A stretch of DNA of 64,000 nucleotides. It comes from an uncultured Flavobacteriaceae bacterium (lineage in GTDB: Bacteria; Bacteroidota; Bacteroidia; Flavobacteriales; Flavobacteriaceae). The stretch spans positions 1 through 64,000 of the forward strand of contig CANNAN010000003.1 in the NCBI GenBank assembly GCA_947502635.1, in the 5' to 3' direction. Numbering within the stretch: the stretch's first letter is position 1; each line of letters starts with the position of its first letter. A model generated the notes under the pieces. That model saw only the letters and a program-made list of their open reading frames with translations. It did no database searches and was not told the DNA's origin. Shown here piece by piece: positions 1-64,000 of the stretch. The translations under genes were made by a program, and so were the position numbers.

Positions 1-1
1 T

Positions 2-3000
2 ACATATACGGTAACAGATGGTAACAGCTGTAGCAGTACCTCTGTGACATTCACAGTGACGGTAAACGCTTTACCAAGTGCCCCAGCGATTACAGGAACG
101 AACACCCTTTGTGTAAACGATACAACGACCTTAAGCACAACAGCTGTAGGTACAGTAGTTTGGAGTTCAGCAACACCAGGTGTTGCCACGATCAACCCAG
201 GTACAGGAGAAGTTACTGCCGTTAGTTCAGGCACCAGCGATATTACATATACGGTAACAGATGGTAACAGCTGTAGCAGTACCTCTGTGACATTCACAGT
301 GACGGTAAACGCTTTACCAATAGCAGATCCAATAACAGGTACTTCAGAGGTTTGTGTAGGTGAAACAATTGACTTAACAGAAGGAACTACTGGCACTATA
401 AGTTGGACTTCATCAGACATTAGTATTGCTATCGTAGATGTTAATGGTGTAGTAACAGGTGTAGATTTCGGTACTGTTAATATTTATTATGAAGTAACTG
501 ATACGAATGGTTGTACCTCTTTACCGTCTGCAAACTATACAATTACAGTAGGACCTTCTACTGATACCGATGGCGATGGTTTAACCGATTGTGAAGAGAC
601 TACAGGAATTGATGATCCATCAACGCCTGAAGTACCAACTGGTACGAGTGACGAGAACGATCCATGTGACCCTGCCCGAGGAATTGGTTATACTGGATAT
701 GATTCTATCAATCCTATTTGGCAAGCAGCAGATTGTGATGGTGATGGCGTAACTAACGGAGATGAAATAACGCCACCAGATGGTGAGAGTGCAACAGATC
801 CAAATGATCCATGTGACTTTATAACAAGCGATATCACTTTAACACCGGACGCCGCATTTTTAGCAGCAGATTGTGATGGTGATGGCGTAACTAACGGAGA
901 CGAACTAACGCCTCCAGATGGAGAGAGTGCAACGGATCCAAATATACCATGTGATTTTATCACTAGCGATATCACCTTAACACCAGATGCAGCATTCTTA
1001 ACAGCAGACTGTGATGGAGACGGTGTAACTAACGGAGACGAACTAACACCGCCAGATGGTGAACCAGTAACAGATCCAAATATACCATGTGACTTTATAA
1101 CAAGCGATATCACTTTAATACCAGACACAGCATTTTTAGCAGCAGACTGTGACGGTGATGGTGTGACAAATGGCGATGAACTAACGCCACCAGATGGTGA
1201 GAGTCCAACGGATCCAAATATACTATGTGACTTTATAACAAGCGATATCACCTTAACACCAGACGCCGCATTTTTAGCAGCAGACTGTGACGGTGATGGC
1301 GTGACAAACGGAGACGAACTAACGCCACCAGATGGAGAGAGTGCAACGGATCCAAATATACCATGTGATTTTATCACTAGCGATGTTACCTTAACACCAG
1401 ATGCAGCATTTTTAGCAGCAGACTGTGATGGTGATGGCGTAACAAACGGAGACGAACTAACACCGCCAGATGGTGAACCAGTAACAGATCCAAATGAGCC
1501 ATGTGACTTTATTACCAGTGATATCACTTTAATACCAGACGTCGCATTTTTAGCAGCAGACTGTGATGGTGATGGCGTAACAAACGGTGATGAATTAACA
1601 CCACCAGATGGAGAGAGTGCAACGGATCCAAATATACCATGTGATTTTATTACTAGTGATATCACCTTAACACCAGACGCCGCATTTTTAGCAGCAGACT
1701 GTGACGGTGATGGCGTGACAAATGGAGACGAACTAACGCCACCAGATGGAGAGAGTGCAACGGATCCAAATATACCATGTGATTTTATTACCAGTGATAT
1801 CACCTTAACACCAGACGCAGTAGCATTTTTAGCAGCAGACTGTGATGGTGATGGCGTAACAAATGGAGACGAACTAACGCCACCAGATGGTGAGAGTGCA
1901 ACGGATCCAAATATACCATGTGATTTTATCACTAGCGATATCTCCTTAATACCAGATACAGCGTTTTTAGCAGCAGATTGTGATGGTGATGGCGTAACAA
2001 ATGGAGACGAACTAACACCACCAGATGGTGAGAGTCCAACGGATCCGAATGAACCATGTGATTTTATTACTAGTGATATCACTTTAACTCCAGATGCAGC
2101 ATTTTTAGCAGCAGACTGTGACGGTGACGGAGTTCCTAACGGAGATGAATTAACGCCACCAGATGGTGAACCAGTAACAGATCCGAATGTACCATGTGAC
2201 TTTATAACAAGCGATATCACCCTAACACCAGATGTGGCATTTTTAGCAGCAGATTGTGATGGTGATGGCGTAACAAATGGAGACGAACTAACGCCACCAG
2301 ATGGTGAGAGTGCAACGGATCCAAATATACCATGTGATTTTATAATTAGCGATATCACTTTAACTCCAGATGCCGCATTTTTAGCAGCAGACTGTGACGG
2401 TGATGGTGTAACCAACGGTGATGAATTAACACCACCAGATGGTGAGAGTCCAACGGATCCGAATGAGCCATGTGACTTTATAACAAGCGATATCACCTTA
2501 ACACCAGACGCCGCATTTTTAGCTGCAGATTGTGACGGAGACGGTGTAACCAACGGAGACGAGTTAAATCCACCAGATGGCGAGGCACCAACAGATCCAA
2601 ATGATCCATGTGATTTTATAACTAGCGATATCACCTTAATACAAGATGCAGCATTTTTAGCAGCAGACTGTGATGGAGATGGCGTAACAAACGGCGATGA
2701 ACTAACACCCCCAGATGGTGAGATTGAAACAGATCCACATGATCCATGTTCATACAGACCTTCAGATGTTACAGTGGCAGTAACAACTATAATAGATTGT
2801 ACAGCTGGATTGGAGGTAACTAAATTAGTAGATGCATCAGATATAGGATTAGGTGATGAAATTAGATATACAATCGAAGTAGAAAATACAGGAAACGTAA
2901 CTCTAACGAGTATAAACCTAGTAGATACCTTCACAGATATCAATGGTAACCCATTAACCTTAACAGAAGAACCTGTATTTGATGATGCAGATTTAGGAAG

Positions 3001-3493
3001 CGTAGAAGGTACCTTGTTAGTAGGCGAAATAGCCACTTATACAGCGACTTTTGAAATCACACAACAAGCTATCAATTCTGGAGGAATTCGTAATAGTGTT
3101 GAAGCATCAGGAACCACACCTAGTTTCGAAATTATAACAGATATAAGTGATGATGGTGATGATGTCGATGGAAATACAACAGATGATCCTACGGAAACAG
3201 AATTAGGTTGTTTAATAGTTCTTAATGAATTCTCTCCAAATGGAGATGGCGTTAATGATTATTTAATTATTAACTGTATAGAAAACTATCCTAATAATCG
3301 ATTAGAGATCTATAACCGTTGGGGGAATATCGTCTATAAGAAACAAAGTTATAATAACGAATTTGATGGAATATCAAACGGAAGATCTACGATAAACGGT
3401 ACAGAGAAGTTGCCAGTGGGAACGTATTACTATGTATTAGACTTAGGAGAAGGTTCTAAGCCAAAAGTAGGCTGGTTATACATTAACAGATAA
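2..3493 (+). CDS. Giant T9SS-exported adhesin with Ig-like and Ca-binding-type repeats, 3' part
   Basis: The reading frame is open to the left edge, so the start lies outside the window; the GTG at 44 is internal. In order it has bacterial Ig-like units (a 77-bp block at 1-77 recurs exactly at 244-320, an 81-residue period), then fifteen 46-residue repeats built on DCDGDGVTNGDE (about nt 729-2799) resembling thrombospondin type-3 calcium-binding repeats, then a DUF11-like beta domain (about nt 2800-3180). It ends in a CHU_C / gliding-motility-associated C-terminal domain (about nt 3205-3490, NEFSPNGDGVNDYL, YNRWGNIVY, GTYYYVLDL), a type-B T9SS sorting signal. A cell-surface adhesin of the SprB kind is inferred. 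The two downstream genes fit this, since SprF-like proteins are often paired with such adhesins. Confidence 0.93.
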   Translation, partial: TYTVTDGNSCSSTSVTFTVTVNALPSAPAITGTNTLCVNDTTTLSTTAVGTVVWSSATPGVATINPGTGEVTAVSSGTSDITYTVTDGNSCSSTSVTFTVTVNALPIADPITGTSEVCVGETIDLTEGTTGTISWTSSDISIAIVDVNGVVTGVDFGTVNIYYEVTDTNGCTSLPSANYTITVGPSTDTDGDGLTDCEETTGIDDPSTPEVPTGTSDENDPCDPARGIGYTGYDSINPIWQAADCDGDGVTNGDEITPPDGESATDPNDPCDFITSDITLTPDAAFLAADCDGDGVTNGDELTPPDGESATDPNIPCDFITSDITLTPDAAFLTADCDGDGVTNGDELTPPDGEPVTDPNIPCDFITSDITLIPDTAFLAADCDGDGVTNGDELTPPDGESPTDPNILCDFITSDITLTPDAAFLAADCDGDGVTNGDELTPPDGESATDPNIPCDFITSDVTLTPDAAFLAADCDGDGVTNGDELTPPDGEPVTDPNEPCDFITSDITLIPDVAFLAADCDGDGVTNGDELTPPDGESATDPNIPCDFITSDITLTPDAAFLAADCDGDGVTNGDELTPPDGESATDPNIPCDFITSDITLTPDAVAFLAADCDGDGVTNGDELTPPDGESATDPNIPCDFITSDISLIPDTAFLAADCDGDGVTNGDELTPPDGESPTDPNEPCDFITSDITLTPDAAFLAADCDGDGVPNGDELTPPDGEPVTDPNVPCDFITSDITLTPDVAFLAADCDGDGVTNGDELTPPDGESATDPNIPCDFIISDITLTPDAAFLAADCDGDGVTNGDELTPPDGESPTDPNEPCDFITSDITLTPDAAFLAADCDGDGVTNGDELNPPDGEAPTDPNDPCDFITSDITLIQDAAFLAADCDGDGVTNGDELTPPDGEIETDPHDPCSYRPSDVTVAVTTIIDCTAGLEVTKLVDASDIGLGDEIRYTIEVENTGNVTLTSINLVDTFTDINGNPLTLTEEPVFDDADLGSVEGTLLVGEIATYTATFEITQQAINSGGIRNSVEASGTTPSFEIITDISDDGDDVDGNTTDDPTETELGCLIVLNEFSPNGDGVNDYLIINCIENYPNNRLEIYNRWGNIVYKKQSYNNEFDGISNGRSTINGTEKLPVGTYYYVLDLGEGSKPKVGWLYINR
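729..2799 (+). repeat. Fifteen tandem 138-bp coding repeats
   Basis: The unit is 138 bp (46 codons) and repeats 15 times in frame; DCDGDG motifs begin at about 731, 869 and 1007, exactly 138 bp apart. Unit 9 carries one extra codon (AVAFLA instead of AAFLA). Most variation is in the linker after PPDGE (SATDPNIP, PVTDPN, SPTDPNEP) and at synonymous sites. Every unit has two cysteines (DCDGDG and PCDF, or PCSY in the last), about 30 in the array, together with acidic DxDGDG calcium-type loops. Confidence 0.95.
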
Positions 3494-3524
3494 GATAGTG
3501 AACAAACAACTAAAGAAATTAAAA

Positions 3525-4457
3525 ATGATAAGACAATCATCATTAACAAAAGGTTTAATTTTAGTAGTGTTTGCAACACTATTATGTCTAGAATTAAATG
3601 CACAGCAAGACCCACAATACACGCAGTATATGTATAATACGATGAGTGTAAACTCCGCTTATGCAGGACAGCGAGATGTTTTAAGTATAACAGGTTTATA
3701 TCGTACCCAATGGGTTGGTATAGAAGGCGCACCAAAAACAGTAACTTTTGGAGCACATTCACCATTAAGGAATAAACGTTTAGGATTGGGATTAAATATA
3801 GTAAGCGATCAATTAGGTCCAGCAAGTGAAACAAATGTGGATATCAATTTTTCATATACGATACCTATAGATGAAATTAGGGGTACTGAGTTATCATTCG
3901 GTCTTAAAGGAGGTTTCCATTTATTGGATACCGATTGGAGTAAAGGAGTATTTCAATACCCTGATAGACTGTTTAATGACAATCTTAATTTATTTTCTCC
4001 AACCGTTGGAGCAGGTTTGTACCTACATTCAGAAAAATGGTATTTAGGACTTTCAGTTCCAAACTTTTTTACAACAGAGCATTATGATGGTATTCAAGAA
4101 TCTGTAGCAACAGAGCGTTTACACTATTTTTTAATAGGGGGTTACGTTTTTGATTTAAATGAGAACATTATGTTAAAGCCAGCTGCTTTAGTAAAAGGCG
4201 TCTCAGGAGCTCCATTAATAGCCGACCTTTCATTAAATGCCTTATTCAATGAAAAACTAACATTAGGACTAGGCTACCGATGGGATGATTCCATAAGTGG
4301 ATTAGCAGGATTTCAAATCAACGACGGCCTGTTTATAGGCTATGCTTACGATTTAACAACCTCAGGGTTGAATAATTATAATAGTGGCTCACATGAAATA
4401 ATGTTAAGATTTGAATTGCAACAATTAGGAAGAATTTTATCACCAAGATTCTTCTAA
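3525..4457 (+). CDS. PorP/SprF family type IX secretion membrane protein
   Basis: Outer-membrane beta-barrel protein of the PorP/SprF family, whose members help secrete or anchor CHU_C-type adhesins. After a signal peptide ending in LELNA the mature N-terminus QQDPQYTQYMYNTM is the family hallmark; the rest reads as alternating beta strands and ends in an aromatic residue (SPRFF). The frame also allows a GTG start at 3498 (nine extra Lys-rich residues); ATG 3525 gives a normal signal peptide and is preferred. It follows the adhesin by 31 bp and precedes the OmpA-type gene by 13 bp, so the three look like one operon. The adhesin next door is its likely substrate (inference). Confidence 0.9.
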   Translation: MIRQSSLTKGLILVVFATLLCLELNAQQDPQYTQYMYNTMSVNSAYAGQRDVLSITGLYRTQWVGIEGAPKTVTFGAHSPLRNKRLGLGLNIVSDQLGPASETNVDINFSYTIPIDEIRGTELSFGLKGGFHLLDTDWSKGVFQYPDRLFNDNLNLFSPTVGAGLYLHSEKWYLGLSVPNFFTTEHYDGIQESVATERLHYFLIGGYVFDLNENIMLKPAALVKGVSGAPLIADLSLNALFNEKLTLGLGYRWDDSISGLAGFQINDGLFIGYAYDLTTSGLNNYNSGSHEIMLRFELQQLGRILSPRFF

Positions 4458-4470
4458 AAAGATAAAGGAC

Positions 4471-6366
4471 ATGAAAAAAAGATTATTTATACTATCGTTA
4501 GTCACATTGATAAGCATTAATGTATCCTTTTCACAAAAAGGTGTAGCAAAAAGTGTCAAAAAAGAATATGATAATTTATCGTATGTAAAAACAACGGAGA
4601 AACTTTTAAAAGCAGCAAATGAAGGTAATAAATCACCAGAGTTACTACAAAGTTTAGCCAATTCATTTTATTTTAATGGTAAAATGGAAGAAGCTTCAAA
4701 ATGGTATGGAGAATTAATGGCTTTAAATGAAGAAAATTTAGATCCAGAAAATTATTTTAGATACTCACAAGCTTTAAAGGGTATAGGTGATTATACTAAA
4801 GCGGATAAAGTGTTACGTGAGTTCATAGCATTAAAACCAGAAGATTCCAGAAGTAAATTGTTTCATGCAGATTATTTAAATATTATTGAGAGGCGGTCTG
4901 ATGATTTTGAAATGAAAAATTTGGAAATCAATACACCATTATCAGATTTTGGAACTTCAATTTATCAAGGTAATTTAGTTTTTGCTTCTTCAAGAGGCGA
5001 AAGTAAAAAATTATACAATTGGAATGAACAACCTTTTTTAGATCTATTTCAGCTTAATTCAGATGGTACAATTTTCAAGATTAAAGGTGATATAAATACA
5101 AAGTATCACGAGTCATCCACTGCGTTTACCAAAGATGGAAAAACAGTCTACTTTACAAGAAATAACTACTTTAAAGGAAAATTTAAAAAGAATACTAATA
5201 ACATCCATGGCCTAAAAATTTATAAGGGTGAATTAATTGAAGGAGAATGGACTAATATTGAACCTTTACCATTTAATAGTGACGAGTATAATGCAGCCCA
5301 TCCTACATTAAGTGTAGATGAAACAAAATTATACTTTGCTTCAGATATGGACGGGACATTAGGAGGGTCAGACATTTTTGTTGTAGCTATTAATAAAGAT
5401 GGTACCTATGGAGAGCCCGTAAATTTAGGATCAAAAATTAATACAGAAGGAAGAGAGAATTTCCCTTTTGTAAGTGATAATGGAACCTTGTATTTCTCGT
5501 CAGATGGGCATCCAGGTTTGGGAGGTTTAGATATTTTTGCATTTAAAAATATTGATAAGATAGCGAGTTCATATAATCATTCCCTTAATGTTGGAAAACC
5601 AATAAACAGTCCGAAAGATGATTTTGAATACATTATAAACGAAGAAACACTTGAAGGCTATCTTTCTTCAAATAGAGATGATGGAAAGGGTGACGATGAT
5701 ATTTATAGTTTTAGAAGACCTCCTTATATGCAACTCATAGCAGGAACAGTCGTTGATAAAAACACAAATGAAATTGTTGCAGATGCAGATATTGTAATTT
5801 TTAATTCTAAAAATGAGATTGTTAAGACTTTAAAGTCTGATGCCAATGGTGAATTTAGTATTAAACTACCAAGCAGTAAAAGTGAATTTAAGTCGCAAGT
5901 AAATAAAGATAATTATAAGGAACATATTCATGATTTTGTTATCGATCCAGAGAGCGATGACGAAATAAAATTGAAATTAAATTTAGAGCCTAAACCAAAT
6001 GAGGTTGATTTATTTAATCTTCTTAATTTAAAACCTATTTATTTCGATTATGATAAGTCATTTATAAGATCTGATGCAGAAATAGAATTGGCTAAGGTTA
6101 TAGAATATATGAAAGAGTTCCCTGAAGTAAAAGTTGATATAAGATCACATACAGATTCCAGAGGAACAAAAGCTTACAATCTTGCTTTGTCAAATAAAAG
6201 AAATAAATCCACTAGAGAATATATTATTAGAGTGGGAGGTATCGATGAAAGCAGATTAACAGGTACAGGTTATGGAAAAACAGAACTTATAAATAAATGT
6301 TCTAAATGCACTGAAGAAGATCATCAAGCCAATAGAAGAAGTGAGTTTATATTAGTAAACAACTAG
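4471..6366 (+). CDS. PorE-like OmpA-family protein (TPR, PD40 propeller, CarboxypepD_reg, OmpA)
   Basis: Periplasmic/outer-membrane protein of 631 aa. It has a signal peptide (cleavage near SFSQKG), TPR-like helices (about 30-135), WD40-like PD40 beta-propeller repeats (about 150-420, e.g. LYFASDMDGTLGGSDIF and LYFSSDGHPGLGGLDIF), a carboxypeptidase-regulatory-like beta sandwich (about 425-510) and a C-terminal OmpA peptidoglycan-binding domain (about 525-631, YFDYDKSFIRSDAE, HTDSRG, NRRSEF). This domain order is that of PorE, which links the T9SS to peptidoglycan; many flavobacteria carry paralogues beside sprF-like genes. The HTDSRG Asp and NRRSEF Arg expected to contact diaminopimelate are present. 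Last gene of the unit, followed by a terminator. Confidence 0.88.
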   Translation: MKKRLFILSLVTLISINVSFSQKGVAKSVKKEYDNLSYVKTTEKLLKAANEGNKSPELLQSLANSFYFNGKMEEASKWYGELMALNEENLDPENYFRYSQALKGIGDYTKADKVLREFIALKPEDSRSKLFHADYLNIIERRSDDFEMKNLEINTPLSDFGTSIYQGNLVFASSRGESKKLYNWNEQPFLDLFQLNSDGTIFKIKGDINTKYHESSTAFTKDGKTVYFTRNNYFKGKFKKNTNNIHGLKIYKGELIEGEWTNIEPLPFNSDEYNAAHPTLSVDETKLYFASDMDGTLGGSDIFVVAINKDGTYGEPVNLGSKINTEGRENFPFVSDNGTLYFSSDGHPGLGGLDIFAFKNIDKIASSYNHSLNVGKPINSPKDDFEYIINEETLEGYLSSNRDDGKGDDDIYSFRRPPYMQLIAGTVVDKNTNEIVADADIVIFNSKNEIVKTLKSDANGEFSIKLPSSKSEFKSQVNKDNYKEHIHDFVIDPESDDEIKLKLNLEPKPNEVDLFNLLNLKPIYFDYDKSFIRSDAEIELAKVIEYMKEFPEVKVDIRSHTDSRGTKAYNLALSNKRNKSTREYIIRVGGIDESRLTGTGYGKTELINKCSKCTEEDHQANRRSEFILVNN

Positions 6367-6395
6367 AAGACTAGATTAATTACTAGCATATAAAG

Positions 6396-6430
6396 AAAGC
6401 ATTCATATATTATGAATGCTTTTTTATTTT
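6396..6430 (+). terminator. Intrinsic terminator after the adhesin operon
   Basis: A 12-bp stem (6396-6407 with 6411-6422, built on AAAGCATTCATA) with a 3-nt loop runs into T-rich sequence. Confidence 0.8.
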
Positions 6431-6503
6431 ATAAACAAGCTTTAATTTTAAATATTTAATTAGAATATGTTTTTTAATAATTACTTGGTATTTTTGTAAT
6501 TCT

Positions 6504-7028
6504 ATGGAAGAAGAAAAAGTAATTCTTGTTAATGAAAAGGATGAGCAAATTGGATTGATGCCAAAAATGGAAGCTCATGAAAAAGCTTTATTGCATCGTG
6601 CGTTTTCTGTTTTTATTTTTAATAATAAAAATGAATTAATGCTCCAACAACGGGCTTTAAGTAAATACCATTCTCCTGGACTTTGGACAAATACTTGTTG
6701 CAGTCATCAACGTGATGGAGAAACTAATATTGAAGCAGGAAAGAGACGTTTGGAGGAAGAAATGGGATTTGTGGTAGACTTACAGGAATCCATCTCATTT
6801 ATTTATAAAGCGCCATTTGATAATGGATTAACAGAGCATGAATATGATCATGTTTTGTTGGGTAAATATAATGATGCGCCTATTATCAACTTAGATGAAG
6901 TAGCAAGTTGGAAATGGATGCCCCTGGAGGATGTTAGAGCCGATATTTTATTGCAGCCAGAAATATATACAGAATGGTTTAAGGTGATTTTTGATAAATT
7001 CTACGAACATATAAATATTTCCAAATGA
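6504..7028 (+). CDS. idi: Isopentenyl-diphosphate delta-isomerase, type I
   Basis: Interconverts isopentenyl and dimethylallyl diphosphate for isoprenoid synthesis in the cytosol. The 174-aa length fits type I IDI. NTCCSHQRDGE (about 63-73) holds the catalytic Cys and a metal-binding His, a Nudix-type helix follows (GKRRLEEEMGF, about 79-89), and EHEYDH (about 111-116) holds the second catalytic acid. CSHP is usual where this protein has CSHQ. Its stop overlaps the next start (ATGA, 7025-7028), so translation is probably coupled. Confidence 0.95.
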   Translation: MEEEKVILVNEKDEQIGLMPKMEAHEKALLHRAFSVFIFNNKNELMLQQRALSKYHSPGLWTNTCCSHQRDGETNIEAGKRRLEEEMGFVVDLQESISFIYKAPFDNGLTEHEYDHVLLGKYNDAPIINLDEVASWKWMPLEDVRADILLQPEIYTEWFKVIFDKFYEHINISK

Positions 7029-7435
7029 AAGTAACAGTTAGTAGAAAAGCACATTTCAATGCAGCCCATCGTTTATACAGAAAAGATTGGAGTTTTGAAA
7101 AAAATGATAGCATTTTCGGAAAATGTAATAACCCAAACTTTCATGGTCATAACTACGAACTCATTGTTAGTATCACAGGGGAGATTGATCAAGAAACCGG
7201 CTATGTTATTGATATGAAAATCTTAAAAGATATTATTAAAATTGAAGTTGAGGACGCTTTCGATCATAAAAATTTAAATATTGAAGTGCCAGAATTTAAA
7301 GATTTAAATCCGACTGCTGAAAATATAGCAGTAATAATTTATAATAAAATGAAGTCTAAATTGGCATCACATTTAGATTTGGAGATTACCCTATTTGAAA
7401 CACCTCGTAATTTTGTAACCTATTCAGGAAAATAA
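7025..7435 (+). CDS. queD: 6-pyruvoyl-tetrahydropterin synthase / QueD-like protein
   Basis: 136-aa member of the PTPS / 6-carboxytetrahydropterin synthase fold, which acts on dihydroneopterin triphosphate, usually toward queuosine. The zinc ligands are visible as HFNAAH near residue 14 and HGHNY near residue 40; the late DHKNLN and PTAEN motifs are also family features. Cys in FGKC (about residue 36) lies where the catalytic Cys is expected. No other queuosine gene is nearby, so pterin or folate use cannot be excluded. It overlaps idi by 4 bp and manA starts at the base after its stop. Confidence 0.87.
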   Translation: MKVTVSRKAHFNAAHRLYRKDWSFEKNDSIFGKCNNPNFHGHNYELIVSITGEIDQETGYVIDMKILKDIIKIEVEDAFDHKNLNIEVPEFKDLNPTAENIAVIIYNKMKSKLASHLDLEITLFETPRNFVTYSGK

Positions 7436-8407
7436 ATGAACAATACATTATATCCACTTAAATTTAACCCTATTTTAAAAGATAAAATATGGGGCGGACA
7501 AAAGTTGAAAACCATTCTCAATAAAGAAAGTGATCTGCCAAATATTGGTGAAAGCTGGGAGATTAGTGATGTAGAAGGTGATACATCCATAGTTTTAAAT
7601 GGTAGTTTAAAAGGCCATTCGTTAAAAGAACTTTTAGAGACTTTTAAAGGGCATTTAATAGGAGATAAAAACTATAAAGTTTTTGGTGATAAATTCCCTT
7701 TGCTTATTAAATTTATTGATGCGCGAGAAGATTTATCAATTCAATTACATCCTAATGATGAATTAGCTGCTAAAAGACATAATTCTTTTGGGAAAACAGA
7801 AATGTGGTACACGCTACAAGCTGATAAAGGTTCCAATTTAATAGTTGGCTTTAATCAAGATATGACTTCAGAAAAATATTTAAGTCATTTAGAAGATAAA
7901 ACGCTTACTAAGATTTTAAATTTTGATGAAGTAAAAGTAGGGGATACTTATTTTATAGAAGTTGGTCGTATTCATGCTATAGGAGCAGGGGTTATGGTAG
8001 CAGAAATACAACAAACAAGTGATATTACTTATCGTGTTTATGATTGGGATCGAGTAGATGATAAAGGTAATGAAAGAGCGTTGCATAATGATTTAGCAAT
8101 TGATGCATTCGATTTTAATATGCCAGATAATTTTAGAGTAGCCTATTCTAAAACAGAAAATCAATCCAACAAGATGGTAAGTTGTTCTTATTTTACAACC
8201 AGCTATTTAAAAGTTACAGAAACACTTAAGAAGAAAAATGAACACGATTCATTTTTAATATATATGTGTGTAGAAGGCGATGCAGAAATTTTGGTTAACG
8301 GAATTTCTGAGTCTATTAAAAAAGGGGAAACTATATTACTTCCTGCAGCAATTAAAGACTATGAAATTGCTTCTAAAAATGCTACACTATTGGAAGTTTA
8401 TGTTTAA
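7436..8407 (+). CDS. manA: Mannose-6-phosphate isomerase, class I
   Basis: Zinc-dependent cupin enzyme interconverting mannose-6-phosphate and fructose-6-phosphate. The 323-aa length fits the short class I family. The motifs PILKDKIWGG, SIQLHPNDELA (zinc His), KTEMWYTL (zinc Glu) and VGRIHAIGAG (zinc His) appear in the expected order, and a second cupin-like half follows. It directly abuts queD with no spacer, suggesting one transcript idi-queD-manA. No functional link between the three is evident. Confidence 0.93.
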   Translation: MNNTLYPLKFNPILKDKIWGGQKLKTILNKESDLPNIGESWEISDVEGDTSIVLNGSLKGHSLKELLETFKGHLIGDKNYKVFGDKFPLLIKFIDAREDLSIQLHPNDELAAKRHNSFGKTEMWYTLQADKGSNLIVGFNQDMTSEKYLSHLEDKTLTKILNFDEVKVGDTYFIEVGRIHAIGAGVMVAEIQQTSDITYRVYDWDRVDDKGNERALHNDLAIDAFDFNMPDNFRVAYSKTENQSNKMVSCSYFTTSYLKVTETLKKKNEHDSFLIYMCVEGDAEILVNGISESIKKGETILLPAAIKDYEIASKNATLLEVYV

Positions 8408-8434
8408 TTTTGCAATCAAATAAAAATACAGATT

Positions 8435-8701
8435 ATGGCAAATGTTAGAGACCTAAAAAAGGACATTAATTATGTTTTAGGCGATATTATAGAAGCGGTT
8501 TACGTATGGGAATATGCGAACACAGACAAAGACACAAAGAAAAGCGAAGCAATTATTGATGAAGCAATTGCTGTTTTTGATGAATTAATTGCTAAGGTAA
8601 ATGCTAATGGTGTTGAAAATGCTAAAGCACATTTTAAAGCAATTAATGCAGAGTTGGAAGCTAAGGGTAAAGCCTTAATTGAAAAAATTAATAAATTGTG
8701 A
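8435..8701 (+). CDS. Small conserved helical protein of unknown function
   Basis: 88 aa, no signal peptide or membrane segment; rich in Lys, Glu and Ala, and predicted almost entirely alpha-helical (MANVRDLKKDINYVLGDIIE, then heptad-like stretches to EKINKL). It resembles short uncharacterised proteins common in flavobacteria. It lies 27 bp after manA and may be the last gene of that operon. No function can be assigned. Confidence 0.8.
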   Translation: MANVRDLKKDINYVLGDIIEAVYVWEYANTDKDTKKSEAIIDEAIAVFDELIAKVNANGVENAKAHFKAINAELEAKGKALIEKINKL

Positions 8702-8765
8702 TAAATTTTTTAGCGGAGTCCTTGTAAATGTTAATTTAGATATTATATTTGCAACCGTTAAACAA

Positions 8766-8839
8766 GCCGATGTAGCTCAGCTGGCTAGAGCAGCTGATTT
8801 GTAATCAGCAGGTCGTGGGTTCGAGTCCCTCCATCGGCT
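8766..8839 (+). tRNA. tRNA-Thr (anticodon TGT)
   Basis: A complete 74-nt cloverleaf. Acceptor arms GCCGATG (8766-8772) and CATCGGC (8832-8838) pair perfectly; TAGCTCAGCTGGCTAGAGC gives the D arm, and an anticodon loop TTTGTAA reads TGT. The T arm is GTGGGTTCGAGTCCC. The CCA end is not encoded. Confidence 0.96.
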
Positions 8840-8851
8840 CTTTATAGAACA

Positions 8852-8887
8852 AAAAAAAATACCTTTCATATGAAAGGTATTTTTTTT
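8852..8887. terminator. Bidirectional terminator between tRNA-Thr and the DUF4369 lipoprotein
   Basis: Self-complementary block centred at 8869/8870 (ATACCTTTCATATGAAAGGTAT is its core), flanked by an A-run and a T-run. It can end transcripts from both sides. Confidence 0.8.
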
Positions 8888-8913
8888 GTTTAAATCTTAT
8901 CCTCCTGAGGATT

Positions 8914-9612
8914 TTATTTTCCTGAAGATTTTATTTCATCAATAAATAATTGTAACTCTTTACCATACTTAGAATTTTTAACTTTTGGAGTTAAACTATT
9001 ATTTATGGTGTCTAGAAAATTGACTCTGGCATTGTAAATTTCTGAAAGTGCAAGATAAGGAGCTACCTCACTATCCTTATTATTCAAAGCAAAATTTACG
9101 GTATATAAGTATCTTCTTTTTAATGAATTATCAGACTCTTTCTCTAAGTTCTTGATTTTTACTGTATCATTATTTTTTTGAGCCTCGAAATGTTCTTTTA
9201 TCAAGTCTAAATTTCTATTATTCATTCTAGACATTATAGCTTTATATTCTTCTAATACTTTCTGTTGTACAGAACCGTTAATTTTTGCATCGAAAACAAA
9301 GTTTTTTAATGTTGTATTAATTTCTGTGATGCCTTTATCTGCAAAAAAAGCAATTCTATCTTTCTCAGAACTATTCTTATCTAAATACAAAAAGAATATT
9401 TCTGGAGATTCTAAATGAGATCGTAACTCGAATTGAGAATTACCGTTTACAACTAAAGAATCTACCGTTACTAAAACAGAATCATTAATTTTTTTAAGAT
9501 AAATGGTTCCCTTTTTTAAATCTTTAATATGTCCTTTTACTATTAAATCATGCTGTTTTTCACTACAAGAGATTATTAAAAAAGCTAAAAGTAAAAATGT
9601 AATTTTTTTCAT
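8914..9612 (-). CDS. DUF4369-domain lipoprotein
   Basis: About 232 aa. The start at 9612 (MKKITFLLLAFLIISC) places a lipobox Cys at residue 16; an ATG at 9639 would add nine residues before the signal peptide and is less likely. The N-terminal part (VKGHIKDLKKGTIYLKKI, DSLVVNGNSQFELRSHLESP) is a DUF4369 beta domain, normally found ahead of a thioredoxin domain in TlpA/ResA-like proteins. Here a helical Lys/Glu-rich region follows and no CxxC thioredoxin motif is present, so it is not a thiol oxidoreductase. Role unknown; probably anchored in a membrane facing the periplasm. Confidence 0.85.
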   Translation of the reverse strand: MKKITFLLLAFLIISCSEKQHDLIVKGHIKDLKKGTIYLKKINDSVLVTVDSLVVNGNSQFELRSHLESPEIFFLYLDKNSSEKDRIAFFADKGITEINTTLKNFVFDAKINGSVQQKVLEEYKAIMSRMNNRNLDLIKEHFEAQKNNDTVKIKNLEKESDNSLKRRYLYTVNFALNNKDSEVAPYLALSEIYNARVNFLDTINNSLTPKVKNSKYGKELQLFIDEIKSSGK

Positions 9613-9751
9613 GAATAGGTTCGTTTTATATATTGACAAATATCCTATAATTATATTTTAAATGCTAGCTGCTTATAATTATTTTATATGGATGTGCTTT
9701 TTTTGCTTTTTATGGTCAATTTACCATGAAATAAATATTAAATTATTTAGT

Positions 9752-9768
9752 TTGGCACGGATGTTGAT
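9752..9768 (+). promoter_or_regulatory. Sigma-54-like -24/-12 element
   Basis: TTGGCACGGATGTTGAT has GG (9754-9755) exactly ten bases before GA (9766-9767), matching the sigma-54 spacing, with the -24 half (TTGGCACG) intact and the -12 half as TTGAT rather than TTGCT. No ORF of useful size follows before the terminator at 9864. Confidence 0.5.
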
Positions 9769-9778
9769 ATATAAAAAG

Positions 9779-9896
9779 TAATTATATTTAATTAAATAAG
9801 TTTATTGAGTGGTTACTTTAAACTTATAAATGTAATTCATATTTTTGGTTAGTTAGTTAGTAAAAAAGCATCCTCGAAAAAGGATGCTTTTTTTAT
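9779..9896 (+). ncRNA. Candidate small RNA between a sigma-54-like promoter and a terminator
   Basis: The roughly 110-nt stretch from the expected start after the -24/-12 element to the terminator contains no credible ORF and opens with AT-rich sequence. It includes the repeated string TTAGTTAGTTAG just before the terminator stem. Existence as a transcript is inferred only from its boundaries. Confidence 0.35.
9864..9896 (+). terminator. Intrinsic terminator
   Basis: 11-bp stem AAAAGCATCCT (9864-9874) with AGGATGCTTTT (9881-9891), loop CGAAAA, followed by T residues. Confidence 0.8.
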
Positions 9897-10005
9897 TTCT
9901 ATATGTTTTAGTGATATCCATTGAGTATCCAAAATCCTTGTTTTTACTGTGTTTTCTTATAATAAATACATATGTAAGTAATATGAAAAACTTACTTTTC
10001 AAAAT

Positions 10006-10311
10006 TTAGCACCGACTCATTTCTTTTAAAAAAATAGTACATTCTTTAGCCATAGAAGTTCCATTTCCTATTAAGTTATAATTTCTTTTCACAATTTGTT
10101 GGGTTGTTTTATCAAACCATGCACGTCGCTTAATATGTAAATACACTATTTTACGCCTTAAAGGAAAATCTTGAATGGTAATTTCTTCAAGGTAACTAAG
10201 AGAAATTAATTCGTGAGTAGGTTTTTATTTATGAAAATTATTACATTCTTCAAAATAAAGATGTGGAACTTCACCTTGTTTTTTTGCCAAATCAAAATAC
10301 TCAACTAACAT
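10006..10311 (-). pseudogene. Remnant of an ISAon1-type transposase N-terminal protein
   Basis: On the minus strand an ATG at 10311 opens 102 codons to a TAA at 10006-10008, interrupted by one in-frame TAA at 10225-10227. The conceptual protein (MLVEYFDLAKKQGEV, then EEITIQDFPLRRKIVYLHIK, FLKEMSR near the end) matches, from memory of the family, the N-terminal protein of ISAon1-family elements. The larger DDE transposase normally next to it is absent, as are clear terminal inverted repeats. The single stop makes it a decayed element, probably a relic of insertion. Confidence 0.7.
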
Positions 10312-10439
10312 TCAGGGGAGTATAGGTTTTAATAGATTCAGATAATTCCCCAAGAGGTCTTTTTTGTAAAAACCTAAAACTTTTTTCACTTTACATAGAA
10401 GTTTTAAAAGTGATGCAATATTAAAGGCTTAAATGTGTG

Positions 10440-10520
10440 TTTCGTCGATATTTATGGTGTTTTCGTCTGATAATGTTAAAATTTAGTGTATTTCATCGAT
10501 TTTATGTGTTTTTTATCGTT
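10440..10520 (+). repeat. Four phased direct repeats GTGTnTTTCRTCG
   Basis: Direct copies of a TTTCRTC-type core start at 10440 (TTTCGTC), 10461 (TTTCGTC), 10491 (TTTCATC) and 10511 (TTTTATC), each preceded by GTG, GTGT or a close variant. Spacings of 21, 30 and 20 bp place them on one face of the helix. They lie upstream of the candidate small RNA at 10610-10694, so an activator-binding array is a reasonable inference. Confidence 0.5.
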
Positions 10521-10609
10521 TTAATTCATTTATAATTTTACTTTTGAAGTGTACTAAATAACACACTTTTTAGTTCAATGGATTAATTAATTAATATTTG
10601 CATTATGTT

Positions 10610-10694
10610 GTTGATATAGAGACCCTAAATCTAGCTTCATAATAAAAAAAGCAAATTGAAAGAAAGCCGAGTTTGAGGGAACTCGGTTTTTTTT
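10610..10694 (+). ncRNA. Candidate small RNA ending at 10694
   Basis: A TAATATTTG string near 10595 resembles the TAnnTTTG -7 box. The following sequence lacks an ORF and ends in an intrinsic terminator (stem CCGAGTT 10667-10673 with AACTCGG 10680-10686, then eight T). Together with the phased repeats upstream it looks like a short regulated transcript of about 80-90 nt. Not verified. Confidence 0.4.
10667..10694 (+). terminator. Intrinsic terminator before the dipeptidase gene
   Basis: 7-bp stem CCGAGTT/AACTCGG with loop TGAGGG and eight T residues. Confidence 0.8.
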
Positions 10695-10752
10695 ATGCCC
10701 AATTTTTTAATACATTGATAATTTATCTACATTCGCTTATAACTTATCAATT

Positions 10753-11418
10753 ATGAGAAAAATATTGACACTTCTAATCATGTTTTATTATGCTCTCTCT
10801 TTTGGGCAATTAGAAAAAGGGTTTGTATATGTTCATGATATTATTCCAGATTTAGACGTCGAGCTGAGATACTATACTTCAAATAATTTTGTAGGGACTC
10901 CTATTAATGGTTACGAATCTAATAAACTCGTTTTAACAAGAGAAGCTGCGAATAAATTAAAGTTAGTTCATGAAGAGTTACAAGCACATAATTTATGCTT
11001 GAGAGTTTATGATGGTTATAGACCACAACAATCTGTAAATCATTTTATTCTTTGGGCTAAAGATTTAAATGACACGATCAATAAGCATATATTTTACCCA
11101 GATATAAAAAAGAAGTATTTATTTAAAGAAGAATATATAGCCTCAAGATCTGGGCATAGTAGGGGAAGTACAGTAGATTTAACCATAATTGATGGAAATA
11201 CAGGTAAAGCATTAGATATGGGAAGTCCTTATGATTTTTTTGGACAAGAATCTTGGGTGAATTATGAAAAAATTACTGATAAACAAAAAGCTAACAGGCA
11301 ATTATTGCAGACTATAATGTTAAAGCATGGTTTTAGAAATTACTCAAAAGAGTGGTGGCATTTTACGTTACGAGGAGAACCATTTCGTAATACTTATTTT
11401 GATTTTCCTATTAAATAA
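10753..11418 (+). CDS. D-alanyl-D-alanine dipeptidase (VanX/DdpX family, M15)
   Basis: 221 aa with an N-terminal signal peptide (MRKILTLLIMFYYALSFGQ), so exported. Family motifs are the substrate-binding RVYDGYRPQQSV (about 86-97), the zinc-binding SGHSRGSTVDLTI (His and Asp ligands, about 137-149) and EWWHF (catalytic Glu and third zinc His, about 200-204). The enzyme cleaves D-Ala-D-Ala, in non-pathogenic bacteria probably in peptidoglycan recycling. No vanA- or vanH-like gene is nearby, so this is not a vancomycin-resistance cluster. Confidence 0.93.
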   Translation: MRKILTLLIMFYYALSFGQLEKGFVYVHDIIPDLDVELRYYTSNNFVGTPINGYESNKLVLTREAANKLKLVHEELQAHNLCLRVYDGYRPQQSVNHFILWAKDLNDTINKHIFYPDIKKKYLFKEEYIASRSGHSRGSTVDLTIIDGNTGKALDMGSPYDFFGQESWVNYEKITDKQKANRQLLQTIMLKHGFRNYSKEWWHFTLRGEPFRNTYFDFPIK

Positions 11419-11423
11419 AAAAA

Positions 11424-11457
11424 CCTGCCTTTTTAAAAGCAGGGCTTAATTTTTTTA
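11424..11457 (+). terminator. Probable terminator after the dipeptidase gene
   Basis: CCTGC (11424-11428) pairs with GCAGG (11439-11443), extended by TTTT/AAAA across a bulge, followed by a T-run. Weaker than the other terminators listed. Confidence 0.5.
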
Positions 11458-11472
11458 TGATGAATAGCTGCT

Positions 11473-11823
11473 CTATTCTTTATCCAAATTCTTAGTCATA
11501 TTAAAACCTACAAATAAGCCAATACCAGCCATTAGGAAAATACTGCCTACATATAAAGGCTCTTCTTCTAGACTTGTATAATTTTCTAAGATGGATGCTA
11601 TGAAAACCCCTAAGCCAATTCCCATTAGCAATAAGGCTAGGTTTAATATGAGCACTTTCCAAATGGGAGCTGTATAATTATTTCTCCCTTTAACAAAAAT
11701 ACTTGCATCTGCACCTTTTTCTATAAGCGCTAAACGTTCTTTGTTACGTGTTGAGAAATATAAATAAAAGACTCCGAAGATGGCTCCAAATATTATTGGT
11801 ACTATGATTAATTCTGATCCCAT
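11473..11823 (-). CDS. DUF6249-type membrane protein
   Basis: 116 aa with three hydrophobic segments (IIVPIIFGAIFGVFYLYF; VLILNLALLLMGIGLGVFI; VGSIFLMAGIGLFVGF) and a short cytosolic loop after the first (NKERLALIEKGAD). This layout matches the DUF6249 family, of unknown function. It is transcribed away from the ECF sigma gene, and both sides carry the same GTAAC-N17-CGTC element, so it is likely part of the sigma factor's regulon (inference). Confidence 0.82.
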   Translation of the reverse strand: MGSELIIVPIIFGAIFGVFYLYFSTRNKERLALIEKGADASIFVKGRNNYTAPIWKVLILNLALLLMGIGLGVFIASILENYTSLEEEPLYVGSIFLMAGIGLFVGFNMTKNLDKE

Positions 11824-11869
11824 AATTGTTTGTTTTTAATTGATTAATTTTAAACTGTTCATAGCTTAT

Positions 11870-11895
11870 GACGACACGTTCTTAATTTTGGTTAC
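11870..11895 (-). promoter_or_regulatory. ECF-type promoter toward the DUF6249 gene
   Basis: On the minus strand GTAAC (11895-11891), 17 bases, then CGTC (11873-11870). The wider context GTGTAACC ... TGTCGTC is shared with the divergent promoter at 11929-11954. Confidence 0.65.
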
Positions 11896-11928
11896 ACTTT
11901 TTTGAAAAAAATATTTTTTTGTTCTTGT

Positions 11929-11954
11929 GTAACCTTAACGAAAGTATTGTCGTC
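11929..11954 (+). promoter_or_regulatory. ECF-type promoter of the sigma factor gene
   Basis: GTAAC (11929-11933), 17 bases, CGTC (11951-11954), with expected transcript start near 11960, only a few bases ahead of the chosen ATG at 11965. Same spacing and flanks as the element on the other strand, as expected of an autoregulated ECF sigma factor. Confidence 0.65.
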
Positions 11955-11964
11955 TTACTTTAAA

Positions 11965-12552
11965 ATGACCACCAACGACCAACATTATATCAATCTAATT
12001 ATTGATGGCGACACGAATGCTTTTGAAGTATTGGTGAAACGTTATAAGGATCTAGTTTTTACTTTAACCCTACGAATGCTTAAGAATAGAGAAGAAGCTG
12101 AAGAAGTAGCGCAAGACACATTTATAAAAGCATATAAGTCATTAAATAGGTTTAAGGGGGATTCAAAGTTTTCAACCTGGATTTATAAAATTGCATATAA
12201 CACGAGTTTAGATAGATTAAAAAAGAATAAAAAACATTTTAATGACGTCCCTATTAATGAATTTACAGAGTATCATGTAAAAACAATTGATAATGCTTTA
12301 GATCATTTAGAATGTAAAGAACGCGAACAATCTATTCGAGATTGTATCGCTTTATTACCAGGTGATGATGGTTTTTTACTAACTTTATATTACTTTGAAG
12401 AGCAAACTTTAGAAGAAATTTCGAAAACGATGGGGCTTACACCTAATAATGTGAAAGTTAAATTGTTTAGAAGTAGAAAAAAGTTGGCAACTATTTTAAA
12501 AGAGCGGTTAGAACCAGAAATAATTGAACATTATGAACGAGAACGCAGATAA
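11965..12552 (+). CDS. ECF-family RNA polymerase sigma factor
   Basis: 195 aa from ATG 11965. An upstream ATG at 11902 would add 21 residues but would lie within or before the ECF promoter, so 11965 is preferred. Region 2 is clear (DAFEVLVKRYKDLVFTLTLR, AEEVAQDTFIKAYKSL, KGDSKFSTWIYKIAYN) and region 4 follows (LPGDDGFLLTLYYFEEQTLE, then SKTMGLTPNNVKVKLFRSRK). It directs RNA polymerase to a special promoter set, probably including its own. The next gene overlaps its 3' end and may encode its anti-sigma factor. Confidence 0.92.
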   Translation: MTTNDQHYINLIIDGDTNAFEVLVKRYKDLVFTLTLRMLKNREEAEEVAQDTFIKAYKSLNRFKGDSKFSTWIYKIAYNTSLDRLKKNKKHFNDVPINEFTEYHVKTIDNALDHLECKEREQSIRDCIALLPGDDGFLLTLYYFEEQTLEEISKTMGLTPNNVKVKLFRSRKKLATILKERLEPEIIEHYERERR

Positions 12553-12946
12553 ATATTTAGATGAATTAACTAAAAAAGTAATTAAGGAAACTCCATTAGA
12601 GCAGCCATCCTTTAATTTTACTGCTTCTGTAATGTCTCAGGTTGCAGAATTAAGCAGTAATACGGTGACTACGTATAAACCTTTAATATCTAAAAAAGGG
12701 TGGATTATTATTTCAATAGTATTTTTATTTCTAATCTTATTTATGCTTTTCGGCATTAAAAAAGAATCTACGAGTTGGTTTGATTCTTTAGATCTTAGTG
12801 TACTATCTCATAATAAAGTAACAAATTTATTATCGGGGTTTTCAATGCCAAAAACACTTACTTATGCTATTGCGTTTTTTGGACTTATGCTCTGTGTACA
12901 AATACCAATATTAAAGAATCATTTTAATCAAAGGTTACAGGATTAA
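12533..12946 (+). CDS. Two-TM protein, possible anti-sigma factor
   Basis: 137 aa from ATG 12533, overlapping the sigma gene by 20 bp (a TTG at 12524 would add three residues). A cytosolic N-terminal helix (MNENADKYLDELTKKVIKET) precedes two membrane segments (GWIIISIVFLFLILFMLFG and TLTYAIAFFGLMLCVQIPIL). The overlap with an ECF gene and the cytosolic-head, membrane-tail layout suggest an anti-sigma factor, but there is no recognisable ZAS or FecR motif; this is inference from position. Confidence 0.7.
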   Translation: MNENADKYLDELTKKVIKETPLEQPSFNFTASVMSQVAELSSNTVTTYKPLISKKGWIIISIVFLFLILFMLFGIKKESTSWFDSLDLSVLSHNKVTNLLSGFSMPKTLTYAIAFFGLMLCVQIPILKNHFNQRLQD

Positions 12947-13446
12947 AGTCTAGTAAAAGCAGTAATTATATTGCTGTGTTCAGGGAATTTTGAAATTAAC
13001 ACATCTCTTTCAGGGAGTTCAAAATCATTAAAATCGAAGCCAGGAGAAACGGTGCAACCTACTAAAGTGTATGCCTCTTTATCAATAACCTCTGCAGCGA
13101 ACCAATCTTTAGCTTTTACTACAAATTGAGGGTTTTGTCCAGATTCTATATCATTTCCTATAATTGTATTAGAATAAATACCAACATCAGAAATTATATG
13201 AAGTTTTATTGGTGAACCCTTATAAAAATGCCAGATTTCGTCTTGTTTGATTCTGTGGAATGCAGAAAAAGATTCCGAAGTTAAAAGAAAATAAATTGAT
13301 GTAGCGTAGTTTCGTTGTCCAGAGAAACCTTCTCCAAGGTTTTCTTCTGTAATAGATCCGTCACTTCTATAAACCTCTTTGAAATAACCACCTTCGGGGT
13401 GTGATTGTAATTCCAGCCGATCTATGATTTTTTGAATCGTATTCAT
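12943..13446 (-). CDS. Cupin-fold protein, DUF985 (cupin_5) family
   Basis: 167 aa. The opening LELQSHPEGGYFKEVYRSDG and the later FSAFHRIKQDEIWHFYKGSP, with QNPQFVVKAKDWFAAEV and VGCTVSPGFDFNDFEL, are the DUF985 signature; His and Glu in HRIKQDEIWHFY are the likely metal ligands. The function of the family is unknown. Its end overlaps the end of the convergent membrane gene by 4 bp, and the sterol desaturase gene on the same strand lies 3 bp upstream. Confidence 0.9.
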   Translation of the reverse strand: MNTIQKIIDRLELQSHPEGGYFKEVYRSDGSITEENLGEGFSGQRNYATSIYFLLTSESFSAFHRIKQDEIWHFYKGSPIKLHIISDVGIYSNTIIGNDIESGQNPQFVVKAKDWFAAEVIDKEAYTLVGCTVSPGFDFNDFELPERDVLISKFPEHSNIITAFTRL

Positions 13447-13449
13447 AAT

Positions 13450-14382
13450 TTAAGGGGTATTCAATTTGTTTTTTTTTGCCAATTCACGCATTTGTTTGAT
13501 CGTTAATGAGCTTCCATCATGGCTCCATCCAGGAGGGCCAAAGGCATACATAAACTTGTGATATAAATTGGAACTTTTTTTCATGTCATTCCAAATATCT
13601 TTGTATTCATGCGTTAATATTATCAAAGGATTATAAGAATTTGGTGGTTTTGTAACTCCATAAGCGATATCAATATCATCATCTAATTCTTTCCAAGTAC
13701 CAAATATTTTATCAAATATATTTAAAAAACCGCCATGATTTTTATCCATATATTCTAAGTTTTTAGCATGATGCACTTGATGCATAGTATGGGTGTTAAA
13801 TATTTTTTCGATAATCCCCATTTTTGGAACATATGTAGAATGTAATTGAAATTGCCAAAGGGCCTCAATACCTAAGCAAACTATAACCATTTCAGGCGGG
13901 AAGCCAATAATAGGTAACCACATGTAAAATAGAGGTTTATATAAAATAGTAAACCAGCCATTACGAACGGCAGTTCCGAGATTAAAATTTTCAGAGGAGT
14001 GATGTACAATATGTGCTGCCCATAAAAAGCGTACCATATGATTTTGTCTGTGAAACCAATAATAGGTAAAATCATCTAAAAACTGACAAATTAGCCAAAT
14101 AGGCCAAGTGTAACCAAAAGATTGCCATCCCATAATATTTGTGCGAACGCCATCGATCATTGGATTACATAATTCGTATAAATAATTAAAGATTATAATA
14201 GCAGAAATAGTTTTGATTAAAGGCGCTAAAATTACAGATCCAATTCCCATGGTAAGGCTTGATACCAAGTCTTTCCATTTATAAAGGTCTTTATTTTTGT
14301 GCGTTTTACTATAGGTAAGTTCGACTAAAATAAGTCCTAAAAAACATGGAATACCATAAACTAATGGGTTTGTAAAATTCAT
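13450..14382 (-). CDS. Sterol desaturase / fatty acid hydroxylase family protein
   Basis: 310-aa integral membrane di-iron enzyme with the His-box series of the family: HRQNH (about 118), HIVHHS (about 132), and HTMHQVHH (about 198). Four to five hydrophobic segments lie around them. Members hydroxylate or desaturate lipids; which lipid is used here is not visible. Transcribed just ahead of the DUF985 cupin gene, with 3 bp between them, so they probably share a transcript. Confidence 0.9.
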   Translation of the reverse strand: MNFTNPLVYGIPCFLGLILVELTYSKTHKNKDLYKWKDLVSSLTMGIGSVILAPLIKTISAIIIFNYLYELCNPMIDGVRTNIMGWQSFGYTWPIWLICQFLDDFTYYWFHRQNHMVRFLWAAHIVHHSSENFNLGTAVRNGWFTILYKPLFYMWLPIIGFPPEMVIVCLGIEALWQFQLHSTYVPKMGIIEKIFNTHTMHQVHHAKNLEYMDKNHGGFLNIFDKIFGTWKELDDDIDIAYGVTKPPNSYNPLIILTHEYKDIWNDMKKSSNLYHKFMYAFGPPGWSHDGSSLTIKQMRELAKKNKLNTP

Positions 14383-14481
14383 TTATTTGTATTGAGAGTT
14401 TTATTCATAAAATAAATTATAAATATAGCGTCGGTTAATTTCTGCGAAGGTATGTGTTTATATAACGAAATCTCCAATTAA

Positions 14482-15723
14482 TTAGTACCAACGCTTCTTT
14501 TTCTTTTTAGAAGCTTCGCTTTTACGGCCCTTTTTATGTTTACTCCCCGTTTTTTTAGATTTATGAATAATGGGCTTTTCCTTTGGGTCTAAGGGGTATG
14601 GGTGGTCTTCTATAACGTCTATTTGAATCTGAATAAGCTGCTGGATTGTTTTTACATAATTTTTTTCATCTGCCGAGCAAAATGAGTAAGATGCTCCAGT
14701 ATTTCCAGCTCTGGCTGTACGCCCAATTCGATGTACATAAGTTTCTGGAACATTGGGTAAATCGAAATTAATAACGGCATCTAAATCATTAATGTCAATA
14801 CCACGAGCAGCTACATCTGTCGCAATTAGAATATTAACATGGTTTGATTTGAAATTTTTTAAAGCCTCTTGTCTTAAATTTTGACTTTTATCACCATGAA
14901 TGCTCTCAACTTTGTAGCCATTTTTCAATAAGGTCTGTTCTAATTTTTGAACTCCAAATTTTGTGCGTCTAAAAATAAGGGTGCTCCCTTTTATCGTGTT
15001 TCTTAATAAATGTAAGCACAGTTCTATCTTATTAGGTTTTGGAACATAATAAAGTGCTTGATTAATGTTTTTTGATGTCGATGAATTTGGAGCGACTTCA
15101 ATCCGTTCTGGTGCTTTTAAAATAGTATTTGCTAATTGCTCTACTTTATAAGGTATTGTAGCAGAGAATAATAAAATTTGTTTTTCCTTGGTACAAAGGC
15201 GTTCAATTTTTTTCACATCATCGACAAAACCCATATCCAACATTAAATCGGCTTCATCCAAAACTAAAGTTTCTATATAGTCCAGGTTGGCAATGTCTTG
15301 TTTGTGTAAATCGAGTAAACGACCAGGGGTTGCAATTAATATATCGACTCCTTTTTTTAAGACATCTATTTGCGGCTCTATAGAAGTGCCTCCATAAATC
15401 GCAGTGCTTGTTAAGTTTGTATACGTACTGTAGTTCTTGAAATTTTCTCCAATTTGTATCGCTAATTCACGTGTTGGACTAACAATTAAAGCACGGATTT
15501 TTTTTCCTTTTTTTGAAGCGTCTTGTTTATCAAATAGAAGTTGTAAAATTGGTAAAGCAAAAGAGGCTGTTTTTCCTGTGCCAGTTTGGGCAGAAACGAT
15601 AACATCCTTTTTACTTAAAACTAAAGGAATGGTTTTTTCTTGAACCAATGTAGGTTCATCATAACCCGTTTCAGCGATAGCTCTTAAAATAGGTCTGTTT
15701 AATTGTAAGTCTTTAAATGACAT
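14482..15723 (-). CDS. DEAD-box ATP-dependent RNA helicase
   Basis: 413 aa of the RhlE-like group. Visible motifs are the Q motif region, AQTGTGKT (motif I), PTRELA (Ia), TPGR (Ib), DEAD (II), SAT (III), and in the second RecA domain RGIDINDLDAVINFD and HRIGRTARAG (VI). The tail is strongly basic (KSKKTGSKHKKGRKSEASKK), probably for RNA binding. Likely works in rRNA or mRNA remodelling, often with cold adaptation, though which substrate is not visible. Confidence 0.94.
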   Translation of the reverse strand: MSFKDLQLNRPILRAIAETGYDEPTLVQEKTIPLVLSKKDVIVSAQTGTGKTASFALPILQLLFDKQDASKKGKKIRALIVSPTRELAIQIGENFKNYSTYTNLTSTAIYGGTSIEPQIDVLKKGVDILIATPGRLLDLHKQDIANLDYIETLVLDEADLMLDMGFVDDVKKIERLCTKEKQILLFSATIPYKVEQLANTILKAPERIEVAPNSSTSKNINQALYYVPKPNKIELCLHLLRNTIKGSTLIFRRTKFGVQKLEQTLLKNGYKVESIHGDKSQNLRQEALKNFKSNHVNILIATDVAARGIDINDLDAVINFDLPNVPETYVHRIGRTARAGNTGASYSFCSADEKNYVKTIQQLIQIQIDVIEDHPYPLDPKEKPIIHKSKKTGSKHKKGRKSEASKKKKKRWY

Positions 15724-15766
15724 GTATAAATTTTATGCCACAAAGATACATCAAAATTAACTCTGT

Positions 15767-16402
15767 TTATTTTATGAACTTTTTCAGTTTTTCTCGTTTC
15801 CTCAACGGTAAAGCTTCATTCTCAATAGCTCGTTTAATTAAGGTTTCATTTTTGTTTTTTGAAAATAATAAATCAAAAAATTGCCAAGTGGTTAAGCTGT
15901 TTTTTGCTTGCTCAATTAGCTTGATAGGATCTCCATTTTTAACCAATCCTTCTTTTAAAATACGAACATAGGTTCCAGAAAAGCCATGTTCTATAAATTC
16001 TTTTAATACATTTTGAGTCCCAAATTTAATACCGAATTTAAAACAAGGCTCCCGAGGCTGCGTCACTTGTACTAAAGCCTCTCCAATCTCATAAATATCA
16101 CCAATATAAATGTCTTTTTCGTTTAAATTAGAAACTGTAAGGTTTTCACCAAACATACCATAATCCCAATCTAAATTTTGATAGCGGTTTTTCCAATAAG
16201 CGTAATGCGTTTCAGAAAATATATAACAAGCTTTAAATGTCCCACCATGTACTTTTTTGTCTGAAACCTCGTCATTATGTACGCCTTCTTTTCCTAAGTA
16301 AACTGGTGTATTTGTTGGTTTTTTATAGATGCCTGTAGTTAGTTCTTTTTCGTTCCAAATAACAGAAGTTGGTTTAGCGATATTGGTAGAGAGGATTTTC
16401 AT
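15767..16402 (-). CDS. MOSC domain protein (YiiM-like)
   Basis: 211 aa. The MOSC core holds NDEVSDKKVHGGTFKACYIF and a conserved cysteine in PREPCFKFGIKFG, the likely sulfur or molybdenum-cofactor ligand; a helical tail follows (about 155-211) like the 3-alpha domain of YiiM. YiiM-type proteins reduce N-hydroxylated compounds with a molybdenum cofactor. No Mo-cofactor genes are nearby. Confidence 0.87.
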   Translation of the reverse strand: MKILSTNIAKPTSVIWNEKELTTGIYKKPTNTPVYLGKEGVHNDEVSDKKVHGGTFKACYIFSETHYAYWKNRYQNLDWDYGMFGENLTVSNLNEKDIYIGDIYEIGEALVQVTQPREPCFKFGIKFGTQNVLKEFIEHGFSGTYVRILKEGLVKNGDPIKLIEQAKNSLTTWQFFDLLFSKNKNETLIKRAIENEALPLRKREKLKKFIK

Positions 16403-16432
16403 GTAAGCTGTCTTGTTTTTATAGTAGGTTAT

Positions 16433-17509
16433 TTAATCGGTTAATTTCCTCATGATCCATTCCAAAGGGCCTGATTTTTTATATTTGGTCCATATAACAG
16501 CAAAAATAATACAAAACAAGCTAAATACTAAGGCGTAGGTTATAGAGAAATTCAATGTGTACATTCCTAATTCTGTTGTGTTAAACGCTTCAATAGCGCC
16601 CATTCCAATAATAACATGAGCCACATAAAATGTAAGGGCCAATTGTCCTGTTTTTGTTAAGGTAATAATGATAATATTATTATTGAATTTACGAGATATT
16701 AAAATACAAATAGAAATAATAAAAATGGCAATACTGCTTCCAGAGAGCATATAAATTGGTAGAGGAGGCATGGGGCTGGTTCCTAGGACTTGTGATAAGT
16801 CGTTAGCAACATTTTTATTTCCTTCAGAAAGGAAATGAATTGATAATTTGGAAGTTATTTGTACTATTATAAAAATAGATAAGCTCACCCAAAGTGCTTT
16901 CTTTAAGAATGCATTATCATTTAAATTTTGCTTTCCGAGCCATAAGCCGATAAGCATAAATGCAGCCCAGGGGATAACAGGGTGAAATCCATTGTAAAAA
17001 AGATTTCTAAAAAAACCTTCGAATGTCCAAAAATCTTGATACGAGTAGGTGGAAAAATCCCAATGCGTATCATAATTAAAAAAGAACATAAGAAGTGGGT
17101 ATATAAAAATGAGTAATAAAGAAAAGAGTGCTATGGTTTTTGGTTTGCTTTTAATAAAAGGTAAAGTTATAAGCATGTAAATCCCGTAAAAATGTAAAAT
17201 ATCTGCAGGCCAAATAAAGATATAGGAAAGACCAATAATAAAAAGGAACAGCGCTCTTTTTAGAATTTTCAGTTTTGCTTTTTTTAGTTTTAATGCCTCC
17301 TTTTGCTTAATTGAGGAATTGGTCATAAATGCCAGTCCAATACCAGCTAAAACAACAAAGGTAGCAGCAGCCTTACCATCAAAAATACTAGAAAAAACAC
17401 CGAGCCAACTTTGACCTTTCTGGCCAAATACCATTTTAAAATTTACAATGATCATTCCAATAACAGCCAAAGCTCTCGCAACATCTACACCTATAATTCT
17501 TTTAGCCAT
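16433..17509 (-). CDS. Integral membrane acyltransferase-like protein (HGSNAT/DUF1624 - DUF418 type)
   Basis: 358 aa with about ten membrane segments. The N-terminus MAKRIIGVDVARALAVIGMI is the RxxxlDxxRGlAllgMi-type signature of the HGSNAT catalytic / DUF418 superfamily, and the C-terminal half resembles DUF418 (TGQLALTFYVAHVIIGMGAI). Such proteins probably transfer acetyl or acyl groups across the inner membrane, but the substrate is unknown. It stands alone between MOSC and WYL genes on the same strand. Confidence 0.82.
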   Translation of the reverse strand: MAKRIIGVDVARALAVIGMIIVNFKMVFGQKGQSWLGVFSSIFDGKAAATFVVLAGIGLAFMTNSSIKQKEALKLKKAKLKILKRALFLFIIGLSYIFIWPADILHFYGIYMLITLPFIKSKPKTIALFSLLLIFIYPLLMFFFNYDTHWDFSTYSYQDFWTFEGFFRNLFYNGFHPVIPWAAFMLIGLWLGKQNLNDNAFLKKALWVSLSIFIIVQITSKLSIHFLSEGNKNVANDLSQVLGTSPMPPLPIYMLSGSSIAIFIISICILISRKFNNNIIIITLTKTGQLALTFYVAHVIIGMGAIEAFNTTELGMYTLNFSITYALVFSLFCIIFAVIWTKYKKSGPLEWIMRKLTD

Positions 17510-17584
17510 TTTATATTGAATACTAGTAATTGTTTCTTATCTGAATAGAAAGAATTTTGAAGTATTAAAAGTACTAAATAAAGA

Positions 17585-18277
17585 TTATTTTTCACCATAA
17601 GGGCATGACTGAAAATAAGCCTGAAGGTTAAATTTTCTATCTTCAAATTTTTCTTGTAGAATTTTAAAATGTTGAATTCTATCAACTCTAAAAGAACGAT
17701 AATCTTGTCTTAAATGGCACCAGGTAATTAAAATCCATTTGTGTTGGGTAGAATACATGGCGTAGGGTTCTATTTTTCTGAAGGAAACATCGGTATCGTT
17801 TGCTTTACGGTAATTAATTTCTATAAAGTTGAAATTGGTAATTGCCAGTTGTATTTCGGAGAGGGCATTACTGGAAATGTTTTCGTAAGTTGGATTGAAA
17901 ATATGGATCTTACTTTGTAATAATTCACTTTTTTTCTGAATGGAAGTTCTAAAAACAGATTTAATTTTGATTAAAGCCTCATTAAAATTTTCGACAAAGG
18001 AAGTGTCTTTCGATTGATTTATTAATTGCTCTGCTGTGATTAAAGCATTGGCTTGTTTTTCGGTAAACTGTACGGGTGCAACAGAGTAACCGTCCATTAA
18101 GGAATAGCCTCTGCCTTCTATGGTTGTGACAGGTACGCCAGCTTCTTCAAGCTTTCTAATGTCCCTGTAAATGGTTCTTACGCTAACATCAAACTTTTTA
18201 GCAAGCTCATTGGCTGTTAAAAGGCGTTTCGATTTTAACAGGGTTAGTATCGCTATAAGTCTTGATAATTGAGACAT
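17585..18277 (-). CDS. YafY-type HTH-WYL transcriptional regulator
   Basis: 230 aa. N-terminal HTH_11 domain (SRLIAILTLLKSKRLLTANE, DVSVRTIYRDIRKLEEAGVP), and a C-terminal WYL domain (about 140-215; the family's ligand-binding strand is recognisable in WILITWCHLRQDYRSFRVDR). Such proteins bind DNA and sense a ligand, often nucleic-acid or nucleotide related. The VOC-family gene starts 90 bp upstream on the same strand; target genes are unknown. Confidence 0.9.
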   Translation of the reverse strand: MSQLSRLIAILTLLKSKRLLTANELAKKFDVSVRTIYRDIRKLEEAGVPVTTIEGRGYSLMDGYSVAPVQFTEKQANALITAEQLINQSKDTSFVENFNEALIKIKSVFRTSIQKKSELLQSKIHIFNPTYENISSNALSEIQLAITNFNFIEINYRKANDTDVSFRKIEPYAMYSTQHKWILITWCHLRQDYRSFRVDRIQHFKILQEKFEDRKFNLQAYFQSCPYGEK

Positions 18278-18366
18278 AGTAACAAAGATAGTGAACTGCT
18301 TTACAATCCACTATCTTGTTGTTTTTTGATTGAATAATTTTAAATCACTTCCGTGATTTATTGTGA

Positions 18367-18744
18367 CTACATCATAGAGTGTAGTGCAATTCTATTACCT
18401 TCGGTATCTATAAACTGAGCCATAAATCCATTTTCTCCAATATCTGTTTTTGGCATCATTATTTTACCGCCATTTGGTTCTACTCTAGAAAGTGATAAGC
18501 CTAAATCGTCTCCGCCATTTAAATAGATCGTTGGACCATCTGTTGTAGGTGTTTGCCCTTCTCCTTGAATTATAGCACCTCCAACACCTTTATTTTCCAT
18601 ATCGTAAGCAAAAACACCATACTTAATATTGTCTTCTGGCATGGGGTGGTCTATAATCTCTGTACCAATAACCGTTGCATAAAATTGTTTAGCTCTTTGA
18701 TAATCTTTTACTGGGATTTCAAACCAGTTTACTGCATTTCTCAT
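18367..18744 (-). CDS. VOC (glyoxalase/bleomycin-resistance fold) family protein
   Basis: 125 aa, a single vicinal-oxygen-chelate domain: AVNWFEIPVKDYQRAKQFYA, VFAYDMENKGVGGAIIQGEG, and a closing GFMAQFIDTEGNRIALHSMM, with the metal-ligand Glu/His positions typical of the fold. The exact substrate is not visible. It lies 90 bp upstream of the WYL regulator on the same strand. Confidence 0.9.
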   Translation of the reverse strand: MRNAVNWFEIPVKDYQRAKQFYATVIGTEIIDHPMPEDNIKYGVFAYDMENKGVGGAIIQGEGQTPTTDGPTIYLNGGDDLGLSLSRVEPNGGKIMMPKTDIGENGFMAQFIDTEGNRIALHSMM

Positions 18745-18858
18745 TTTTTAAATTGATTTTAATTATTAAACTTACATGCAAAGTTATTTGGGTTTGTGTC
18801 GTATTATGTCAGGGGTTGTTTTTTTGTTGTAAAAATTTTTTAAGAGCCAATTTGAGTG

Positions 18859-19707
18859 TTATTTTTTCAATAAGGCTTGTAGTTTTTCATAATCTTTTTT
18901 GGAATGCTGAATAATTATTTCTGCATTATTTTTTTTAGCAAAATCTTCAAAATCGGTCATGCTTTTTAAAGTTTCTTCTACATCATGATTAAATGATGGA
19001 ACGCCTCTGTTTTTTCGGTTTTCTTCAAAATGATATAAATCTCCAGTTAACAGAATAGGTTTTTTTAAACCAGCCTCAACATATAAAACTTGATGCCCTA
19101 TGGTATGTCCAGGCATTGTTTTTATAATCACTTTTCCATCTCCAAATACATCAAAATCACCATTTAATTTTTTAATATTGGTTAACTCCTTTATTGAGTT
19201 ATAAACATCTGTTTTTTTTGATTTTTCTGAATCGCTGGTTATAAAATTATATTCGCTTTCTTGTACTAACCAAGTGGCATTTTTAAAATAATTGGCATGC
19301 CCAATATGGTCAAAATGGCTATGTGATAATGCAATGTATTTAAAATCTTCAATTTTAAGGTTAATGGATTTTAATTGATTTATTAATGAATCTGGTCTTT
19401 GCATTGTAAAAACGCCAGAGGGATCTGTAACAGGATTATCGACAACTAAACTTTCTGGTAAACCTGCATCCCAAATTAAATTTCCTTTTGGATGTGTAAT
19501 TACAAAATAAGGGTCTGCAAGTTGTTTTGATTGTCCTGTGTATGTCGTGTCTTGAGAGAAAACCTCTAATTTGTTTACCAAAATAGAACCGCCGTCTAAG
19601 ACATATAATTTTACTTCTGCATTTGTTTGAGTATTGGCTTTTTTTTCTGATTCTTTGCAACCGAAAACACAAATTGCAATTGCTAATAACACTATTATTT
19701 TTTTCAT
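18859..19707 (-). CDS. Metallo-beta-lactamase-fold hydrolase lipoprotein (AHL-lactonase-like)
   Basis: 282 aa. A lipobox signal (IAICVFGC) anchors it to a membrane. The active-site signature SHSHFDHIGH (HxHxDH) and MPGHTIGH, with a later acidic LLTGDLYHF, supply the two-zinc site of MBL enzymes. AHL-lactonase-like members open N-acyl-homoserine lactones, but many relatives act on other lactones or esters. It is divergent from the HxlR regulator gene (99 bp apart), which probably controls it (inference). Confidence 0.85.
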   Translation of the reverse strand: MKKIIVLLAIAICVFGCKESEKKANTQTNAEVKLYVLDGGSILVNKLEVFSQDTTYTGQSKQLADPYFVITHPKGNLIWDAGLPESLVVDNPVTDPSGVFTMQRPDSLINQLKSINLKIEDFKYIALSHSHFDHIGHANYFKNATWLVQESEYNFITSDSEKSKKTDVYNSIKELTNIKKLNGDFDVFGDGKVIIKTMPGHTIGHQVLYVEAGLKKPILLTGDLYHFEENRKNRGVPSFNHDVEETLKSMTDFEDFAKKNNAEIIIQHSKKDYEKLQALLKK

Positions 19708-19805
19708 CCTAAATTTTTAGTTTTATATTCTTTTGTAATTTTATTGCAAAATTGAGCAAGCATTTTGTTTTACACAATAACTAACAAAATAGTGAGCTAT
19801 AAAAT

Positions 19806-20168
19806 ATGGTGGTTATGCGTAAAAAAAATTCAACGAATTCTATAAATGAAAAATATTTGCATGAAAGATGTGCATTAAATGTAGCTATTGATGTTATTGG
19901 TTCGCGTTGGGTTTCTCAAATTATATTTTCAATTTCGCAAGGAGCTAATCGTTTTCATTTGATGAAGGAAGAGTTACCAAACATATCGGAACAGGTTTTA
20001 AGTAGAAAACTAAACACTTTAGAAAAGCAAAAAATTATTATTAAAAAGACTATTCCCGATACCATTCCTCTTGGTGTTCGCTATATACTTACCAGTAAAG
20101 GAGAAAGTTTACTCCCTATTTTTGAAAGTTTATGTGCATGGGGCAAAAGTTATGATTTGGGTGCTTAA
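19806..20168 (+). CDS. HxlR-family winged-helix regulator
   Basis: 120 aa from ATG 19806; ATG 19815 (MRKKNS) is an alternative start. The HxlR core runs from CALNVAIDVIGSRWVSQIIF through ISEQVLSRKLNTLEKQKII (recognition helix) to GVRYILTSKGESLLPIFESL, ending near CAWG. It is divergent from the MBL lipoprotein and likely regulates it. A 10-bp-stem terminator follows. Confidence 0.9.
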   Translation: MVVMRKKNSTNSINEKYLHERCALNVAIDVIGSRWVSQIIFSISQGANRFHLMKEELPNISEQVLSRKLNTLEKQKIIIKKTIPDTIPLGVRYILTSKGESLLPIFESLCAWGKSYDLGA

Positions 20169-20180
20169 AGTTGTTGAGAA

Positions 20181-20216
20181 AATAACCATTGAGGAAACCC
20201 TTAATGGTTATTCTTC
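20181..20216. terminator. Bidirectional terminator between HxlR and SRPBCC remnant
   Basis: AATAACCATT (20181-20190) pairs with AATGGTTATT (20203-20212), with AGG/CCT extending the stem into the loop; the flanks on both strands are suitable for ending convergent transcripts. Confidence 0.7.
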
Positions 20217-20231
20217 TAATACCGTTTTATT

Positions 20232-20680
20232 TTAGGAGCTTTTCTTTTTTAGTTTTGCTATTTGTACTTTTTTCGCTTCAGATATTTCACCTATTTCTGC
20301 ATAGATTTTTAAATCGTCGAGAACCGTCACGACTTGTTTGGTCATTTCTTTTGTAATGATTCCGCCTAGAAAAGAGCCCATGAATTTAGATAGGCGCATG
20401 GTAACATTCATTTGTACCAAGCATTGATTGGTGTTAATTTTATGTACAGTCCAATGGTTTTTGGCCAGTTTTACAAAACCAGGAGCGCCCTTGGTCATCA
20501 CATAGGCGAGCTCCATATTTTCATCACTAAACATGATGAGTTCTTCTACCAGTTTTTTGTTTTTCTGTAAACAAACCCAGCCTCGTTTTCGGGCATGGGC
20601 GTGGGCATTTTAATGAGTTCGTAAATAGTAACCCAGTTGAACAACGTTTTCCCGAACAATTCTATGGATTTTATTTTCAT
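20232..20680 (-). pseudogene. SRPBCC-family protein gene with frameshift
   Basis: A good 100-residue ORF (20232-20534, MFSDENMELAYVMTKGAPGF...) has the C-terminal half of an SRPBCC/polyketide-cyclase-like protein: NHWTVHKINTNQCLVQMNVT, MGSFLGGII, then a basic tail. Upstream the same frame continues through GWVCLQKNKKLVEELIMFSD but meets a TAA. The likely N-terminus (MKIKSIELFGKTLFNWVT, ATG at 20680) lies in another frame that runs into TAG, so a frameshift between about 20540 and 20620 has split the gene. A sequencing error could look the same. Confidence 0.6.
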
Positions 20681-20689
20681 GCCCTTGCA

Positions 20690-21179
20690 AGAAACACATT
20701 TTTCAGAAAATCTGTTTGTCTAAGAAGTTTCATTTTTTGCTCGATAGGTTTTTGTATTTTGTTAGAACAGATATTTTTTACATCACTAAACTACGCCAGA
20801 AATATTATTGGTTTTAACGCACAGCTCTATATTAATAACAGTGATATTTACAGAAATGAGTTCTCTATTGTTAAAATACGAGATGGGAATATGTCAAAAA
20901 ACGACTTTGGTTTTTAATCGAATATTTTTAGTGTTGACTTAGGTTTGTTTAACGTTGAGTATATGATAAGTAAAACGTTTCGTAGAACAAACCTATCAAG
21001 TGTGCAATGAGCCGAAGTTTTTGTTTTGGCATCGCTAAAACAATTATAACTAGCCTGAACCAAATCTAGTTTGTTCAACAAATAACCTGAAATCCTCGAA
21101 AAAAGAAGCAGGAACAGATAGAGGTATTCCCAATTTTAATAATACTCTAGAACTAAATATATTTTTGTCCGTAATAAAT
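20690..21179. other. Gene-free 490-bp stretch of the island (repeat copy D)
   Basis: No credible gene. It contains repeat copy D at about 20765-20890 (see below), an inverted repeat GGTTTGTT (20942-20949) / AACAAACC about 45 bp apart, and a GTTTAACGTTGAGT string (20947-20960). Downstream to 21179 the sequence is plain AT-rich intergenic DNA with no clear signals. Confidence 0.5.
20765..20890. repeat. Island repeat, copy D (diverged)
   Basis: Matches copies A and B over the AGATATTTTTT ... ACGCACAGCTCTATAT core, and copy A further on (AAATGAGTT ... CTATTGTTAAAATACG), with more substitutions than A against B. It sits upstream of the SRPBCC remnant. Confidence 0.6.
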
Positions 21180-22106
21180 TTAAAATGGATTGAGTCCATT
21201 TTGTAGATTTCTCAAAGGATTAAACTTGATACCAATACTGATAATTGGTTGGTTAAAACCTGAATCAAATTTGTAAATAGCATCATTATTTGAATTTCGT
21301 AGTTCATAGTTGTCCCAAACAGGATAATGCCCTCTAAGCATAACACCTAAAGAAGCGCCTATCCAATAATTGTATTCCAAACCAACAGATGCTGTAGTGA
21401 ATACTGCTTTGTCGGCATTGTTTAGTTCGGGTATGCTGTTAATATTGGCAGAAAAATCATTAAGTTCTCCCAAGACCTTTAGACTGTGACTCTTGTTAAT
21501 ATCCCATTTTATGTAGGTGTTTGGTAATCCAACAACAAAAGACCAATGCTCATCTAACCGTGCTTTAACATGTATCATTGGTGTGAGATTAGTGTTACCG
21601 TTTAAGGTCATATAAGCAGCACCCAGTCCAACTAAAAAATAACTGCCATTCTTTCTTAAAAAAGTACGTTCTACATAAATAGTTCCATTAAAATTAAAAT
21701 CATCTCCAGATAATTCATCCTCCAAATTAGAATTAATGAATAAGTTACTTAAAGCGTTTAAGCTCCATTTATTCGAGAATTTATAATTAGAGAAAAGACT
21801 GTGATTTATATTGTAAAAACGTTCTAAATTTGATGTAGGAATCAAAGACAAATTGTTTTGGTAATTAAAATTATGCATATCTATCCCTACGGTATTATAA
21901 AGAGAAAGTTTTTTAATGTGTATTGGAGGTATTCCTAATTTTGAACTAAATCGCTGATATTCAAAATCGTTTGTAGATAATGAAGGAGTGTAATTTACGT
22001 AGAAAACATCTCTATCTAATACGTTTACTTCTCCCGTTATTTGTGCTGAGGTCATTTGGCATAATGCAGCCAATAAGATTATCAATATATTTCGTAATAC
22101 ATTCAT
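21180..22106 (-). CDS. DUF6268-family outer-membrane beta-barrel protein
   Basis: 308 aa with a signal peptide (ILIILLAALCQMTSAQ). Alternating beta strands fill the rest (e.g. LSTNDFEYQRFSSKLGIPPI, SLYNTVGIDMHNFNYQNN) and the protein ends ISIGIKFNPLRNLQNGLNPF, with porin-like character. The DUF6268 family is annotated as a putative outer membrane barrel of unknown cargo. It follows the DUF2141 gene by 36 bp and probably shares its Crp-type promoter. Confidence 0.82.
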   Translation of the reverse strand: MNVLRNILIILLAALCQMTSAQITGEVNVLDRDVFYVNYTPSLSTNDFEYQRFSSKLGIPPIHIKKLSLYNTVGIDMHNFNYQNNLSLIPTSNLERFYNINHSLFSNYKFSNKWSLNALSNLFINSNLEDELSGDDFNFNGTIYVERTFLRKNGSYFLVGLGAAYMTLNGNTNLTPMIHVKARLDEHWSFVVGLPNTYIKWDINKSHSLKVLGELNDFSANINSIPELNNADKAVFTTASVGLEYNYWIGASLGVMLRGHYPVWDNYELRNSNNDAIYKFDSGFNQPIISIGIKFNPLRNLQNGLNPF

Positions 22107-22142
22107 GATTGTAATATTGTATAATTTGAATTATGAAGTCTT

Positions 22143-22577
22143 TTAGTTAAGACGGATTTGTAAGTTTATAGTGGTGTTATTTAACTGAAATGTAGCATCT
22201 TCAAAGCTTGGAATGCCACTTGACGAGGGGTTGTTGGAAGTACCTACTTTTTCTTTTGGAATGCCAAGAAAATTAGTATCGATTTTGTTGTTAGAATTAA
22301 CATCATGAAAGCAGGAGATAGCATATTCATCATAAGGTATTTCAGGTATAGTGAATTTTTGTTTTCCTTTCACTGCTTCAATACGATAGGTTTTAACCAC
22401 AAACTCTTTAGAAGTTGGGAATCCTCTAGCAGAATTATAAAGAGAGATATAAAGTATTCCTTTCGATTCTTCGACTCCAGAGATTTGTATAGTAATTGTT
22501 CCTGTAGATTGTTTTTGTTTATTTGAAGGGAGTTGAGCTACAAATAAGAAACATGTCAATATCATCTTGATCATCAT
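22143..22577 (-). CDS. DUF2141-domain exported protein
   Basis: 144 aa; ATGs at 22577, 22574 and 22565 are all possible, and each gives a hydrophobic signal-like start (MILTCFLFVAQLP). The DUF2141 signature is seen in GILYISLYNSARGFPTS, EIPYDEYAISCFHDVNSNNK and PSSSGIPSFEDATFQLN. Function unknown. It is the first gene of the putative operon with the DUF6268 porin, and a palindromic operator lies about 42 bp before its predicted transcription start. Confidence 0.87.
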   Translation of the reverse strand: MMIKMILTCFLFVAQLPSNKQKQSTGTITIQISGVEESKGILYISLYNSARGFPTSKEFVVKTYRIEAVKGKQKFTIPEIPYDEYAISCFHDVNSNNKIDTNFLGIPKEKVGTSNNPSSSGIPSFEDATFQLNNTTINLQIRLN

Positions 22578-22631
22578 AATTGTTTTATTATTATTTGATG
22601 ATGCAAAGATTCAGCGTTTTCAGCCTCGTAA

Positions 22632-22649
22632 AATTACCATTTGGTAATT
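22632..22649. promoter_or_regulatory. Crp/Fnr-type palindrome upstream of the DUF2141-DUF6268 operon
   Basis: AATTACCATTTGGTAATT: arms AATTACC (22632-22638) and GGTAATT (22643-22649), spacer ATTT. A minus-strand -7-like box AATCTTTG at 22611-22604 gives a start near 22598, so the palindrome centre sits near -42, the classical class II activator position. The adjacent upstream gene encodes a Crp/Fnr-family protein. Confidence 0.55.
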
Positions 22650-22657
22650 AATGATTT

Positions 22658-23221
22658 TTATCGAATATTTTTTCTTATTCTACTAAGAGAGTTAGGCGTG
22701 ATACCCAAATATGAAGCAAGTTGTTTTAGCGGTATTTTATTAATCATATCCGAATGTTGCAGTAATCGCAAGTATCTACTTTCGGCATCCATTGTCTGAA
22801 AAGAGATGAGTGTTTGCACTACATTTAAAAAAGCATCCTCTATTATCAGTCTACCAAAAACTTGCCATATTGGGAACTTTTCATAAAAGGATTCCATTTT
22901 CCTAGCTTCAATGCTATATATAGTGGTTGTGCCCAATGCCAAAGTTTTTGCTTTTGACACCTGACCGCTACGAAGTGACTCTAAATCACTAAAGAAGTTT
23001 CCTGCAAAAATTACCCAAGCTGTAATTTCTTTTTCTGGAGCGTCCAGTACCATACGTATTCCGCCCGAAGCAATGAAATAATATTTAGTTACATGCTGCC
23101 CTTTACGAATAATCGTTTTTTCCTTTTCAAAGGTTTTCATTTCAAAGGATTGAAGAATTTCCTCTAACTGCTCTTCTTCAATGTTTATTTTTGAATTGAT
23201 GTAACTTTTTAGTTCGTCCAT
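22658..23221 (-). CDS. Crp/Fnr-family transcriptional regulator
   Basis: 187 aa from ATG 23221 (MDELKSY); an upstream ATG at 23257 would lie before the predicted transcript start. N-terminal cyclic-nucleotide-binding-type beta roll (KEKTIIRKGQHVTKYYFIAS, GGIRMVLDAPEKEITAWVIF, AGNFFSDLESL), then a helical linker and C-terminal HTH (IPLKQLASYLGITPNSLSRI). It probably senses a small ligand or a redox or stress cue (unknown) and, by position, may activate the downstream DUF2141-DUF6268 genes through the palindrome at 22632-22649. Confidence 0.88.
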   Translation of the reverse strand: MDELKSYINSKINIEEEQLEEILQSFEMKTFEKEKTIIRKGQHVTKYYFIASGGIRMVLDAPEKEITAWVIFAGNFFSDLESLRSGQVSKAKTLALGTTTIYSIEARKMESFYEKFPIWQVFGRLIIEDAFLNVVQTLISFQTMDAESRYLRLLQHSDMINKIPLKQLASYLGITPNSLSRIRKNIR

Positions 23222-23263
23222 TTGAATTGATTTTTTGATAACTTGTAGAGCATACAAAGATAA

Positions 23264-23371
23264 AATTCCGTTTCAATGCATTTTAAGTTGTTACCTGTCT
23301 TTCGGCAGATAAGAACGAAGTTAGTTGAAAATTTTACAAAGTCAATAGCTACATTATACAAAAAAATACTT
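23264..23371. repeat. Island repeat, copy C (left part)
   Basis: Shares with copy A the stretch from AAATTCCGTTT through GAACGAAGTTAGTTGAAA, ending near the ACATTATACAAAA block. In both, a minus-strand -7 box TATCTTTG (23262-23255 here) faces the gene to the left, here the Crp/Fnr gene, with ATTGAAACGGAATTTTATC just upstream of it. Confidence 0.7.
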
Positions 23372-23495
23372 TGTTTTTGCTATGAGTTGTTTTGTGGGTT
23401 AGCACGTAAATTTGCAAGTACGCACCAAACTAAAAATCAGTGAGGGTTTTTATAAGTAGGTGAGAACGAGCAATTACTTATAGGCAATGTTCACT

Positions 23496-24092
23496 TTAGT
23501 TTTTTGCAAATTTAATTAATGGTGCAATGTTCCCATTGTCAGCTTTTCTTAAGGCATTAATATACTCTTTTCTTGTTTCGTTAGCTTTAACCATATTTGA
23601 TTGATGCCACGAGAATATTTCTTTCCCAAACATTGATTCGATAACAATGTCCGCCATCATTCTTGAATGCCTTCCATTTCCATTAGGAAAACAATGAATA
23701 GATACTATTCTATGTTTAAACCTAATAGCAACTTCTTCTGGAGAATATGTTTTGTTTTCAATCCAATACTTTGTGTCGTCCAGTAAATTCTTTAATTCGA
23801 TTCCAATTTTTGTCCACGGAATTCCGATATTTTTTTCAGTTTTTCTAAATTCACCTGCCCATTTCCATACATCACCATACATTTTTTTGTGTAAGTTTTT
23901 AATAAACTTCTCTGTCAAAATATTTTCAGGTTTCAATTTCGTGTGAATAGTCCATTCGACTGCTTTTTCAATGTTCAATTGCTCAAATTCATCCAGTTCT
24001 TCTTGAGTAGTAATTGACTTTATTTTAAGACCTTCTTTTTCTTCCTCTTCTAATGGTGTCTGCCCGTCTTTATAATCGAGTTCTAATCCCAT
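23496..24092 (-). CDS. Mobile mystery protein B (Fic-domain)
   Basis: 198 aa. Fic fold with the motif HCFPNGNGRHSR (about 154-165), where the usual Asp/Glu after Pro is Asn, which I recall as normal for this family. Helices KMYGDVWKWAGEFRKTEKNI and ESMFGKEIFSWHQSNMVKAN flank it. Fic enzymes transfer AMP or related groups to proteins. Together with the HTH protein encoded just upstream it forms the mobile mystery A/B pair, found on mobile elements and thought to resemble a toxin-antitoxin or defence module. Start overlaps the end of gene A by 10 bp. Confidence 0.9.
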   Translation of the reverse strand: MGLELDYKDGQTPLEEEEKEGLKIKSITTQEELDEFEQLNIEKAVEWTIHTKLKPENILTEKFIKNLHKKMYGDVWKWAGEFRKTEKNIGIPWTKIGIELKNLLDDTKYWIENKTYSPEEVAIRFKHRIVSIHCFPNGNGRHSRMMADIVIESMFGKEIFSWHQSNMVKANETRKEYINALRKADNGNIAPLIKFAKN

Positions 24093-24544
24093 AGTGACTT
24101 TCTCATCTCTCGTTTTATTTCATCTGCAAGATCCTTTATCGTTTTGGCTATCTTTTCATCTCCAATGCCTTGGTTCTCTAATTTCATATTTTGATTGGTC
24201 CGTAACACTATTTTTTTTGCCAGATTTTCAGCTTTTATTTGTATTAAATCGTTGACGGTTCCATTTTTTGGAACCAGTGCATATACCAATTTTAAATCCA
24301 TTGCCTTGGCTATATCCTTTAAGGAATTGAGTGTTATCGTGCCACTAGCTTCACTTGCCTCAATTCCTTTTACACCTTGTCTTGTAATATTTAGTTTAGA
24401 GCCAAGTTGAGCCATTGTCATGTTGAGTGTTGTTCGTATTGTATTTATCCATCCACGTTCTGGGACCAGGACCTTTCTAGTTTCAGAGAATGGTTGTAGT
24501 TTTTGGTCCAATTGTTCAATTAAAAGTTTTCGCTTGTTTCTCAT
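24083..24544 (-). CDS. Mobile mystery protein A (HTH)
   Basis: 153 aa from ATG 24544 (MRNKRKLLIEQLDQKL). An upstream ATG at 24577 would add eleven residues, but the promoter and operators lie there, so 24544 is preferred. HTH region GWINTIRTTLNMTMAQLGSK and LNITRQGVKGIEASEASGTI; later KAMDLKLVYALVPKN is characteristic of the family. It is a DNA-binding partner that likely represses its own promoter and may bind or neutralise the Fic protein downstream. Confidence 0.9.
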   Translation of the reverse strand: MRNKRKLLIEQLDQKLQPFSETRKVLVPERGWINTIRTTLNMTMAQLGSKLNITRQGVKGIEASEASGTITLNSLKDIAKAMDLKLVYALVPKNGTVNDLIQIKAENLAKKIVLRTNQNMKLENQGIGDEKIAKTIKDLADEIKREMRKSLWD

Positions 24545-24549
24545 TTTTT

Positions 24550-24599
24550 GTAAATATATAAGTTTACAAATATACAAAAAAGTAAATATATATGTTTAC
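24550..24599 (-). promoter_or_regulatory. Two 18-bp operators flanking the mobile mystery A promoter
   Basis: GTAAATATATAAGTTTAC (24550-24567) and GTAAATATATATGTTTAC (24582-24599) differ at one base and begin 32 bp apart, about three helical turns. Between and overlapping them is a minus-strand -7 box TATATTTG (24574-24567). A dimeric repressor on both sites would block transcription; the HTH gene product is the obvious candidate. Confidence 0.7.
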
Positions 24600-24690
24600 A
24601 AATAATATAAACTTAAACATTTACTTTTGGTTATTGTTTTAAAATTAAAGCCAATACAATGATAAAATTTATTGAAACGGAATCTTGTAG

Positions 24691-24890
24691 GTAGAAGAAC
24701 GAAGTTAGTTGAAAATTTCACAAAGTCAACCACCACATTATACAAAAACCACTCAGCTTTTGCTAAGTGCTTTAACCTTGGTCGCTAAAATTAATTCTAC
24801 ACATCAACTTATTAGCTGAGCAGATATTTTTTGCACCACTAAACTACAGCGGCAATGCTGTTGGTTTTAACGCACAGCTCTATATTTATA
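24691..24890. repeat. Island repeat, copy B
   Basis: About 200 bp nearly identical to copy A (roughly six differences): from GTAGAAGAACGAAGTTAG through TGAGCAGATATTTTTTGC to CACAGCTCTATATTTATA. It lies upstream of the mobile mystery operon and downstream of the unknown 213-aa gene. Just left of it, ATTGAAACGGAATCTTGT (about 24672) repeats, on the opposite strand, the promoter-side block of copies A and C. The bases 24891-24970 show no further signals. Confidence 0.75.
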
Positions 24891-24970
24891 AAAATAATAT
24901 TTAAAGATGATAGCTCTTTGATTATTTGTATTAGCACCCGACGGAGTCGAGCGCTAGTGGAGTATACAGC

Positions 24971-25612
24971 TTATTTAAATATTCCTTTAATTTTTTCAAT
25001 AAAAGAAAAAGGACTTAAAGAGCTCGAAATATCTGAATCCTTAAGGACTTCTCGAGCTTTAATTTGTACACTCAAATCTCCATTATTCGCTAGTTTTTTT
25101 ATTCGATTAATCCAAGTTTCTGATTCCGAAATTTCATCATCTTCGTCAAGTTCAATTAGATACCAACTTATTACATCTAAAAGCGCAATGTTGAAGTTCT
25201 TATCATTTTCTAACTTAAGGCTAAAAGTCAAAAATTCCATAATTTTGATATAAACCTCTTCCGATTTAGAGTAAATATCTTCTGTTTCGATATCAGTAAG
25301 AACGTCTAAATATTCAGGTTTAATTTTCTTGTTTTTTGCTAGATTAACTACTCTTTGTATTTCCTCAAATAAAAACTCATTAAAATCAGTTGAATATTCA
25401 GAAAAGGCTTCATAGATAATACTCAAACTTGAAAATTCGGTTGGAACTGTATTTATACAATATTGTTTGACTTCATCTAGATTGTCTCTAGAAAATTTGA
25501 CTAATCCCTTTAGGAATTTTCGAGATATCTTTTCATCATTATCTAACCATTCTTCAAGTTCATTTTTTTCGTGATACTTTAATTTCTCAATTATATTCAT
25601 AATAGTCTGCAA
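24971..25612 (-). CDS. Hypothetical protein, island cargo
   Basis: 213 aa from ATG 25612; ATG 25600 (MNIIEKLKYHEKNEL) is an alternative start. Acidic and alpha-helical (e.g. ELEEWLDNDEKISRKFLKGL, SEEVYIKIMEFLTFSLKLEN), without signal peptide or membrane segment, resembling HEAT/ARM-like or immunity-type helical proteins in composition only. I do not recognise the family. It sits inside the island between the serine hydrolase and repeat copy B. Confidence 0.72.
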   Translation of the reverse strand: MQTIMNIIEKLKYHEKNELEEWLDNDEKISRKFLKGLVKFSRDNLDEVKQYCINTVPTEFSSLSIIYEAFSEYSTDFNEFLFEEIQRVVNLAKNKKIKPEYLDVLTDIETEDIYSKSEEVYIKIMEFLTFSLKLENDKNFNIALLDVISWYLIELDEDDEISESETWINRIKKLANNGDLSVQIKAREVLKDSDISSSLSPFSFIEKIKGIFK

Positions 25613-25669
25613 ATGTTTATAAAGTGACGTGGTTTACACAAGTTAAAGATTAGAGTTTACACTAAATTC

Positions 25670-25692
25670 CATACAACGTGTTTCCTTGTATG
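25670..25692. repeat. Small inverted repeat between two island genes
   Basis: CATACAA (25670-25676) pairs with TTGTATG (25686-25692), nine-base loop. About 90 bp further right, TTATACATGGTGTTACC resembles TTATACATTGTTGTAACC after the tandem HTH genes, suggesting related junction sequences. Confidence 0.4.
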
Positions 25693-25848
25693 ATTTCGTT
25701 GCGTGTTTCAGTACTCTAATTTAGCAAATACAAACAGAATAGAAAATCCGAGGGGGGTGTAAATAGGGAAGTATTAGCGATATATTATACATGGTGTTAC
25801 CTATTGGCTTTATTAGTTTTGTTTAATTGCCTATTTATAATTTTCATT

Positions 25849-26949
25849 TCAATTATTTTGATTCAAATATCTAAATAAATCAAACCCAAATTCCGAGACC
25901 AGCTCGCCATTAGTAAAGACCACAATTGCCCACTTCGTATCTTTCTCCATTAAAAACATGGCTGTAAAGCCTTCATTATTTCCTATATGGCCATATAGTG
26001 TTTTGCTATTTAGTTTATATTTACTGAGTCCTAATGTCCATGCCTCCACTCCATCTTTTCCAAAATCTGACTCTTTAGTTATTAAAGTATTATCTGTAAA
26101 TAAAGCATTCAAGGATTTTTCGGTAAGTCCTTTTCTGTCTAACAATGCACATACAAACTTTGAATAATCAAGCGCTTCAGAGTGCACCATTGCGGCTGCG
26201 TTGAATTCAGGAGGAGATTTTTCTTTTCGTTCAAGTTTTAAATCTCCCCTGTAAGGACTTGCCTTTTTTATGAACATTTCTGCGTTTGGCAAATATGATG
26301 TATTTGACATTTTGAGTTGTGAGGCTACTTTATTTTGAAAATATCTTTCAACTCCCTTATAATCCGTATTCAATATAATTTCTATTGTCCTTTCCAAATA
26401 CATATAACCTTCTCCTGAATAACCAAAGGCTGTGCCTGGTTTAAATAACAGGTCTAAATGATTCCAATCACTTCTCCAGTTGGGAAAACCACTAGAATGC
26501 GATAATACCATTCGGGCTGTGATTGTCTTAAAGGCTTCAAAATCATCATCACTTATGCCATGGTATTTATCCTTCCAATATTTATATAATGGTTTGTCTA
26601 TGTCTAAGAGTCCATCATCAACTAATTTCATAGCTGTATAAGCAAACAAGGGCTTTGAGATTGAAGCCCCTTCAAATAGTGTTTCATTGGTTACCAATTT
26701 TTTTTCCTCTACATCTGCATAACCCTTAACCGTATGATAGGCAATTTGACCATTGTTAATTATTGCTAAAGAGAGACCATTGATATTCATTTCTTTCATT
26801 TTAGCATCAATAAATTCATTAAAAGATTTTATTGGCACTTTATGTTTATATATGTTGACGATAGAATTTTTATTAGAATTCGTCTTGCAAGAAGATAGTA
26901 AAATAGATATTAGAATTAATAGGGAAAAATACTTTTTGATAATTGCCAT
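25849..26949 (-). CDS. Serine hydrolase lipoprotein (class C beta-lactamase family)
   Basis: 366 aa. Lipobox signal (LILISILLSSC). SISK (about 94-97) is the SxxK nucleophile motif, YSGEGYMYLE the Tyr-containing second motif (YxN-like), and GHIGNNEGF the third (KTG-like) near the C-terminus. Such estrB/AmpC-like proteins include esterases, D-amino peptidases and some beta-lactamases; activity cannot be decided from sequence. Its promoter appears to lie in repeat copy A (TATCTTTG at 27049-27042). Confidence 0.9.
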   Translation of the reverse strand: MAIIKKYFSLLILISILLSSCKTNSNKNSIVNIYKHKVPIKSFNEFIDAKMKEMNINGLSLAIINNGQIAYHTVKGYADVEEKKLVTNETLFEGASISKPLFAYTAMKLVDDGLLDIDKPLYKYWKDKYHGISDDDFEAFKTITARMVLSHSSGFPNWRSDWNHLDLLFKPGTAFGYSGEGYMYLERTIEIILNTDYKGVERYFQNKVASQLKMSNTSYLPNAEMFIKKASPYRGDLKLERKEKSPPEFNAAAMVHSEALDYSKFVCALLDRKGLTEKSLNALFTDNTLITKESDFGKDGVEAWTLGLSKYKLNSKTLYGHIGNNEGFTAMFLMEKDTKWAIVVFTNGELVSEFGFDLFRYLNQNN

Positions 26950-27650
26950 TATTATGATTTAATATGAAGAATATTACTCAGTAATAACGACGATTCATTT
27001 TTTGATTTGTTACAGTTCTTTTTTCAAGCTTACAGGTAATGCAAAGATAAAATTCCGTTTTAGTGCATTTTATCGGTTGTTACCTAACTATCGGTAGAAG
27101 AACGAAGTTAGTTGAAAATTTCACAAAGTCAACAACCACATTATACAAAAACCACTCAGCTTTTGCTAAGTGGCTTTAACTTTGGTTGCTAAAATTAATT
27201 CTACGTATCAACTTATTAGCTGAGCAGATATTTTTTGCACCACTAAACTACAGCGGCAATGCTGTTGGTTTTAACGCACAGCTCTATATTTATAACTATG
27301 GTATTTGCAGAAATGAGTTCCCTATTGTTAAAATACGCAGTGGGGAAGATGGTAAAAAACCCATCGTACTCTTTTTGGTATAAAAAGATGTGTGCCCGTA
27401 TTGTAGCTCTTACCTGCGTAAATAATACCCATAACCTTTAAGCCTGTTTTGCAATGTGTTTTAACATTGTTTTTTAGCTCAGATTTATCTATAAGTACAA
27501 TTAATGTGGCAATAATACCGTAAAGAGGCAGTATAAAACTGTCTGGCAATACTTCTGTTTTTTCCATAGAATATATTTTAGGTTGGTGAAACTCAATTTT
27601 GGCATGCCTTAGTTGATGGGTATTGAAACAAGTTTAACACCTGGCGCCTT
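26950..27650. other. Gene-free stretch holding island repeat A
   Basis: From the serine hydrolase start to the structured RNA. 27042-27365 is repeat copy A; from 27366 to 27650 only short ORFs occur, none with recognisable homology or a convincing start. A T-rich minus-strand terminator-like hairpin, CCACTTAGC/GCTGAGTGG, lies within the repeat at about 27152-27173. Confidence 0.5.
27042..27365. repeat. Island repeat, copy A (longest)
   Basis: Combines the blocks found in B, C and D. Left part (27042-27150, shared with C) carries a minus-strand promoter TATCTTTG; the middle (27094-27294) is nearly identical to B; the right part (27220-27345) is shared with D. It lies about 90 bp upstream of the serine hydrolase start, and the promoter points to that gene. 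Confidence 0.75.
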
Positions 27651-27663
27651 ATTGTATGGAAAC

Positions 27664-27867
27664 AAAAAAAGGCGTGGAACTCAACTTATCGCATCATAGG
27701 TACTGGTATACCGCACACCGATAAGAGAGCCCACGCCAAAAAGACGTGAGCCTATCTGCTTATCATCTCAGTGCAAAAATTACCAGTTTTATGATGTGAG
27801 ACTCTAAGCGACCGCTTCAAATATTTTCTATACGAAGAATCGCAAATTTACATTTTTAATGTAAAGT
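27664..27867 (-). ncRNA. Probable structured RNA divergent from the tandem HTH genes
   Basis: A minus-strand -7 box TATATTTG (27880-27873) gives a start near 27867; a hairpin with T-run (27671-27737, then seven T) gives the 3' end, for a roughly 200-nt RNA. Helices: GCGA/UCGC plus CUUC/GAAG near the 5' end; UCUCA/UGAGA; a 9-bp hairpin GCUCACGUC/GGCGUGGGC with a U5 loop; CUUAUCG/CGAUAAG inside the terminal hairpin GGCGUGG/CCACGCC; and a possible long-range pair ACUGGUA/UACCAGU. The GGCGUGG strand can pair either way, so two folds compete. No ORF. I recall similar sequence from other flavobacteria but cannot name a family. Confidence 0.55.
27671..27737 (-). terminator. Terminal hairpin of the structured RNA
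   Basis: GGCGTGG (27671-27677) and CCACGCC (27731-27737) close the hairpin, with CTTATCG/CGATAAG inside, and on the minus strand it is followed by TTTTTTT. Confidence 0.6.
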
Positions 27868-27893
27868 TCTTACAAATATAGTAAAATGTTTAC

Positions 27894-27915
27894 TCATTAC
27901 CGAATTCGGTAATGA
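27894..27915. promoter_or_regulatory. 22-bp perfect palindrome (operator) between the RNA and the HTH genes
   Basis: CATTACCGAATTCGGTAATG (27895-27914) is a perfect palindrome, extended one base on each side (27894 T / 27915 A). It lies about 38 bp upstream of the predicted RNA start and 35 bp upstream of the HTH gene, where it would overlap the -33 region of the RNA promoter. Binding by one of the two HTH proteins is a likely autoregulatory arrangement. Confidence 0.65.
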
Positions 27916-27949
27916 ATTTATTGAATAGAAGGTTCAAATTGCGATAAAC

Positions 27950-28222
27950 ATGGCGATTATGAATGAGTACAAGACAAAAAAAATTAAGGAACTGATTGCA
28001 AAAAAGGTTAAAGAAACTAAAGGAGATATTCCTTATAGTAAGATAGCCGAGAAATGTAATACTACTGCTGCCAGAATTAGTGATGTAGCAAATAACAAAA
28101 TTGATTGTCGTTTAAGTACTTTTATTGACGTTGCTACTGGTTTACGTATTCACCCTAAAGAATTGTTTGATATACTGTTTGAGTTTGAAGAGTATTATGC
28201 TGATTTGGATGGAGGTATCTAG
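27950..28222 (+). CDS. Small HTH protein (first of a tandem pair)
   Basis: 90 aa from ATG 27950; ATG 27959 (MNEYKTKK) is an alternative. A lambda-repressor-like HTH is visible in IPYSKIAEKCNTTAARISDV and its helix continues into the motif RIHPKELFDILFEFEEYYAD. Together with the next gene it forms a tandem pair sharing the IHPKELFDF motif. It is a likely DNA-binding regulator of this locus; no phage or toxin gene lies next to it. Confidence 0.8.
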   Translation: MAIMNEYKTKKIKELIAKKVKETKGDIPYSKIAEKCNTTAARISDVANNKIDCRLSTFIDVATGLRIHPKELFDILFEFEEYYADLDGGI

Positions 28223-28251
28223 AGTAAAGACAAGGTGAGAATAGTACGTAA

Positions 28252-28482
28252 TTGAAGAAAAACAACAAGGTATATTATAAAGCATTTGGAGAACATCTAA
28301 AATTATTGCTTAAAAAGTATAATAAAGATGTGATGACTGTAGCATCGATAGGAAAAATAGAACCTAAACAAGTGTACCGCGTGTTAAAGGGAGAACATGG
28401 AGCTTCTATGAAAACCATTTTGGCTTTGGCTGAAGGCTTGGAAATTCACCCCAAAGAATTGTTTGATTTTGATAATGAGTAA
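28252..28482 (+). CDS. Small HTH protein (second of a tandem pair)
   Basis: 76 aa with a TTG start at 28252 (MKKNNKVYYKAFGEHLKLLL), the only good start before the domain. The XRE-type HTH is VMTVASIGKIEPKQVYRVLK and the tail ASMKTILALAEGLEIHPKEL copies the IHPKELFDF motif of the previous protein. It is 29 bp after that gene. Related small XRE proteins are common in Bacteroidetes. Confidence 0.78.
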   Translation: MKKNNKVYYKAFGEHLKLLLKKYNKDVMTVASIGKIEPKQVYRVLKGEHGASMKTILALAEGLEIHPKELFDFDNE

Positions 28483-28501
28483 ATCTTGCTTGCTTTTTTT
28501 G

Positions 28502-28524
28502 GGTACCAGTTGCAAACTGGCACC
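28502..28524. repeat. REP-like hairpin
   Basis: Palindrome GGT-a-CCAGTT-GCA-AACTGG-c-ACC, followed by CAGCAGGGGG. It resembles short palindromes mobilised by REP-associated Y1 transposases in Bacteroidetes (recollection, no transposase is present here). Confidence 0.4.
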
Positions 28525-28538
28525 AGCAGGGGGTAAAT

Positions 28539-28596
28539 AAACATAGACTTTTTAGCAAATCTAAACCGCCCTATGTTTTTATACATTGTTGTAACC
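28539..28596. repeat. Junction-like inverted repeat after the HTH pair
   Basis: AAACATAG (28539-28546) and CTATGTTT (28571-28578) are complementary, followed by TTATACATTGTTGTAACC. The last string resembles TTATACATGGTGTTACC near 25783. The pattern is reminiscent of cassette junctions. Confidence 0.4.
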
Positions 28597-28616
28597 AGTT
28601 ATTTATCCACGTTTCA

Positions 28617-28823
28617 CTATTGCCTCCTATTAAAGTACCGTCTTAAAATATAATTTCTTGAAATACTCAAAATGGTTAGATAGATTGTTATTAAAATATT
28701 TTTACCAGAGTGGTTTTCTATTCCTAATAGCGGGAATATAATATGTAATGAAATTATGGTAATTAAAAAACCAACAGTCACATTAGCTAAGCTTTCAATG
28801 AATGATTGCTTTTTAGTTTGCAT
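28617..28823 (-). CDS. DUF7220-type small membrane protein
   Basis: 68 aa with two hydrophobic segments (ANVTVGFLITIISLHIIFPL and NILITIYLTILSISRNYIL) and a basic tail ending RRYFNRRQ. This matches DUF7220-type proteins, often found with phages and mobile elements; function unknown. It overlaps the phosphoesterase gene by 11 bp, so it is translated downstream of it. Confidence 0.75.
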   Translation of the reverse strand: MQTKKQSFIESLANVTVGFLITIISLHIIFPLLGIENHSGKNILITIYLTILSISRNYILRRYFNRRQ

Positions 28824-29535
28824 TATTTAGAAATTTAACTTTTGAGGAAAGTTTAGTTTTTTCAATTTGAATAATTCTGTAACCAGAGATAGTTGTATCT
28901 ATTTTTATTTTATCAATACTTTTTTTAATTTGAAAAGCAACCGCAGGTGTAATAAATTGTGTAATGTTTTTATAGACTAAAGTACTTTCCATATGATAAT
29001 GACCGCAATAAATGGTAATTTCATTTGTTACTTTTGTTAGTATTTTGGTGAGGGCTTTTCTGTTTTTCAACTTTCCGATTTCATCTACTTTTAAATTAAG
29101 TCCAATTATTGGATGATGAATAAAAATGATAGTTGGTTTAGACGATATAAGTTCTTTTTCAAGCCAGATGAGTTGTTTAATATCAATAGTTCCTGAGGAA
29201 GAGTCTAAAAAAATAAATTTGAAGTGATTTTCGAGAACACTCCGATATATTTTTTTTGAATCATAATTTGCTCCCCAATTATAACGTTTAACAATTTCTG
29301 TAAAGTTATCGTGATTACCTAAGGTGATTGAAAAATTTAACTTTTTAAGTTGCTCAAAAAAATATGTAATACCTTTGTTTTTCCCAATATCACCTGTACA
29401 CACAATATCATTAATATTATTCTTTTTAATATTGTTCAGAATACTATCAAATCGTTCTCTTGCAGATGTGTGGTCATCAAAAGGAAACTGCTCATCCAGA
29501 TGTAAATCCGTAATATGTGCTATTTTTTCAATCAT
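28813..29535 (-). CDS. Metallophosphoesterase (CpdA-like)
   Basis: 240 aa. Calcineurin-like phosphoesterase motifs: HITDLHLDE, CTGDIGKNKG, LGNHDNF, FIHHPI and CGHYHMES, in order, providing the two-metal site. Relatives hydrolyse cyclic nucleotides or other phosphodiesters (3',5'-cAMP phosphodiesterase CpdA is the best-known relative). It is not secreted. The DUF7220 gene overlaps its end. Confidence 0.9.
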   Translation of the reverse strand: MIEKIAHITDLHLDEQFPFDDHTSARERFDSILNNIKKNNINDIVCTGDIGKNKGITYFFEQLKKLNFSITLGNHDNFTEIVKRYNWGANYDSKKIYRSVLENHFKFIFLDSSSGTIDIKQLIWLEKELISSKPTIIFIHHPIIGLNLKVDEIGKLKNRKALTKILTKVTNEITIYCGHYHMESTLVYKNITQFITPAVAFQIKKSIDKIKIDTTISGYRIIQIEKTKLSSKVKFLNNAN

Positions 29536-29604
29536 TTACCTTTAGTTTTCTTAAACCAAAAGTAGAGTAGTTTTTCAATGTTGATTTATAAAATCTTGCT
29601 GATT

Positions 29605-30456
29605 TTATAAAGTTCTCCTGAATTGAGTTGGTGATAACCCAATATGCTTTTTAAATATGTTAGAGAAATAGGACGTACTGTCAAAACCACATTTAAAGGC
29701 AATTTCAAAAATAGTACTATTTGAATATTGAAGTTCGTTTTTTGCTTTTTCTAAACGAATATTTTTTAAATATTCAAGAGGCGTATTTCCATTAATTTCT
29801 CTGAAAATTCTGTGTAAATAATATTTACTAATTCCAATATCTCTACTAATTATATCAAGTGAGATTTTTTCTTTAAAATTATCATTCAAATATTCTTTAG
29901 CTTCTGTTATTGATTTATATAACTCTCTTTTTGTGTCGTGTTTGACTATGTTTAAATTTATAAAGTTATTATCAATTGAAACTTGCTCTTGAACAATTAG
30001 TTCTGAAATTATAATAAATAAATCATTTATTTGTTGTTTGAAACCAGTTTGGTTGTTCTCATATAAATAAACTATCTCATTAAGTAAGTTGTTTATTTTT
30101 TGGTTTGAATTTCTTTGAATAATTTCAAGAAATTTAATTGAAGAATTACTGCTTGAGTAAAAATGAGATATTTCATTAATCAATTTAGAAGATAAGAATA
30201 ATGATAAGCCTTTTGTTCCTTTTTTTACTTCAGTAGTAATTTGACTATCATTATTTAAAATTAAGTATTGACCTTTTGAAACTTCAATATCTTGATTATT
30301 ATAGTTATAATGTTTTAGACCATCAATAACATACTTTATTGTATAAGTAGATTGATATGATATTGAAATGTCATCGTAATGATTAGAGTACAATATCTTA
30401 TTTTCCAATTGATTAGAGAAAGTTGGGGGTGAAGTTATTTTTTCAAGTTTAATCAT
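29605..30456 (-). CDS. AraC-family transcriptional regulator
   Basis: 283 aa. The N-terminal part (about 20-150) is a cupin-like sensor region (YKHYNYNNQDIEVSKGQYLI-like), and the C-terminal part a pair of HTH motifs: KISLDIISRDIGISKYYLHR and SNSTIFEIAFKCGFDSTSYF followed by SNIFKKHIGLSPTQFRRTL. Typical AraC/XylS HTH_18 layout. Ligand and targets are unknown; the phosphoesterase gene follows on the same strand 69 bp downstream. Confidence 0.93.
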   Translation of the reverse strand: MIKLEKITSPPTFSNQLENKILYSNHYDDISISYQSTYTIKYVIDGLKHYNYNNQDIEVSKGQYLILNNDSQITTEVKKGTKGLSLFLSSKLINEISHFYSSSNSSIKFLEIIQRNSNQKINNLLNEIVYLYENNQTGFKQQINDLFIIISELIVQEQVSIDNNFINLNIVKHDTKRELYKSITEAKEYLNDNFKEKISLDIISRDIGISKYYLHRIFREINGNTPLEYLKNIRLEKAKNELQYSNSTIFEIAFKCGFDSTSYFSNIFKKHIGLSPTQFRRTL

Positions 30457-30711
30457 ATGAAAAAAGATGTTATTTCGGAGTCGTTAAATTGGTTATAACA
30501 ATAGTATAAAGAACATATGTTCTTTATACACCCAAATATAGGATATATAACATTATGTGATATACATCTTTTATATATTCTTAAATATCTAGAAGGGGCT
30601 TTATTATATAAAACTGATTTAACAGCAGTGTGCAATAAGTTATTAAACAGGTCTTTACAATTTCAAAATTTTGATTAATTATAACGAATGTTCTTTAATT
30701 TTATAAAAACA

Positions 30712-30741
30712 AAAACCACCTTGCTTTCACAAAGTGGTTTT
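30712..30741 (-). terminator. Terminator of htpG
   Basis: AAAACCAC (30712-30719) pairs with GTGGTTTT (30734-30741); on the minus strand the stem runs into a T-rich tail. Confidence 0.65.
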
Positions 30742-30774
30742 CATATCTATATTAATATTTAAGATAGCATCGTG

Positions 30775-30812
30775 AGATTGCCACGTCGCTTAAAAAAGCT
30801 CCTCGCAATGAC
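30775..30812. repeat. Dispersed repeat of the ATTGCCACGTCGCT...CTCCTCGCAAT type
   Basis: ATTGC (30777-30781) and GCAAT (30805-30809) close a stem with GCTT/AAGC inside. The same string, with GAGATTGCC and CTCCTCGCAATGAC ends, occurs as a dispersed repeat in many Bacteroidetes genomes (recollection). No transposase is nearby. Confidence 0.5.
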
Positions 30813-30856
30813 AGTATGGTAACATAGCCCAAACTGGTAGTTGAGCCTAGTCAAAA

Positions 30857-32767
30857 CTACTTAATCATCTCATAACTACGCTTAATGAAGTTTGTTAACT
30901 CTTCGCCTTTTAATAGACCTTGAGATAAACGTGCCAAGTCTAAACTTTGGGTTATTAAACGTTCTTGTTTCTTTTTGGTTTTAGTATCAAGAATTTCACC
31001 AACCAATTCAGAATTTGTATTAACGATTAAGTTGTACATTTCTGGCATATTACCCATACCAAACATACCGCCACCACCTGTAGCCTGCATTTCTTTCATA
31101 CGACGCATAAATTCTGGTTGCGTAATAATAAAAGGAGATGCATCACTATCCATTGCTTCTAGTTGTACTGTGAATTTTTCAGAAGGAATCACTTCTTTTA
31201 ATAAATCGTCTAGTGCTTTTTTCTGATCTTCATCTAATTTAGAAATAGTGGTTTCGTCTTTCTTAATTAAATTGTCAACATGGTCCCCATCAACACGTGC
31301 AAATGTTATATTTTCTTTAGTAGATTCTAGTTTTTGTATTAAATGCGATATAATAGGAGAATCTAATAATAATACTTCATAACCTTTAGCTTTGGCAGAT
31401 TCAATATAACTATGTTGCGCATCTTTATCTGAAGCATAAAGAATTACTAACTTACCATCTTTATCTGTTTGGCTTGCTTTAATTTTATTGAATAACTCAT
31501 CATATGTATAATAGGTACCATCAACAGTTGGGTATAATGCAAAAGCATCTGATTTTTCAAAGAATTTTTCTTCAGAAAGCATCCCGTATTCAATAACGAT
31601 TTTAATATCGTTCCATTTCGCTTCAAAATCTTCACGATTGTTATTAAACAGCGACTTTAATTTATCGGCTACTTTTCTGGTAATATAAGATGAAATCTTT
31701 TTTACAGCACCGTCTGCTTGTAAATAAGAACGTGATACATTTAATGGAATATCTGGCGAATCAATAACCCCGCGAAGCATTGTTAAGAATTCTGGAACAA
31801 TACCTTCAACATTATCGGTTACAAAAACTTGGTTTTGGTACAGTTGAATTTTATCCTTCTGAATTTGCATGTCGTTAGACATTTTAGGGAAGTATAAAAT
31901 CCCCGTTAAATTAAACGGATAATCTACATTTAAATGAATGTTAAATAAAGGCTCTTCAAATTGCATTGGATACAATTCACGGTAAAAGCTTTTATAATCC
32001 TGATCTTCTAAATCTGCAGGTTGTTTGGTCCACGCAGGATTCGGATTGTTAATTATTTTATCAACAGTAATTTGTTTGTGAGGCTCGGTTGTTTCTTTAC
32101 CGTCTTTGTCTTTTGTAGTTTTAGGCGTAAAGTCTGGATCGTTTATTTCTTTAGTTCCAAATTTAATTGGAATTGGCATAAACTTATTATACTTTTCTAG
32201 TAACCCATTAATACGTCCTTCTTCTAAAAACTCTGTAGAATCTTCAGCAATATGTAAAATGATTTCTGTACCTCTTTCTGTTTTATCTGAAGCTTCTAAT
32301 GTGAATTCTGGACTGCCATCACACATCCAATGTGCAGCTGGTTCGTCTTTATAAGATTTTGTAATAATCTCTACTTTTTCAGCCACCATAAAGGCAGAAT
32401 AAAAACCAAGACCAAAATGCCCTATAATTCCAGAATCTTTAGCAGAATCTTTGTATTTATCTAAAAACTCTTCAGCTCCAGAAAAGGCTACTTGGTTGAT
32501 GTATTTCTCAACTTCATCAGCACTCATACCTAAACCTTGATCTATAATATGAAGTTTTTTACCGTCTTTGTCAATCTTGATTTCAATTTGCGGATTACCA
32601 TATTCAACTTTGGCATCACCAACATTTGTTAAATGCTTTAGTTTTAAAGTCGCATCTGTTGCATTACTAATTAACTCACGTAAAAATATTTCGTGATCAC
32701 TGTATAAGAATTTTTTAATGAGGGGAAAGATATTCTCCACCGAAACATTAATATTTCCTTTTGTCAT
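30857..32767 (-). CDS. htpG: Molecular chaperone HtpG (Hsp90)
   Basis: 636 aa. The N-terminal ATPase (GHKL) motifs are DLRELISNATDATLK-like FLRELISNATDATLKLKHL, DQGLGMSADEVEKYINQVAF, GHFGLGFYSAFMV and GTEIILHIAED; then the middle domain (YFPKMSNDMQIQKDKIQLY, LNVSRSYLQADGAVKKISSY) and a C-terminal dimerisation domain. ATP-driven cytosolic chaperone for client proteins. The N-terminal ATP-lid is complete and no frameshift is present. Confidence 0.97.
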   Translation of the reverse strand: MTKGNINVSVENIFPLIKKFLYSDHEIFLRELISNATDATLKLKHLTNVGDAKVEYGNPQIEIKIDKDGKKLHIIDQGLGMSADEVEKYINQVAFSGAEEFLDKYKDSAKDSGIIGHFGLGFYSAFMVAEKVEIITKSYKDEPAAHWMCDGSPEFTLEASDKTERGTEIILHIAEDSTEFLEEGRINGLLEKYNKFMPIPIKFGTKEINDPDFTPKTTKDKDGKETTEPHKQITVDKIINNPNPAWTKQPADLEDQDYKSFYRELYPMQFEEPLFNIHLNVDYPFNLTGILYFPKMSNDMQIQKDKIQLYQNQVFVTDNVEGIVPEFLTMLRGVIDSPDIPLNVSRSYLQADGAVKKISSYITRKVADKLKSLFNNNREDFEAKWNDIKIVIEYGMLSEEKFFEKSDAFALYPTVDGTYYTYDELFNKIKASQTDKDGKLVILYASDKDAQHSYIESAKAKGYEVLLLDSPIISHLIQKLESTKENITFARVDGDHVDNLIKKDETTISKLDEDQKKALDDLLKEVIPSEKFTVQLEAMDSDASPFIITQPEFMRRMKEMQATGGGGMFGMGNMPEMYNLIVNTNSELVGEILDTKTKKKQERLITQSLDLARLSQGLLKGEELTNFIKRSYEMIK

Positions 32768-32949
32768 AATATATAAGTTTAAATTGTATGAATTATTATG
32801 TTTTTGTTTAAGTCAAAAAAAGTACCAAGAGTAAAAATGTGACAAACTGACACTACTATTTGTAAGATTGTCTTCTAGAATTTGGGTTTTAATAATTGGA
32901 ATTTAATGGCACTTGTTGTACTTTGTATTACCTAAAGAAAAAATGTGTT

Positions 32950-33954
32950 ATGTATAATTCTAAAATAATAGGTTTAGGAAAGTATCTTCCAGATCATGTT
33001 GTAACAAATGATGATTTGTCTAAATTAATGGATACAAATGATGAATGGATTCAAGAACGTACAGGTATAAAAGAACGTAGATGGATTAAGGAAGGTACCG
33101 AAGATACATCTGCTATTATGGGAGCTAAGGCGGCGAGAATTGCTATTGAGCGTTCTGGATTAACAAAAGATGATATTGATTTTATTGTTTTTGCAACTTT
33201 AAGTCCCGATTACTATTTTCCAGGTTGTGGGGTGCAAATACAAGATATATTAGATATGCCCACTATTGGCGCTTTAGATGTAAGAAATCAATGTTCTGGA
33301 TTTGTATATGCTATATCTGTTGCCGATCAATTTATTAAAACTGGCATGTATAAAAATATTCTTGTTATAGGAGCAGAATACCATAGTAATGGACTGGATA
33401 AAACGACGAGAGGTCGAGGTGTATCGGTTATTTTTGGTGATGGGGCAGGGGCTTGTGTATTATCTAGAGAAGAAGATAATAATAAAGGTATTTTGTCTAC
33501 CCATCTACACAGTGAAGGGAGATATGCTGATAAACTAACTGTGGCTTCACCAAGTATTGCACACTGGGTGCCCGAAATTTTAGCATCTGAAGAAGAAGAT
33601 ATATCTTATTTCCCATATATGGATGGTACTTTTGTTTTTAAACATGCCGTAGTACGTTTTAGTGAAGTCATTATGGAGGGATTAATGAAGAATGGCTTGC
33701 AAAAAGAAGATATAGATATGTTGATTCCGCATCAAGCTAATTTACGAATAGCTCAATTTATCCAAAAGAAATTTGCTTTAAGGGATGATCAGGTGTTTAA
33801 TAATATCATGAAATATGGTAATACTACAGCAGCATCTGTTATTATTGCTTTAACTGAAGCTTGGGAAGAAGGTAAAATAAAAGAAGGTGACCATGTAGTG
33901 TTAGCGGCTTTTGGAAGCGGATTTACCTGGGCAAGTGCTATTATTAAATGGTGA
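32950..33954 (+). CDS. fabH: Beta-ketoacyl-ACP synthase III
   Basis: 334 aa from ATG 32950 (MYNSKIIGLGKYLPDHVV); an upstream ATG at 32896 would add 18 residues unlike the family. The Cys-His-Asn catalytic triad is present: C115 in NQCSGF, His in LIPHQANLR and Asn in YGNTTAAS. The enzyme condenses acetyl-CoA with malonyl-ACP to start fatty acid synthesis. Whether it is the main FabH or a specialised paralogue cannot be judged here. Confidence 0.92.
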   Translation: MYNSKIIGLGKYLPDHVVTNDDLSKLMDTNDEWIQERTGIKERRWIKEGTEDTSAIMGAKAARIAIERSGLTKDDIDFIVFATLSPDYYFPGCGVQIQDILDMPTIGALDVRNQCSGFVYAISVADQFIKTGMYKNILVIGAEYHSNGLDKTTRGRGVSVIFGDGAGACVLSREEDNNKGILSTHLHSEGRYADKLTVASPSIAHWVPEILASEEEDISYFPYMDGTFVFKHAVVRFSEVIMEGLMKNGLQKEDIDMLIPHQANLRIAQFIQKKFALRDDQVFNNIMKYGNTTAASVIIALTEAWEEGKIKEGDHVVLAAFGSGFTWASAIIKW

Positions 33955-33978
33955 TAGGTTCCTTATAAAAAAACAAAA

Positions 33979-34007
33979 AACCCGAAACGATTAAGTTTCG
34001 GGTTTTT
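33979..34007 (+). terminator. Terminator after fabH
   Basis: CCCGAAAC (33981-33988) pairs with GTTTCGGG (33995-34002), loop GATTAA, followed by T residues. Confidence 0.85.
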
Positions 34008-34359
34008 CTAGCTATTAATCAACTTCAACTAACACTAATGTGAAGAATCTTAATGTATTAGACGTATAAAATCTTATGTTATTACATAGGTTTTAATATT
34101 TTGACTTCTTTTTAACACTTATAAAGAAAAAACCCGAAATAAAAATTACGAGTTTTTAATTATACAAATCTTTTTTACGAATTTCTTGTGTATGTAGACG
34201 ACTAACTCTAAATAATTATTCTCCGTTAATTGGTTAGATTGTATGTTACGTTTAACGCTAGAATTTTTTGTTTATTGTGCAAAAGATGAAATTTATTTAA
34301 AAATATTTTTTTGAATATCCGTTTTGTGTCATATTTCATGTTTTAATATCCAAAAAACA
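34008..34359. other. Gene-free stretch between fabH and the TonB receptor
   Basis: AT-rich with a second, imperfect hairpin AAAACCCG ... CGAGTTTTT at about 34128-34157; no ORF or promoter stands out. Confidence 0.4.
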
Positions 34360-34387
34360 AACCCCCAAAGTATTTACTTTGGGGGTT
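34350..34387 (-). terminator. Terminator of the TonB-dependent receptor gene
   Basis: AACCCCCAAAGTA (34360-34372) pairs with TACTTTGGGGGTT (34375-34387), and on the minus strand the stem is followed by TGTTTTTTGG. Strong 13-bp stem. Confidence 0.85.
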
Positions 34388-34451
34388 CTCTATTTAATAA
34401 CCTTGCATTATATAACCAACCATCAACTATTTTGCAAGGTATTAAATGTTC

Positions 34452-36935
34452 TTAAAGGAAGCCTCCGCCTCCAGATTTTTCATCATTGTCACGACGTTTA
34501 CGAGATTTTGCACGGTATTTTCCGCCACCAAATCGATAAGATAAACCAGCAGACACTGTATGGCTTTCCCAGTTAAAGAAAACGTCTTGTTGATAAGGTT
34601 TGGTACCAGATCCAGAAAAATGCATGGTATTAAATACGTCGTTAAAATTTAAATTGAATGATCCTTTTCCTTGTGCAAAACTTACTCGGGCACCAAGGTT
34701 TACGAAATACATTGGGTCTATATCAAACTGTATATTTTGGTTCTGTCCTCTGTAAAATCCAAAAGCTGTTAAGCTTATTATTTTGCTAACTTTAAAGTTA
34801 TTGAACATTTTAAAGTTCCAAGCTACGTTATCAACTTCGTCTATCTCTGTTATAATATTGTTTACGGTTGCCGTTTCAATAGGAGCATTTAAACGCTCTG
34901 CAATACCTTTTTGGGTTTGAGAATATAAATCGAAACTACCATTTATGCTCCACCATTTTGTAGGGCGATAGTTTGTAGATACTTCTACACCATAAGCAGA
35001 GGTGTCATCAAAGTTATCGTTATTTAAAATAATTCTACCAGAACTAACGTCACTTCTGTCAATAAATAGCGCTCTATTAATTTCATTGGAAATAGCACGA
35101 TAAAATACCCCAGCAGTAACACTTCCTTTACGATCTTTTAAATTTCTTGTGTAATTTAATTCTAGAGAGTTTGTAAACTGAGGTCTTAAAGATTGATTAC
35201 CAAAAGCAGAAACCAGCGGTGTACTCCATTCTCTAATAGGATTAACCTGACCAATACCAGGTCTGTCTACGCGACGGCTATAACTTAATTGATACGAATT
35301 CTTTTCAGAAGGCGTGTAGGTAAAGAAAGCCGAAGGGTATATCTCGAAATAATCATTATTAAATTCAATAGGTGTTGTTATATTTGAGATAACATCTGTT
35401 TGTAAAGCTAACGCATCTACTTTAACATTTTCAGCACGAGCACCTATTTGGTAAGACCATTTGTCAAACTTTTTACTATACGTAACATAAGCTGAGTAAA
35501 TATCTCTGGTGTAATCGAAGACCGTACTTGGCGTAGGAGCTAAAACTCCCGTCTCATTAAATGATTCTCCTGTAGAAGAATAATCGATATCTGTATTAAA
35601 TAATCGAGCTTGAAGTCCCAGTTCTAATTTAGAGCTATCAGACAATGGATTAACATAATCCAAATTAACCGTAGTTCTTACCCTGTCTGTTTCGTTAAAA
35701 TCTTTATAATCGTCCTGGTTTCCTTGAAATATAGAATAATCAAGCGGGTTTTCTTCATCAAAAATATTATGATCTGCTTCCAGTTCTATATGATGCCCTT
35801 CTTTCTTAAAATCCAGTTTATAGTTTAAGTTATACTGACCCGAATTATTTTCAGTATCTGCAAAAAAGCTTTGCCCTTGGTTGAAAGCACTATTGTTGTT
35901 AAAAATGGCCCGAGTTCTACTTGTTGTTCCGTTTTCAGCAATATTTTGATTGGTAAATAAAGAAAGCGTGTTTTTATCGTTAATATAAACATCAACACCT
36001 ACTTTAAATAAATGTGATTTTCTGTTCGTTAAAAACACAAAAAACTGTTCAGAATTATTTTCAGGTCTTTCTACGTGGCCGTTATTGGCATTTTTAGCAA
36101 TATTGTTACTGTAATTAGTATATACATTAAACTTGCCAGTGCGGTAATTTAAATTGATGGCACTATTAAATTTAGCTTCTTCTTCATGAGATAAGTTCAT
36201 GCTTATATTTCCATTAAAGCCAACCATGGTATTTTTGTGTAGCACGATATTAATAATACCACTCATACCTTCAGGGTTGTACTTAGCCGAAGGATTGGTA
36301 ATCAGCTCTATCGATTTAATAGCTGTTGAAGGAATTTGTTTTAATAATTGGGCTGTAGGTATATTGGATAATTTGCCATCTACCATCACTCTTACATTTT
36401 GGTTTCCTCTAAGGCTAATATCACCTGTTTGAGTATCTACGCTTACAGACGGAATACCGACCATTAATTCTGAGGCCGTTCCAGTAGCAGCCAGGTCTTT
36501 TCCAATGGTAATAACTTTTCTGTCAACCTTTTGCTGAATAGTGGATGTTTCTGCTACAACCGTAACCGCATCGAGACCTTCTGTTTCTTCTTCAAGTAGG
36601 ATGCTGCCTAAATCTACTTTGTAGTTACCTTTACCTATGGTAATGTTTTTGCTATACGTTTTGTAGCCTATATATTGAATACTTACTACAATATTGCCAG
36701 CTACGACTTTTTCGATTTTAAAAGTACCATCGTCTGTAGAGATACCTCCAGTTAAGATGGTCCCTTTGCCGTTTTTAATGACAATATTAACATAGGGTAA
36801 GGGTTGCTTTAGTTTCGCGTCTAATACTTTTCCGAATATAGTGCCAGTTTTGTCGGCATTTTTCTCGGGATCTGCTGTGTGTGCTTTAGTAGATATTGTA
36901 AATAATAAAACACATGCTAAAAATAGTTTGTACAT
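34452..36935 (-). CDS. TonB-dependent outer-membrane receptor with CarboxypepD_reg domain
   Basis: 827 aa. Signal peptide (MYKLFLACVLLFTISTKAHT), a carboxypeptidase-regulatory-like domain (about 30-115, GTIFGKVLDAKLKQPLPYVN), a plug region (about 140-225, GISLRGNQNVRVMVDGKL-like and INIVLHKN), and a C-terminal beta barrel. The final residues are a basic, Gly-rich tail (SYRFGGGKYRAKSRKRRDND ... GGGGFL), unusual in place of the common aromatic barrel end. The layout, without a SusD partner, fits the OMP_b-brl_3-type receptors of unknown cargo; a Fe or peptide substrate is possible but not visible. Confidence 0.88.
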   Translation of the reverse strand: MYKLFLACVLLFTISTKAHTADPEKNADKTGTIFGKVLDAKLKQPLPYVNIVIKNGKGTILTGGISTDDGTFKIEKVVAGNIVVSIQYIGYKTYSKNITIGKGNYKVDLGSILLEEETEGLDAVTVVAETSTIQQKVDRKVITIGKDLAATGTASELMVGIPSVSVDTQTGDISLRGNQNVRVMVDGKLSNIPTAQLLKQIPSTAIKSIELITNPSAKYNPEGMSGIINIVLHKNTMVGFNGNISMNLSHEEEAKFNSAINLNYRTGKFNVYTNYSNNIAKNANNGHVERPENNSEQFFVFLTNRKSHLFKVGVDVYINDKNTLSLFTNQNIAENGTTSRTRAIFNNNSAFNQGQSFFADTENNSGQYNLNYKLDFKKEGHHIELEADHNIFDEENPLDYSIFQGNQDDYKDFNETDRVRTTVNLDYVNPLSDSSKLELGLQARLFNTDIDYSSTGESFNETGVLAPTPSTVFDYTRDIYSAYVTYSKKFDKWSYQIGARAENVKVDALALQTDVISNITTPIEFNNDYFEIYPSAFFTYTPSEKNSYQLSYSRRVDRPGIGQVNPIREWSTPLVSAFGNQSLRPQFTNSLELNYTRNLKDRKGSVTAGVFYRAISNEINRALFIDRSDVSSGRIILNNDNFDDTSAYGVEVSTNYRPTKWWSINGSFDLYSQTQKGIAERLNAPIETATVNNIITEIDEVDNVAWNFKMFNNFKVSKIISLTAFGFYRGQNQNIQFDIDPMYFVNLGARVSFAQGKGSFNLNFNDVFNTMHFSGSGTKPYQQDVFFNWESHTVSAGLSYRFGGGKYRAKSRKRRDNDEKSGGGGFL

Positions 36936-37034
36936 TGTTGATATGATTTTTTTGATTGATGTATTAATTAATAAGTAGACGTATTTGTTTAATTTCTGTT
37001 ACTGCATTTTTTTATATTAACATTTCTTTAACAT

Positions 37035-37397
37035 ATGAGAAAAAAAACATTGGTGCTTGGTGCATCTTTAAAACCGAATAGGTACTCTAATTATGCCATA
37101 CAAAGATTGGTGGCTAATAAGGTTGAGGTGGTTGCTTTTGGCTTAAAAAAGGGAGTGATTTCTGGAGTACAGATTAACACCGAATTGATATTGTATAAGG
37201 GTTTGCATACAGTAACATTATATTTAAATTCTAATAGACAGAAAGGATATTATGATTATATAATAGCGTTAAAGCCTGAGCGTGTTATTTTTAATCCAGG
37301 TACAGAAAACCCAGAGTTTTATAAAATTTTAAAAGAAAATGACATTCCTTTTGAAGCAGCTTGTACCTTAGTTTTGCTTGCTACGAATCAGTATTAG
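37035..37397 (+). CDS. CoA-binding-domain protein
   Basis: 120 aa, a Rossmann-like CoA_binding_2 domain: [20 protein letters not shown] (Gly-rich loop), [11 protein letters not shown], and [20 protein letters not shown]. Family members bind CoA or nucleotides; function unknown. Its 3' end overlaps the convergent symporter gene by 30 bp. Confidence 0.88.
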
Positions 37398-38831
37398 TCC
37401 CAGAAATGTAATGAACCCATTAATTATTAGAAGCTCGTATCCAATAACATAGCCTCCAATTAGATCGGCTGGAATTTTTCCAATTAAATAGGAAAGAATT
37501 ACAGATATCAATGTAACAAGCCAAACGTATTTATCGATCACTTTAAATTTGGTGAAAATTCCAAAAGCAAATAAGCCCAATAGTGGGCCATAAGTATAAC
37601 CCGCAACTTTTAACAGGTTATCAATAACGTTACTGTCTAAAATGTATTTAAAAGCTACAATAACAAAAATTAGAATGATACTCATTAAGATATGAATCTT
37701 TTTTCGTAGTCCTTTTTGTTTAGATTTGTCAATTTTTTCTATTCCTAAAAAGTCTACGCAAAAGGACGTGGTTAGGGATGTCAATGCACTATCGGCACTA
37801 CTATATGCAGCAGCAATTAAACCTAGTAAAAAGACTACTGCCAATGAGGTGCTCAAACCTCCGTTAAGTGCAATTTCTGGGAAGAGTAAATCGGTTTTTG
37901 TCTTACCGTCTAGAATTGGGATAGCAATATTAAATTTATCAGCATAAATAAATAAAAGGGCACCAAGTAATAAAAAGATAAAATTGACAACGACTAAAAC
38001 CAAACTGAAAGAAATCATATTTTTTTGTGCATCTTTAAGTGTTTTGCAGGTCAAGTTCTTTTGCATCATATCTTGGTCTAGCCCTGTCATACAAATGGCT
38101 ATAAACATACCTCCAAGGAAAGACTTAACCAGATGGTTTTTTGCCAAAAAAGATTCGGTAAAAAAAGTTTTGTTATAAGCAGTGAGTTCCTCCGAAGCTA
38201 AAAACTCTGAAAAGCTCCAACCTAACTTATCGGTAATTAAAATGATCGCTATAATAACTGCAATAAGCATGAATAACGTTTGTAAGGTGTCTGTCCAAAC
38301 TATGGTTTTAATACCGCCTTTATAAGTGTATAACCATATTAATAGAATTGAAATGGTTACGGTTCCCCAAAAAGGAAATCCATAAGCATCAAAAACAAAT
38401 TTTTGTAGCACAATGGCAACTAGATATAATCGAAAAGAAGCGCCTAAAACTCTTGAGATGAAAAAGAAAAAAGCACCAGTTTTATAACTCACCACACCAA
38501 AGCGCTCTTCTAAATATTGATATATTGAAATCACATTAAGTTTGTAATATATAGGAAGTAATATATAAGCTATAACAAAATAACCAGCTAAATATCCCAG
38601 AACAACCTGCATATAGCTAAATTGAGAGGATTCAACCCAACCAGGAACAGAAATAAATGTAACACCAGAAAGAGAAGCGCCTATCATTCCAAAAGCAACA
38701 ACAAACCATGGAGACTGTCTTTTGGCCTTAAAAAAGGCTTCATTAGAATCTTCTTTACCTGTTAAGTATGATATAAAAATAAGAACACCAAAATATATGG
38801 CTATAAGGAGCAAGATTTGTGTTGCAGACAT
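37368..38831 (-). CDS. Sodium:solute symporter (SSS family)
   Basis: 487 aa with about 13 membrane segments. SSS features are [16 protein letters not shown] near the N-terminus, [10 protein letters not shown], then [40 protein letters not shown] and DQDMMQKNL. It imports a small solute (sugar, amino acid, carboxylate or sialic acid) with Na+; which one is not visible. It overlaps the convergent CoA-binding gene. Confidence 0.92.
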
Positions 38832-38954
38832 TGAAACAAATTTTAAGTGTTGAAATTACAAATATTAAATCTCAAATTCCAAACGAAGTTTATGTAATTT
38901 AAAAGAGTTGATGAAAATTAGTGAATTTCATGTCTAAATAGTAAATTCGCATGA

Positions 38955-39572
38955 ATGGAATTTTCTTCAAAATTATTAGAACGTGCTGTAAATGAAATGT
39001 CTCAATTACCTGGAATAGGTAAGCGAACAGCTTTGCGTTTGGTATTGCATATGTTAAGGCAGCCAAAAGAGCAAACAATGATGCTTTCTGAGGCTTTACA
39101 GGCTATGCGTAACGAAGTTAAATTCTGTAAGTCGTGTCACAATATAAGCGACCAGGATCTCTGTGAAATATGTGCTAGCCCGAATAGAAATGAAAGTATT
39201 ATTTGTGTGGTTGAAGATATTAAAGATGTTATGGCTATAGAAAATACAAGTTCATTTAAAGGATTGTATCATGTTTTAGGAGGCAAAATTTCACCTATGG
39301 ACGGTATTGGACCGCATGATTTAAATATAGAGTCTCTGGTAAGTAAAATTAAGGATGGTAAAATAGAGGAGCTTATTTTTGCGTTAAGCTCGACTATGGA
39401 AGGAGATACCACTAATTTTTATATTTTTAAACAAATTCAAGAATATCAAATTTTTACATCTACCATTGCTAGAGGAATTTCGGTTGGTGATGAATTAGAA
39501 TATGCAGATGAAATTACTTTGGGAAGAAGTATTGTAAATAGAATCCCATTTGAAAACTCTTTAAAATTATGA
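38955..39572 (+). CDS. recR: Recombination protein RecR
   Basis: 205 aa. HhH motif ([18 protein letters not shown]), a four-Cys zinc finger [16 protein letters not shown], and a Toprim domain ([40 protein letters not shown], then [20 protein letters not shown]). Loads RecA with RecO at gapped DNA in the RecFOR pathway. The glycosyltransferase gene follows 7 bp later. Confidence 0.95.
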
Positions 39573-39579
39573 TTGTTAT

Positions 39580-40677
39580 TTGAAACTCTCAATCGTTATA
39601 TTAAATTATAATGTTCGTTACTTTTTAGAGCTTTGTCTAAAAAGTGTACAAACAGCTATTTCGGATATTGATGCAGAAATTATTGTTGTAGATAATAATT
39701 CTGAAGATGATAGTTGTGAAATGGTTAAGCAATTATTTCCAGAAGTTAACCTTATAGAAAATAAAACGAATTTTGGATTTTCTAAAGGTAATAACGTAGG
39801 TGTTTCACAAGCTAAAGGAGACTATATTTGTATTTTAAATCCAGATACGGTAGTTGCTGAAGACATCTTTTTTAAGCTTTTAAAGTTTTCGGAAGAGAAA
39901 GAGAAATTAGGAGTTGTTGGCTGCAAATTGATTAATGGTTCTGGTGTATTTTTGCTTGAAAGTAAACGTAATATCCCTTATGTAAAAGCAGCATTTAAAA
40001 AAATATTCGGAAATTCTAATGATTATTATGCAAATCACTTACAAGAGAATGAAGTAGGGCCAGTTGATGTTCTGGTTGGTGCTTTTATGTTTTTAAAACG
40101 TGATGTTTATAATATTATTGAAGGGTTTGATGAAGATTACTTTATGTATGGTGAAGATATCGATTTATCTTATAGGGTTTTAAAAGCTGGTTATGATAAT
40201 TATTATTATGGTAGGTCTAGTGTTATTCACTTTAAAGGGGAAAGTACATTGAAAGATAAGTTTTATGCACGCCGTTTTTATGGCGCTATGCAAATCTTTT
40301 ATAAGAAACACTTTAAGAAGAATGTATTATTTGATATGCTAGTTTGGTTGGGGATTAGATTGGTATATGTTTTTCGAAAAATGCCGACCAACCAACAAAA
40401 GAAGGTTAGTCACTATATTTTTATTTCTAATATAATAAATGAAAAATTAGAGGCTGTTTTGTCTAAAAAAGTCATTTTAAAACAGAAATTAGATACCATT
40501 GAAAAACATACTGAAGTTATTTTTAATGCAAATAGTTGTAGTTATAAGGAAATTATAGAAATGATTGAGGGTAATAAGGACAAGGACGTTACTTTTAAAA
40601 TATTACCTAAAAATTCTAATTTTGTACTCGGAAGTGATGATGCAATATCGAGAGGGGAAGTTATTATTTTAAAATAG
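39580..40677 (+). CDS. Family 2 glycosyltransferase
   Basis: 365 aa with a TTG start at 39580 (LKLSIVILNYNVRYFLELC), the only start that keeps the beta-strand entry of the GT-A fold. DxD-type motif in YICILNPDTVV and the acceptor helix EDIDLSYRVLKAGYDNYYYG fit rhamnosyl- or other glycosyl-transferases (CAZy GT2, WcaA/RfbF-like). It likely glycosylates a surface polysaccharide or protein. It is 7 bp downstream of recR and probably cotranscribed. Confidence 0.88.
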   Translation: MKLSIVILNYNVRYFLELCLKSVQTAISDIDAEIIVVDNNSEDDSCEMVKQLFPEVNLIENKTNFGFSKGNNVGVSQAKGDYICILNPDTVVAEDIFFKLLKFSEEKEKLGVVGCKLINGSGVFLLESKRNIPYVKAAFKKIFGNSNDYYANHLQENEVGPVDVLVGAFMFLKRDVYNIIEGFDEDYFMYGEDIDLSYRVLKAGYDNYYYGRSSVIHFKGESTLKDKFYARRFYGAMQIFYKKHFKKNVLFDMLVWLGIRLVYVFRKMPTNQQKKVSHYIFISNIINEKLEAVLSKKVILKQKLDTIEKHTEVIFNANSCSYKEIIEMIEGNKDKDVTFKILPKNSNFVLGSDDAISRGEVIILK

Positions 40678-40762
40678 TTTTATTGTAAATAATTTAAAAA
40701 AATTGATGTTTTTTCATTAATTTTGCAAACGAAATTTAAAAAAGAAGTATTACGTTATTAAT

Positions 40763-42079
40763 ATGGCAAAGTTTGAGCTTAAATTACCGAAAATGGGTGA
40801 GAGTGTTGCAGAGGCAACAATAACATCTTGGTTAAAAGAAGTTGGGGATACTATTGAAATGGATGAACCTGTTTTAGAAATAGCGACAGATAAAGTTGAT
40901 AGTGAGGTACCAAGTGAAGTGGATGGTGTTTTAGTTGAGAAGTTTTTTAATGTAGACGATGTCGTTCAAGTGGGGCAGGTTATTGCAGTAATTGAAGTAG
41001 AGGGAAATGAAGATTCAGAATCTACCAATCCAGAAGGAGAAGAACAGCATCAAGAAGAAGCTATTGAACAAGTAGAAGAAATTATAGCTGTAGCCAAAGA
41101 AACGGTTGCCCCTATAGTCTCAAATGATGAACGCTTTTATTCGCCACTTGTTAGAAATATTGCAAAACAAGAAGGTATTAGTCAGCAAGAATTAGGTGCT
41201 ATTTCGGGTAGTGGAAAAGATGGACGTGTTACTAAGAATGATATTCTCGATTATATAAAAAATAGAGAAGGTGCTAATCAAGAAGCAGTTATACAAAATG
41301 AAACACCTGCTATTCAATCTAAACCTATAGAAAAGACACAAGCTATTCCTGCTCCAGTTGTTTCTGGTGGAGAAGATGAAATTATAGAAATGACTAGAAT
41401 GGGCAAGATTATTGCGCATCATATGGTTGAGTCTGTACAAACATCTGCACATGTGCAAAGTTTTATTGAAGCCGATGTTACTAATATATGGAATTGGAGG
41501 AAAAAAGTTAAAGATGGATTTATGAAGCGAGAAGGGGAAAATTTAACCTTTACGCCAATTTTTATGGAAGCCATTGCAAAAGCACTTCGTGAGTTTCCGA
41601 TGATGAATATCTCGCTTCAGGGGCATACTATTGTAAAAAAGAAAAATATTAATTTGGGTATGGCAGCGGCTTTACCAGATGGTAATTTAATAGTGCCAGT
41701 AATTAAAAATGCCGATCAACTTAATTTAGTTGGTATGACTAAGCAGGTTAATGATTTGGCAAATAGAGCACGATTAAATAAATTAAAACCAGACGATATT
41801 CAAGGAGGTACATATACCGTAACCAATGTAGGAACATTTGGTAGTATTATGGGGACTCCAATAATAAATCAACCGCAAGTAGGTATATTGGCACTCGGGG
41901 CTATTAGAAAAGTACCAGCGGTAATTGAAACTCCAGAAGGGGATTTTATAGGCATTCGTTATAAAATGTTTTTATCACACTCATACGACCACCGTGTTGT
42001 CAATGGTGCTCTTGGAGGGCAGTTTGTAAAAGCAGTAAAAGATTATCTTGAAGCTTGGGATAGTAATAGAGAAATATAA
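40763..42079 (+). CDS. 2-oxo acid dehydrogenase E2 (dihydrolipoyl acyltransferase)
   Basis: 438 aa. Lipoyl domain with the lipoylated Lys44 in EIATDKVDSE, an acidic linker, the peripheral-subunit-binding domain (about 125-165, YSPLVRNIAKQEGISQQELG), a second linker, and a catalytic acyltransferase domain with SHSYDHRVVNGALGGQF (catalytic His). It is the E2 of a branched-chain, pyruvate or 2-oxoglutarate complex; E1 and E3 genes are not in the window, so the substrate is undetermined. A terminator follows (42101-42129). Confidence 0.92.
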   Translation: MAKFELKLPKMGESVAEATITSWLKEVGDTIEMDEPVLEIATDKVDSEVPSEVDGVLVEKFFNVDDVVQVGQVIAVIEVEGNEDSESTNPEGEEQHQEEAIEQVEEIIAVAKETVAPIVSNDERFYSPLVRNIAKQEGISQQELGAISGSGKDGRVTKNDILDYIKNREGANQEAVIQNETPAIQSKPIEKTQAIPAPVVSGGEDEIIEMTRMGKIIAHHMVESVQTSAHVQSFIEADVTNIWNWRKKVKDGFMKREGENLTFTPIFMEAIAKALREFPMMNISLQGHTIVKKKNINLGMAAALPDGNLIVPVIKNADQLNLVGMTKQVNDLANRARLNKLKPDDIQGGTYTVTNVGTFGSIMGTPIINQPQVGILALGAIRKVPAVIETPEGDFIGIRYKMFLSHSYDHRVVNGALGGQFVKAVKDYLEAWDSNREI

Positions 42080-42100
42080 TTGCTAAGAAATAAATATTAA

Positions 42101-42129
42101 AAGCCAACTTTAAAACGGTTGGTTTTTTT
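42101..42129 (+). terminator. Terminator after the E2 gene
   Basis: CCAAC (42104-42108) pairs with GTTGG (42118-42122), flanks add A-T pairs, and seven T follow. Confidence 0.7.
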
Positions 42130-42182
42130 GTTTCTACACTTTAGCAATTTAGTATATTTACAACTTATTAATAATTAATTAA

Positions 42183-42959
42183 ATGCAACTAAGCCTCACC
42201 AAGCCCATTTGTTTCTTCGATCTGGAAACAACTGGAGTGAACATTTCAAAAGATCGTATAGTCGAAATTTCTATTCTAAAAGTGTTTCCTAACGGAACAG
42301 AAGAAAGCAAAACATGGTTGGTAAATCCCGAAATGACTATTCCTGAAGAAGTCATAGAGATTCATGGTATTAGCAATGAAAAAGTTGCAAACGAACCAAC
42401 ATTTAAAGAGTTGGCCAAAGAGGTTCATAATATGATTAAGGATTCAGATTTGGGAGGATTTAATTCTAATAGGTTTGACATCCCTTTATTAGCAGAAGAA
42501 ATGTTACGAGCGGAAATCGATTTCGATATGAAAAATCGTTTAGCTGTAGATGTACAAACTATTTTTCATAAAATGGAACAACGTACTTTAACTGCGGCAT
42601 ACAAGTTTTATTGTGATAAAAATCTTGAAGGAGCTCATAGTGCAGAAGCAGATACTAAGGCTACTTACGAAGTTTTAAAAGCGCAAATTGAGAGATATGA
42701 AGCGGTAGAAAATAATACTAAATTTTTAGCTGAATTTAGTTCAAGAAAAAAGTTTGCAGACTTTGCAGGGTTTATAGCATATAATAAAGATGGTGTTGAA
42801 TGTTTTTCTTTTGGAAAGCATAAGGGAAAGTTAGTTACTGAGGTTTTAGAAAAAGAACCAGGTTATTTTGGGTGGTTGTTAAATGCAGATTTTCCTTTGT
42901 ATACAAAAAAAGTGCTGACAAGTATAAAGCTTAGAAGTTTTAATAATAAATTAGGGTAA
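42183..42959 (+). CDS. DnaQ-like 3'-5' exonuclease with C-terminal DUF3820-like domain
   Basis: 258 aa. The DEDDh exonuclease core has FFDLETTGVNISKDRIVEIS (acidic DE site), HGISNEKVAN, GFNSNRFDIPLLAEEM and HSAEADTKATYEV. The C-terminus (FSFGKHKGKLVTEVLEKEPG, then YFGWLLNADFPLYTKK) resembles DUF3820. Such proteins proofread or degrade DNA/RNA ends; exact role not visible. Confidence 0.9.
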   Translation: MQLSLTKPICFFDLETTGVNISKDRIVEISILKVFPNGTEESKTWLVNPEMTIPEEVIEIHGISNEKVANEPTFKELAKEVHNMIKDSDLGGFNSNRFDIPLLAEEMLRAEIDFDMKNRLAVDVQTIFHKMEQRTLTAAYKFYCDKNLEGAHSAEADTKATYEVLKAQIERYEAVENNTKFLAEFSSRKKFADFAGFIAYNKDGVECFSFGKHKGKLVTEVLEKEPGYFGWLLNADFPLYTKKVLTSIKLRSFNNKLG

Positions 42960-43064
42960 TCTTGTGAAAGCAGGAATCTATTTTTAATCCTGAGTTCAAT
43001 AATTAAATAGATTCCAATATACAGTTACCTTTCGAAAAGGATAAAGGCAGGAATAATAGAAAAA

Positions 43065-43676
43065 ATGAAACTTATTTGCATTGGTAGAAATTATACCGAA
43101 CACATCAAAGAATTAGAAAATGAAAAACCCGCGGATCCTGTGGTTTTTTTGAAACCAGATACTGCCATTTTGTTGAAAAAACAGCCCTTTTTCATTCCAG
43201 ATTTTTCAAATGATGTACATCATGAGGTAGAGGTTTTGGTGAAAATAAATAGAGTGGGGAAGTATATAGATAGAAAGTTTGCACATAAATATTATAAAGA
43301 AATTAGCTTAGGAATCGATTTTACAGCTCGTGATATGCAAAGTCAATTAAAAGCTAAAGGTTTGCCTTGGGAAAAGGCTAAAGCTTTTGATGGATCGGCG
43401 GTAGTTGGTAATTGGTTGAATGTGAGTGATTTTAAAAATATTGATGCACTTGATTTTTCATTACAAAAAAATGAAAATATTGTCCAAAAGGGAAATACAA
43501 GTTTCATGTTATGGAAAATTGATGAGTTGATAGAATATGTGTCAAAATATTTTACTTTAAAGATAGGAGATATTATCTTTACGGGCACACCCGCGGGTGT
43601 TGGCAAAGTATTTGCCAATGATAAATTAAAAGGTTTTATAGAAAGCAAAGAAATGTTTTCGATAATAGTAAAATAA
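43065..43676 (+). CDS. Fumarylacetoacetate hydrolase family protein
   Basis: 203 aa with the FAH fold: KLICIGRNYTEHIKELENEK, EVEVLVKINRVGKYIDRKFA, IDFTARDMQSQLKAKGLPWE, and FTGTPAGVGK near the end. Metal-ligand acids of the family are present. Members include acylpyruvases and decarboxylases; the likely reaction is hydrolysis of acylpyruvates, but the substrate is not proven. Its stop is immediately followed by the Hpt gene. Confidence 0.88.
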   Translation: MKLICIGRNYTEHIKELENEKPADPVVFLKPDTAILLKKQPFFIPDFSNDVHHEVEVLVKINRVGKYIDRKFAHKYYKEISLGIDFTARDMQSQLKAKGLPWEKAKAFDGSAVVGNWLNVSDFKNIDALDFSLQKNENIVQKGNTSFMLWKIDELIEYVSKYFTLKIGDIIFTGTPAGVGKVFANDKLKGFIESKEMFSIIVK

Positions 43677-44018
43677 ATGGAGCAACATTACAAATTATTT
43701 AGAGTAAGAGAATTAGCTGATAATGATGAGGATTTTATAAAAACTCTAGCAGCAACTTTTTTAGAAGAAGTGCCAGAAGATACAGAACGATTAAAAAAAG
43801 CAGTAGCAGAAGGAGATTATTTTAATGCCTATCAAGCAGCTCATAAAATGAAGCCCACAATCGATTTATTCGAATTAGGCGTATTAGAGACCTTAATTGA
43901 AGTTCAGGATTGGGGTAAATTTGAGAAGCGAGAGTTAGATATTACATCTCAATTAAAAATTGTTATAGATGCAGTAGATCATGCGGTTGCAGAAATAAGA
44001 TCAGATTTTAACTTATAA
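43677..44018 (+). CDS. Hpt-domain phosphotransfer protein
   Basis: 113 aa four-helix histidine-phosphotransfer protein. AAHKMKPTIDLF contains the phospho-acceptor His56 (AxxxHxxKP-type), preceded by the acidic helix TFLEEVPEDTERLKKAVAEG. It relays phosphate between hybrid histidine kinases and response regulators; none lies in this window. It abuts the FAH-family gene without a gap and overlaps cinA by one base. Confidence 0.88.
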   Translation: MEQHYKLFRVRELADNDEDFIKTLAATFLEEVPEDTERLKKAVAEGDYFNAYQAAHKMKPTIDLFELGVLETLIEVQDWGKFEKRELDITSQLKIVIDAVDHAVAEIRSDFNL

Positions 44019-45268
44019 TGTTAGCCGAAATAATCACTATTGGTGATGAACTTCTCATAGGACAAGTTATTGATACCAATTCAGCATTTATTGCAAAACA
44101 GCTTAATAAAATAGGCGTTTCTGTCTACCAAATAACATCTATTCAAGACGATAAATCACATATTCTAAAAGCTTTAAAAGAGGCCGAGAATAAAGTGAAT
44201 ATTGTCATTCTTACAGGAGGTTTGGGACCCACTAAAGATGATATTACTAAAAAAACCATAGCTGAATATTTTAATGATACCCTCGTTAAAGATGCTGCTG
44301 TTTTAAAGAACATAGAATATATCTGGAGGCATTATGTAGGAGGCACTCTTTTGCAAGTAAATAAAGATCAAGCTCTGGTACCATCACAAGCAAAGGTGTT
44401 AATGAACAAACTGGGTACAGCTCCTGGTATGTGGTTAGAAAAAGGTGATAAAGTTTTTGTTTCGCTTCCTGGCGTGCCTTATGAAATGAATGCATTGGTT
44501 GAATATCAAGTTGTTCCTAAAATAAAAGACAAATATAATTGCCCTTTTATTTTACATAAAACCTTATTGATATATGGGCTAGGAGAAAGTGCTTTGGCAG
44601 ATAGAATTGCATCTTGGGAAGATGCTTTACCAGAACATATAAAACTGGCATATTTACCAAATTTAGGTAAAATGAGATTGCGTTTGTCAGCAAAAGGAAA
44701 TAACGAGGAACAAGTTAAAGAAGATGTTCAAAAAGAAATTGATAAAGTAATTCCTTTAATTAAAGATGAGTTTTTTGGTTTTGAAGATGAAGAAGGTTCG
44801 GTAGAAATAGTTATCTCTAAATACCTAACCAAAATAGGAAAGACATTATCAATTGCCGAGAGTTGTACAGGTGGAACAGTAGCAGAGCGTTTTACTGTAA
44901 ATTCTGGTGCTTCAGCTTATTTCAATGGAGGTGTTGTTACATATTCCACTGCATCTAAGATTAATGTTTTAGGAGTCGCTAAGGAAGCTATTGAGGCACA
45001 TTCTGTTGTTAGTTCTCAAGTGGTAGAATCTATGGCCCAAAATGCCTTACGATTATTTCAATCAGATTTTGCGATAGCAACAACAGGAAACGCAGGTCCA
45101 ACAAAAGGAGATTCCGATGCCGAAGTTGGAACTGTTTTTATAGCAATTGCAACAAAAAATGGTGTTTATTCCGAAGAGTTTAACTTTGGAAACTATCGTG
45201 TAAAAGTGATAAATAAAGCGGTAAATAAAGCATTGGAAATGCTGTTAAAAGAAATTTTTAAAAATTGA
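44018..45268 (+). CDS. cinA: Competence/damage-inducible protein A (CinA)
   Basis: 416 aa. An N-terminal MoaB/MogA-like COG1058 domain (IITIGDELLIGQVIDTNSAF, LTGGLGPTKDDITKKTI) and a C-terminal PncC-type amidase domain (IAESCTGGTVAERFT, FNGGVVTYSTASKINVLGVA, ATTGNAGPTKGDSDAEVGTV). CinA-type proteins hydrolyse NMN or ADP-ribose-like compounds in NAD salvage. It overlaps the Hpt gene start by one base, so they form one operon with the FAH-family gene. Confidence 0.93.
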   Translation: MLAEIITIGDELLIGQVIDTNSAFIAKQLNKIGVSVYQITSIQDDKSHILKALKEAENKVNIVILTGGLGPTKDDITKKTIAEYFNDTLVKDAAVLKNIEYIWRHYVGGTLLQVNKDQALVPSQAKVLMNKLGTAPGMWLEKGDKVFVSLPGVPYEMNALVEYQVVPKIKDKYNCPFILHKTLLIYGLGESALADRIASWEDALPEHIKLAYLPNLGKMRLRLSAKGNNEEQVKEDVQKEIDKVIPLIKDEFFGFEDEEGSVEIVISKYLTKIGKTLSIAESCTGGTVAERFTVNSGASAYFNGGVVTYSTASKINVLGVAKEAIEAHSVVSSQVVESMAQNALRLFQSDFAIATTGNAGPTKGDSDAEVGTVFIAIATKNGVYSEEFNFGNYRVKVINKAVNKALEMLLKEIFKN

Positions 45269-45280
45269 TTAAAATTTAGG

Positions 45281-45310
45281 TTGCTGTAAATGAAAGAATT
45301 TGTATATTTG
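45281..45310 (+). promoter_or_regulatory. Promoter of rpmB
   Basis: TTG (45281-45283), 19 bases, then TATATTTG (45303-45310), matching the Bacteroidetes -33/-7 (TTG / TAnnTTTG) pattern. It lies upstream of the ATG at 45353, so the start at 45290 is not used. Confidence 0.6.
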
Positions 45311-45352
45311 CACCTCGATTTTAAGCAACAAAAAAAATTAAAGTTATATATC

Positions 45353-45589
45353 ATGTCAAGAGTTTGTGAACTTACAGGAAAGAAGGCAATGGTTGGAAAC
45401 AATGTTTCTCATGCATTAAACAGAACAAAACGTAAATTTAATGCGAATTTGTTAAAGAAACGTTTTTATATTCCAGAAGAAGACAGTTGGATAACTTTGA
45501 AAGTTTCTGCTTCTGCTTTAAAAACTATTAATAAAATAGGTATATCTGCAGCAATTAAAGAAGCGAAATCTAAAGGATTTTTAAAATAA
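45353..45589 (+). CDS. rpmB: 50S ribosomal protein L28
   Basis: 78 aa from ATG 45353 ([20 protein letters not shown]). An ATG at 45290 lies upstream of the promoter -7 box and is not used. Sequence matches L28 ([40 protein letters not shown]). It is the first of the group rpmB-rpmG-DUF4295-ftsY. Confidence 0.97.
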
Positions 45590-45646
45590 TAGCTGTATTT
45601 AAGATAAGATTTTCGCTTTCGCGAAAATGAAAAAAATATATTTACA

Positions 45647-45829
45647 ATGGCAAGGAAAGGTAACAGAATACAAGTAATTTTAGAATGTACAGAGCATAAA
45701 GAGTCTGGTCAAGCAGGAACTTCAAGATACATTACCACTAAAAATAAAAAGAATACACCAGATAGAATGGAGATTAAAAAATTTAATCCTATTCTTAAAC
45801 GTATGACAGTTCATAAAGAGATAAAATAA
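45647..45829 (+). CDS. rpmG: 50S ribosomal protein L33
   Basis: 60 aa: [20 protein letters not shown] through [20 protein letters not shown] to [10 protein letters not shown] is a standard L33; it lacks the four-Cys zinc motif, so it is the Cys-free form. It follows rpmB by 57 bp and precedes the DUF4295 gene by 6 bp. Confidence 0.97.
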
Positions 45830-45835
45830 TAAGTC

Positions 45836-45988
45836 ATGGCAAAGAAATCAGTAGCATCATTACAAACAGGATCTAAAAGATTAACAAAAGCTATCAAAAT
45901 GGTGAAATCACCAAAAACTGGTGCTTACATGTTTGTTGAATCCATTATGAATCCAGAACAAGTTAAAGACTTTTTTAGTAAAAACTAA
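45836..45988 (+). CDS. DUF4295 small protein
   Basis: 50 aa (MAKKSVASLQTGSKRLTKAI ... EQVKDFFSKN) matching the DUF4295 family, which follows rpmG in Bacteroidetes. Lysine-rich, probably ribosome-associated (inference from position and composition). It is short but has a clear start 6 bp after rpmG and a terminator after its stop. Confidence 0.93.
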   Translation: MAKKSVASLQTGSKRLTKAIKMVKSPKTGAYMFVESIMNPEQVKDFFSKN

Positions 45989-46012
45989 AACGGTAACGTT
46001 TCATGATATTAT

Positions 46013-46043
46013 AAGCTGCTTTCTTTTTAGAAAGCAGCTTTTT
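46013..46043 (+). terminator. Terminator after DUF4295
   Basis: 12-bp stem AAGCTGCTTTCT (46013-46024) with AGAAAGCAGCTT (46029-46040), loop TTTT, followed by T residues. Confidence 0.85.
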
Positions 46044-46180
46044 ATGTTTATATTTGGAAGGCTTTTCTGCCATAATAGCAGTAAAAATTTAATGGTGTGA
46101 AAATTGCCATATATAATTAGAGTATTAGTAAGGGGGCGAAAAACCATAATTAGATAATAACAATTCAGTAAACTTAAAAT

Positions 46181-47134
46181 ATGAGTTTTTTTAAAAAAAT
46201 ATTTTCTTCAGATAAAAAAGAAACCTTAGATAAAGGTTTAGAAAAATCTAAATCCAGTTTTTTTGGAAAACTAAGTAAAGCCGTAGCTGGAAAATCTAAG
46301 GTAGATGATGAGGTTTTAGATAACCTTGAAGAAATATTAGTATCCAGTGATGTCGGTGTGAATACAACGCTTAAGATTATAGAGCGTATCGAAGCACGTG
46401 TTTCTAAAGATAAATATCTGGGAACAGAAGAACTTAACATAATCCTTCGAGAAGAAATAGCAGGCTTATTAAGCGAAACAAATTTAGGAGAAGAAACAGA
46501 ATTTACCGTTCCACAAGATAAAAAACCTTATGTTATTATGGTTGTTGGCGTTAATGGTGTAGGTAAAACGACCACTATTGGTAAATTAGCCTATCAATTC
46601 AAAAAACAAGGATTAAAAGTGGTGCTTGGTGCAGCAGATACTTTTAGAGCAGCAGCTATAGACCAGTTACAAGTGTGGGCAGATAGAGTAGATATACCTA
46701 TCGTTAAACAATCTATGGGGAGTGACCCTGCATCTGTAGCCTTTGATACCTTAGAAAGTGCAGTTACACAAGATGCCGACGTGGTGATTGTAGACACAGC
46801 AGGACGTTTGCATAACAAAGTGAATTTAATGAATGAGCTTACCAAGGTAAAGCGTGTTATGCAAAAAGTGATTGACGATACGCCTAATGATGTATTATTA
46901 GTTTTGGATGGTTCTACAGGTCAAAATGCATTCGAGCAAGCTAAGCAATTTACAGCGGCAACAGAAGTGACCTCATTAGCAGTTACTAAGTTAGATGGAA
47001 CAGCAAAAGGGGGTGTCGTTATCGGTATTTCAGACCAATTTAAAATCCCTGTAAAATATATAGGTGTCGGTGAAGGTATTGAGGATCTACAAGTATTCAA
47101 TAAATTTGAGTTTGTGGATTCGTTTTTTAAGTAA
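46181..47134 (+). CDS. ftsY: Signal-recognition-particle receptor FtsY
   Basis: 317 aa. NG-domain GTPase: GVNGVGKTTTIGKLAYQFKK (P loop), ADTFRAAAIDQLQVWA, VIVDTAGRLHNK, and LTKLDGTAKGGVVIGIS near the end. An N-terminal acidic or charged A region (about 1-40) is short. It receives SRP-ribosome complexes at the membrane. The neighbour order with rpmB, rpmG and DUF4295 is typical of Bacteroidetes. Confidence 0.96.
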   Translation: MSFFKKIFSSDKKETLDKGLEKSKSSFFGKLSKAVAGKSKVDDEVLDNLEEILVSSDVGVNTTLKIIERIEARVSKDKYLGTEELNIILREEIAGLLSETNLGEETEFTVPQDKKPYVIMVVGVNGVGKTTTIGKLAYQFKKQGLKVVLGAADTFRAAAIDQLQVWADRVDIPIVKQSMGSDPASVAFDTLESAVTQDADVVIVDTAGRLHNKVNLMNELTKVKRVMQKVIDDTPNDVLLVLDGSTGQNAFEQAKQFTAATEVTSLAVTKLDGTAKGGVVIGISDQFKIPVKYIGVGEGIEDLQVFNKFEFVDSFFK

Positions 47135-47208
47135 AACCCCATTCTATATAGGAAATTTGTACTGAAATTTATTTAGATTATCTTATATTTAAATAAATTT
47201 CAGTACAA

Positions 47209-47637
47209 ATGGCTTTTAATATTTATCATAATTTTCTAATCAAAGCTTCTCCAAAAGTAGTTTTTGATGCCATTTCATTACCAGAGCATCTTAATAATTG
47301 GTGGACACTAAAAAGTTCAGGAATCCCAGAGCTAGATTCTGAATACAATTTAAACTTTACAGATGCTTATAATTGGTTCTGTAAAGTATCTGAAGTGAAA
47401 AAAAATGAATCATTTTACCTAAAGATGATAGATTCAGATAAAGATTGGAATCCTACAACGCTTGGATTTGATTTAGAAGTAAAGGGCTCTGATACCTTGG
47501 TTAAATTTAATCATGTCAATTGGCAAGAAGATAATCATCATTTTAGACATTCTTCATTTTGTTGGGCTATGCTGTTAAATGGTTTAAAAAACTATCTGGA
47601 AAAGGGGATTGTTATTCCTTTTAATGAGAGAAACTAA
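47209..47637 (+). CDS. SRPBCC-fold protein
   Basis: 142 aa of the START/AHSA1-like fold: FNIYHNFLIKASPKVVFDAI, LPEHLNNWWTLKSSGIPELD, VSEVKKNESFYLKMIDSDKD, FKFNHVNWQEDNHHFRHSSF-like, ending NGLKNYLEKG. Function unknown; the fold binds hydrophobic ligands. It separates ftsY from the T9SS nuclease. Confidence 0.85.
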   Translation: MAFNIYHNFLIKASPKVVFDAISLPEHLNNWWTLKSSGIPELDSEYNLNFTDAYNWFCKVSEVKKNESFYLKMIDSDKDWNPTTLGFDLEVKGSDTLVKFNHVNWQEDNHHFRHSSFCWAMLLNGLKNYLEKGIVIPFNERN

Positions 47638-47842
47638 TTAATTAAAAGATTGACTCCGCCATCTATAATATCAGTTCTATCGTTTTGTTTATTAAGCTAA
47701 GTTTAAATAATAATTATTTTTATTAAGCAACTCCTGTTAATCTTAGCACTTCTTTACATAAATCTAATATTTTGTTAATTGTAAGAATAAACTGTATTTA
47801 ATTACTAAATTTATATTTAGTTACATTTTAAATATAAAAAGT

Positions 47843-50800
47843 ATGAAAAACATTTATTCTAAAAAAAGGCATGTTATTATTACAATTGCTTTTTTATGCG
47901 CTTTAGTAACTAACTCACAAGTTATTATTACTGGAGTTTTTGATGGCTCTCTGCCTGGTGGTTTACCCAAAGGGGTAGAGTTATATGCAACAGATGATAT
48001 TCCAGATTTAAGTATTTATAGTATTGGATCTGCGAATAACGGAGGTGGCACCGATGGAGAAGAGTTTACTTTTCCAGCAGTAACTGCTAATTCGGGAGAT
48101 TTTATTTATGTGGCTTCTGAAGCTGTAGAATTTTTCAACTTTTTTGGTTTTTCGCCAGATTATACAAATAGCACTGCTAATATTAATGGAGATGATGCTA
48201 TTGAGTTATTTAAATCTGGAGTGGTTATTGACGTTTTTGGAGATATTAATGTAGACGGTTCTGGACAATCATGGGAATATTTAGATGGTTGGGCATATAG
48301 AAATAATGAAACACAACCAGATGGAAGCAATTTTGTAATAGCTAATTGGTCTTTTAGTGGGCCTAATGCTTTCGATGGTGAAACATCCAATGCCAGTGCT
48401 GCTATTCCTTTTCCTTTAAGGACTTATGGAGGTGGAGGAATTGTTGATAACGAAGCACCTACAGCACCTGCAAATTTAATGGCCTTTAATACAACAACGA
48501 CTACCACAGATTTATCCTGGGATGCTTCAACAGACAATATTGGGGTTACAGCTTATCAAATTTTTAATGGATCAACTTTAATAACATCTTCCGTAGGAAC
48601 AACATATACTGTTTTAAATTTAACGCGAAATACAAGCTATACATTTACAGTAAAAGCGGTTGATGCATCTGGTAATGTATCGTTAGCAAGTAATGGAGTA
48701 AATATAACTACGAATTTAGGAGGGCCTCCACCTGGAATAACAACAGATTTAATAATATCTGGTGTTATTGATGGACCGCTTTCGGGTGGTGTTCCAAAAG
48801 CTATTGAGTTTTATGCTGTAAATGATATTCCAGATTTAAGTGTATATGGTTTTGGATCTGCAAATAATGGTGGAGGTACAGATGGACAAGAGTTTGCTCT
48901 TTCTGGCTCAGCCAATGCAGGTGATTTTATATATGTGGCGTCTGAAGAAACTGGATTTACAAATTTCTTTGGTTTTGCTCCCAATTTTATATCTGGCGCT
49001 GCCAGTATAAATGGCGATGATGCTATCGAGTTATTTTTAAATAATAATGTTGTGGATGTTTTTGGAGATATAAATACAGATGGATCGGGTCAGCCATGGG
49101 AATATTTAGATGGTTGGGCTTATAGAAATGATGATACAGGACCTGACGATACTACTTTTGTTATTAGTAATTGGACATTTAGCTCACCCAACGCTTTAGA
49201 TGGAGCAACAGATAACGCAACAGCAACAACTCCTTTTCCTTTAAAAGCTTATGGTCCAGATTTAATTATTACGGGGGTTATAGATGGCCCCCTTTCTGGA
49301 GGTGTACCCAAAGCTATTGAGTTTTATGCTAAACAAGATATAGCAGATTTAAGTCTATATGCTTTTGGATCTGCAAATAATGGTGGCGGTTCAGATGGAC
49401 AAGAGTTTGCGCTTTCTGGTTCGGCAAGTGTAGGTGATTTTATTTATGTGGCATCAGAAGAAATAGGATTTACTAGCTTCTTTGGTTTTGCTCCAACATT
49501 TACCTCTGGTGCTGCCAATATAAATGGTGATGATGCTGTAGAATTGTTTTTTAATGGTGAAGTTATAGATGTTTTTGGAGATATAAATACAGATGGATCG
49601 GGTCAACCATGGGAATATTTAGATGGCTGGGCTTACAGAAACGATAATACAGGTCCTGATGGTAACTCATTTGTTATTGGTAATTGGGCTTTTAGTGGCC
49701 CTAATGCATTAGATGGCACGACTGTTAATACAACATTTCCTATTGGAACTTATGGTGAAGGTGGTGGAGGTGAACCATCAGAACTAATAACGGTGCTTGA
49801 GGCAAGAGAATCAGACAGATTAGGAAAACAAGTAAAAGTAACAGGTATACTTACAGTCGCTGATGAGTTTTCTGGATCTGCTTATTTGCAAGATGCCACT
49901 GGAGGGATCGCGATTTTCGATGTATTAGTTCATGGAGATGGTGTTTTTAAAGTAGGAGATTCACTAACAGTAACGGGAACAAGAAGTGTATTTAATGATC
50001 AAATTCAAATAAGCCCAGTTACTGAAGTAGAAAATAATGGACTTCCAAATTTGGTTATAGAACCATTAGTTGTAACATTAGATGAATTGTCTAATCATCC
50101 AGCTGAGTTGGTTAAGATTTTAAACCCTGTTTTTCCAAAACCTGGAGATATTCTTTTTGGGAATTCTAATTATACCCTAACAGATTCGAGCGGTACAGGC
50201 GCATTAAGAATTGATAATGATGTAGAAGCTATAGTAGGCTTGGGGCAGCCAGAAGTTTGTGATGAGGTTATAGGTGTTGTGGGAAGGTATTTTGAATTAT
50301 ATCAATTACTTCCCAGAATGGCTAGCGATATTAGTTGTGCTGGAGAATATATACCTCCTGTAATTCCAATAGAAATTCCAAAAGAAAAAACTTTAGATGT
50401 TGTAACATGGAATATTGAGTGGTTTGGAGATGAAGCAAATTCTCCCGCAGCAGGAAATCCAATGTCTGATGCAATTCAAAAAGATAGTGTAAAGACAGTC
50501 ATTAATAAGTTGAAAGCGGATGTATTAGCTGTTCAGGAGATTTCAGATGATGCCTTATTTGCACAATTGGTAAATGAAATTCCTGGGTACGATTATGTGC
50601 TTTCACCAGCAGTATCAAGACCAAATGATCCTGGAGTTAAGCAAAAAGTCGGATTTATTTATAATACAGCTACAGTAAATGTTACAGCTACTAAAGTTCT
50701 GTTAGAGTCTATTCACCCTTTATATAATGGAGGAGATGATTCGGCATTAGTTAATTACCCAAATACTACAGATCGTTTTTATGCAAGTGGTCGTTTACCA

Positions 50801-52192
50801 TTTTTAATGACTGCCGATGTTCAGATTGATGGAGAAACAGAACCATATAATTTTATTGCTTTGCATGCTAGAGCTAATAGTAGTTCAGATCCTCAGAGTA
50901 GATACGACATGCGAAAATATGATGTTGAAGTGTTGAAGGATAGTTTGGATGTTCAATATCCAACAGCTAATATTGTTTTACTAGGAGATTATAATGACGA
51001 TGTAGATGTTACTGTAGCAGATGTTAATACGACTTTAACGAGCTATGATGATTATGTTACAGATACTACGAATTATAATATAGTTACTAGTGCTTTAAGC
51101 GAAGCTGGGTTTAGGTCGTTTGTCTCAAGAGAAAATATGATTGATCATATTGCTATTTCTAATGAGTTGAATGATAATTATATAAATGAATCTGAACGCG
51201 TTCATTATGAGTTTTATAGTAGTAATTATACCAGAACAACATCAGATCATTTTCCCGTATCAGCTAGGTTGCAATTAAAATCATCATTGCGTATAGATGA
51301 GATGACTCATACAGATGTGATCTGCTTTGGTGCATCGGGTGGTACGGCAACAGTATCTGTTTCTGGAGGTGTAGGGCCTTATAGTTACCAATGGAATGAT
51401 AATAATATGTCTTCAAACACAATTGACAATTTAAACGGAGGAAACCATACAGTAACTATAACAGATATTTTAGGAAATACTATAACTGAAGCATTTACCA
51501 TTTTAGAATCTCCTGAATTAGTAATTGCTACAACTGCTACTGCCACAGTATACACTGGATATGGATCTCAAGCGTGTACCTTATTAGATATTACAAATAT
51601 TACAGGAGGCGTAGCACCATATACTTACGAGTGGAGTACAGGTGAAATAGAGGAAAGTATAGAGGTTTGCCCAGAACAAACAACAACGTATAGTGTGACA
51701 GTCACCGATGCCAATGGTTGTTCACAAATAGCCACTATAGAAGTCGCCGTAGTAGATGTTACTTGTGAATCTGGAAGAAATCAATATGGCTGGGGATCTC
51801 AAAGACATGGAAAACCTAAGGTGCAAGTTTGTTACAGAGGTAGAACTTTATGTGTTAGTCAATATGCTGTAAAAGCTCTTTTAGCAAGGGGGGCATATTT
51901 AGGAACTTGTAGTGGTGAAGATACTTTACCAAAAGTTAAGCTTAAAGCATCACCGAATCCTTTTATTGATCATATTAATATTGTATTGAATAGTAATATT
52001 AAAGCAGTTGCTGAATTGAAAATTTATGATTTCTACGGACAACTTTTAAAAACGTCTTCTCACCAAATAGGTATAGGTAAATCTGATATTAGATTAGAAT
52101 TAGATGATTTAAGATGTGGTTTTTACTATTTAAAAACCAAGATTAATGGAAAAAATATTAGAACCAAAATTTTAGTAAAACGTTATCGATAA
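47843..52192 (+). CDS. T9SS-exported multidomain nuclease
   Basis: 1449 aa. Signal peptide (IITIAFLCALVTNS), then three copies of a lamin-tail-like module (about 27-205, 300-470, 471-645; hallmark GSANNGGG, YVASEE, NGDDAIELF, FGDIN, WEYLDGWAYRN), with a fibronectin type III domain (about 210-295) between copies 1 and 2. An OB-like region (about 650-760) and an endonuclease/exonuclease/phosphatase domain (about 848-1150; VVTWNIEWFG, LAVQEI, FIALHARAN, LLGDYNDD, SDHFPVSARL) follow, then a SprB-type repeat (about 1152-1225), a related repeat, and a type-A T9SS sorting domain (ASPNPF from about 1369). Extracellular or surface DNase is likely. A terminator follows. Confidence 0.92.
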   Translation: MKNIYSKKRHVIITIAFLCALVTNSQVIITGVFDGSLPGGLPKGVELYATDDIPDLSIYSIGSANNGGGTDGEEFTFPAVTANSGDFIYVASEAVEFFNFFGFSPDYTNSTANINGDDAIELFKSGVVIDVFGDINVDGSGQSWEYLDGWAYRNNETQPDGSNFVIANWSFSGPNAFDGETSNASAAIPFPLRTYGGGGIVDNEAPTAPANLMAFNTTTTTTDLSWDASTDNIGVTAYQIFNGSTLITSSVGTTYTVLNLTRNTSYTFTVKAVDASGNVSLASNGVNITTNLGGPPPGITTDLIISGVIDGPLSGGVPKAIEFYAVNDIPDLSVYGFGSANNGGGTDGQEFALSGSANAGDFIYVASEETGFTNFFGFAPNFISGAASINGDDAIELFLNNNVVDVFGDINTDGSGQPWEYLDGWAYRNDDTGPDDTTFVISNWTFSSPNALDGATDNATATTPFPLKAYGPDLIITGVIDGPLSGGVPKAIEFYAKQDIADLSLYAFGSANNGGGSDGQEFALSGSASVGDFIYVASEEIGFTSFFGFAPTFTSGAANINGDDAVELFFNGEVIDVFGDINTDGSGQPWEYLDGWAYRNDNTGPDGNSFVIGNWAFSGPNALDGTTVNTTFPIGTYGEGGGGEPSELITVLEARESDRLGKQVKVTGILTVADEFSGSAYLQDATGGIAIFDVLVHGDGVFKVGDSLTVTGTRSVFNDQIQISPVTEVENNGLPNLVIEPLVVTLDELSNHPAELVKILNPVFPKPGDILFGNSNYTLTDSSGTGALRIDNDVEAIVGLGQPEVCDEVIGVVGRYFELYQLLPRMASDISCAGEYIPPVIPIEIPKEKTLDVVTWNIEWFGDEANSPAAGNPMSDAIQKDSVKTVINKLKADVLAVQEISDDALFAQLVNEIPGYDYVLSPAVSRPNDPGVKQKVGFIYNTATVNVTATKVLLESIHPLYNGGDDSALVNYPNTTDRFYASGRLPFLMTADVQIDGETEPYNFIALHARANSSSDPQSRYDMRKYDVEVLKDSLDVQYPTANIVLLGDYNDDVDVTVADVNTTLTSYDDYVTDTTNYNIVTSALSEAGFRSFVSRENMIDHIAISNELNDNYINESERVHYEFYSSNYTRTTSDHFPVSARLQLKSSLRIDEMTHTDVICFGASGGTATVSVSGGVGPYSYQWNDNNMSSNTIDNLNGGNHTVTITDILGNTITEAFTILESPELVIATTATATVYTGYGSQACTLLDITNITGGVAPYTYEWSTGEIEESIEVCPEQTTTYSVTVTDANGCSQIATIEVAVVDVTCESGRNQYGWGSQRHGKPKVQVCYRGRTLCVSQYAVKALLARGAYLGTCSGEDTLPKVKLKASPNPFIDHINIVLNSNIKAVAELKIYDFYGQLLKTSSHQIGIGKSDIRLELDDLRCGFYYLKTKINGKNIRTKILVKRYR

Positions 52193-52215
52193 TTAGGAGT
52201 GCATTTAATATTTAG

Positions 52216-52249
52216 AAAAAACCAGGGAAATTATTTCTCTGGTTTTTAT
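52216..52249 (+). terminator. Terminator after the T9SS nuclease
   Basis: AAAACCAG and CTGGTTTT arms, with GGAAA/TTTCT partly pairing inside, followed by T residues; it also faces the convergent serine hydrolase gene. Confidence 0.75.
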
Positions 52250-52276
52250 TTATGTAGTAGTTTTTACTAGTGATTA

Positions 52277-53350
52277 TTATTTAACTAAAGCATTGATTTT
52301 AGCCCATAAACCATTATCAAAAGTTGATAAAGCAAAATTGATATTATCAGCAGTATTTCCCATCCGTACGATTACTAATTTCTTACTAGGAACTATATAT
52401 ATTTTTTGATCATTTTTACCCAAAGCAGCGTACATATCTGTAGGTGCATTTGGAATTAATTCACCATTAAACTCTAATTGACTGCCTGGTAAATGATAAC
52501 CCGATTTTCCATTTAACCACCATAAATATCCATAAGATTGATTGATGTTTTGCGAGGTATTAGTAGCTTCATTTAAAAAATCATTAGGGATTATTTGAGT
52601 GTTTTCCCATTTTCCGTTTGCATAAATAAGTAAACCAAAACGTGCCATACTTCTCGTATTACTCCAATAAACACTAAAATTATTTGAATTTATCCATGTT
52701 CCAGTCATACCAATTTTGTCTCTCAAATTTGTATTGAAATAGTTAGACCAGGTTTGATTACTAGCCTGTGCTATGACGTCCTGCATTTTTACATAGACAT
52801 TATGATATGCCCATCTTGTACCAGCATCCGCAATGTATTTAAGGTTTACAGCAGAAACATGATCACCTAAACCATCATCCAGACCAGAGTTCATAGACAA
52901 CAAGTTTTTACAAGTGATTAAATTCTCTTTTTCTAAAGAAGCACTTGTCCAACCCGTACCTAAATAATCAGAAACTTTGTTATTAATGTTTATTAATCCC
53001 CCTTCTTCGGCAATTCCAGAAATGGCTGTCGTTAATGTTTTACCAGCGCTGGCCCAATACCATGCTGATATTGCTGTATGATTGTCAAAATATTCCTCAA
53101 CGACAATTTTACCATCATAAAGAATCATAAAACTTTTTGTGTTTTTGTCTTCTAAATAATCCAATAGCGGTTGCAAAGCAGAGTCATCCCAATCTAAATC
53201 TGTAACAGGTTTAGTTTCCCAAGTATCAGAATTTATTGGAGGAAAATAAAGAGTATCACTAGAAGGTTCTGGAGACCTAGGAGACTCATCTTTAGAGCAG
53301 CTAAATAAAATAACCAAGGTAAATAATGAGAGGTAAGCTAAATTTTTCAT
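52277..53350 (-). CDS. Serine hydrolase lipoprotein (beta-lactamase-related)
   Basis: 357 aa from ATG 53350 (MKNLAYLSLFTLVILFSC), giving a lipobox; an ATG at 53380 would add ten residues. SAGK (about 106-109) matches the SxxK active site, and GYLWWLNGKSGYHLPGSQ is the typical C-terminal region. Related to class C beta-lactamase/6-aminohexanoate hydrolase-type enzymes; the natural substrate is unknown. Different in sequence from the island's serine hydrolase. Confidence 0.9.
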   Translation of the reverse strand: MKNLAYLSLFTLVILFSCSKDESPRSPEPSSDTLYFPPINSDTWETKPVTDLDWDDSALQPLLDYLEDKNTKSFMILYDGKIVVEEYFDNHTAISAWYWASAGKTLTTAISGIAEEGGLININNKVSDYLGTGWTSASLEKENLITCKNLLSMNSGLDDGLGDHVSAVNLKYIADAGTRWAYHNVYVKMQDVIAQASNQTWSNYFNTNLRDKIGMTGTWINSNNFSVYWSNTRSMARFGLLIYANGKWENTQIIPNDFLNEATNTSQNINQSYGYLWWLNGKSGYHLPGSQLEFNGELIPNAPTDMYAALGKNDQKIYIVPSKKLVIVRMGNTADNINFALSTFDNGLWAKINALVK

Positions 53351-53473
53351 GTTTGTAGGTTTCGCAATTAAGACTCTCAAATATATAAAAGGTTTAATTA
53401 AGGTTGTATCTTTGCGCCCTGAATTGATTATCGTTATTAATTAAAAAGATTTCCACTTCCGTGGGGTAATAAT

Positions 53474-54781
53474 ATGCGTACAAAAACTCTTAAGAAAAAC
53501 AAGATAAATGTTGTAACCCTTGGCTGTAGTAAGAATGTTTACGATAGTGAAGTGTTAATGGGACAGCTTAAAGCCAGTGGTAAAGATGTTGTGCATGAAG
53601 ATGAAGGGAATATTGTAGTTATTAATACTTGCGGATTTATTAATAATGCTAAGGAAGAAAGTGTGAATACTATCTTGGAATTCATGCAAAAGAAAGAAGC
53701 AGGAGATGTTGATAAAGTATTTGTTACTGGGTGTTTAAGTGAGCGTTATAAGCCAGATTTGCAAAAGGAAATTCCGAATGTAGATGCTTATTTCGGAACC
53801 ACAGAATTACCTCAATTGCTTAAAGCTTTAGGAGCCGATTATAAGCACGAATTAATAGGAGAGCGTTTAACAACCACTCCAAAGAATTATGCTTATTTGA
53901 AAATTGCTGAAGGTTGCGACAGGCCCTGCAGCTTTTGTGCCATTCCCATCATGAGAGGAAAGCATAGAAGCACACCCATTGAAGACATTGTTATAGAAGC
54001 CGAAAAATTAGCAGCGAATGGGGTTAAAGAGCTTATTTTAATTGCACAAGATTTAACCTACTATGGTTTAGATTTATATAAGAAAAGAAATTTAGCAGAA
54101 TTACTTGAGGCTTTAGTGAAAGTTGATGGTGTGGAGTGGATTCGTTTGCATTATGCATTTCCAACTGGTTTTCCGATGGATGTATTAGAGGTGATGCATC
54201 GTGAGCCAAAAGTTTGTAACTATATAGATATTCCGTTACAGCATATTTCGGACGCTATTTTAAAGAGTATGCGTCGTGGTACAACTAAAGAAAAAACTAC
54301 TAAGTTGCTTAAAGAATTTAGAGTAGCTGTGCCAGATATGACTATAAGAACTACACTTATCGTTGGGTATCCTGGCGAAACGGAAGAAGATTTTCAAACA
54401 TTGAAACAATGGGTAACCGATATGCGTTTTGAGCGCTTAGGCTGTTTTACTTATTCTCATGAAGAAAATACTCATGCTTATAGTTTAGAAGATGATGTGC
54501 CAGAAGATGTTAAAATTGAGAGGGCTAATCAAATCATGGAAATACAATCGCAGATTTCTTGGGAACTCAATCAAGAGAAAATAGGCAAAACTTTTAAAGT
54601 GGTTATCGATAGAAAAGAAGGGAATTATTTTATTGGACGTACCGAGTATGATTCACCAGATGTTGATAATGAAGTGTTGATTGATGCTACTAAAACCTAT
54701 TTAAAAACTGGAGAATTTACCACCGTAAAAATTATTGAAGCTGAAGATTTTGATCTTTATGGAGAGGTCGTTGCTCAATAA
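53474..54781 (+). CDS. rimO: Ribosomal protein S12 methylthiotransferase RimO
   Basis: 435 aa. UPF0004 domain (VTLGCSKNVYDSEVLMGQLK, VINTCGFINNAKEESVNTIL, FVTGCLSERYK), the radical SAM CDRPCSFCAIP (three Cys, 4Fe-4S cluster), and the TRAM domain at the C-terminus. Attaches a methylthio group to Asp88 of S12. It belongs to the translation-linked neighbourhood that begins at rpmB, with three extra genes between ftsY and rimO. Confidence 0.96.
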   Translation: MRTKTLKKNKINVVTLGCSKNVYDSEVLMGQLKASGKDVVHEDEGNIVVINTCGFINNAKEESVNTILEFMQKKEAGDVDKVFVTGCLSERYKPDLQKEIPNVDAYFGTTELPQLLKALGADYKHELIGERLTTTPKNYAYLKIAEGCDRPCSFCAIPIMRGKHRSTPIEDIVIEAEKLAANGVKELILIAQDLTYYGLDLYKKRNLAELLEALVKVDGVEWIRLHYAFPTGFPMDVLEVMHREPKVCNYIDIPLQHISDAILKSMRRGTTKEKTTKLLKEFRVAVPDMTIRTTLIVGYPGETEEDFQTLKQWVTDMRFERLGCFTYSHEENTHAYSLEDDVPEDVKIERANQIMEIQSQISWELNQEKIGKTFKVVIDRKEGNYFIGRTEYDSPDVDNEVLIDATKTYLKTGEFTTVKIIEAEDFDLYGEVVAQ

Positions 54782-54916
54782 GTTTAATATCATATAAATA
54801 GAAATATAGCTGTCTCCCTGAGCTTATCCAAGGGACATGGTATTTATTTAAATTTCTCAGTATTGATTGTTTAAATAAACTAAATTAGTTTTCTATTTTT
54901 GAAGAAATACATTTGT

Positions 54917-55606
54917 ATGGATTCAAACGATTTTTCAGGATTTTTAAATAAAATAAGCTCTAAGCCACTACTAGTGTTGGATGCGTCTATCCCAAATTCT
55001 AAATACATATCTTTAGATTTATCCGAATCTAATGAGATACTAAATAGCATTGATGTGTCATCCTCTTCAAAATTAGATTCCTACATTAATAGCCACATTA
55101 AAAAACATGATGCTTTAGTGGCGTATGGAGGTTATTTGGAAGTTCGGAATATATACAAACGGAGTTTACACTTCAACAAACAAGCAGAAGATGGACGTAA
55201 TATTCATTTAGGTATCGATTTATGGTGTGATGCCAATACGCCAATATATACACCTCTTGATGCTACGGTTCATAGTTTTAAAAATAATACGAATTATGGT
55301 GATTATGGACCAACCATTATTTTGAAACATAGTATTAATCAAGTCACGTTTTATACCCTCTATGGTCATTTAAGTTTAGCATCAATCAAGGACTTAAAAA
55401 TTGGTCAGGTTTTTAAACAAGGAGATCGAATTGCTACTTTAGGAGCTGCTTCAGTAAATGGTGATTACCCACCACATTTACACTTTCAGGTTATAAAAGA
55501 CATACAAGGCTATATTGGGGATTATCCTGGTGTTTGTAACAAGAAAGATCTGGATTTTTATATGAGAAATTGTCCAGATCCCAATGTTCTATTGAAGTAT
55601 GCTTAA
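54917..55606 (+). CDS. M23 family (LytM) peptidase without a signal peptide
   Basis: 229 aa from ATG 54917; a TTG at 54899 lies within a predicted -7 box TATTTTTG (54894-54901) and is not used. M23 zinc motifs are HLGIDLWCDANTPIYTPLDA (HxxxD) and PPHLHFQ (HxH). The rest (TLYGHLSLASIKDLKIGQVF, KQGDRIATLGAASVNGDYPP) is the LytM fold. No signal peptide or lipobox is visible, so a cytosolic or specialised role is likely. Confidence 0.88.
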   Translation: MDSNDFSGFLNKISSKPLLVLDASIPNSKYISLDLSESNEILNSIDVSSSSKLDSYINSHIKKHDALVAYGGYLEVRNIYKRSLHFNKQAEDGRNIHLGIDLWCDANTPIYTPLDATVHSFKNNTNYGDYGPTIILKHSINQVTFYTLYGHLSLASIKDLKIGQVFKQGDRIATLGAASVNGDYPPHLHFQVIKDIQGYIGDYPGVCNKKDLDFYMRNCPDPNVLLKYA

Positions 55607-55733
55607 TCTTAATGAAAAGACCTATTTAGTACCTTAAAATGAACTGTGAATGGTACACTCTCGAATATTATATTTTTAAATTGCGTGTTTATACATAGAA
55701 TAATTTATTCAAATTTAAAAAGCATATTAAATA

Positions 55734-57284
55734 ATGGCCATTATGAGATCGATTCGATTCATTATCACCTTTTCTTTATTAGTATTTTTGGTAGCATGTT
55801 CCAAAAAAAAAGAGGTGTCAATTTCCGAAAATTTAGATAAAACAAATAACATAGAAAAATATGAACCTACATGGGAATCCTTGGCTAAACATCAAGCGAC
55901 ACCCGAATGGTTACAAGATGCTAAATTGGGAATTTATTTCCACTGGGGTGTATATACCGTGCCTGCATATCATAGCGAATGGTATCCTTTTTATATGTCT
56001 CGTGGCGGGCATCCACATGGGGCAAGTGTCGCTAAATGGCATGCAGAAAAATATGGAAAAAATTTTAATTATCATGATTTCGTTCCCATGTTTAAAGCAG
56101 AACAATTTGATGCAAAAGATTGGGCTAAATTATTTAAAGATGCAGGGGCCAAATTTTCTGGTCCAGTAGCACAGCACCATGATGGGTTTGCTTTATGGGA
56201 TAGTAAAGTGAATCCTTGGAATGCAAAAGCTAAAGGTCCTAAAAAAGACATTACAGGGTTGTTGGCTAAAGAGATTAAGGCAAATGGGATGAAATTCATT
56301 ACAACATTCCATCATGCACGTAACCTGCAAAGAAATGCAGATAATCCTAAAATGTGGGGAGCGTATAATAGTCATTTTGCATATGACCCTAATTCAGCAA
56401 CATCATCTACAGATCCTATAATTTCGAAATTGTATGGAAATATGCCTGCAGATGAATTTCATAAATATTGGTATGCTCAATTAAAAGAGGTTATTGATCA
56501 ATATTCTCCAGATATTGTTTGGTTTGATTCATGGCTTAATGCCATTCCTGAACAATACAGACAAGAATTCGCAGCTTATTATTTAAATGAAGCGAAGAAG
56601 AAAAACCAAGAAGTTGCTATTGTGATGAAGCAACACGATATGCCACATAATATGAGTATGTTGGATATTGAGCAGGGAGGCAAAAAAGACTTGTCTGAAT
56701 CACCTTGGATGACAGATGTCACTATTAGCCGTGGATCTTGGTCTTACACAGATAACTTAAAATATAAAGATGCCACATTGGTATTGCGTAACATGATTGA
56801 TGTTTGGAGTAAAAATGGAACTGTTTTGTTAAATGTTTCCCCTACAAAAGAAGGGATTATTCCAATAGAGCAACGCGAAATTCTTTTAAAAATAGGAAAG
56901 TGGTTGTCTGCATATGGAGAAGCCGTTTACAATACCCGTCCGTTTATAAAATACGGATTCGGAACTTCTGTAGCTAAATCTGGTCATTTTGGAGGGCAAT
57001 CTGCAACTACAAAATATTCCGCAAATGATGTGCGTTTTACAATGTCGAAAGATAAAAAAACACTTTATATGTTTTTCTTAGGAAGTCCTGAAAAAGGTAG
57101 GAGGTTAGATTTAAAAAGTTTTGGTTTACATCGCTATCCAACCCCTAGCCCTATTAAAAAGATGACTGTTTTAGGTACAGAAACAAAAGTAGCATTTGAA
57201 CAAACAGAAAATCAGTTATTTATAACTATTCCTGATGTAGACATGAATGATATGGCAACAATTTTTAAATTTGAGTTGGAATAA
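55734..57284 (+). CDS. Alpha-L-fucosidase (GH29) lipoprotein
   Basis: 516 aa from ATG 55734 (MAIMRSIRF; ATG 55743 is also possible), with lipobox LVAC, so attached to a membrane. GH29 features: KLGIYFHWGVYTVPAYHSEW, AQHHDGFALWDSKVNPWNAK, SPDIVWFDSWLNA (nucleophile Asp), and DVWSKNGTVLLNVSPTKEGI. It removes alpha-L-fucose from oligosaccharides. The gene lies with LysE-like and GH88 genes. Confidence 0.93.
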   Translation: MAIMRSIRFIITFSLLVFLVACSKKKEVSISENLDKTNNIEKYEPTWESLAKHQATPEWLQDAKLGIYFHWGVYTVPAYHSEWYPFYMSRGGHPHGASVAKWHAEKYGKNFNYHDFVPMFKAEQFDAKDWAKLFKDAGAKFSGPVAQHHDGFALWDSKVNPWNAKAKGPKKDITGLLAKEIKANGMKFITTFHHARNLQRNADNPKMWGAYNSHFAYDPNSATSSTDPIISKLYGNMPADEFHKYWYAQLKEVIDQYSPDIVWFDSWLNAIPEQYRQEFAAYYLNEAKKKNQEVAIVMKQHDMPHNMSMLDIEQGGKKDLSESPWMTDVTISRGSWSYTDNLKYKDATLVLRNMIDVWSKNGTVLLNVSPTKEGIIPIEQREILLKIGKWLSAYGEAVYNTRPFIKYGFGTSVAKSGHFGGQSATTKYSANDVRFTMSKDKKTLYMFFLGSPEKGRRLDLKSFGLHRYPTPSPIKKMTVLGTETKVAFEQTENQLFITIPDVDMNDMATIFKFELE

Positions 57285-57296
57285 AATAGTTAGAAT

Positions 57297-57929
57297 ATGT
57301 TTGGAATAATCAATTTTGAGGCTTTTGTTATTGCTGGAATACTATTAAACTTAACACCAGGAGCAGACACTATGTATATTTTGGGAAGGAGTATTTCTCA
57401 AGGAAAAAAAGCGGGAATTTTATCTGTTTTAGGAATTGTTACTGGTGCATTGGTACATTGTGTTTTTGCGTCTTTAGGGTTGTCTATTATTCTTGCAAAA
57501 TCTGCTCTGGCTTTCGAAATTGTTAAGTACTTAGGCGCTGCCTATCTTATTTATTTAGGAATCAAGACACTGCTTTTAAAATCGAAAGAAGAATTTGAGT
57601 TAACAGAGAAAAACAAGGATGTTAATTATAGAAAAATTTATGTTTCAGGAATTTTAACTAATGTTTTGAATCCCAAAATAGCTCTGTTTTTTCTTGCTTT
57701 TTTACCTCAGTTTATAAATCCAGACTATGCTCAAAATTCAATTCCTTTTCTAATTTTAGGTTTAACATTTGTAACCACAGTAACCATTTGGTGTCTTTTT
57801 CTAGCGGTCTTTTCTTCTAAATTATCTAATCAGATAAGAAAAAATTATAAAATAAAAATCTGGCTAGATAAAATTACGGGGGGCATTTTTATAGCATTAG
57901 GTATTAAGCTTGCTCTATCTAAAAAATAA
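57297..57929 (+). CDS. LysE/RhtB-family amino-acid exporter
   Basis: 210 aa, six membrane segments. LysE signature LLNLTPGADTMYILGRSISQ near the start, then GAAYLIYLGIKTLL and SGILTNVLNPKIALFFLAFL. Exports amino acids or similar small molecules, substrate unknown. It lies 12 bp after the fucosidase and 35 bp before the GH88 gene, so all three are probably cotranscribed. Confidence 0.92.
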   Translation: MFGIINFEAFVIAGILLNLTPGADTMYILGRSISQGKKAGILSVLGIVTGALVHCVFASLGLSIILAKSALAFEIVKYLGAAYLIYLGIKTLLLKSKEEFELTEKNKDVNYRKIYVSGILTNVLNPKIALFFLAFLPQFINPDYAQNSIPFLILGLTFVTTVTIWCLFLAVFSSKLSNQIRKNYKIKIWLDKITGGIFIALGIKLALSKK

Positions 57930-57964
57930 TCTTTTTGTTAAAAAACATCTAAACTTAATTACCT

Positions 57965-59143
57965 ATGAAAGTCATAAAATTATTCTTATTCCTACCTCTG
58001 TTATTTATTTCTTGTAATAATAAAATTGATAAAAAAGAAAAACCCGTAATTGAAGAACAGTTAACCGCGATAGAAAAACAACTTTCTTTATTGCTTGATA
58101 AAGCAGTAAAAAAAAATAGAATTCCTCGTACTACAGATAAAGACGGTGGTATTTATTGGGCACCTATAAAATTTGATTGGACAGAAGGTTTTTTTCCTGG
58201 AACGTGTTGGTATTTGTATGAAGCTACTAAAGACGAAAAATGGAAAAACGGTGCAGAGCAATTACAAAAACTAATTGAAAGCCATAAAACAATTACGAAC
58301 AATCATGATCTTGGATTTATTTTTAATTGTTCTTTTGGCAATGGATATCGTTTGACAAGAAACGAAGATTTTAAAGATGTTTTAATTACTTCAGGAAATT
58401 CTTTAATCACACGGTTTAATGAAAAAGTAGGTTGTATTCAAAGCTGGGATGTCGGACCAAACCATCGTTGGAAATTTCCTGTGATTATTGATAATATGAT
58501 GAATCTGGAATTATTATTCGAATTAACAGAATTAACAGGTGATTCCAAATACAAAGAAATTGCCATTGCTCATGCTAACACAACCATGAAGCACCACTAT
58601 AGAGACGATTACAGCTCCTATCATGTCATCGACTACGACCCTGAAACTGGTGCCGTGCGCAACAAAAATACAGCTCAAGGTTTTTCTGATGTAAGTTCTT
58701 GGGCACGTGGGCAAGCGTGGGGACTTTATGGCTATACAGTTTGTTATAGGTATACAAAAGATGAAAAATATTTAGAACAAGCTCAAAATATTGCAAAATA
58801 TATTATAAATGCTATGCCAGAAGATGGGATTCCTTATTGGGATTATAATGCACCAAATATTCCTAATGAAAAAAGGGACGTTTCTGCAGCTGCTATAGCT
58901 ATATCTGCCTTAATTGAATTGGATGGCTATACAACAACAAAGGAGTCTTATTTGTCTTTTATCCATAAATCGATCGTTTCATTGGGATCTGAGGCTTACA
59001 GTGCTAAATTTGGAGAGAACAATAATTTTGCATTGATGCATAGTGTTGGTAGTATTCCGCACAAAGCAGAAGTAGATGTGCCTTTAAATTATGCAGATTA
59101 TTATTATACGGAAGCTTTGCTAAGATTGAAAAAAATGAAATAG
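57965..59143 (+). CDS. Unsaturated glucuronyl hydrolase (GH88) lipoprotein
   Basis: 392 aa with a lipobox (PLLFISC). GH88 fold: WTEGFFPGTCWYLYEATKDE, DLGFIFNCSFGNGYRLTRNE (with a catalytic Asp candidate), IDNMMNLELLFELTELTGD, and SSWARGQAWGLYGYTVCYRY. It hydrolyses the unsaturated uronate released by polysaccharide lyases, e.g. from ulvan, alginate-like or glycosaminoglycan substrates. The combination with GH29 suggests breakdown of a fucose- and uronate-containing polysaccharide (inference). Confidence 0.92.
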   Translation: MKVIKLFLFLPLLFISCNNKIDKKEKPVIEEQLTAIEKQLSLLLDKAVKKNRIPRTTDKDGGIYWAPIKFDWTEGFFPGTCWYLYEATKDEKWKNGAEQLQKLIESHKTITNNHDLGFIFNCSFGNGYRLTRNEDFKDVLITSGNSLITRFNEKVGCIQSWDVGPNHRWKFPVIIDNMMNLELLFELTELTGDSKYKEIAIAHANTTMKHHYRDDYSSYHVIDYDPETGAVRNKNTAQGFSDVSSWARGQAWGLYGYTVCYRYTKDEKYLEQAQNIAKYIINAMPEDGIPYWDYNAPNIPNEKRDVSAAAIAISALIELDGYTTTKESYLSFIHKSIVSLGSEAYSAKFGENNNFALMHSVGSIPHKAEVDVPLNYADYYYTEALLRLKKMK

Positions 59144-59186
59144 TATTTATGAATGAAGACTAAGGTTGTTGTTTTCAAATTTATTA

Positions 59187-59242
59187 ATAACAAAACCTAC
59201 TTACGAAAACCCAAAAGGATTTTCGTAAGTAGGTTTTGTTAT
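59187..59242. terminator. 23-bp perfect inverted repeat, bidirectional terminator
   Basis: Arms at 59187-59209 and 59220-59242 pair without mismatch around a 10-nt loop (CCCAAAAGGA), core AAAACCTACTTACGAAAA. It separates the GH88 gene (+) from the convergent PII gene (-). Unusually long for an intrinsic terminator. Confidence 0.8.
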
Positions 59243-59297
59243 CAGTTAATTATACACTCAATAGAGTATGGTAATTCAATTTTTTGAGACATTTCTA

Positions 59298-59639
59298 TTA
59301 TATAATAGCTTCTTTACCTCTGGTTCTGGTTCTAATTCTTATAGCGTCTTGCACATCGTAAATAAATATTTTTCCATCACCAACTTGACCCTCTGAAGAG
59401 TTATCTAATATGGTATCAATACACGTATCTAAATTAGAATCACTTACTATACACATAATCATAATGCGTGTATGTAGTATCATAGATTGTTCTGTACCAC
59501 GATAGCGCTCCGAATAACTTTTTTGTAACCCAGACCCTTTTACAGGAATTACTGTAAGACAGGGAATACCTGCCTCTTTTAGTCCTTTTTGTACTGCTTT
59601 TAATTTTGATGGTCTTATTATAGCTTCTACTTTTTTCAT
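59298..59639 (-). CDS. PII nitrogen-regulatory protein (GlnK-like) with Gln at position 51
   Basis: 113 aa, standard PII length and fold: MKKVEAIIRPSKLKAVQKGL, VKGSGLQKSYSERYRGTE (T-loop base), SSEGQVGDGKIFIYDVQDAI (ATP/2-oxoglutarate region) and IRTRTRGKEAII. Aligned without gaps to GlnB, the T-loop YRGTEQ places Gln where the uridylylated Tyr51 would be. It is encoded just upstream of amtB, the usual PII partner, so it is likely a GlnK regulating the ammonium channel. The missing Tyr suggests it is not uridylylated. Confidence 0.93.
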   Translation of the reverse strand: MKKVEAIIRPSKLKAVQKGLKEAGIPCLTVIPVKGSGLQKSYSERYRGTEQSMILHTRIMIMCIVSDSNLDTCIDTILDNSSEGQVGDGKIFIYDVQDAIRIRTRTRGKEAII

Positions 59640-59676
59640 GAGAATATGATATTTTTAATATTTTATTTATGTTAGG

Positions 59677-60930
59677 TTATTCGAATGTAGTGTAAGCTTC
59701 TACACCAAATGATACAGCATCTATACCAGCAGTTTCTTCTATACGGGATACTCTAATACCGATGGTTTTTTTCATGATTGTCATAATTATAAAAGTAATT
59801 AAAAAAGAAAAAGAGCCAATAACTAATACGCCTAGGGCTTGTGTTATAAGTAAATCACTTCCACCACCAAAGAAAAGCCCATTTTCTGAAGCAAATAATC
59901 CAACAGCGATGGTTCCGAATAATCCATTAATACCATGTACAGCTATAGCGCCTACAGGGTCGTCAATCTTAATTTTGTCAAAGAATATAACAGCAACGTC
60001 AACTATAACGCCAGCGATTAATCCAATAATAATAGCTGAGTTGGGACCTACAATGTTACAGCCTGCTGTAATAGCAACAAGCCCCGCCAGTACTCCATTA
60101 ATTGTCATAGTAATATCAATTTGGCCGTATTTAAAATAAGTATAAACCATTGTGGAAAGGCCACCAGCGGCAGAAGCTAAAAATGTGTTGGTTACTACAG
60201 TGCCTATAAGTTCCCAATTCCCTACAGCAGATAGGGTAGAGCCAGGGTTAAACCCAAACCATCCAAACCATAAAATAAAACCACCAACGGCTGCTAATGG
60301 TAAATTGTGACCTGGGATAGGATTAAGCTTCCCATTTGCTTGATATTTACCAATGCGAGGCCCTAGTACAATAGCGGCAGCGAGAGCCGCAAAACCACCC
60401 ATGGCATGTACTGCTGATGAACCTGCAAAATCATTAAACCCTCTTAAAGCTAACCAGCCGTTCGGGTTCCATACCCAGTTTGCTACTAAAGGGTACATAA
60501 TAGCACAAAAAATAAATACGAATAAAGCATAACTCCAAACTTTCATGCGTTCTGCAACTGCGCCAGAAACAATGGATATGGCTGCAACGGCAAACCCTAA
60601 TTGGATAAACCAAAATAATTTATTAGAAACGGTAAGACCTAAACCTAAATCGTTATTCGTTATTCCTGTGTCGAAAGCAAACCAACCATTTGAATTCCCG
60701 TAAGCAATACCAAAACCTATTAAATAAAAGGCGATACCGCCAAAGACTATATCTATAATTACTTTGGCAATAATACTCATAGTATTTTTTGCTCTTACAA
60801 ATCCAGCTTCTAACAGTGCAAAACCTCCTTCCATTAAAAATATGATAGCAGCACAAATGGCTACCCAAACTGTATCAATAGCATTAATTATTTCTGTTTG
60901 ATCTAAAGCTACTGTTGTTATTTCTTCCAT
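59677..60930 (-). CDS. amt: Ammonium transporter (Amt family)
   Basis: 417 aa, eleven membrane segments. Amt signatures include IVSGAVAERMKVWSYALFVF, DFAGSSAVHAMGGFAALAAA, LPLAAVGGFILWFGWFGFNP, and AITAGCNIVGPNSAIIIGLI. The pore-lining His pair of the family is included in these segments (e.g. SSAVHAMGG). Transports ammonium; lies 37 bp from the PII gene, in the same direction, with amtB first. Confidence 0.95.
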   Translation of the reverse strand: MEEITTVALDQTEIINAIDTVWVAICAAIIFLMEGGFALLEAGFVRAKNTMSIIAKVIIDIVFGGIAFYLIGFGIAYGNSNGWFAFDTGITNNDLGLGLTVSNKLFWFIQLGFAVAAISIVSGAVAERMKVWSYALFVFIFCAIMYPLVANWVWNPNGWLALRGFNDFAGSSAVHAMGGFAALAAAIVLGPRIGKYQANGKLNPIPGHNLPLAAVGGFILWFGWFGFNPGSTLSAVGNWELIGTVVTNTFLASAAGGLSTMVYTYFKYGQIDITMTINGVLAGLVAITAGCNIVGPNSAIIIGLIAGVIVDVAVIFFDKIKIDDPVGAIAVHGINGLFGTIAVGLFASENGLFFGGGSDLLITQALGVLVIGSFSFLITFIIMTIMKKTIGIRVSRIEETAGIDAVSFGVEAYTTFE

Positions 60931-61132
60931 TGGTTGTTTATTTGGTTAATTTTTAAGTTTTAGTATTAATTTCTCTTTTTTTTGCCAAAAAAATGAAAGA
61001 TAGTAAATTAAGGTGGTTGTTAATTTTGAATATGATAAAATATATTGCTTTTTGAAAAGCATTCATTATTTTGATTAAATCGTAATATTTTTTATTATGT
61101 AAATCCCATTTTACTGAAATTATTGCATAAAA

Positions 61133-61159
61133 AAATCCTGATAATTTCTATCAGGATTT
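61133..61159 (-). terminator. Terminator of secA
   Basis: AAATCCTGATA (61133-61143) pairs with TATCAGGATTT (61149-61159), and on the minus strand a T-run follows (the A-run at 61131-61135). Confidence 0.85.
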
Positions 61160-61189
61160 AATATTATGATTCTTAAAATTAAGAAACGT

Positions 61190-64000
61190 TTATTCTTCAA
61201 CCAAGACCCATTCGCCTTTAGCAATTAATGGTTCTGCTTGTTTATACTTGAGTGTTTTGTTTTCACCATTCATTACATGTTTAATGGTAACACGATCGTT
61301 ACGTCCAATTTTTGGACTGTCTCGAACAATGGTTTCTACAACCTCTTGCTGACGTTGGGTATTACCAGCAGCTCTATTTTGTGCTGAGCGTTCATCTAAA
61401 TTAGGAATTTCGTCTTTTTGAGTATTTAACTTTTCCTGTTTACGCACTCGTGCTTCTTGTATCGTGTTTTGTGTTTCTTGCGGCAGTTCACCTTTAAATA
61501 AGAATGAAATAACATCTTTATTGACTTGGTCAATCATTTCCTTGAACAATTCAAACGACTCAAACTTATAGATAAGTAGTGGGTCTTTTTGCTCGTGTAC
61601 TGCTAATTGTACCGATTGTTTTAGCTCATCCATTTTGCGTAAATGGGTTTTCCAAGCGTCGTCAATAATAGCCAGTGCGATATTTTTCTCGAAATCAGTT
61701 ATTAATTGTTTACCATTGGTTTGGTAAGCTTTTTCAAGATCGGTAACAACATTTAAACTTTTAATACCATCGGTAAAAGGAACAACAATTCGTTTGAATT
61801 TATCACGTTGTGTTTCATATACATTTTTAATTACAGGAAATGCAATATCTGCATTACGTGTCATTTTTTCTTTGTAATGCTCGAAAGCAGCTTTGTATAT
61901 ATTAGATGTTATTTCTTGAGCAGAAAGTTTACCAAATTCCTCTTCAGAAATTGGAGAATTCATTGAGAAATAACGAATTAATTCAAACTCGAAATTTTTA
62001 TAATCATTGGCACCTTTATTAGTTTCAGCAATACCTTCAGAGGTGTCAAAAATCATGTTTGCTAAATCTACACGAAGACGTTCTCCAAATAAAGCATGAT
62101 GACGACGTTTATAAACGACCTCACGTTGTGCATTCATAACATCATCATATTCTAATAAACGTTTACGAACACCAAATTGATTTTCTTCAACTTTTTTCTG
62201 AGCACGTTCAATGGATTTTGAAATCATAGAATGTTGGATAACTTCACCTTCTTTAAGGCCCATTTTATCCATCATTTTGGCTATACGTTCGCTTCCAAAT
62301 AAACGCATCAAGTTGTCCTCCAGTGATACATAAAATTGAGAACTTCCTGGATCTCCCTGACGACCAGCACGACCACGTAACTGTCTGTCAACACGGCGTG
62401 AATCATGACGTTCTGTACCAACAATGGCTAAACCGCCAGCAGCTTTTACTTCGTCACTTAGCTTTATATCGGTACCACGACCAGCCATATTGGTTGCAAT
62501 GGTTACCTGACCTGCATTTCCTGCTTCAGCAACAATATCAGCCTCTCTTTTGTGTTGTTTTGCATTTAATACATTGTGCGATATTTTACGAATGCTTAAC
62601 ATTTTACCTAGCAATTCACTAATTTCAACCGATGTTGTACCAATTAAAACTGGTCGACCTGCTTGAGATAGTTTTGTTACTTCGTCGATAACCGCGTTAT
62701 ATTTTTCACGCTTTGTTTTGAAAACCAAATCTTCTTTGTCATCTCTGGCAATTGGTCTATTAGTAGGGATTTCTACAACATCTAATTTGTAGATTTCCCA
62801 GAATTCACCTGCTTCGGTTACAGCAGTACCAGTCATACCAGATAGTTTTCGGTACATTCTGAAGTAATTCTGAAGTGTTACTGTAGCAAAGGTTTGGGTG
62901 GCATCTTCAATTTTTACATTTTCTTTAGCCTCAATCGCTTGGTGTAACCCGTCGCTATAACGGCGCCCATCCATAATACGACCTGTTTGTTCATCAACAA
63001 TCATTACCTTATTCTCCATAACCACATATTGTGTGTCTTTTTCGAATAAAGCGTAGGCTTTTAAAAGTTGATTAAGTGTATGAATACGTTCAGATTTTAC
63101 TCCGAAGTCTTTAAATAACTCTTCTTTTAAATTTGCTTCGTCTTCAGAGGAAAGGTTTTGTTTTTCAATTTTAGCAACTTCAAGTCCTATTTCTGGCAAT
63201 ATGAAAAAGTCTGGATTATCTTTTCCAGAAATATATTCAATCCCTTTATCGGTTAATTCAACTTGATTGTTTTTTTCTTCAATTACATAGTATAATTCGG
63301 CATCAACCTTTGGCATTTCACGGTTGTTGTCTTGCATATAGAAATTCTCGGTTTTCTGAAGTAGCATTTTGACACCTTCTTCACTTAAAAACTTAATAAG
63401 TGCTTTATTTTTAGGAATACCACGATACACACGAAGTAATTGAAAACCGCCTTCTTTTGTATCGCCACTTTTAATTAATTTCTTTGCCTCTGCTAAAATA
63501 CCTGTTAAATACTTGCGCTGAACACTTACAATATCGTCTACTTTAGGTTTTAGCTCTGTAAATTCATGACGTTCTCCTTGAGGAATAGGTCCAGAAATAA
63601 TTAATGGTGTACGGGCATCATCTACTAAAACAGAATCCACTTCATCTACAATCGCATAATTATGCGGGCGTTGTACTAAGTCATCTGGCGAATGTGCCAT
63701 ATTATCACGTAAATAATCGAATCCAAACTCATTATTAGTACCATACGTAATATCGGCATTATAAGCTTTTTTTCGGGCATCGGAATTTGGTTGATGGTAA
63801 TCAATACAATCAACACTTAGACCGTGAAATTCAAAAATAGGAGCCATCCATGCACTATCACGTTTCGCTAAGTAATCATTTACGGTAACTAAATGAACTC
63901 CTTTTCCAGCCAGTGCATTTAAGTACACAGGAAGTGTTGCTACTAAGGTTTTACCCTCTCCAGTTTGCATTTCGGCAATCTTACCTTGATGCATGGCTAT
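61190..64000 (-). CDS. secA: Preprotein translocase ATPase SecA (C-terminal part)
   Basis: The frame is open to the right edge: the codons beyond 63994 read I-A before [16 protein letters not shown], so the N-terminus lies outside. Present are the Walker [13 protein letters not shown], the DEAD-like [19 protein letters not shown], the PPXD and helical regions, and motif VI region [20 protein letters not shown]. The end ([20 protein letters not shown]) lacks the SEC-C zinc motif, as is usual in Bacteroidetes. It drives ATP-dependent protein export through SecYEG. Large insertions between motifs are typical of the phylum. Confidence 0.97.

Follow-up and report, generated by a model that had tools for sequence, protein, structure and literature searches.

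A widespread structured RNA of Flavobacteriaceae beside exchangeable HTH genes: a candidate attenuator leader and, in relatives, a predicted dCas12f-sigma landing site

Small RNAs located just upstream of susC are known from Bacteroides, where they are represented by SusC-associated antisense sRNAs such as DonS, and phage-type divergent switches combine a repressor gene with an operator. The RNA described here, referred to as RNA1, shares features with both. Like the DonS-type sRNAs it is a small RNA upstream of susC, but it is encoded on the susC strand, a distinction that is drawn by description and not by sequence. As in phage-type switches, a repressor-like gene with a palindrome faces the RNA1 promoter, its type varying between copies; the output, however, would be a conserved leader RNA, and phage and plasmid records contained no match to the RNA1 DNA of the window (the whole 64,000-nt stretch of DNA analyzed). 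Leader-RNA attenuators, be they riboswitch-like or protein-controlled, have in common with RNA1 the 5′ leader position, two exclusive folds, a U-tract and a following gene that, judged by the tested P110 gaps (see below), has no promoter element to itself. In contrast to them, RNA1 possesses a terminator-like hairpin with a long loop and no recognized ligand or Rfam family, and it is partnered with a divergent, changing HTH gene. The dCas12f-sigmaE system (PDB 9n9c) is related to RNA1 in another way, as the RNA1 of relatives is followed by its sigma and dCas12f genes and is matched by half of the testable guides, a 5′ G adjoining the target. Unlike a guide of this system, RNA1 appears to be the addressed site and a leader, and it is widespread without dCas12f, including in the genome of the window. 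Finally, Rfp sRNAs and 64 structured 5′ regions, some of them without Rfam match, were reported for Flavobacterium psychrophilum, a member of the same family as the RNA1 hosts (PMC9723704). By description, RNA1 possibly overlaps one of these.

The features of the locus are compiled in Table 1. An original prediction, made from the sequence alone, had placed a structured RNA with a 5′ end at 27867 on the minus strand, and the elements it named were found in place. The RNA itself is upheld, as its fold beats shuffles and its homologues covary: the RNA from 27846 to 27655 had a better fold than every one of 200 dinucleotide shuffles (z −4.46). The 5′ end probably has to be shifted, since the position of the −7 element implies a start nearer to 27839 than to 27867, which results in a length of about 176 nt from the inferred start to the U-tract. 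Bacteroidetes-type promoters are characterized by a −7 element TAnnTTTG and a −33 TTTG. TAnnTTTG was found ahead of RNA1 in 33 of 34 loci of the genus and in 38 of 40 loci of other genera, while the strict −33/−7 pattern was present in just nine and ten of the same loci, respectively.

Table 1. Positions of RNA1 and its neighboring features in the window.
Feature	Position	Strand	Remark
RNA1, structured leader RNA	27664..27839	minus	5′ end approximate, inferred from −7 element
U-tract closing RNA1	27670-27664	minus	
Bacteroidetes-type promoter of RNA1	27843..27876	minus	
−33 TTTG of RNA1 promoter	27876-27873	minus	
−7 element TAAATTTG of RNA1 promoter	27850-27843	minus	
Rod	27692..27796	minus	covariation: 44 genus copies and 45 copies from other genera
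Rod helix P2	27796-27791/27697-27692	minus	
Rod helix P3, ACUGGUA/UACCAGU	27787-27781/27708-27702	minus	
Rod helices P4-P5	inside P3	minus	
Rod apical helix P6, GCTCACGTC/GGCGTGGGC	27751-27743/27737-27729	minus	
Terminator-like alternative hairpin	27671..27737	minus	5′ arm 27737-27720, 3′ arm 27690-27671, then U7
CCACGCC	27677-27671	minus	
Segment GCGTGGGCTCTCTTAT with adjacent 5′ G	27721..27737	minus	same sequence as dCas12f guides found in relatives, including one of the genus
P110 gene, downstream of RNA1	27249..27567	minus	frameshifted: first 79 residues in one frame, rest in another
Perfect 22-bp palindrome, candidate operator	27894..27915	none	just upstream of −33 element, between RNA1 and small genes
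First divergent small gene, 90 aa	27950..28222	plus	resembles HTHs located next to RNA1 in relatives
Second small HTH gene, 76 aa	28252..28482	plus	reaches HTH_26 cutoff

Searches against Rfam at gathering and permissive thresholds yielded only weak matches in the region, the best of them with 21.7 bits against a threshold of 51.4. The covariance search proposed along with the prediction returned covarying homologues. Hence neither of two findings that were named as speaking against the prediction, a lack of such homologues and a known Rfam family explaining the locus, was obtained. In the window, a single RNA1 match was obtained (27669-27805). Six RNA1 copies are present in the genome as a whole, the other five being 78-82% identical to the one in the window, and all 12 genomes of the genus, which includes Flavivirga, contain RNA1 with 1-10 matches per genome; five Flavivirga species are among the named relatives. 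Within the Flavobacteriaceae, a covariance model detected RNA1 in 71 of 397 genomes and 58 of 237 genera (58 of the genomes at 80 bits or more), and in a sample over the phylum Bacteroidota in 46 of 395 genomes; counts across genomes ignore kinship. Twenty places outside the Flavobacteriaceae were inspected. The 12 that scored above 80 bits were accompanied by an HTH match in nine cases and by a SusC or sigma match in nine cases. No HTH or SusC match accompanied the eight below 77 bits (L240-L247), which are probably chance matches. RNA1 is a widespread structured RNA that is missing from Rfam.

Several RNA1 copies (among L047 on G003:C8, L048-L051 in G002, L066 and L069) were split in the apical loop, each at model positions ~104-110, and the ORF beside the split RNA in L048 and L049 is an IS110-family transposase (for L048 with the Pfam matches Transposase_20 and DEDD_Tnp_IS110). 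At L150 (G306:C26), L145 (G152) and L020 (G003:C2), two RNA1 copies lie close to each other, and HTH genes are found between or next to the copies, which looks like a stacking of cassettes; one of the two copies at L020 is partial.

Comparative analysis of the RNA1 copies revealed a rod as the dominant fold. A search of all column pairs of the genus alignment, performed without a model, recovered the rod helices and a few other pairs, which are taken to follow subfamilies in the sequences. In the 44 genus copies, 97.9% of the cells of the rod were paired and 16 pairs showed two-sided changes, with a covariation score of 0.316 compared to at most 0.058 when the rod was slid. Similar values (97.2% of cells paired, 16 doubly changed pairs) were obtained for 45 copies of other genera in an alignment that was fitted to the covariance model and thus leans towards the rod. 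The long-range pair that had been proposed as possible for this RNA corresponds to the covarying helix P3, and the helix directly outside P3 changes freely in sequence while its pairing is kept.

It had also been suggested that one of the helices competes with the 3′ hairpin of the same RNA. The 3′ strand of the apical GCUCACGUC/GGCGUGGGC hairpin is indeed common to a second hairpin, which extends to UCCACGCC and the U-tract; this terminator-like hairpin uses a strand that is also used by P5/P6. The alternative is conserved in both alignments, with 97.5% (genus) and 98.0% (other genera) of the cells paired, and its covariation is weaker than that of the rod: three doubly changed pairs in the genus, a number reached by 57 of 500 shuffles, and five in the other genera, reached by one of 500. 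RNA1 therefore shows two mutually exclusive conserved folds, one of which is followed by a U-tract, as expected of an attenuator, with the second fold being the weaker one. In constrained folding, the rod was favored over the terminator in 36 of 44 copies, by 4.3 kcal/mol on average and up to ~18 kcal/mol, with the reverse in a few, which implies that full-length RNA1 might not terminate. A simple scan listed no canonical short-loop terminator on the minus strand, and the loop of the alternative hairpin is unusually long.

The genes that follow RNA1 on the same strand differ between the genus and its relatives. In the genus, 36 of 41 distinct loci, which are a part of all RNA1 places listed in the 12 genomes, carry downstream of RNA1 a gene for P110, a family of ~110-residue proteins; the five others are L036, L040, L055, L050 and L051, and in the last two an insertion close to the end of a contig interrupts the RNA. 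P110 is modeled by AlphaFold (mean pLDDT 85) as what would be a new all-helical family, and comparisons with Pfam, NCBIfam, PHROGs, PADLOC and PDB sequences gave no credible match, as did a comparison with PDB folds (best E 3.3). It was present in three of 299 family genomes, all three in the genus, with further records named Flaviramulus and uncultured Flavobacteriaceae. A P110 remnant with a stop codon was noticed at 20801-20923 of the window, on the minus strand. The order of promoter, RNA, terminator and small gene in the genus, together with the multicopy occurrence, is reminiscent of a type III-like toxin-antitoxin pair in which RNA1 would neutralize P110. However, the distribution of RNA1 is far wider than that of P110, a tandem-repeat array was not found in RNA1, and the P110 fold matches nothing, let alone a ToxN-like fold, which makes such a pair very improbable.

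For the other genera, a same-strand ORF of SusC size was found 300-1000 nt from the RNA1 start in 26 of 40 loci and a same-strand sigma factor in another eight, the remaining six being L145, L150, L153, L163, L164 and L168. Behind the sigma factor, six of these eight loci encode a protein of 365-387 aa, and the other two encode a FecR-like protein (assigned by eye) together with a SusC-sized protein. Pfam searches confirmed SusC, SusD and a Met-zincin peptidase at one locus and a sigma factor at another. At two loci outside the family (L230, L231), a 99-109-aa ORF lies straight after RNA1 and ahead of SusC/SusD-like genes and may correspond to P110. The gap between RNA1 and SusC (L132, L133, L134 and other SusC loci) contains a conserved short ORF, ~38 aa by eye and ending like DILFKKKPKNPI; between this ORF and the start of SusC lie a conserved, pseudoknot-like segment and then a CCTCC/GGAGG hairpin.

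The motif TAnnTTTG occurred in none of 29 RNA1-P110 gaps (2.1 expected), in four of 26 SusC gaps (6.3 expected) and in one of eight sigma gaps (0.7 expected), and the strict promoter pattern was absent from all 29, 26 and 8 gaps, respectively. SusC begins at a median of 562 nt beyond RNA1, with more conserved elements in the gap. This distance, the own promoter element, the compact stable fold with its U-tract and the 1-10 matches per genus genome are compatible with RNA1 being a free-standing, trans-acting sRNA under HTH control, which would always end at the U-tract and act on mRNAs or a protein, the downstream gene being a neighbor or a target. Nevertheless, the regular placement of RNA1 on the same strand before P110, SusC or sigma genes, the tested P110 gaps without promoter element and the conserved second fold, which suggests switching, argue against a free-standing sRNA, and we consider it rather unlikely. 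On balance, RNA1 probably leads a gene or operon at the 5′ side and works as an HTH-gated attenuator, a reading to which we assign moderate confidence.

On the other side of the promoter, a 22-bp perfect palindrome is present between RNA1 and the divergent genes, as had been predicted. It occurs only once in its own genome, with no other occurrence at up to three mismatches. Palindromes with an arm score of at least 9 were found between HTH and RNA1 in 14 of 34 genus loci and 12 of 40 loci of other genera, compared to ~3.5% of letter shuffles, which corresponds to an about tenfold enrichment. Furthermore, the same HTH type is accompanied by the same palindrome across genera, for example in L133, L144 and L151. 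Both divergent genes of the window had been described as XRE-type. The second reaches the cutoff of an HTH model (HTH_26), whereas the product of the first had no credible match in Pfam or NCBIfam and is connected to HTHs by its similarity to the RNA1-adjacent HTHs of relatives (best E 2e-12). The second product shares 91-92% identity with the HTH that stands next to RNA1 in four other genus genomes, so the second gene is, judged by sequence, likely an older partner of RNA1 and the tandem pair probably records a replacement. The interpretation of the locus as a unit of repressor, operator and structured RNA is supported within its limits; it does not cover the gene that follows on the RNA1 strand, the varying HTH partner, the terminator character of the alternative fold or the identity of the apical segment with dCas12f guides of related genomes.

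All 45 RNA1 loci examined had a divergent ORF that was no shorter than 50 aa and started within 160 nt of the RNA, and these ORFs fall into 25 clusters at 60% identity. The same arrangement was seen in other genera, where a divergent small ORF was found in 40 of 40 loci (36 genomes), HTH_3 being the commonest HTH model (25 of 40 divergent ORFs); at the level of the family, the divergent ORFs at RNA1 loci are mostly HTHs, often with a palindrome. At one orthologous site of the genus (L174/L177/L187), the genes after P110 are the same while any two of the HTHs are at most 36% identical, and at a second (L175/L184) the genes after P110 are again the same and the HTHs lack significant similarity. 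At a third site (L179/L183), the HTHs are 54% identical, which is why this site is not counted as an exchange. By these comparisons, RNA1 is paired with an ever-changing HTH partner. We also considered whether copies in one genome avoid a common HTH; one of 77 within-genome pairs fell into one cluster with 2.2 expected (P 0.34), which is not significant.

The differing HTHs at orthologous sites, the partial RNA1 copies beside HTHs and the IS110 insertions in the apical loop might also point to an element that works as DNA, i.e., as a recombination site or cruciform for the exchange of HTH cassettes, with its transcription being incidental. Conserved G-U pairs (U-G in 35 of 44 copies at one P6 pair) favor pairing at the RNA level, though, and the −7 element is conserved as well, which leaves a function as DNA improbable.

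In relatives, the attenuator-like RNA1 is linked to an RNA-guided sigma factor. The 365-aa protein beside the sigma factor is identified as dCas12f by its profile, which matches the 'Nuclease-deactivated Cas12f' of PDB 9n9c with E 6.7e-214. A dCas12f match was obtained in 20 of 397 family genomes, and RNA1 was present in 18 of these 20 and in 16 of the 16 with a full-length match (Fisher 7e-13 for 18 of 20 against 71 of 397 overall, not corrected for kinship). Of the 21 loci with a full-length dCas12f, among them the one found in the genus, 17 have RNA1 at the head of the sigma-dCas12f operon, at most 2 kb upstream. The genus locus belongs to the only genome (G002) out of 12 in the genus with dCas12f, and a search of the genome of the window (G000) found none. 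Moreover, 53 of the 71 RNA1-bearing family genomes had no dCas12f match, and a role as dCas12f target therefore cannot be the sole reason for RNA1 conservation.

The leading position at these loci could suggest that RNA1 itself serves dCas12f-sigma as guide RNA. However, 20 of the 22 scanned loci have, next to dCas12f, a separate scaffold that ends with GCATATACAAC and precedes guides such as GCGTGGGCTCTCTTATTT; a separate scaffold is present in the genus as well, and 11 of 12 genus genomes contain RNA1 without dCas12f. The idea of RNA1 as guide RNA is hardly credible and was dropped in view of this separate conserved scaffold.

Instead of acting as the guide, RNA1 seems to be what the guide addresses, as GCGTGGGCTCTCTTATTT equals the apical segment of RNA1. 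Of the 25 scaffold copies, 24 were testable, and their guides were compared with RNA1 copies of the same genome, for some genomes with only part of those present: 12 of the 24 matched the apical segment within 3 of 16 positions, one differed at 4 of 16 and 11 had no match. In G002, the guide agrees at every position with one of the RNA1 copies of this genome, and the same 16 bases are present in the RNA1 of the window. At up to two mismatches, the 17-mer was found at 53 places in 21 genomes, which were sorted by comparison with the positions of RNA1 and dCas12f matches into 42 RNA1 copies, ten guide genes and one other; the reversed pattern gave four matches. The base before the target is G in 44 of 44 genus copies and 45 of 45 copies of other genera (column counts), and C in nine of the ten guide genes. 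The dCas12f-sigma system reportedly requires a 5′ G next to its target and is said to start transcription ~46 bp from this G. The target points in the same direction as RNA1. In the 32 of 44 and 37 of 45 copies in which the patterns used located both ends, the terminator-like hairpin has its 3′ arm starting 47-51 nt from the adjacent G. In these relatives, the DNA of RNA1 is a predicted landing site of dCas12f-sigma. At four dCas12f loci (L204, L205, L206, L211), two scaffold copies each were present; several of their guides match none of the RNA1 copies compared, and dCas12f-sigma thus probably has further targets. Literature searches yielded no description of RNA1; published work on dCas12f-sigma may already report targets upstream of susC.

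A mechanism that would connect these observations starts with the divergent HTH protein, which would bind the palindrome beside the RNA1 promoter and thereby control this promoter. Nascent RNA1 would then fold into the rod, and the 3′ arm, once made, could displace the rod in favor of the terminator-like hairpin before the U-tract. The outcome would be either a short RNA of ~176 nt or, if the rod is kept, read-through to the downstream gene, i.e., P110 in the genus and, in other genera, SusC/SusD with a peptidase or sigma factor genes. Comparative data support the two folds, and switching between them is proposed. In genomes with dCas12f-sigma only, the guide RNA may in addition address the 5′ arm of the terminator-like hairpin. 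If transcription starts at the reported distance of ~46 bp from the G, the start would lie just beyond this arm and the transcripts, devoid of it, would be unable to form the terminator and pass the attenuator, so that RNA-guided initiation would bypass the HTH gate and the attenuator alike. As no dCas12f was found in its genome, the RNA1 of the window is best read as an HTH-gated leader with attenuator, involving only the first two of these steps; the P110 gene that it now precedes is broken.

Taken as a whole, RNA1 might represent a two-key switch of a new type, a proposal that we put forward tentatively. An exchangeable repressor cassette would gate an attenuator leader, and a CRISPR-derived, RNA-guided sigma factor would dock in the 5′ arm of the attenuator, start just past it, bypass repressor and terminator and turn on families of SusC/SusD operons as well as the sigma-dCas12f operon itself. 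That the repressor is exchanged while the RNA next to it stays fixed is an evolutionary puzzle in itself. If the proposal is true, it would hint at the way in which a group of SusC/SusD operons of Bacteroidota is gated, and RNA-guided sigma factors would gain a recurring natural address, located inside an attenuator.
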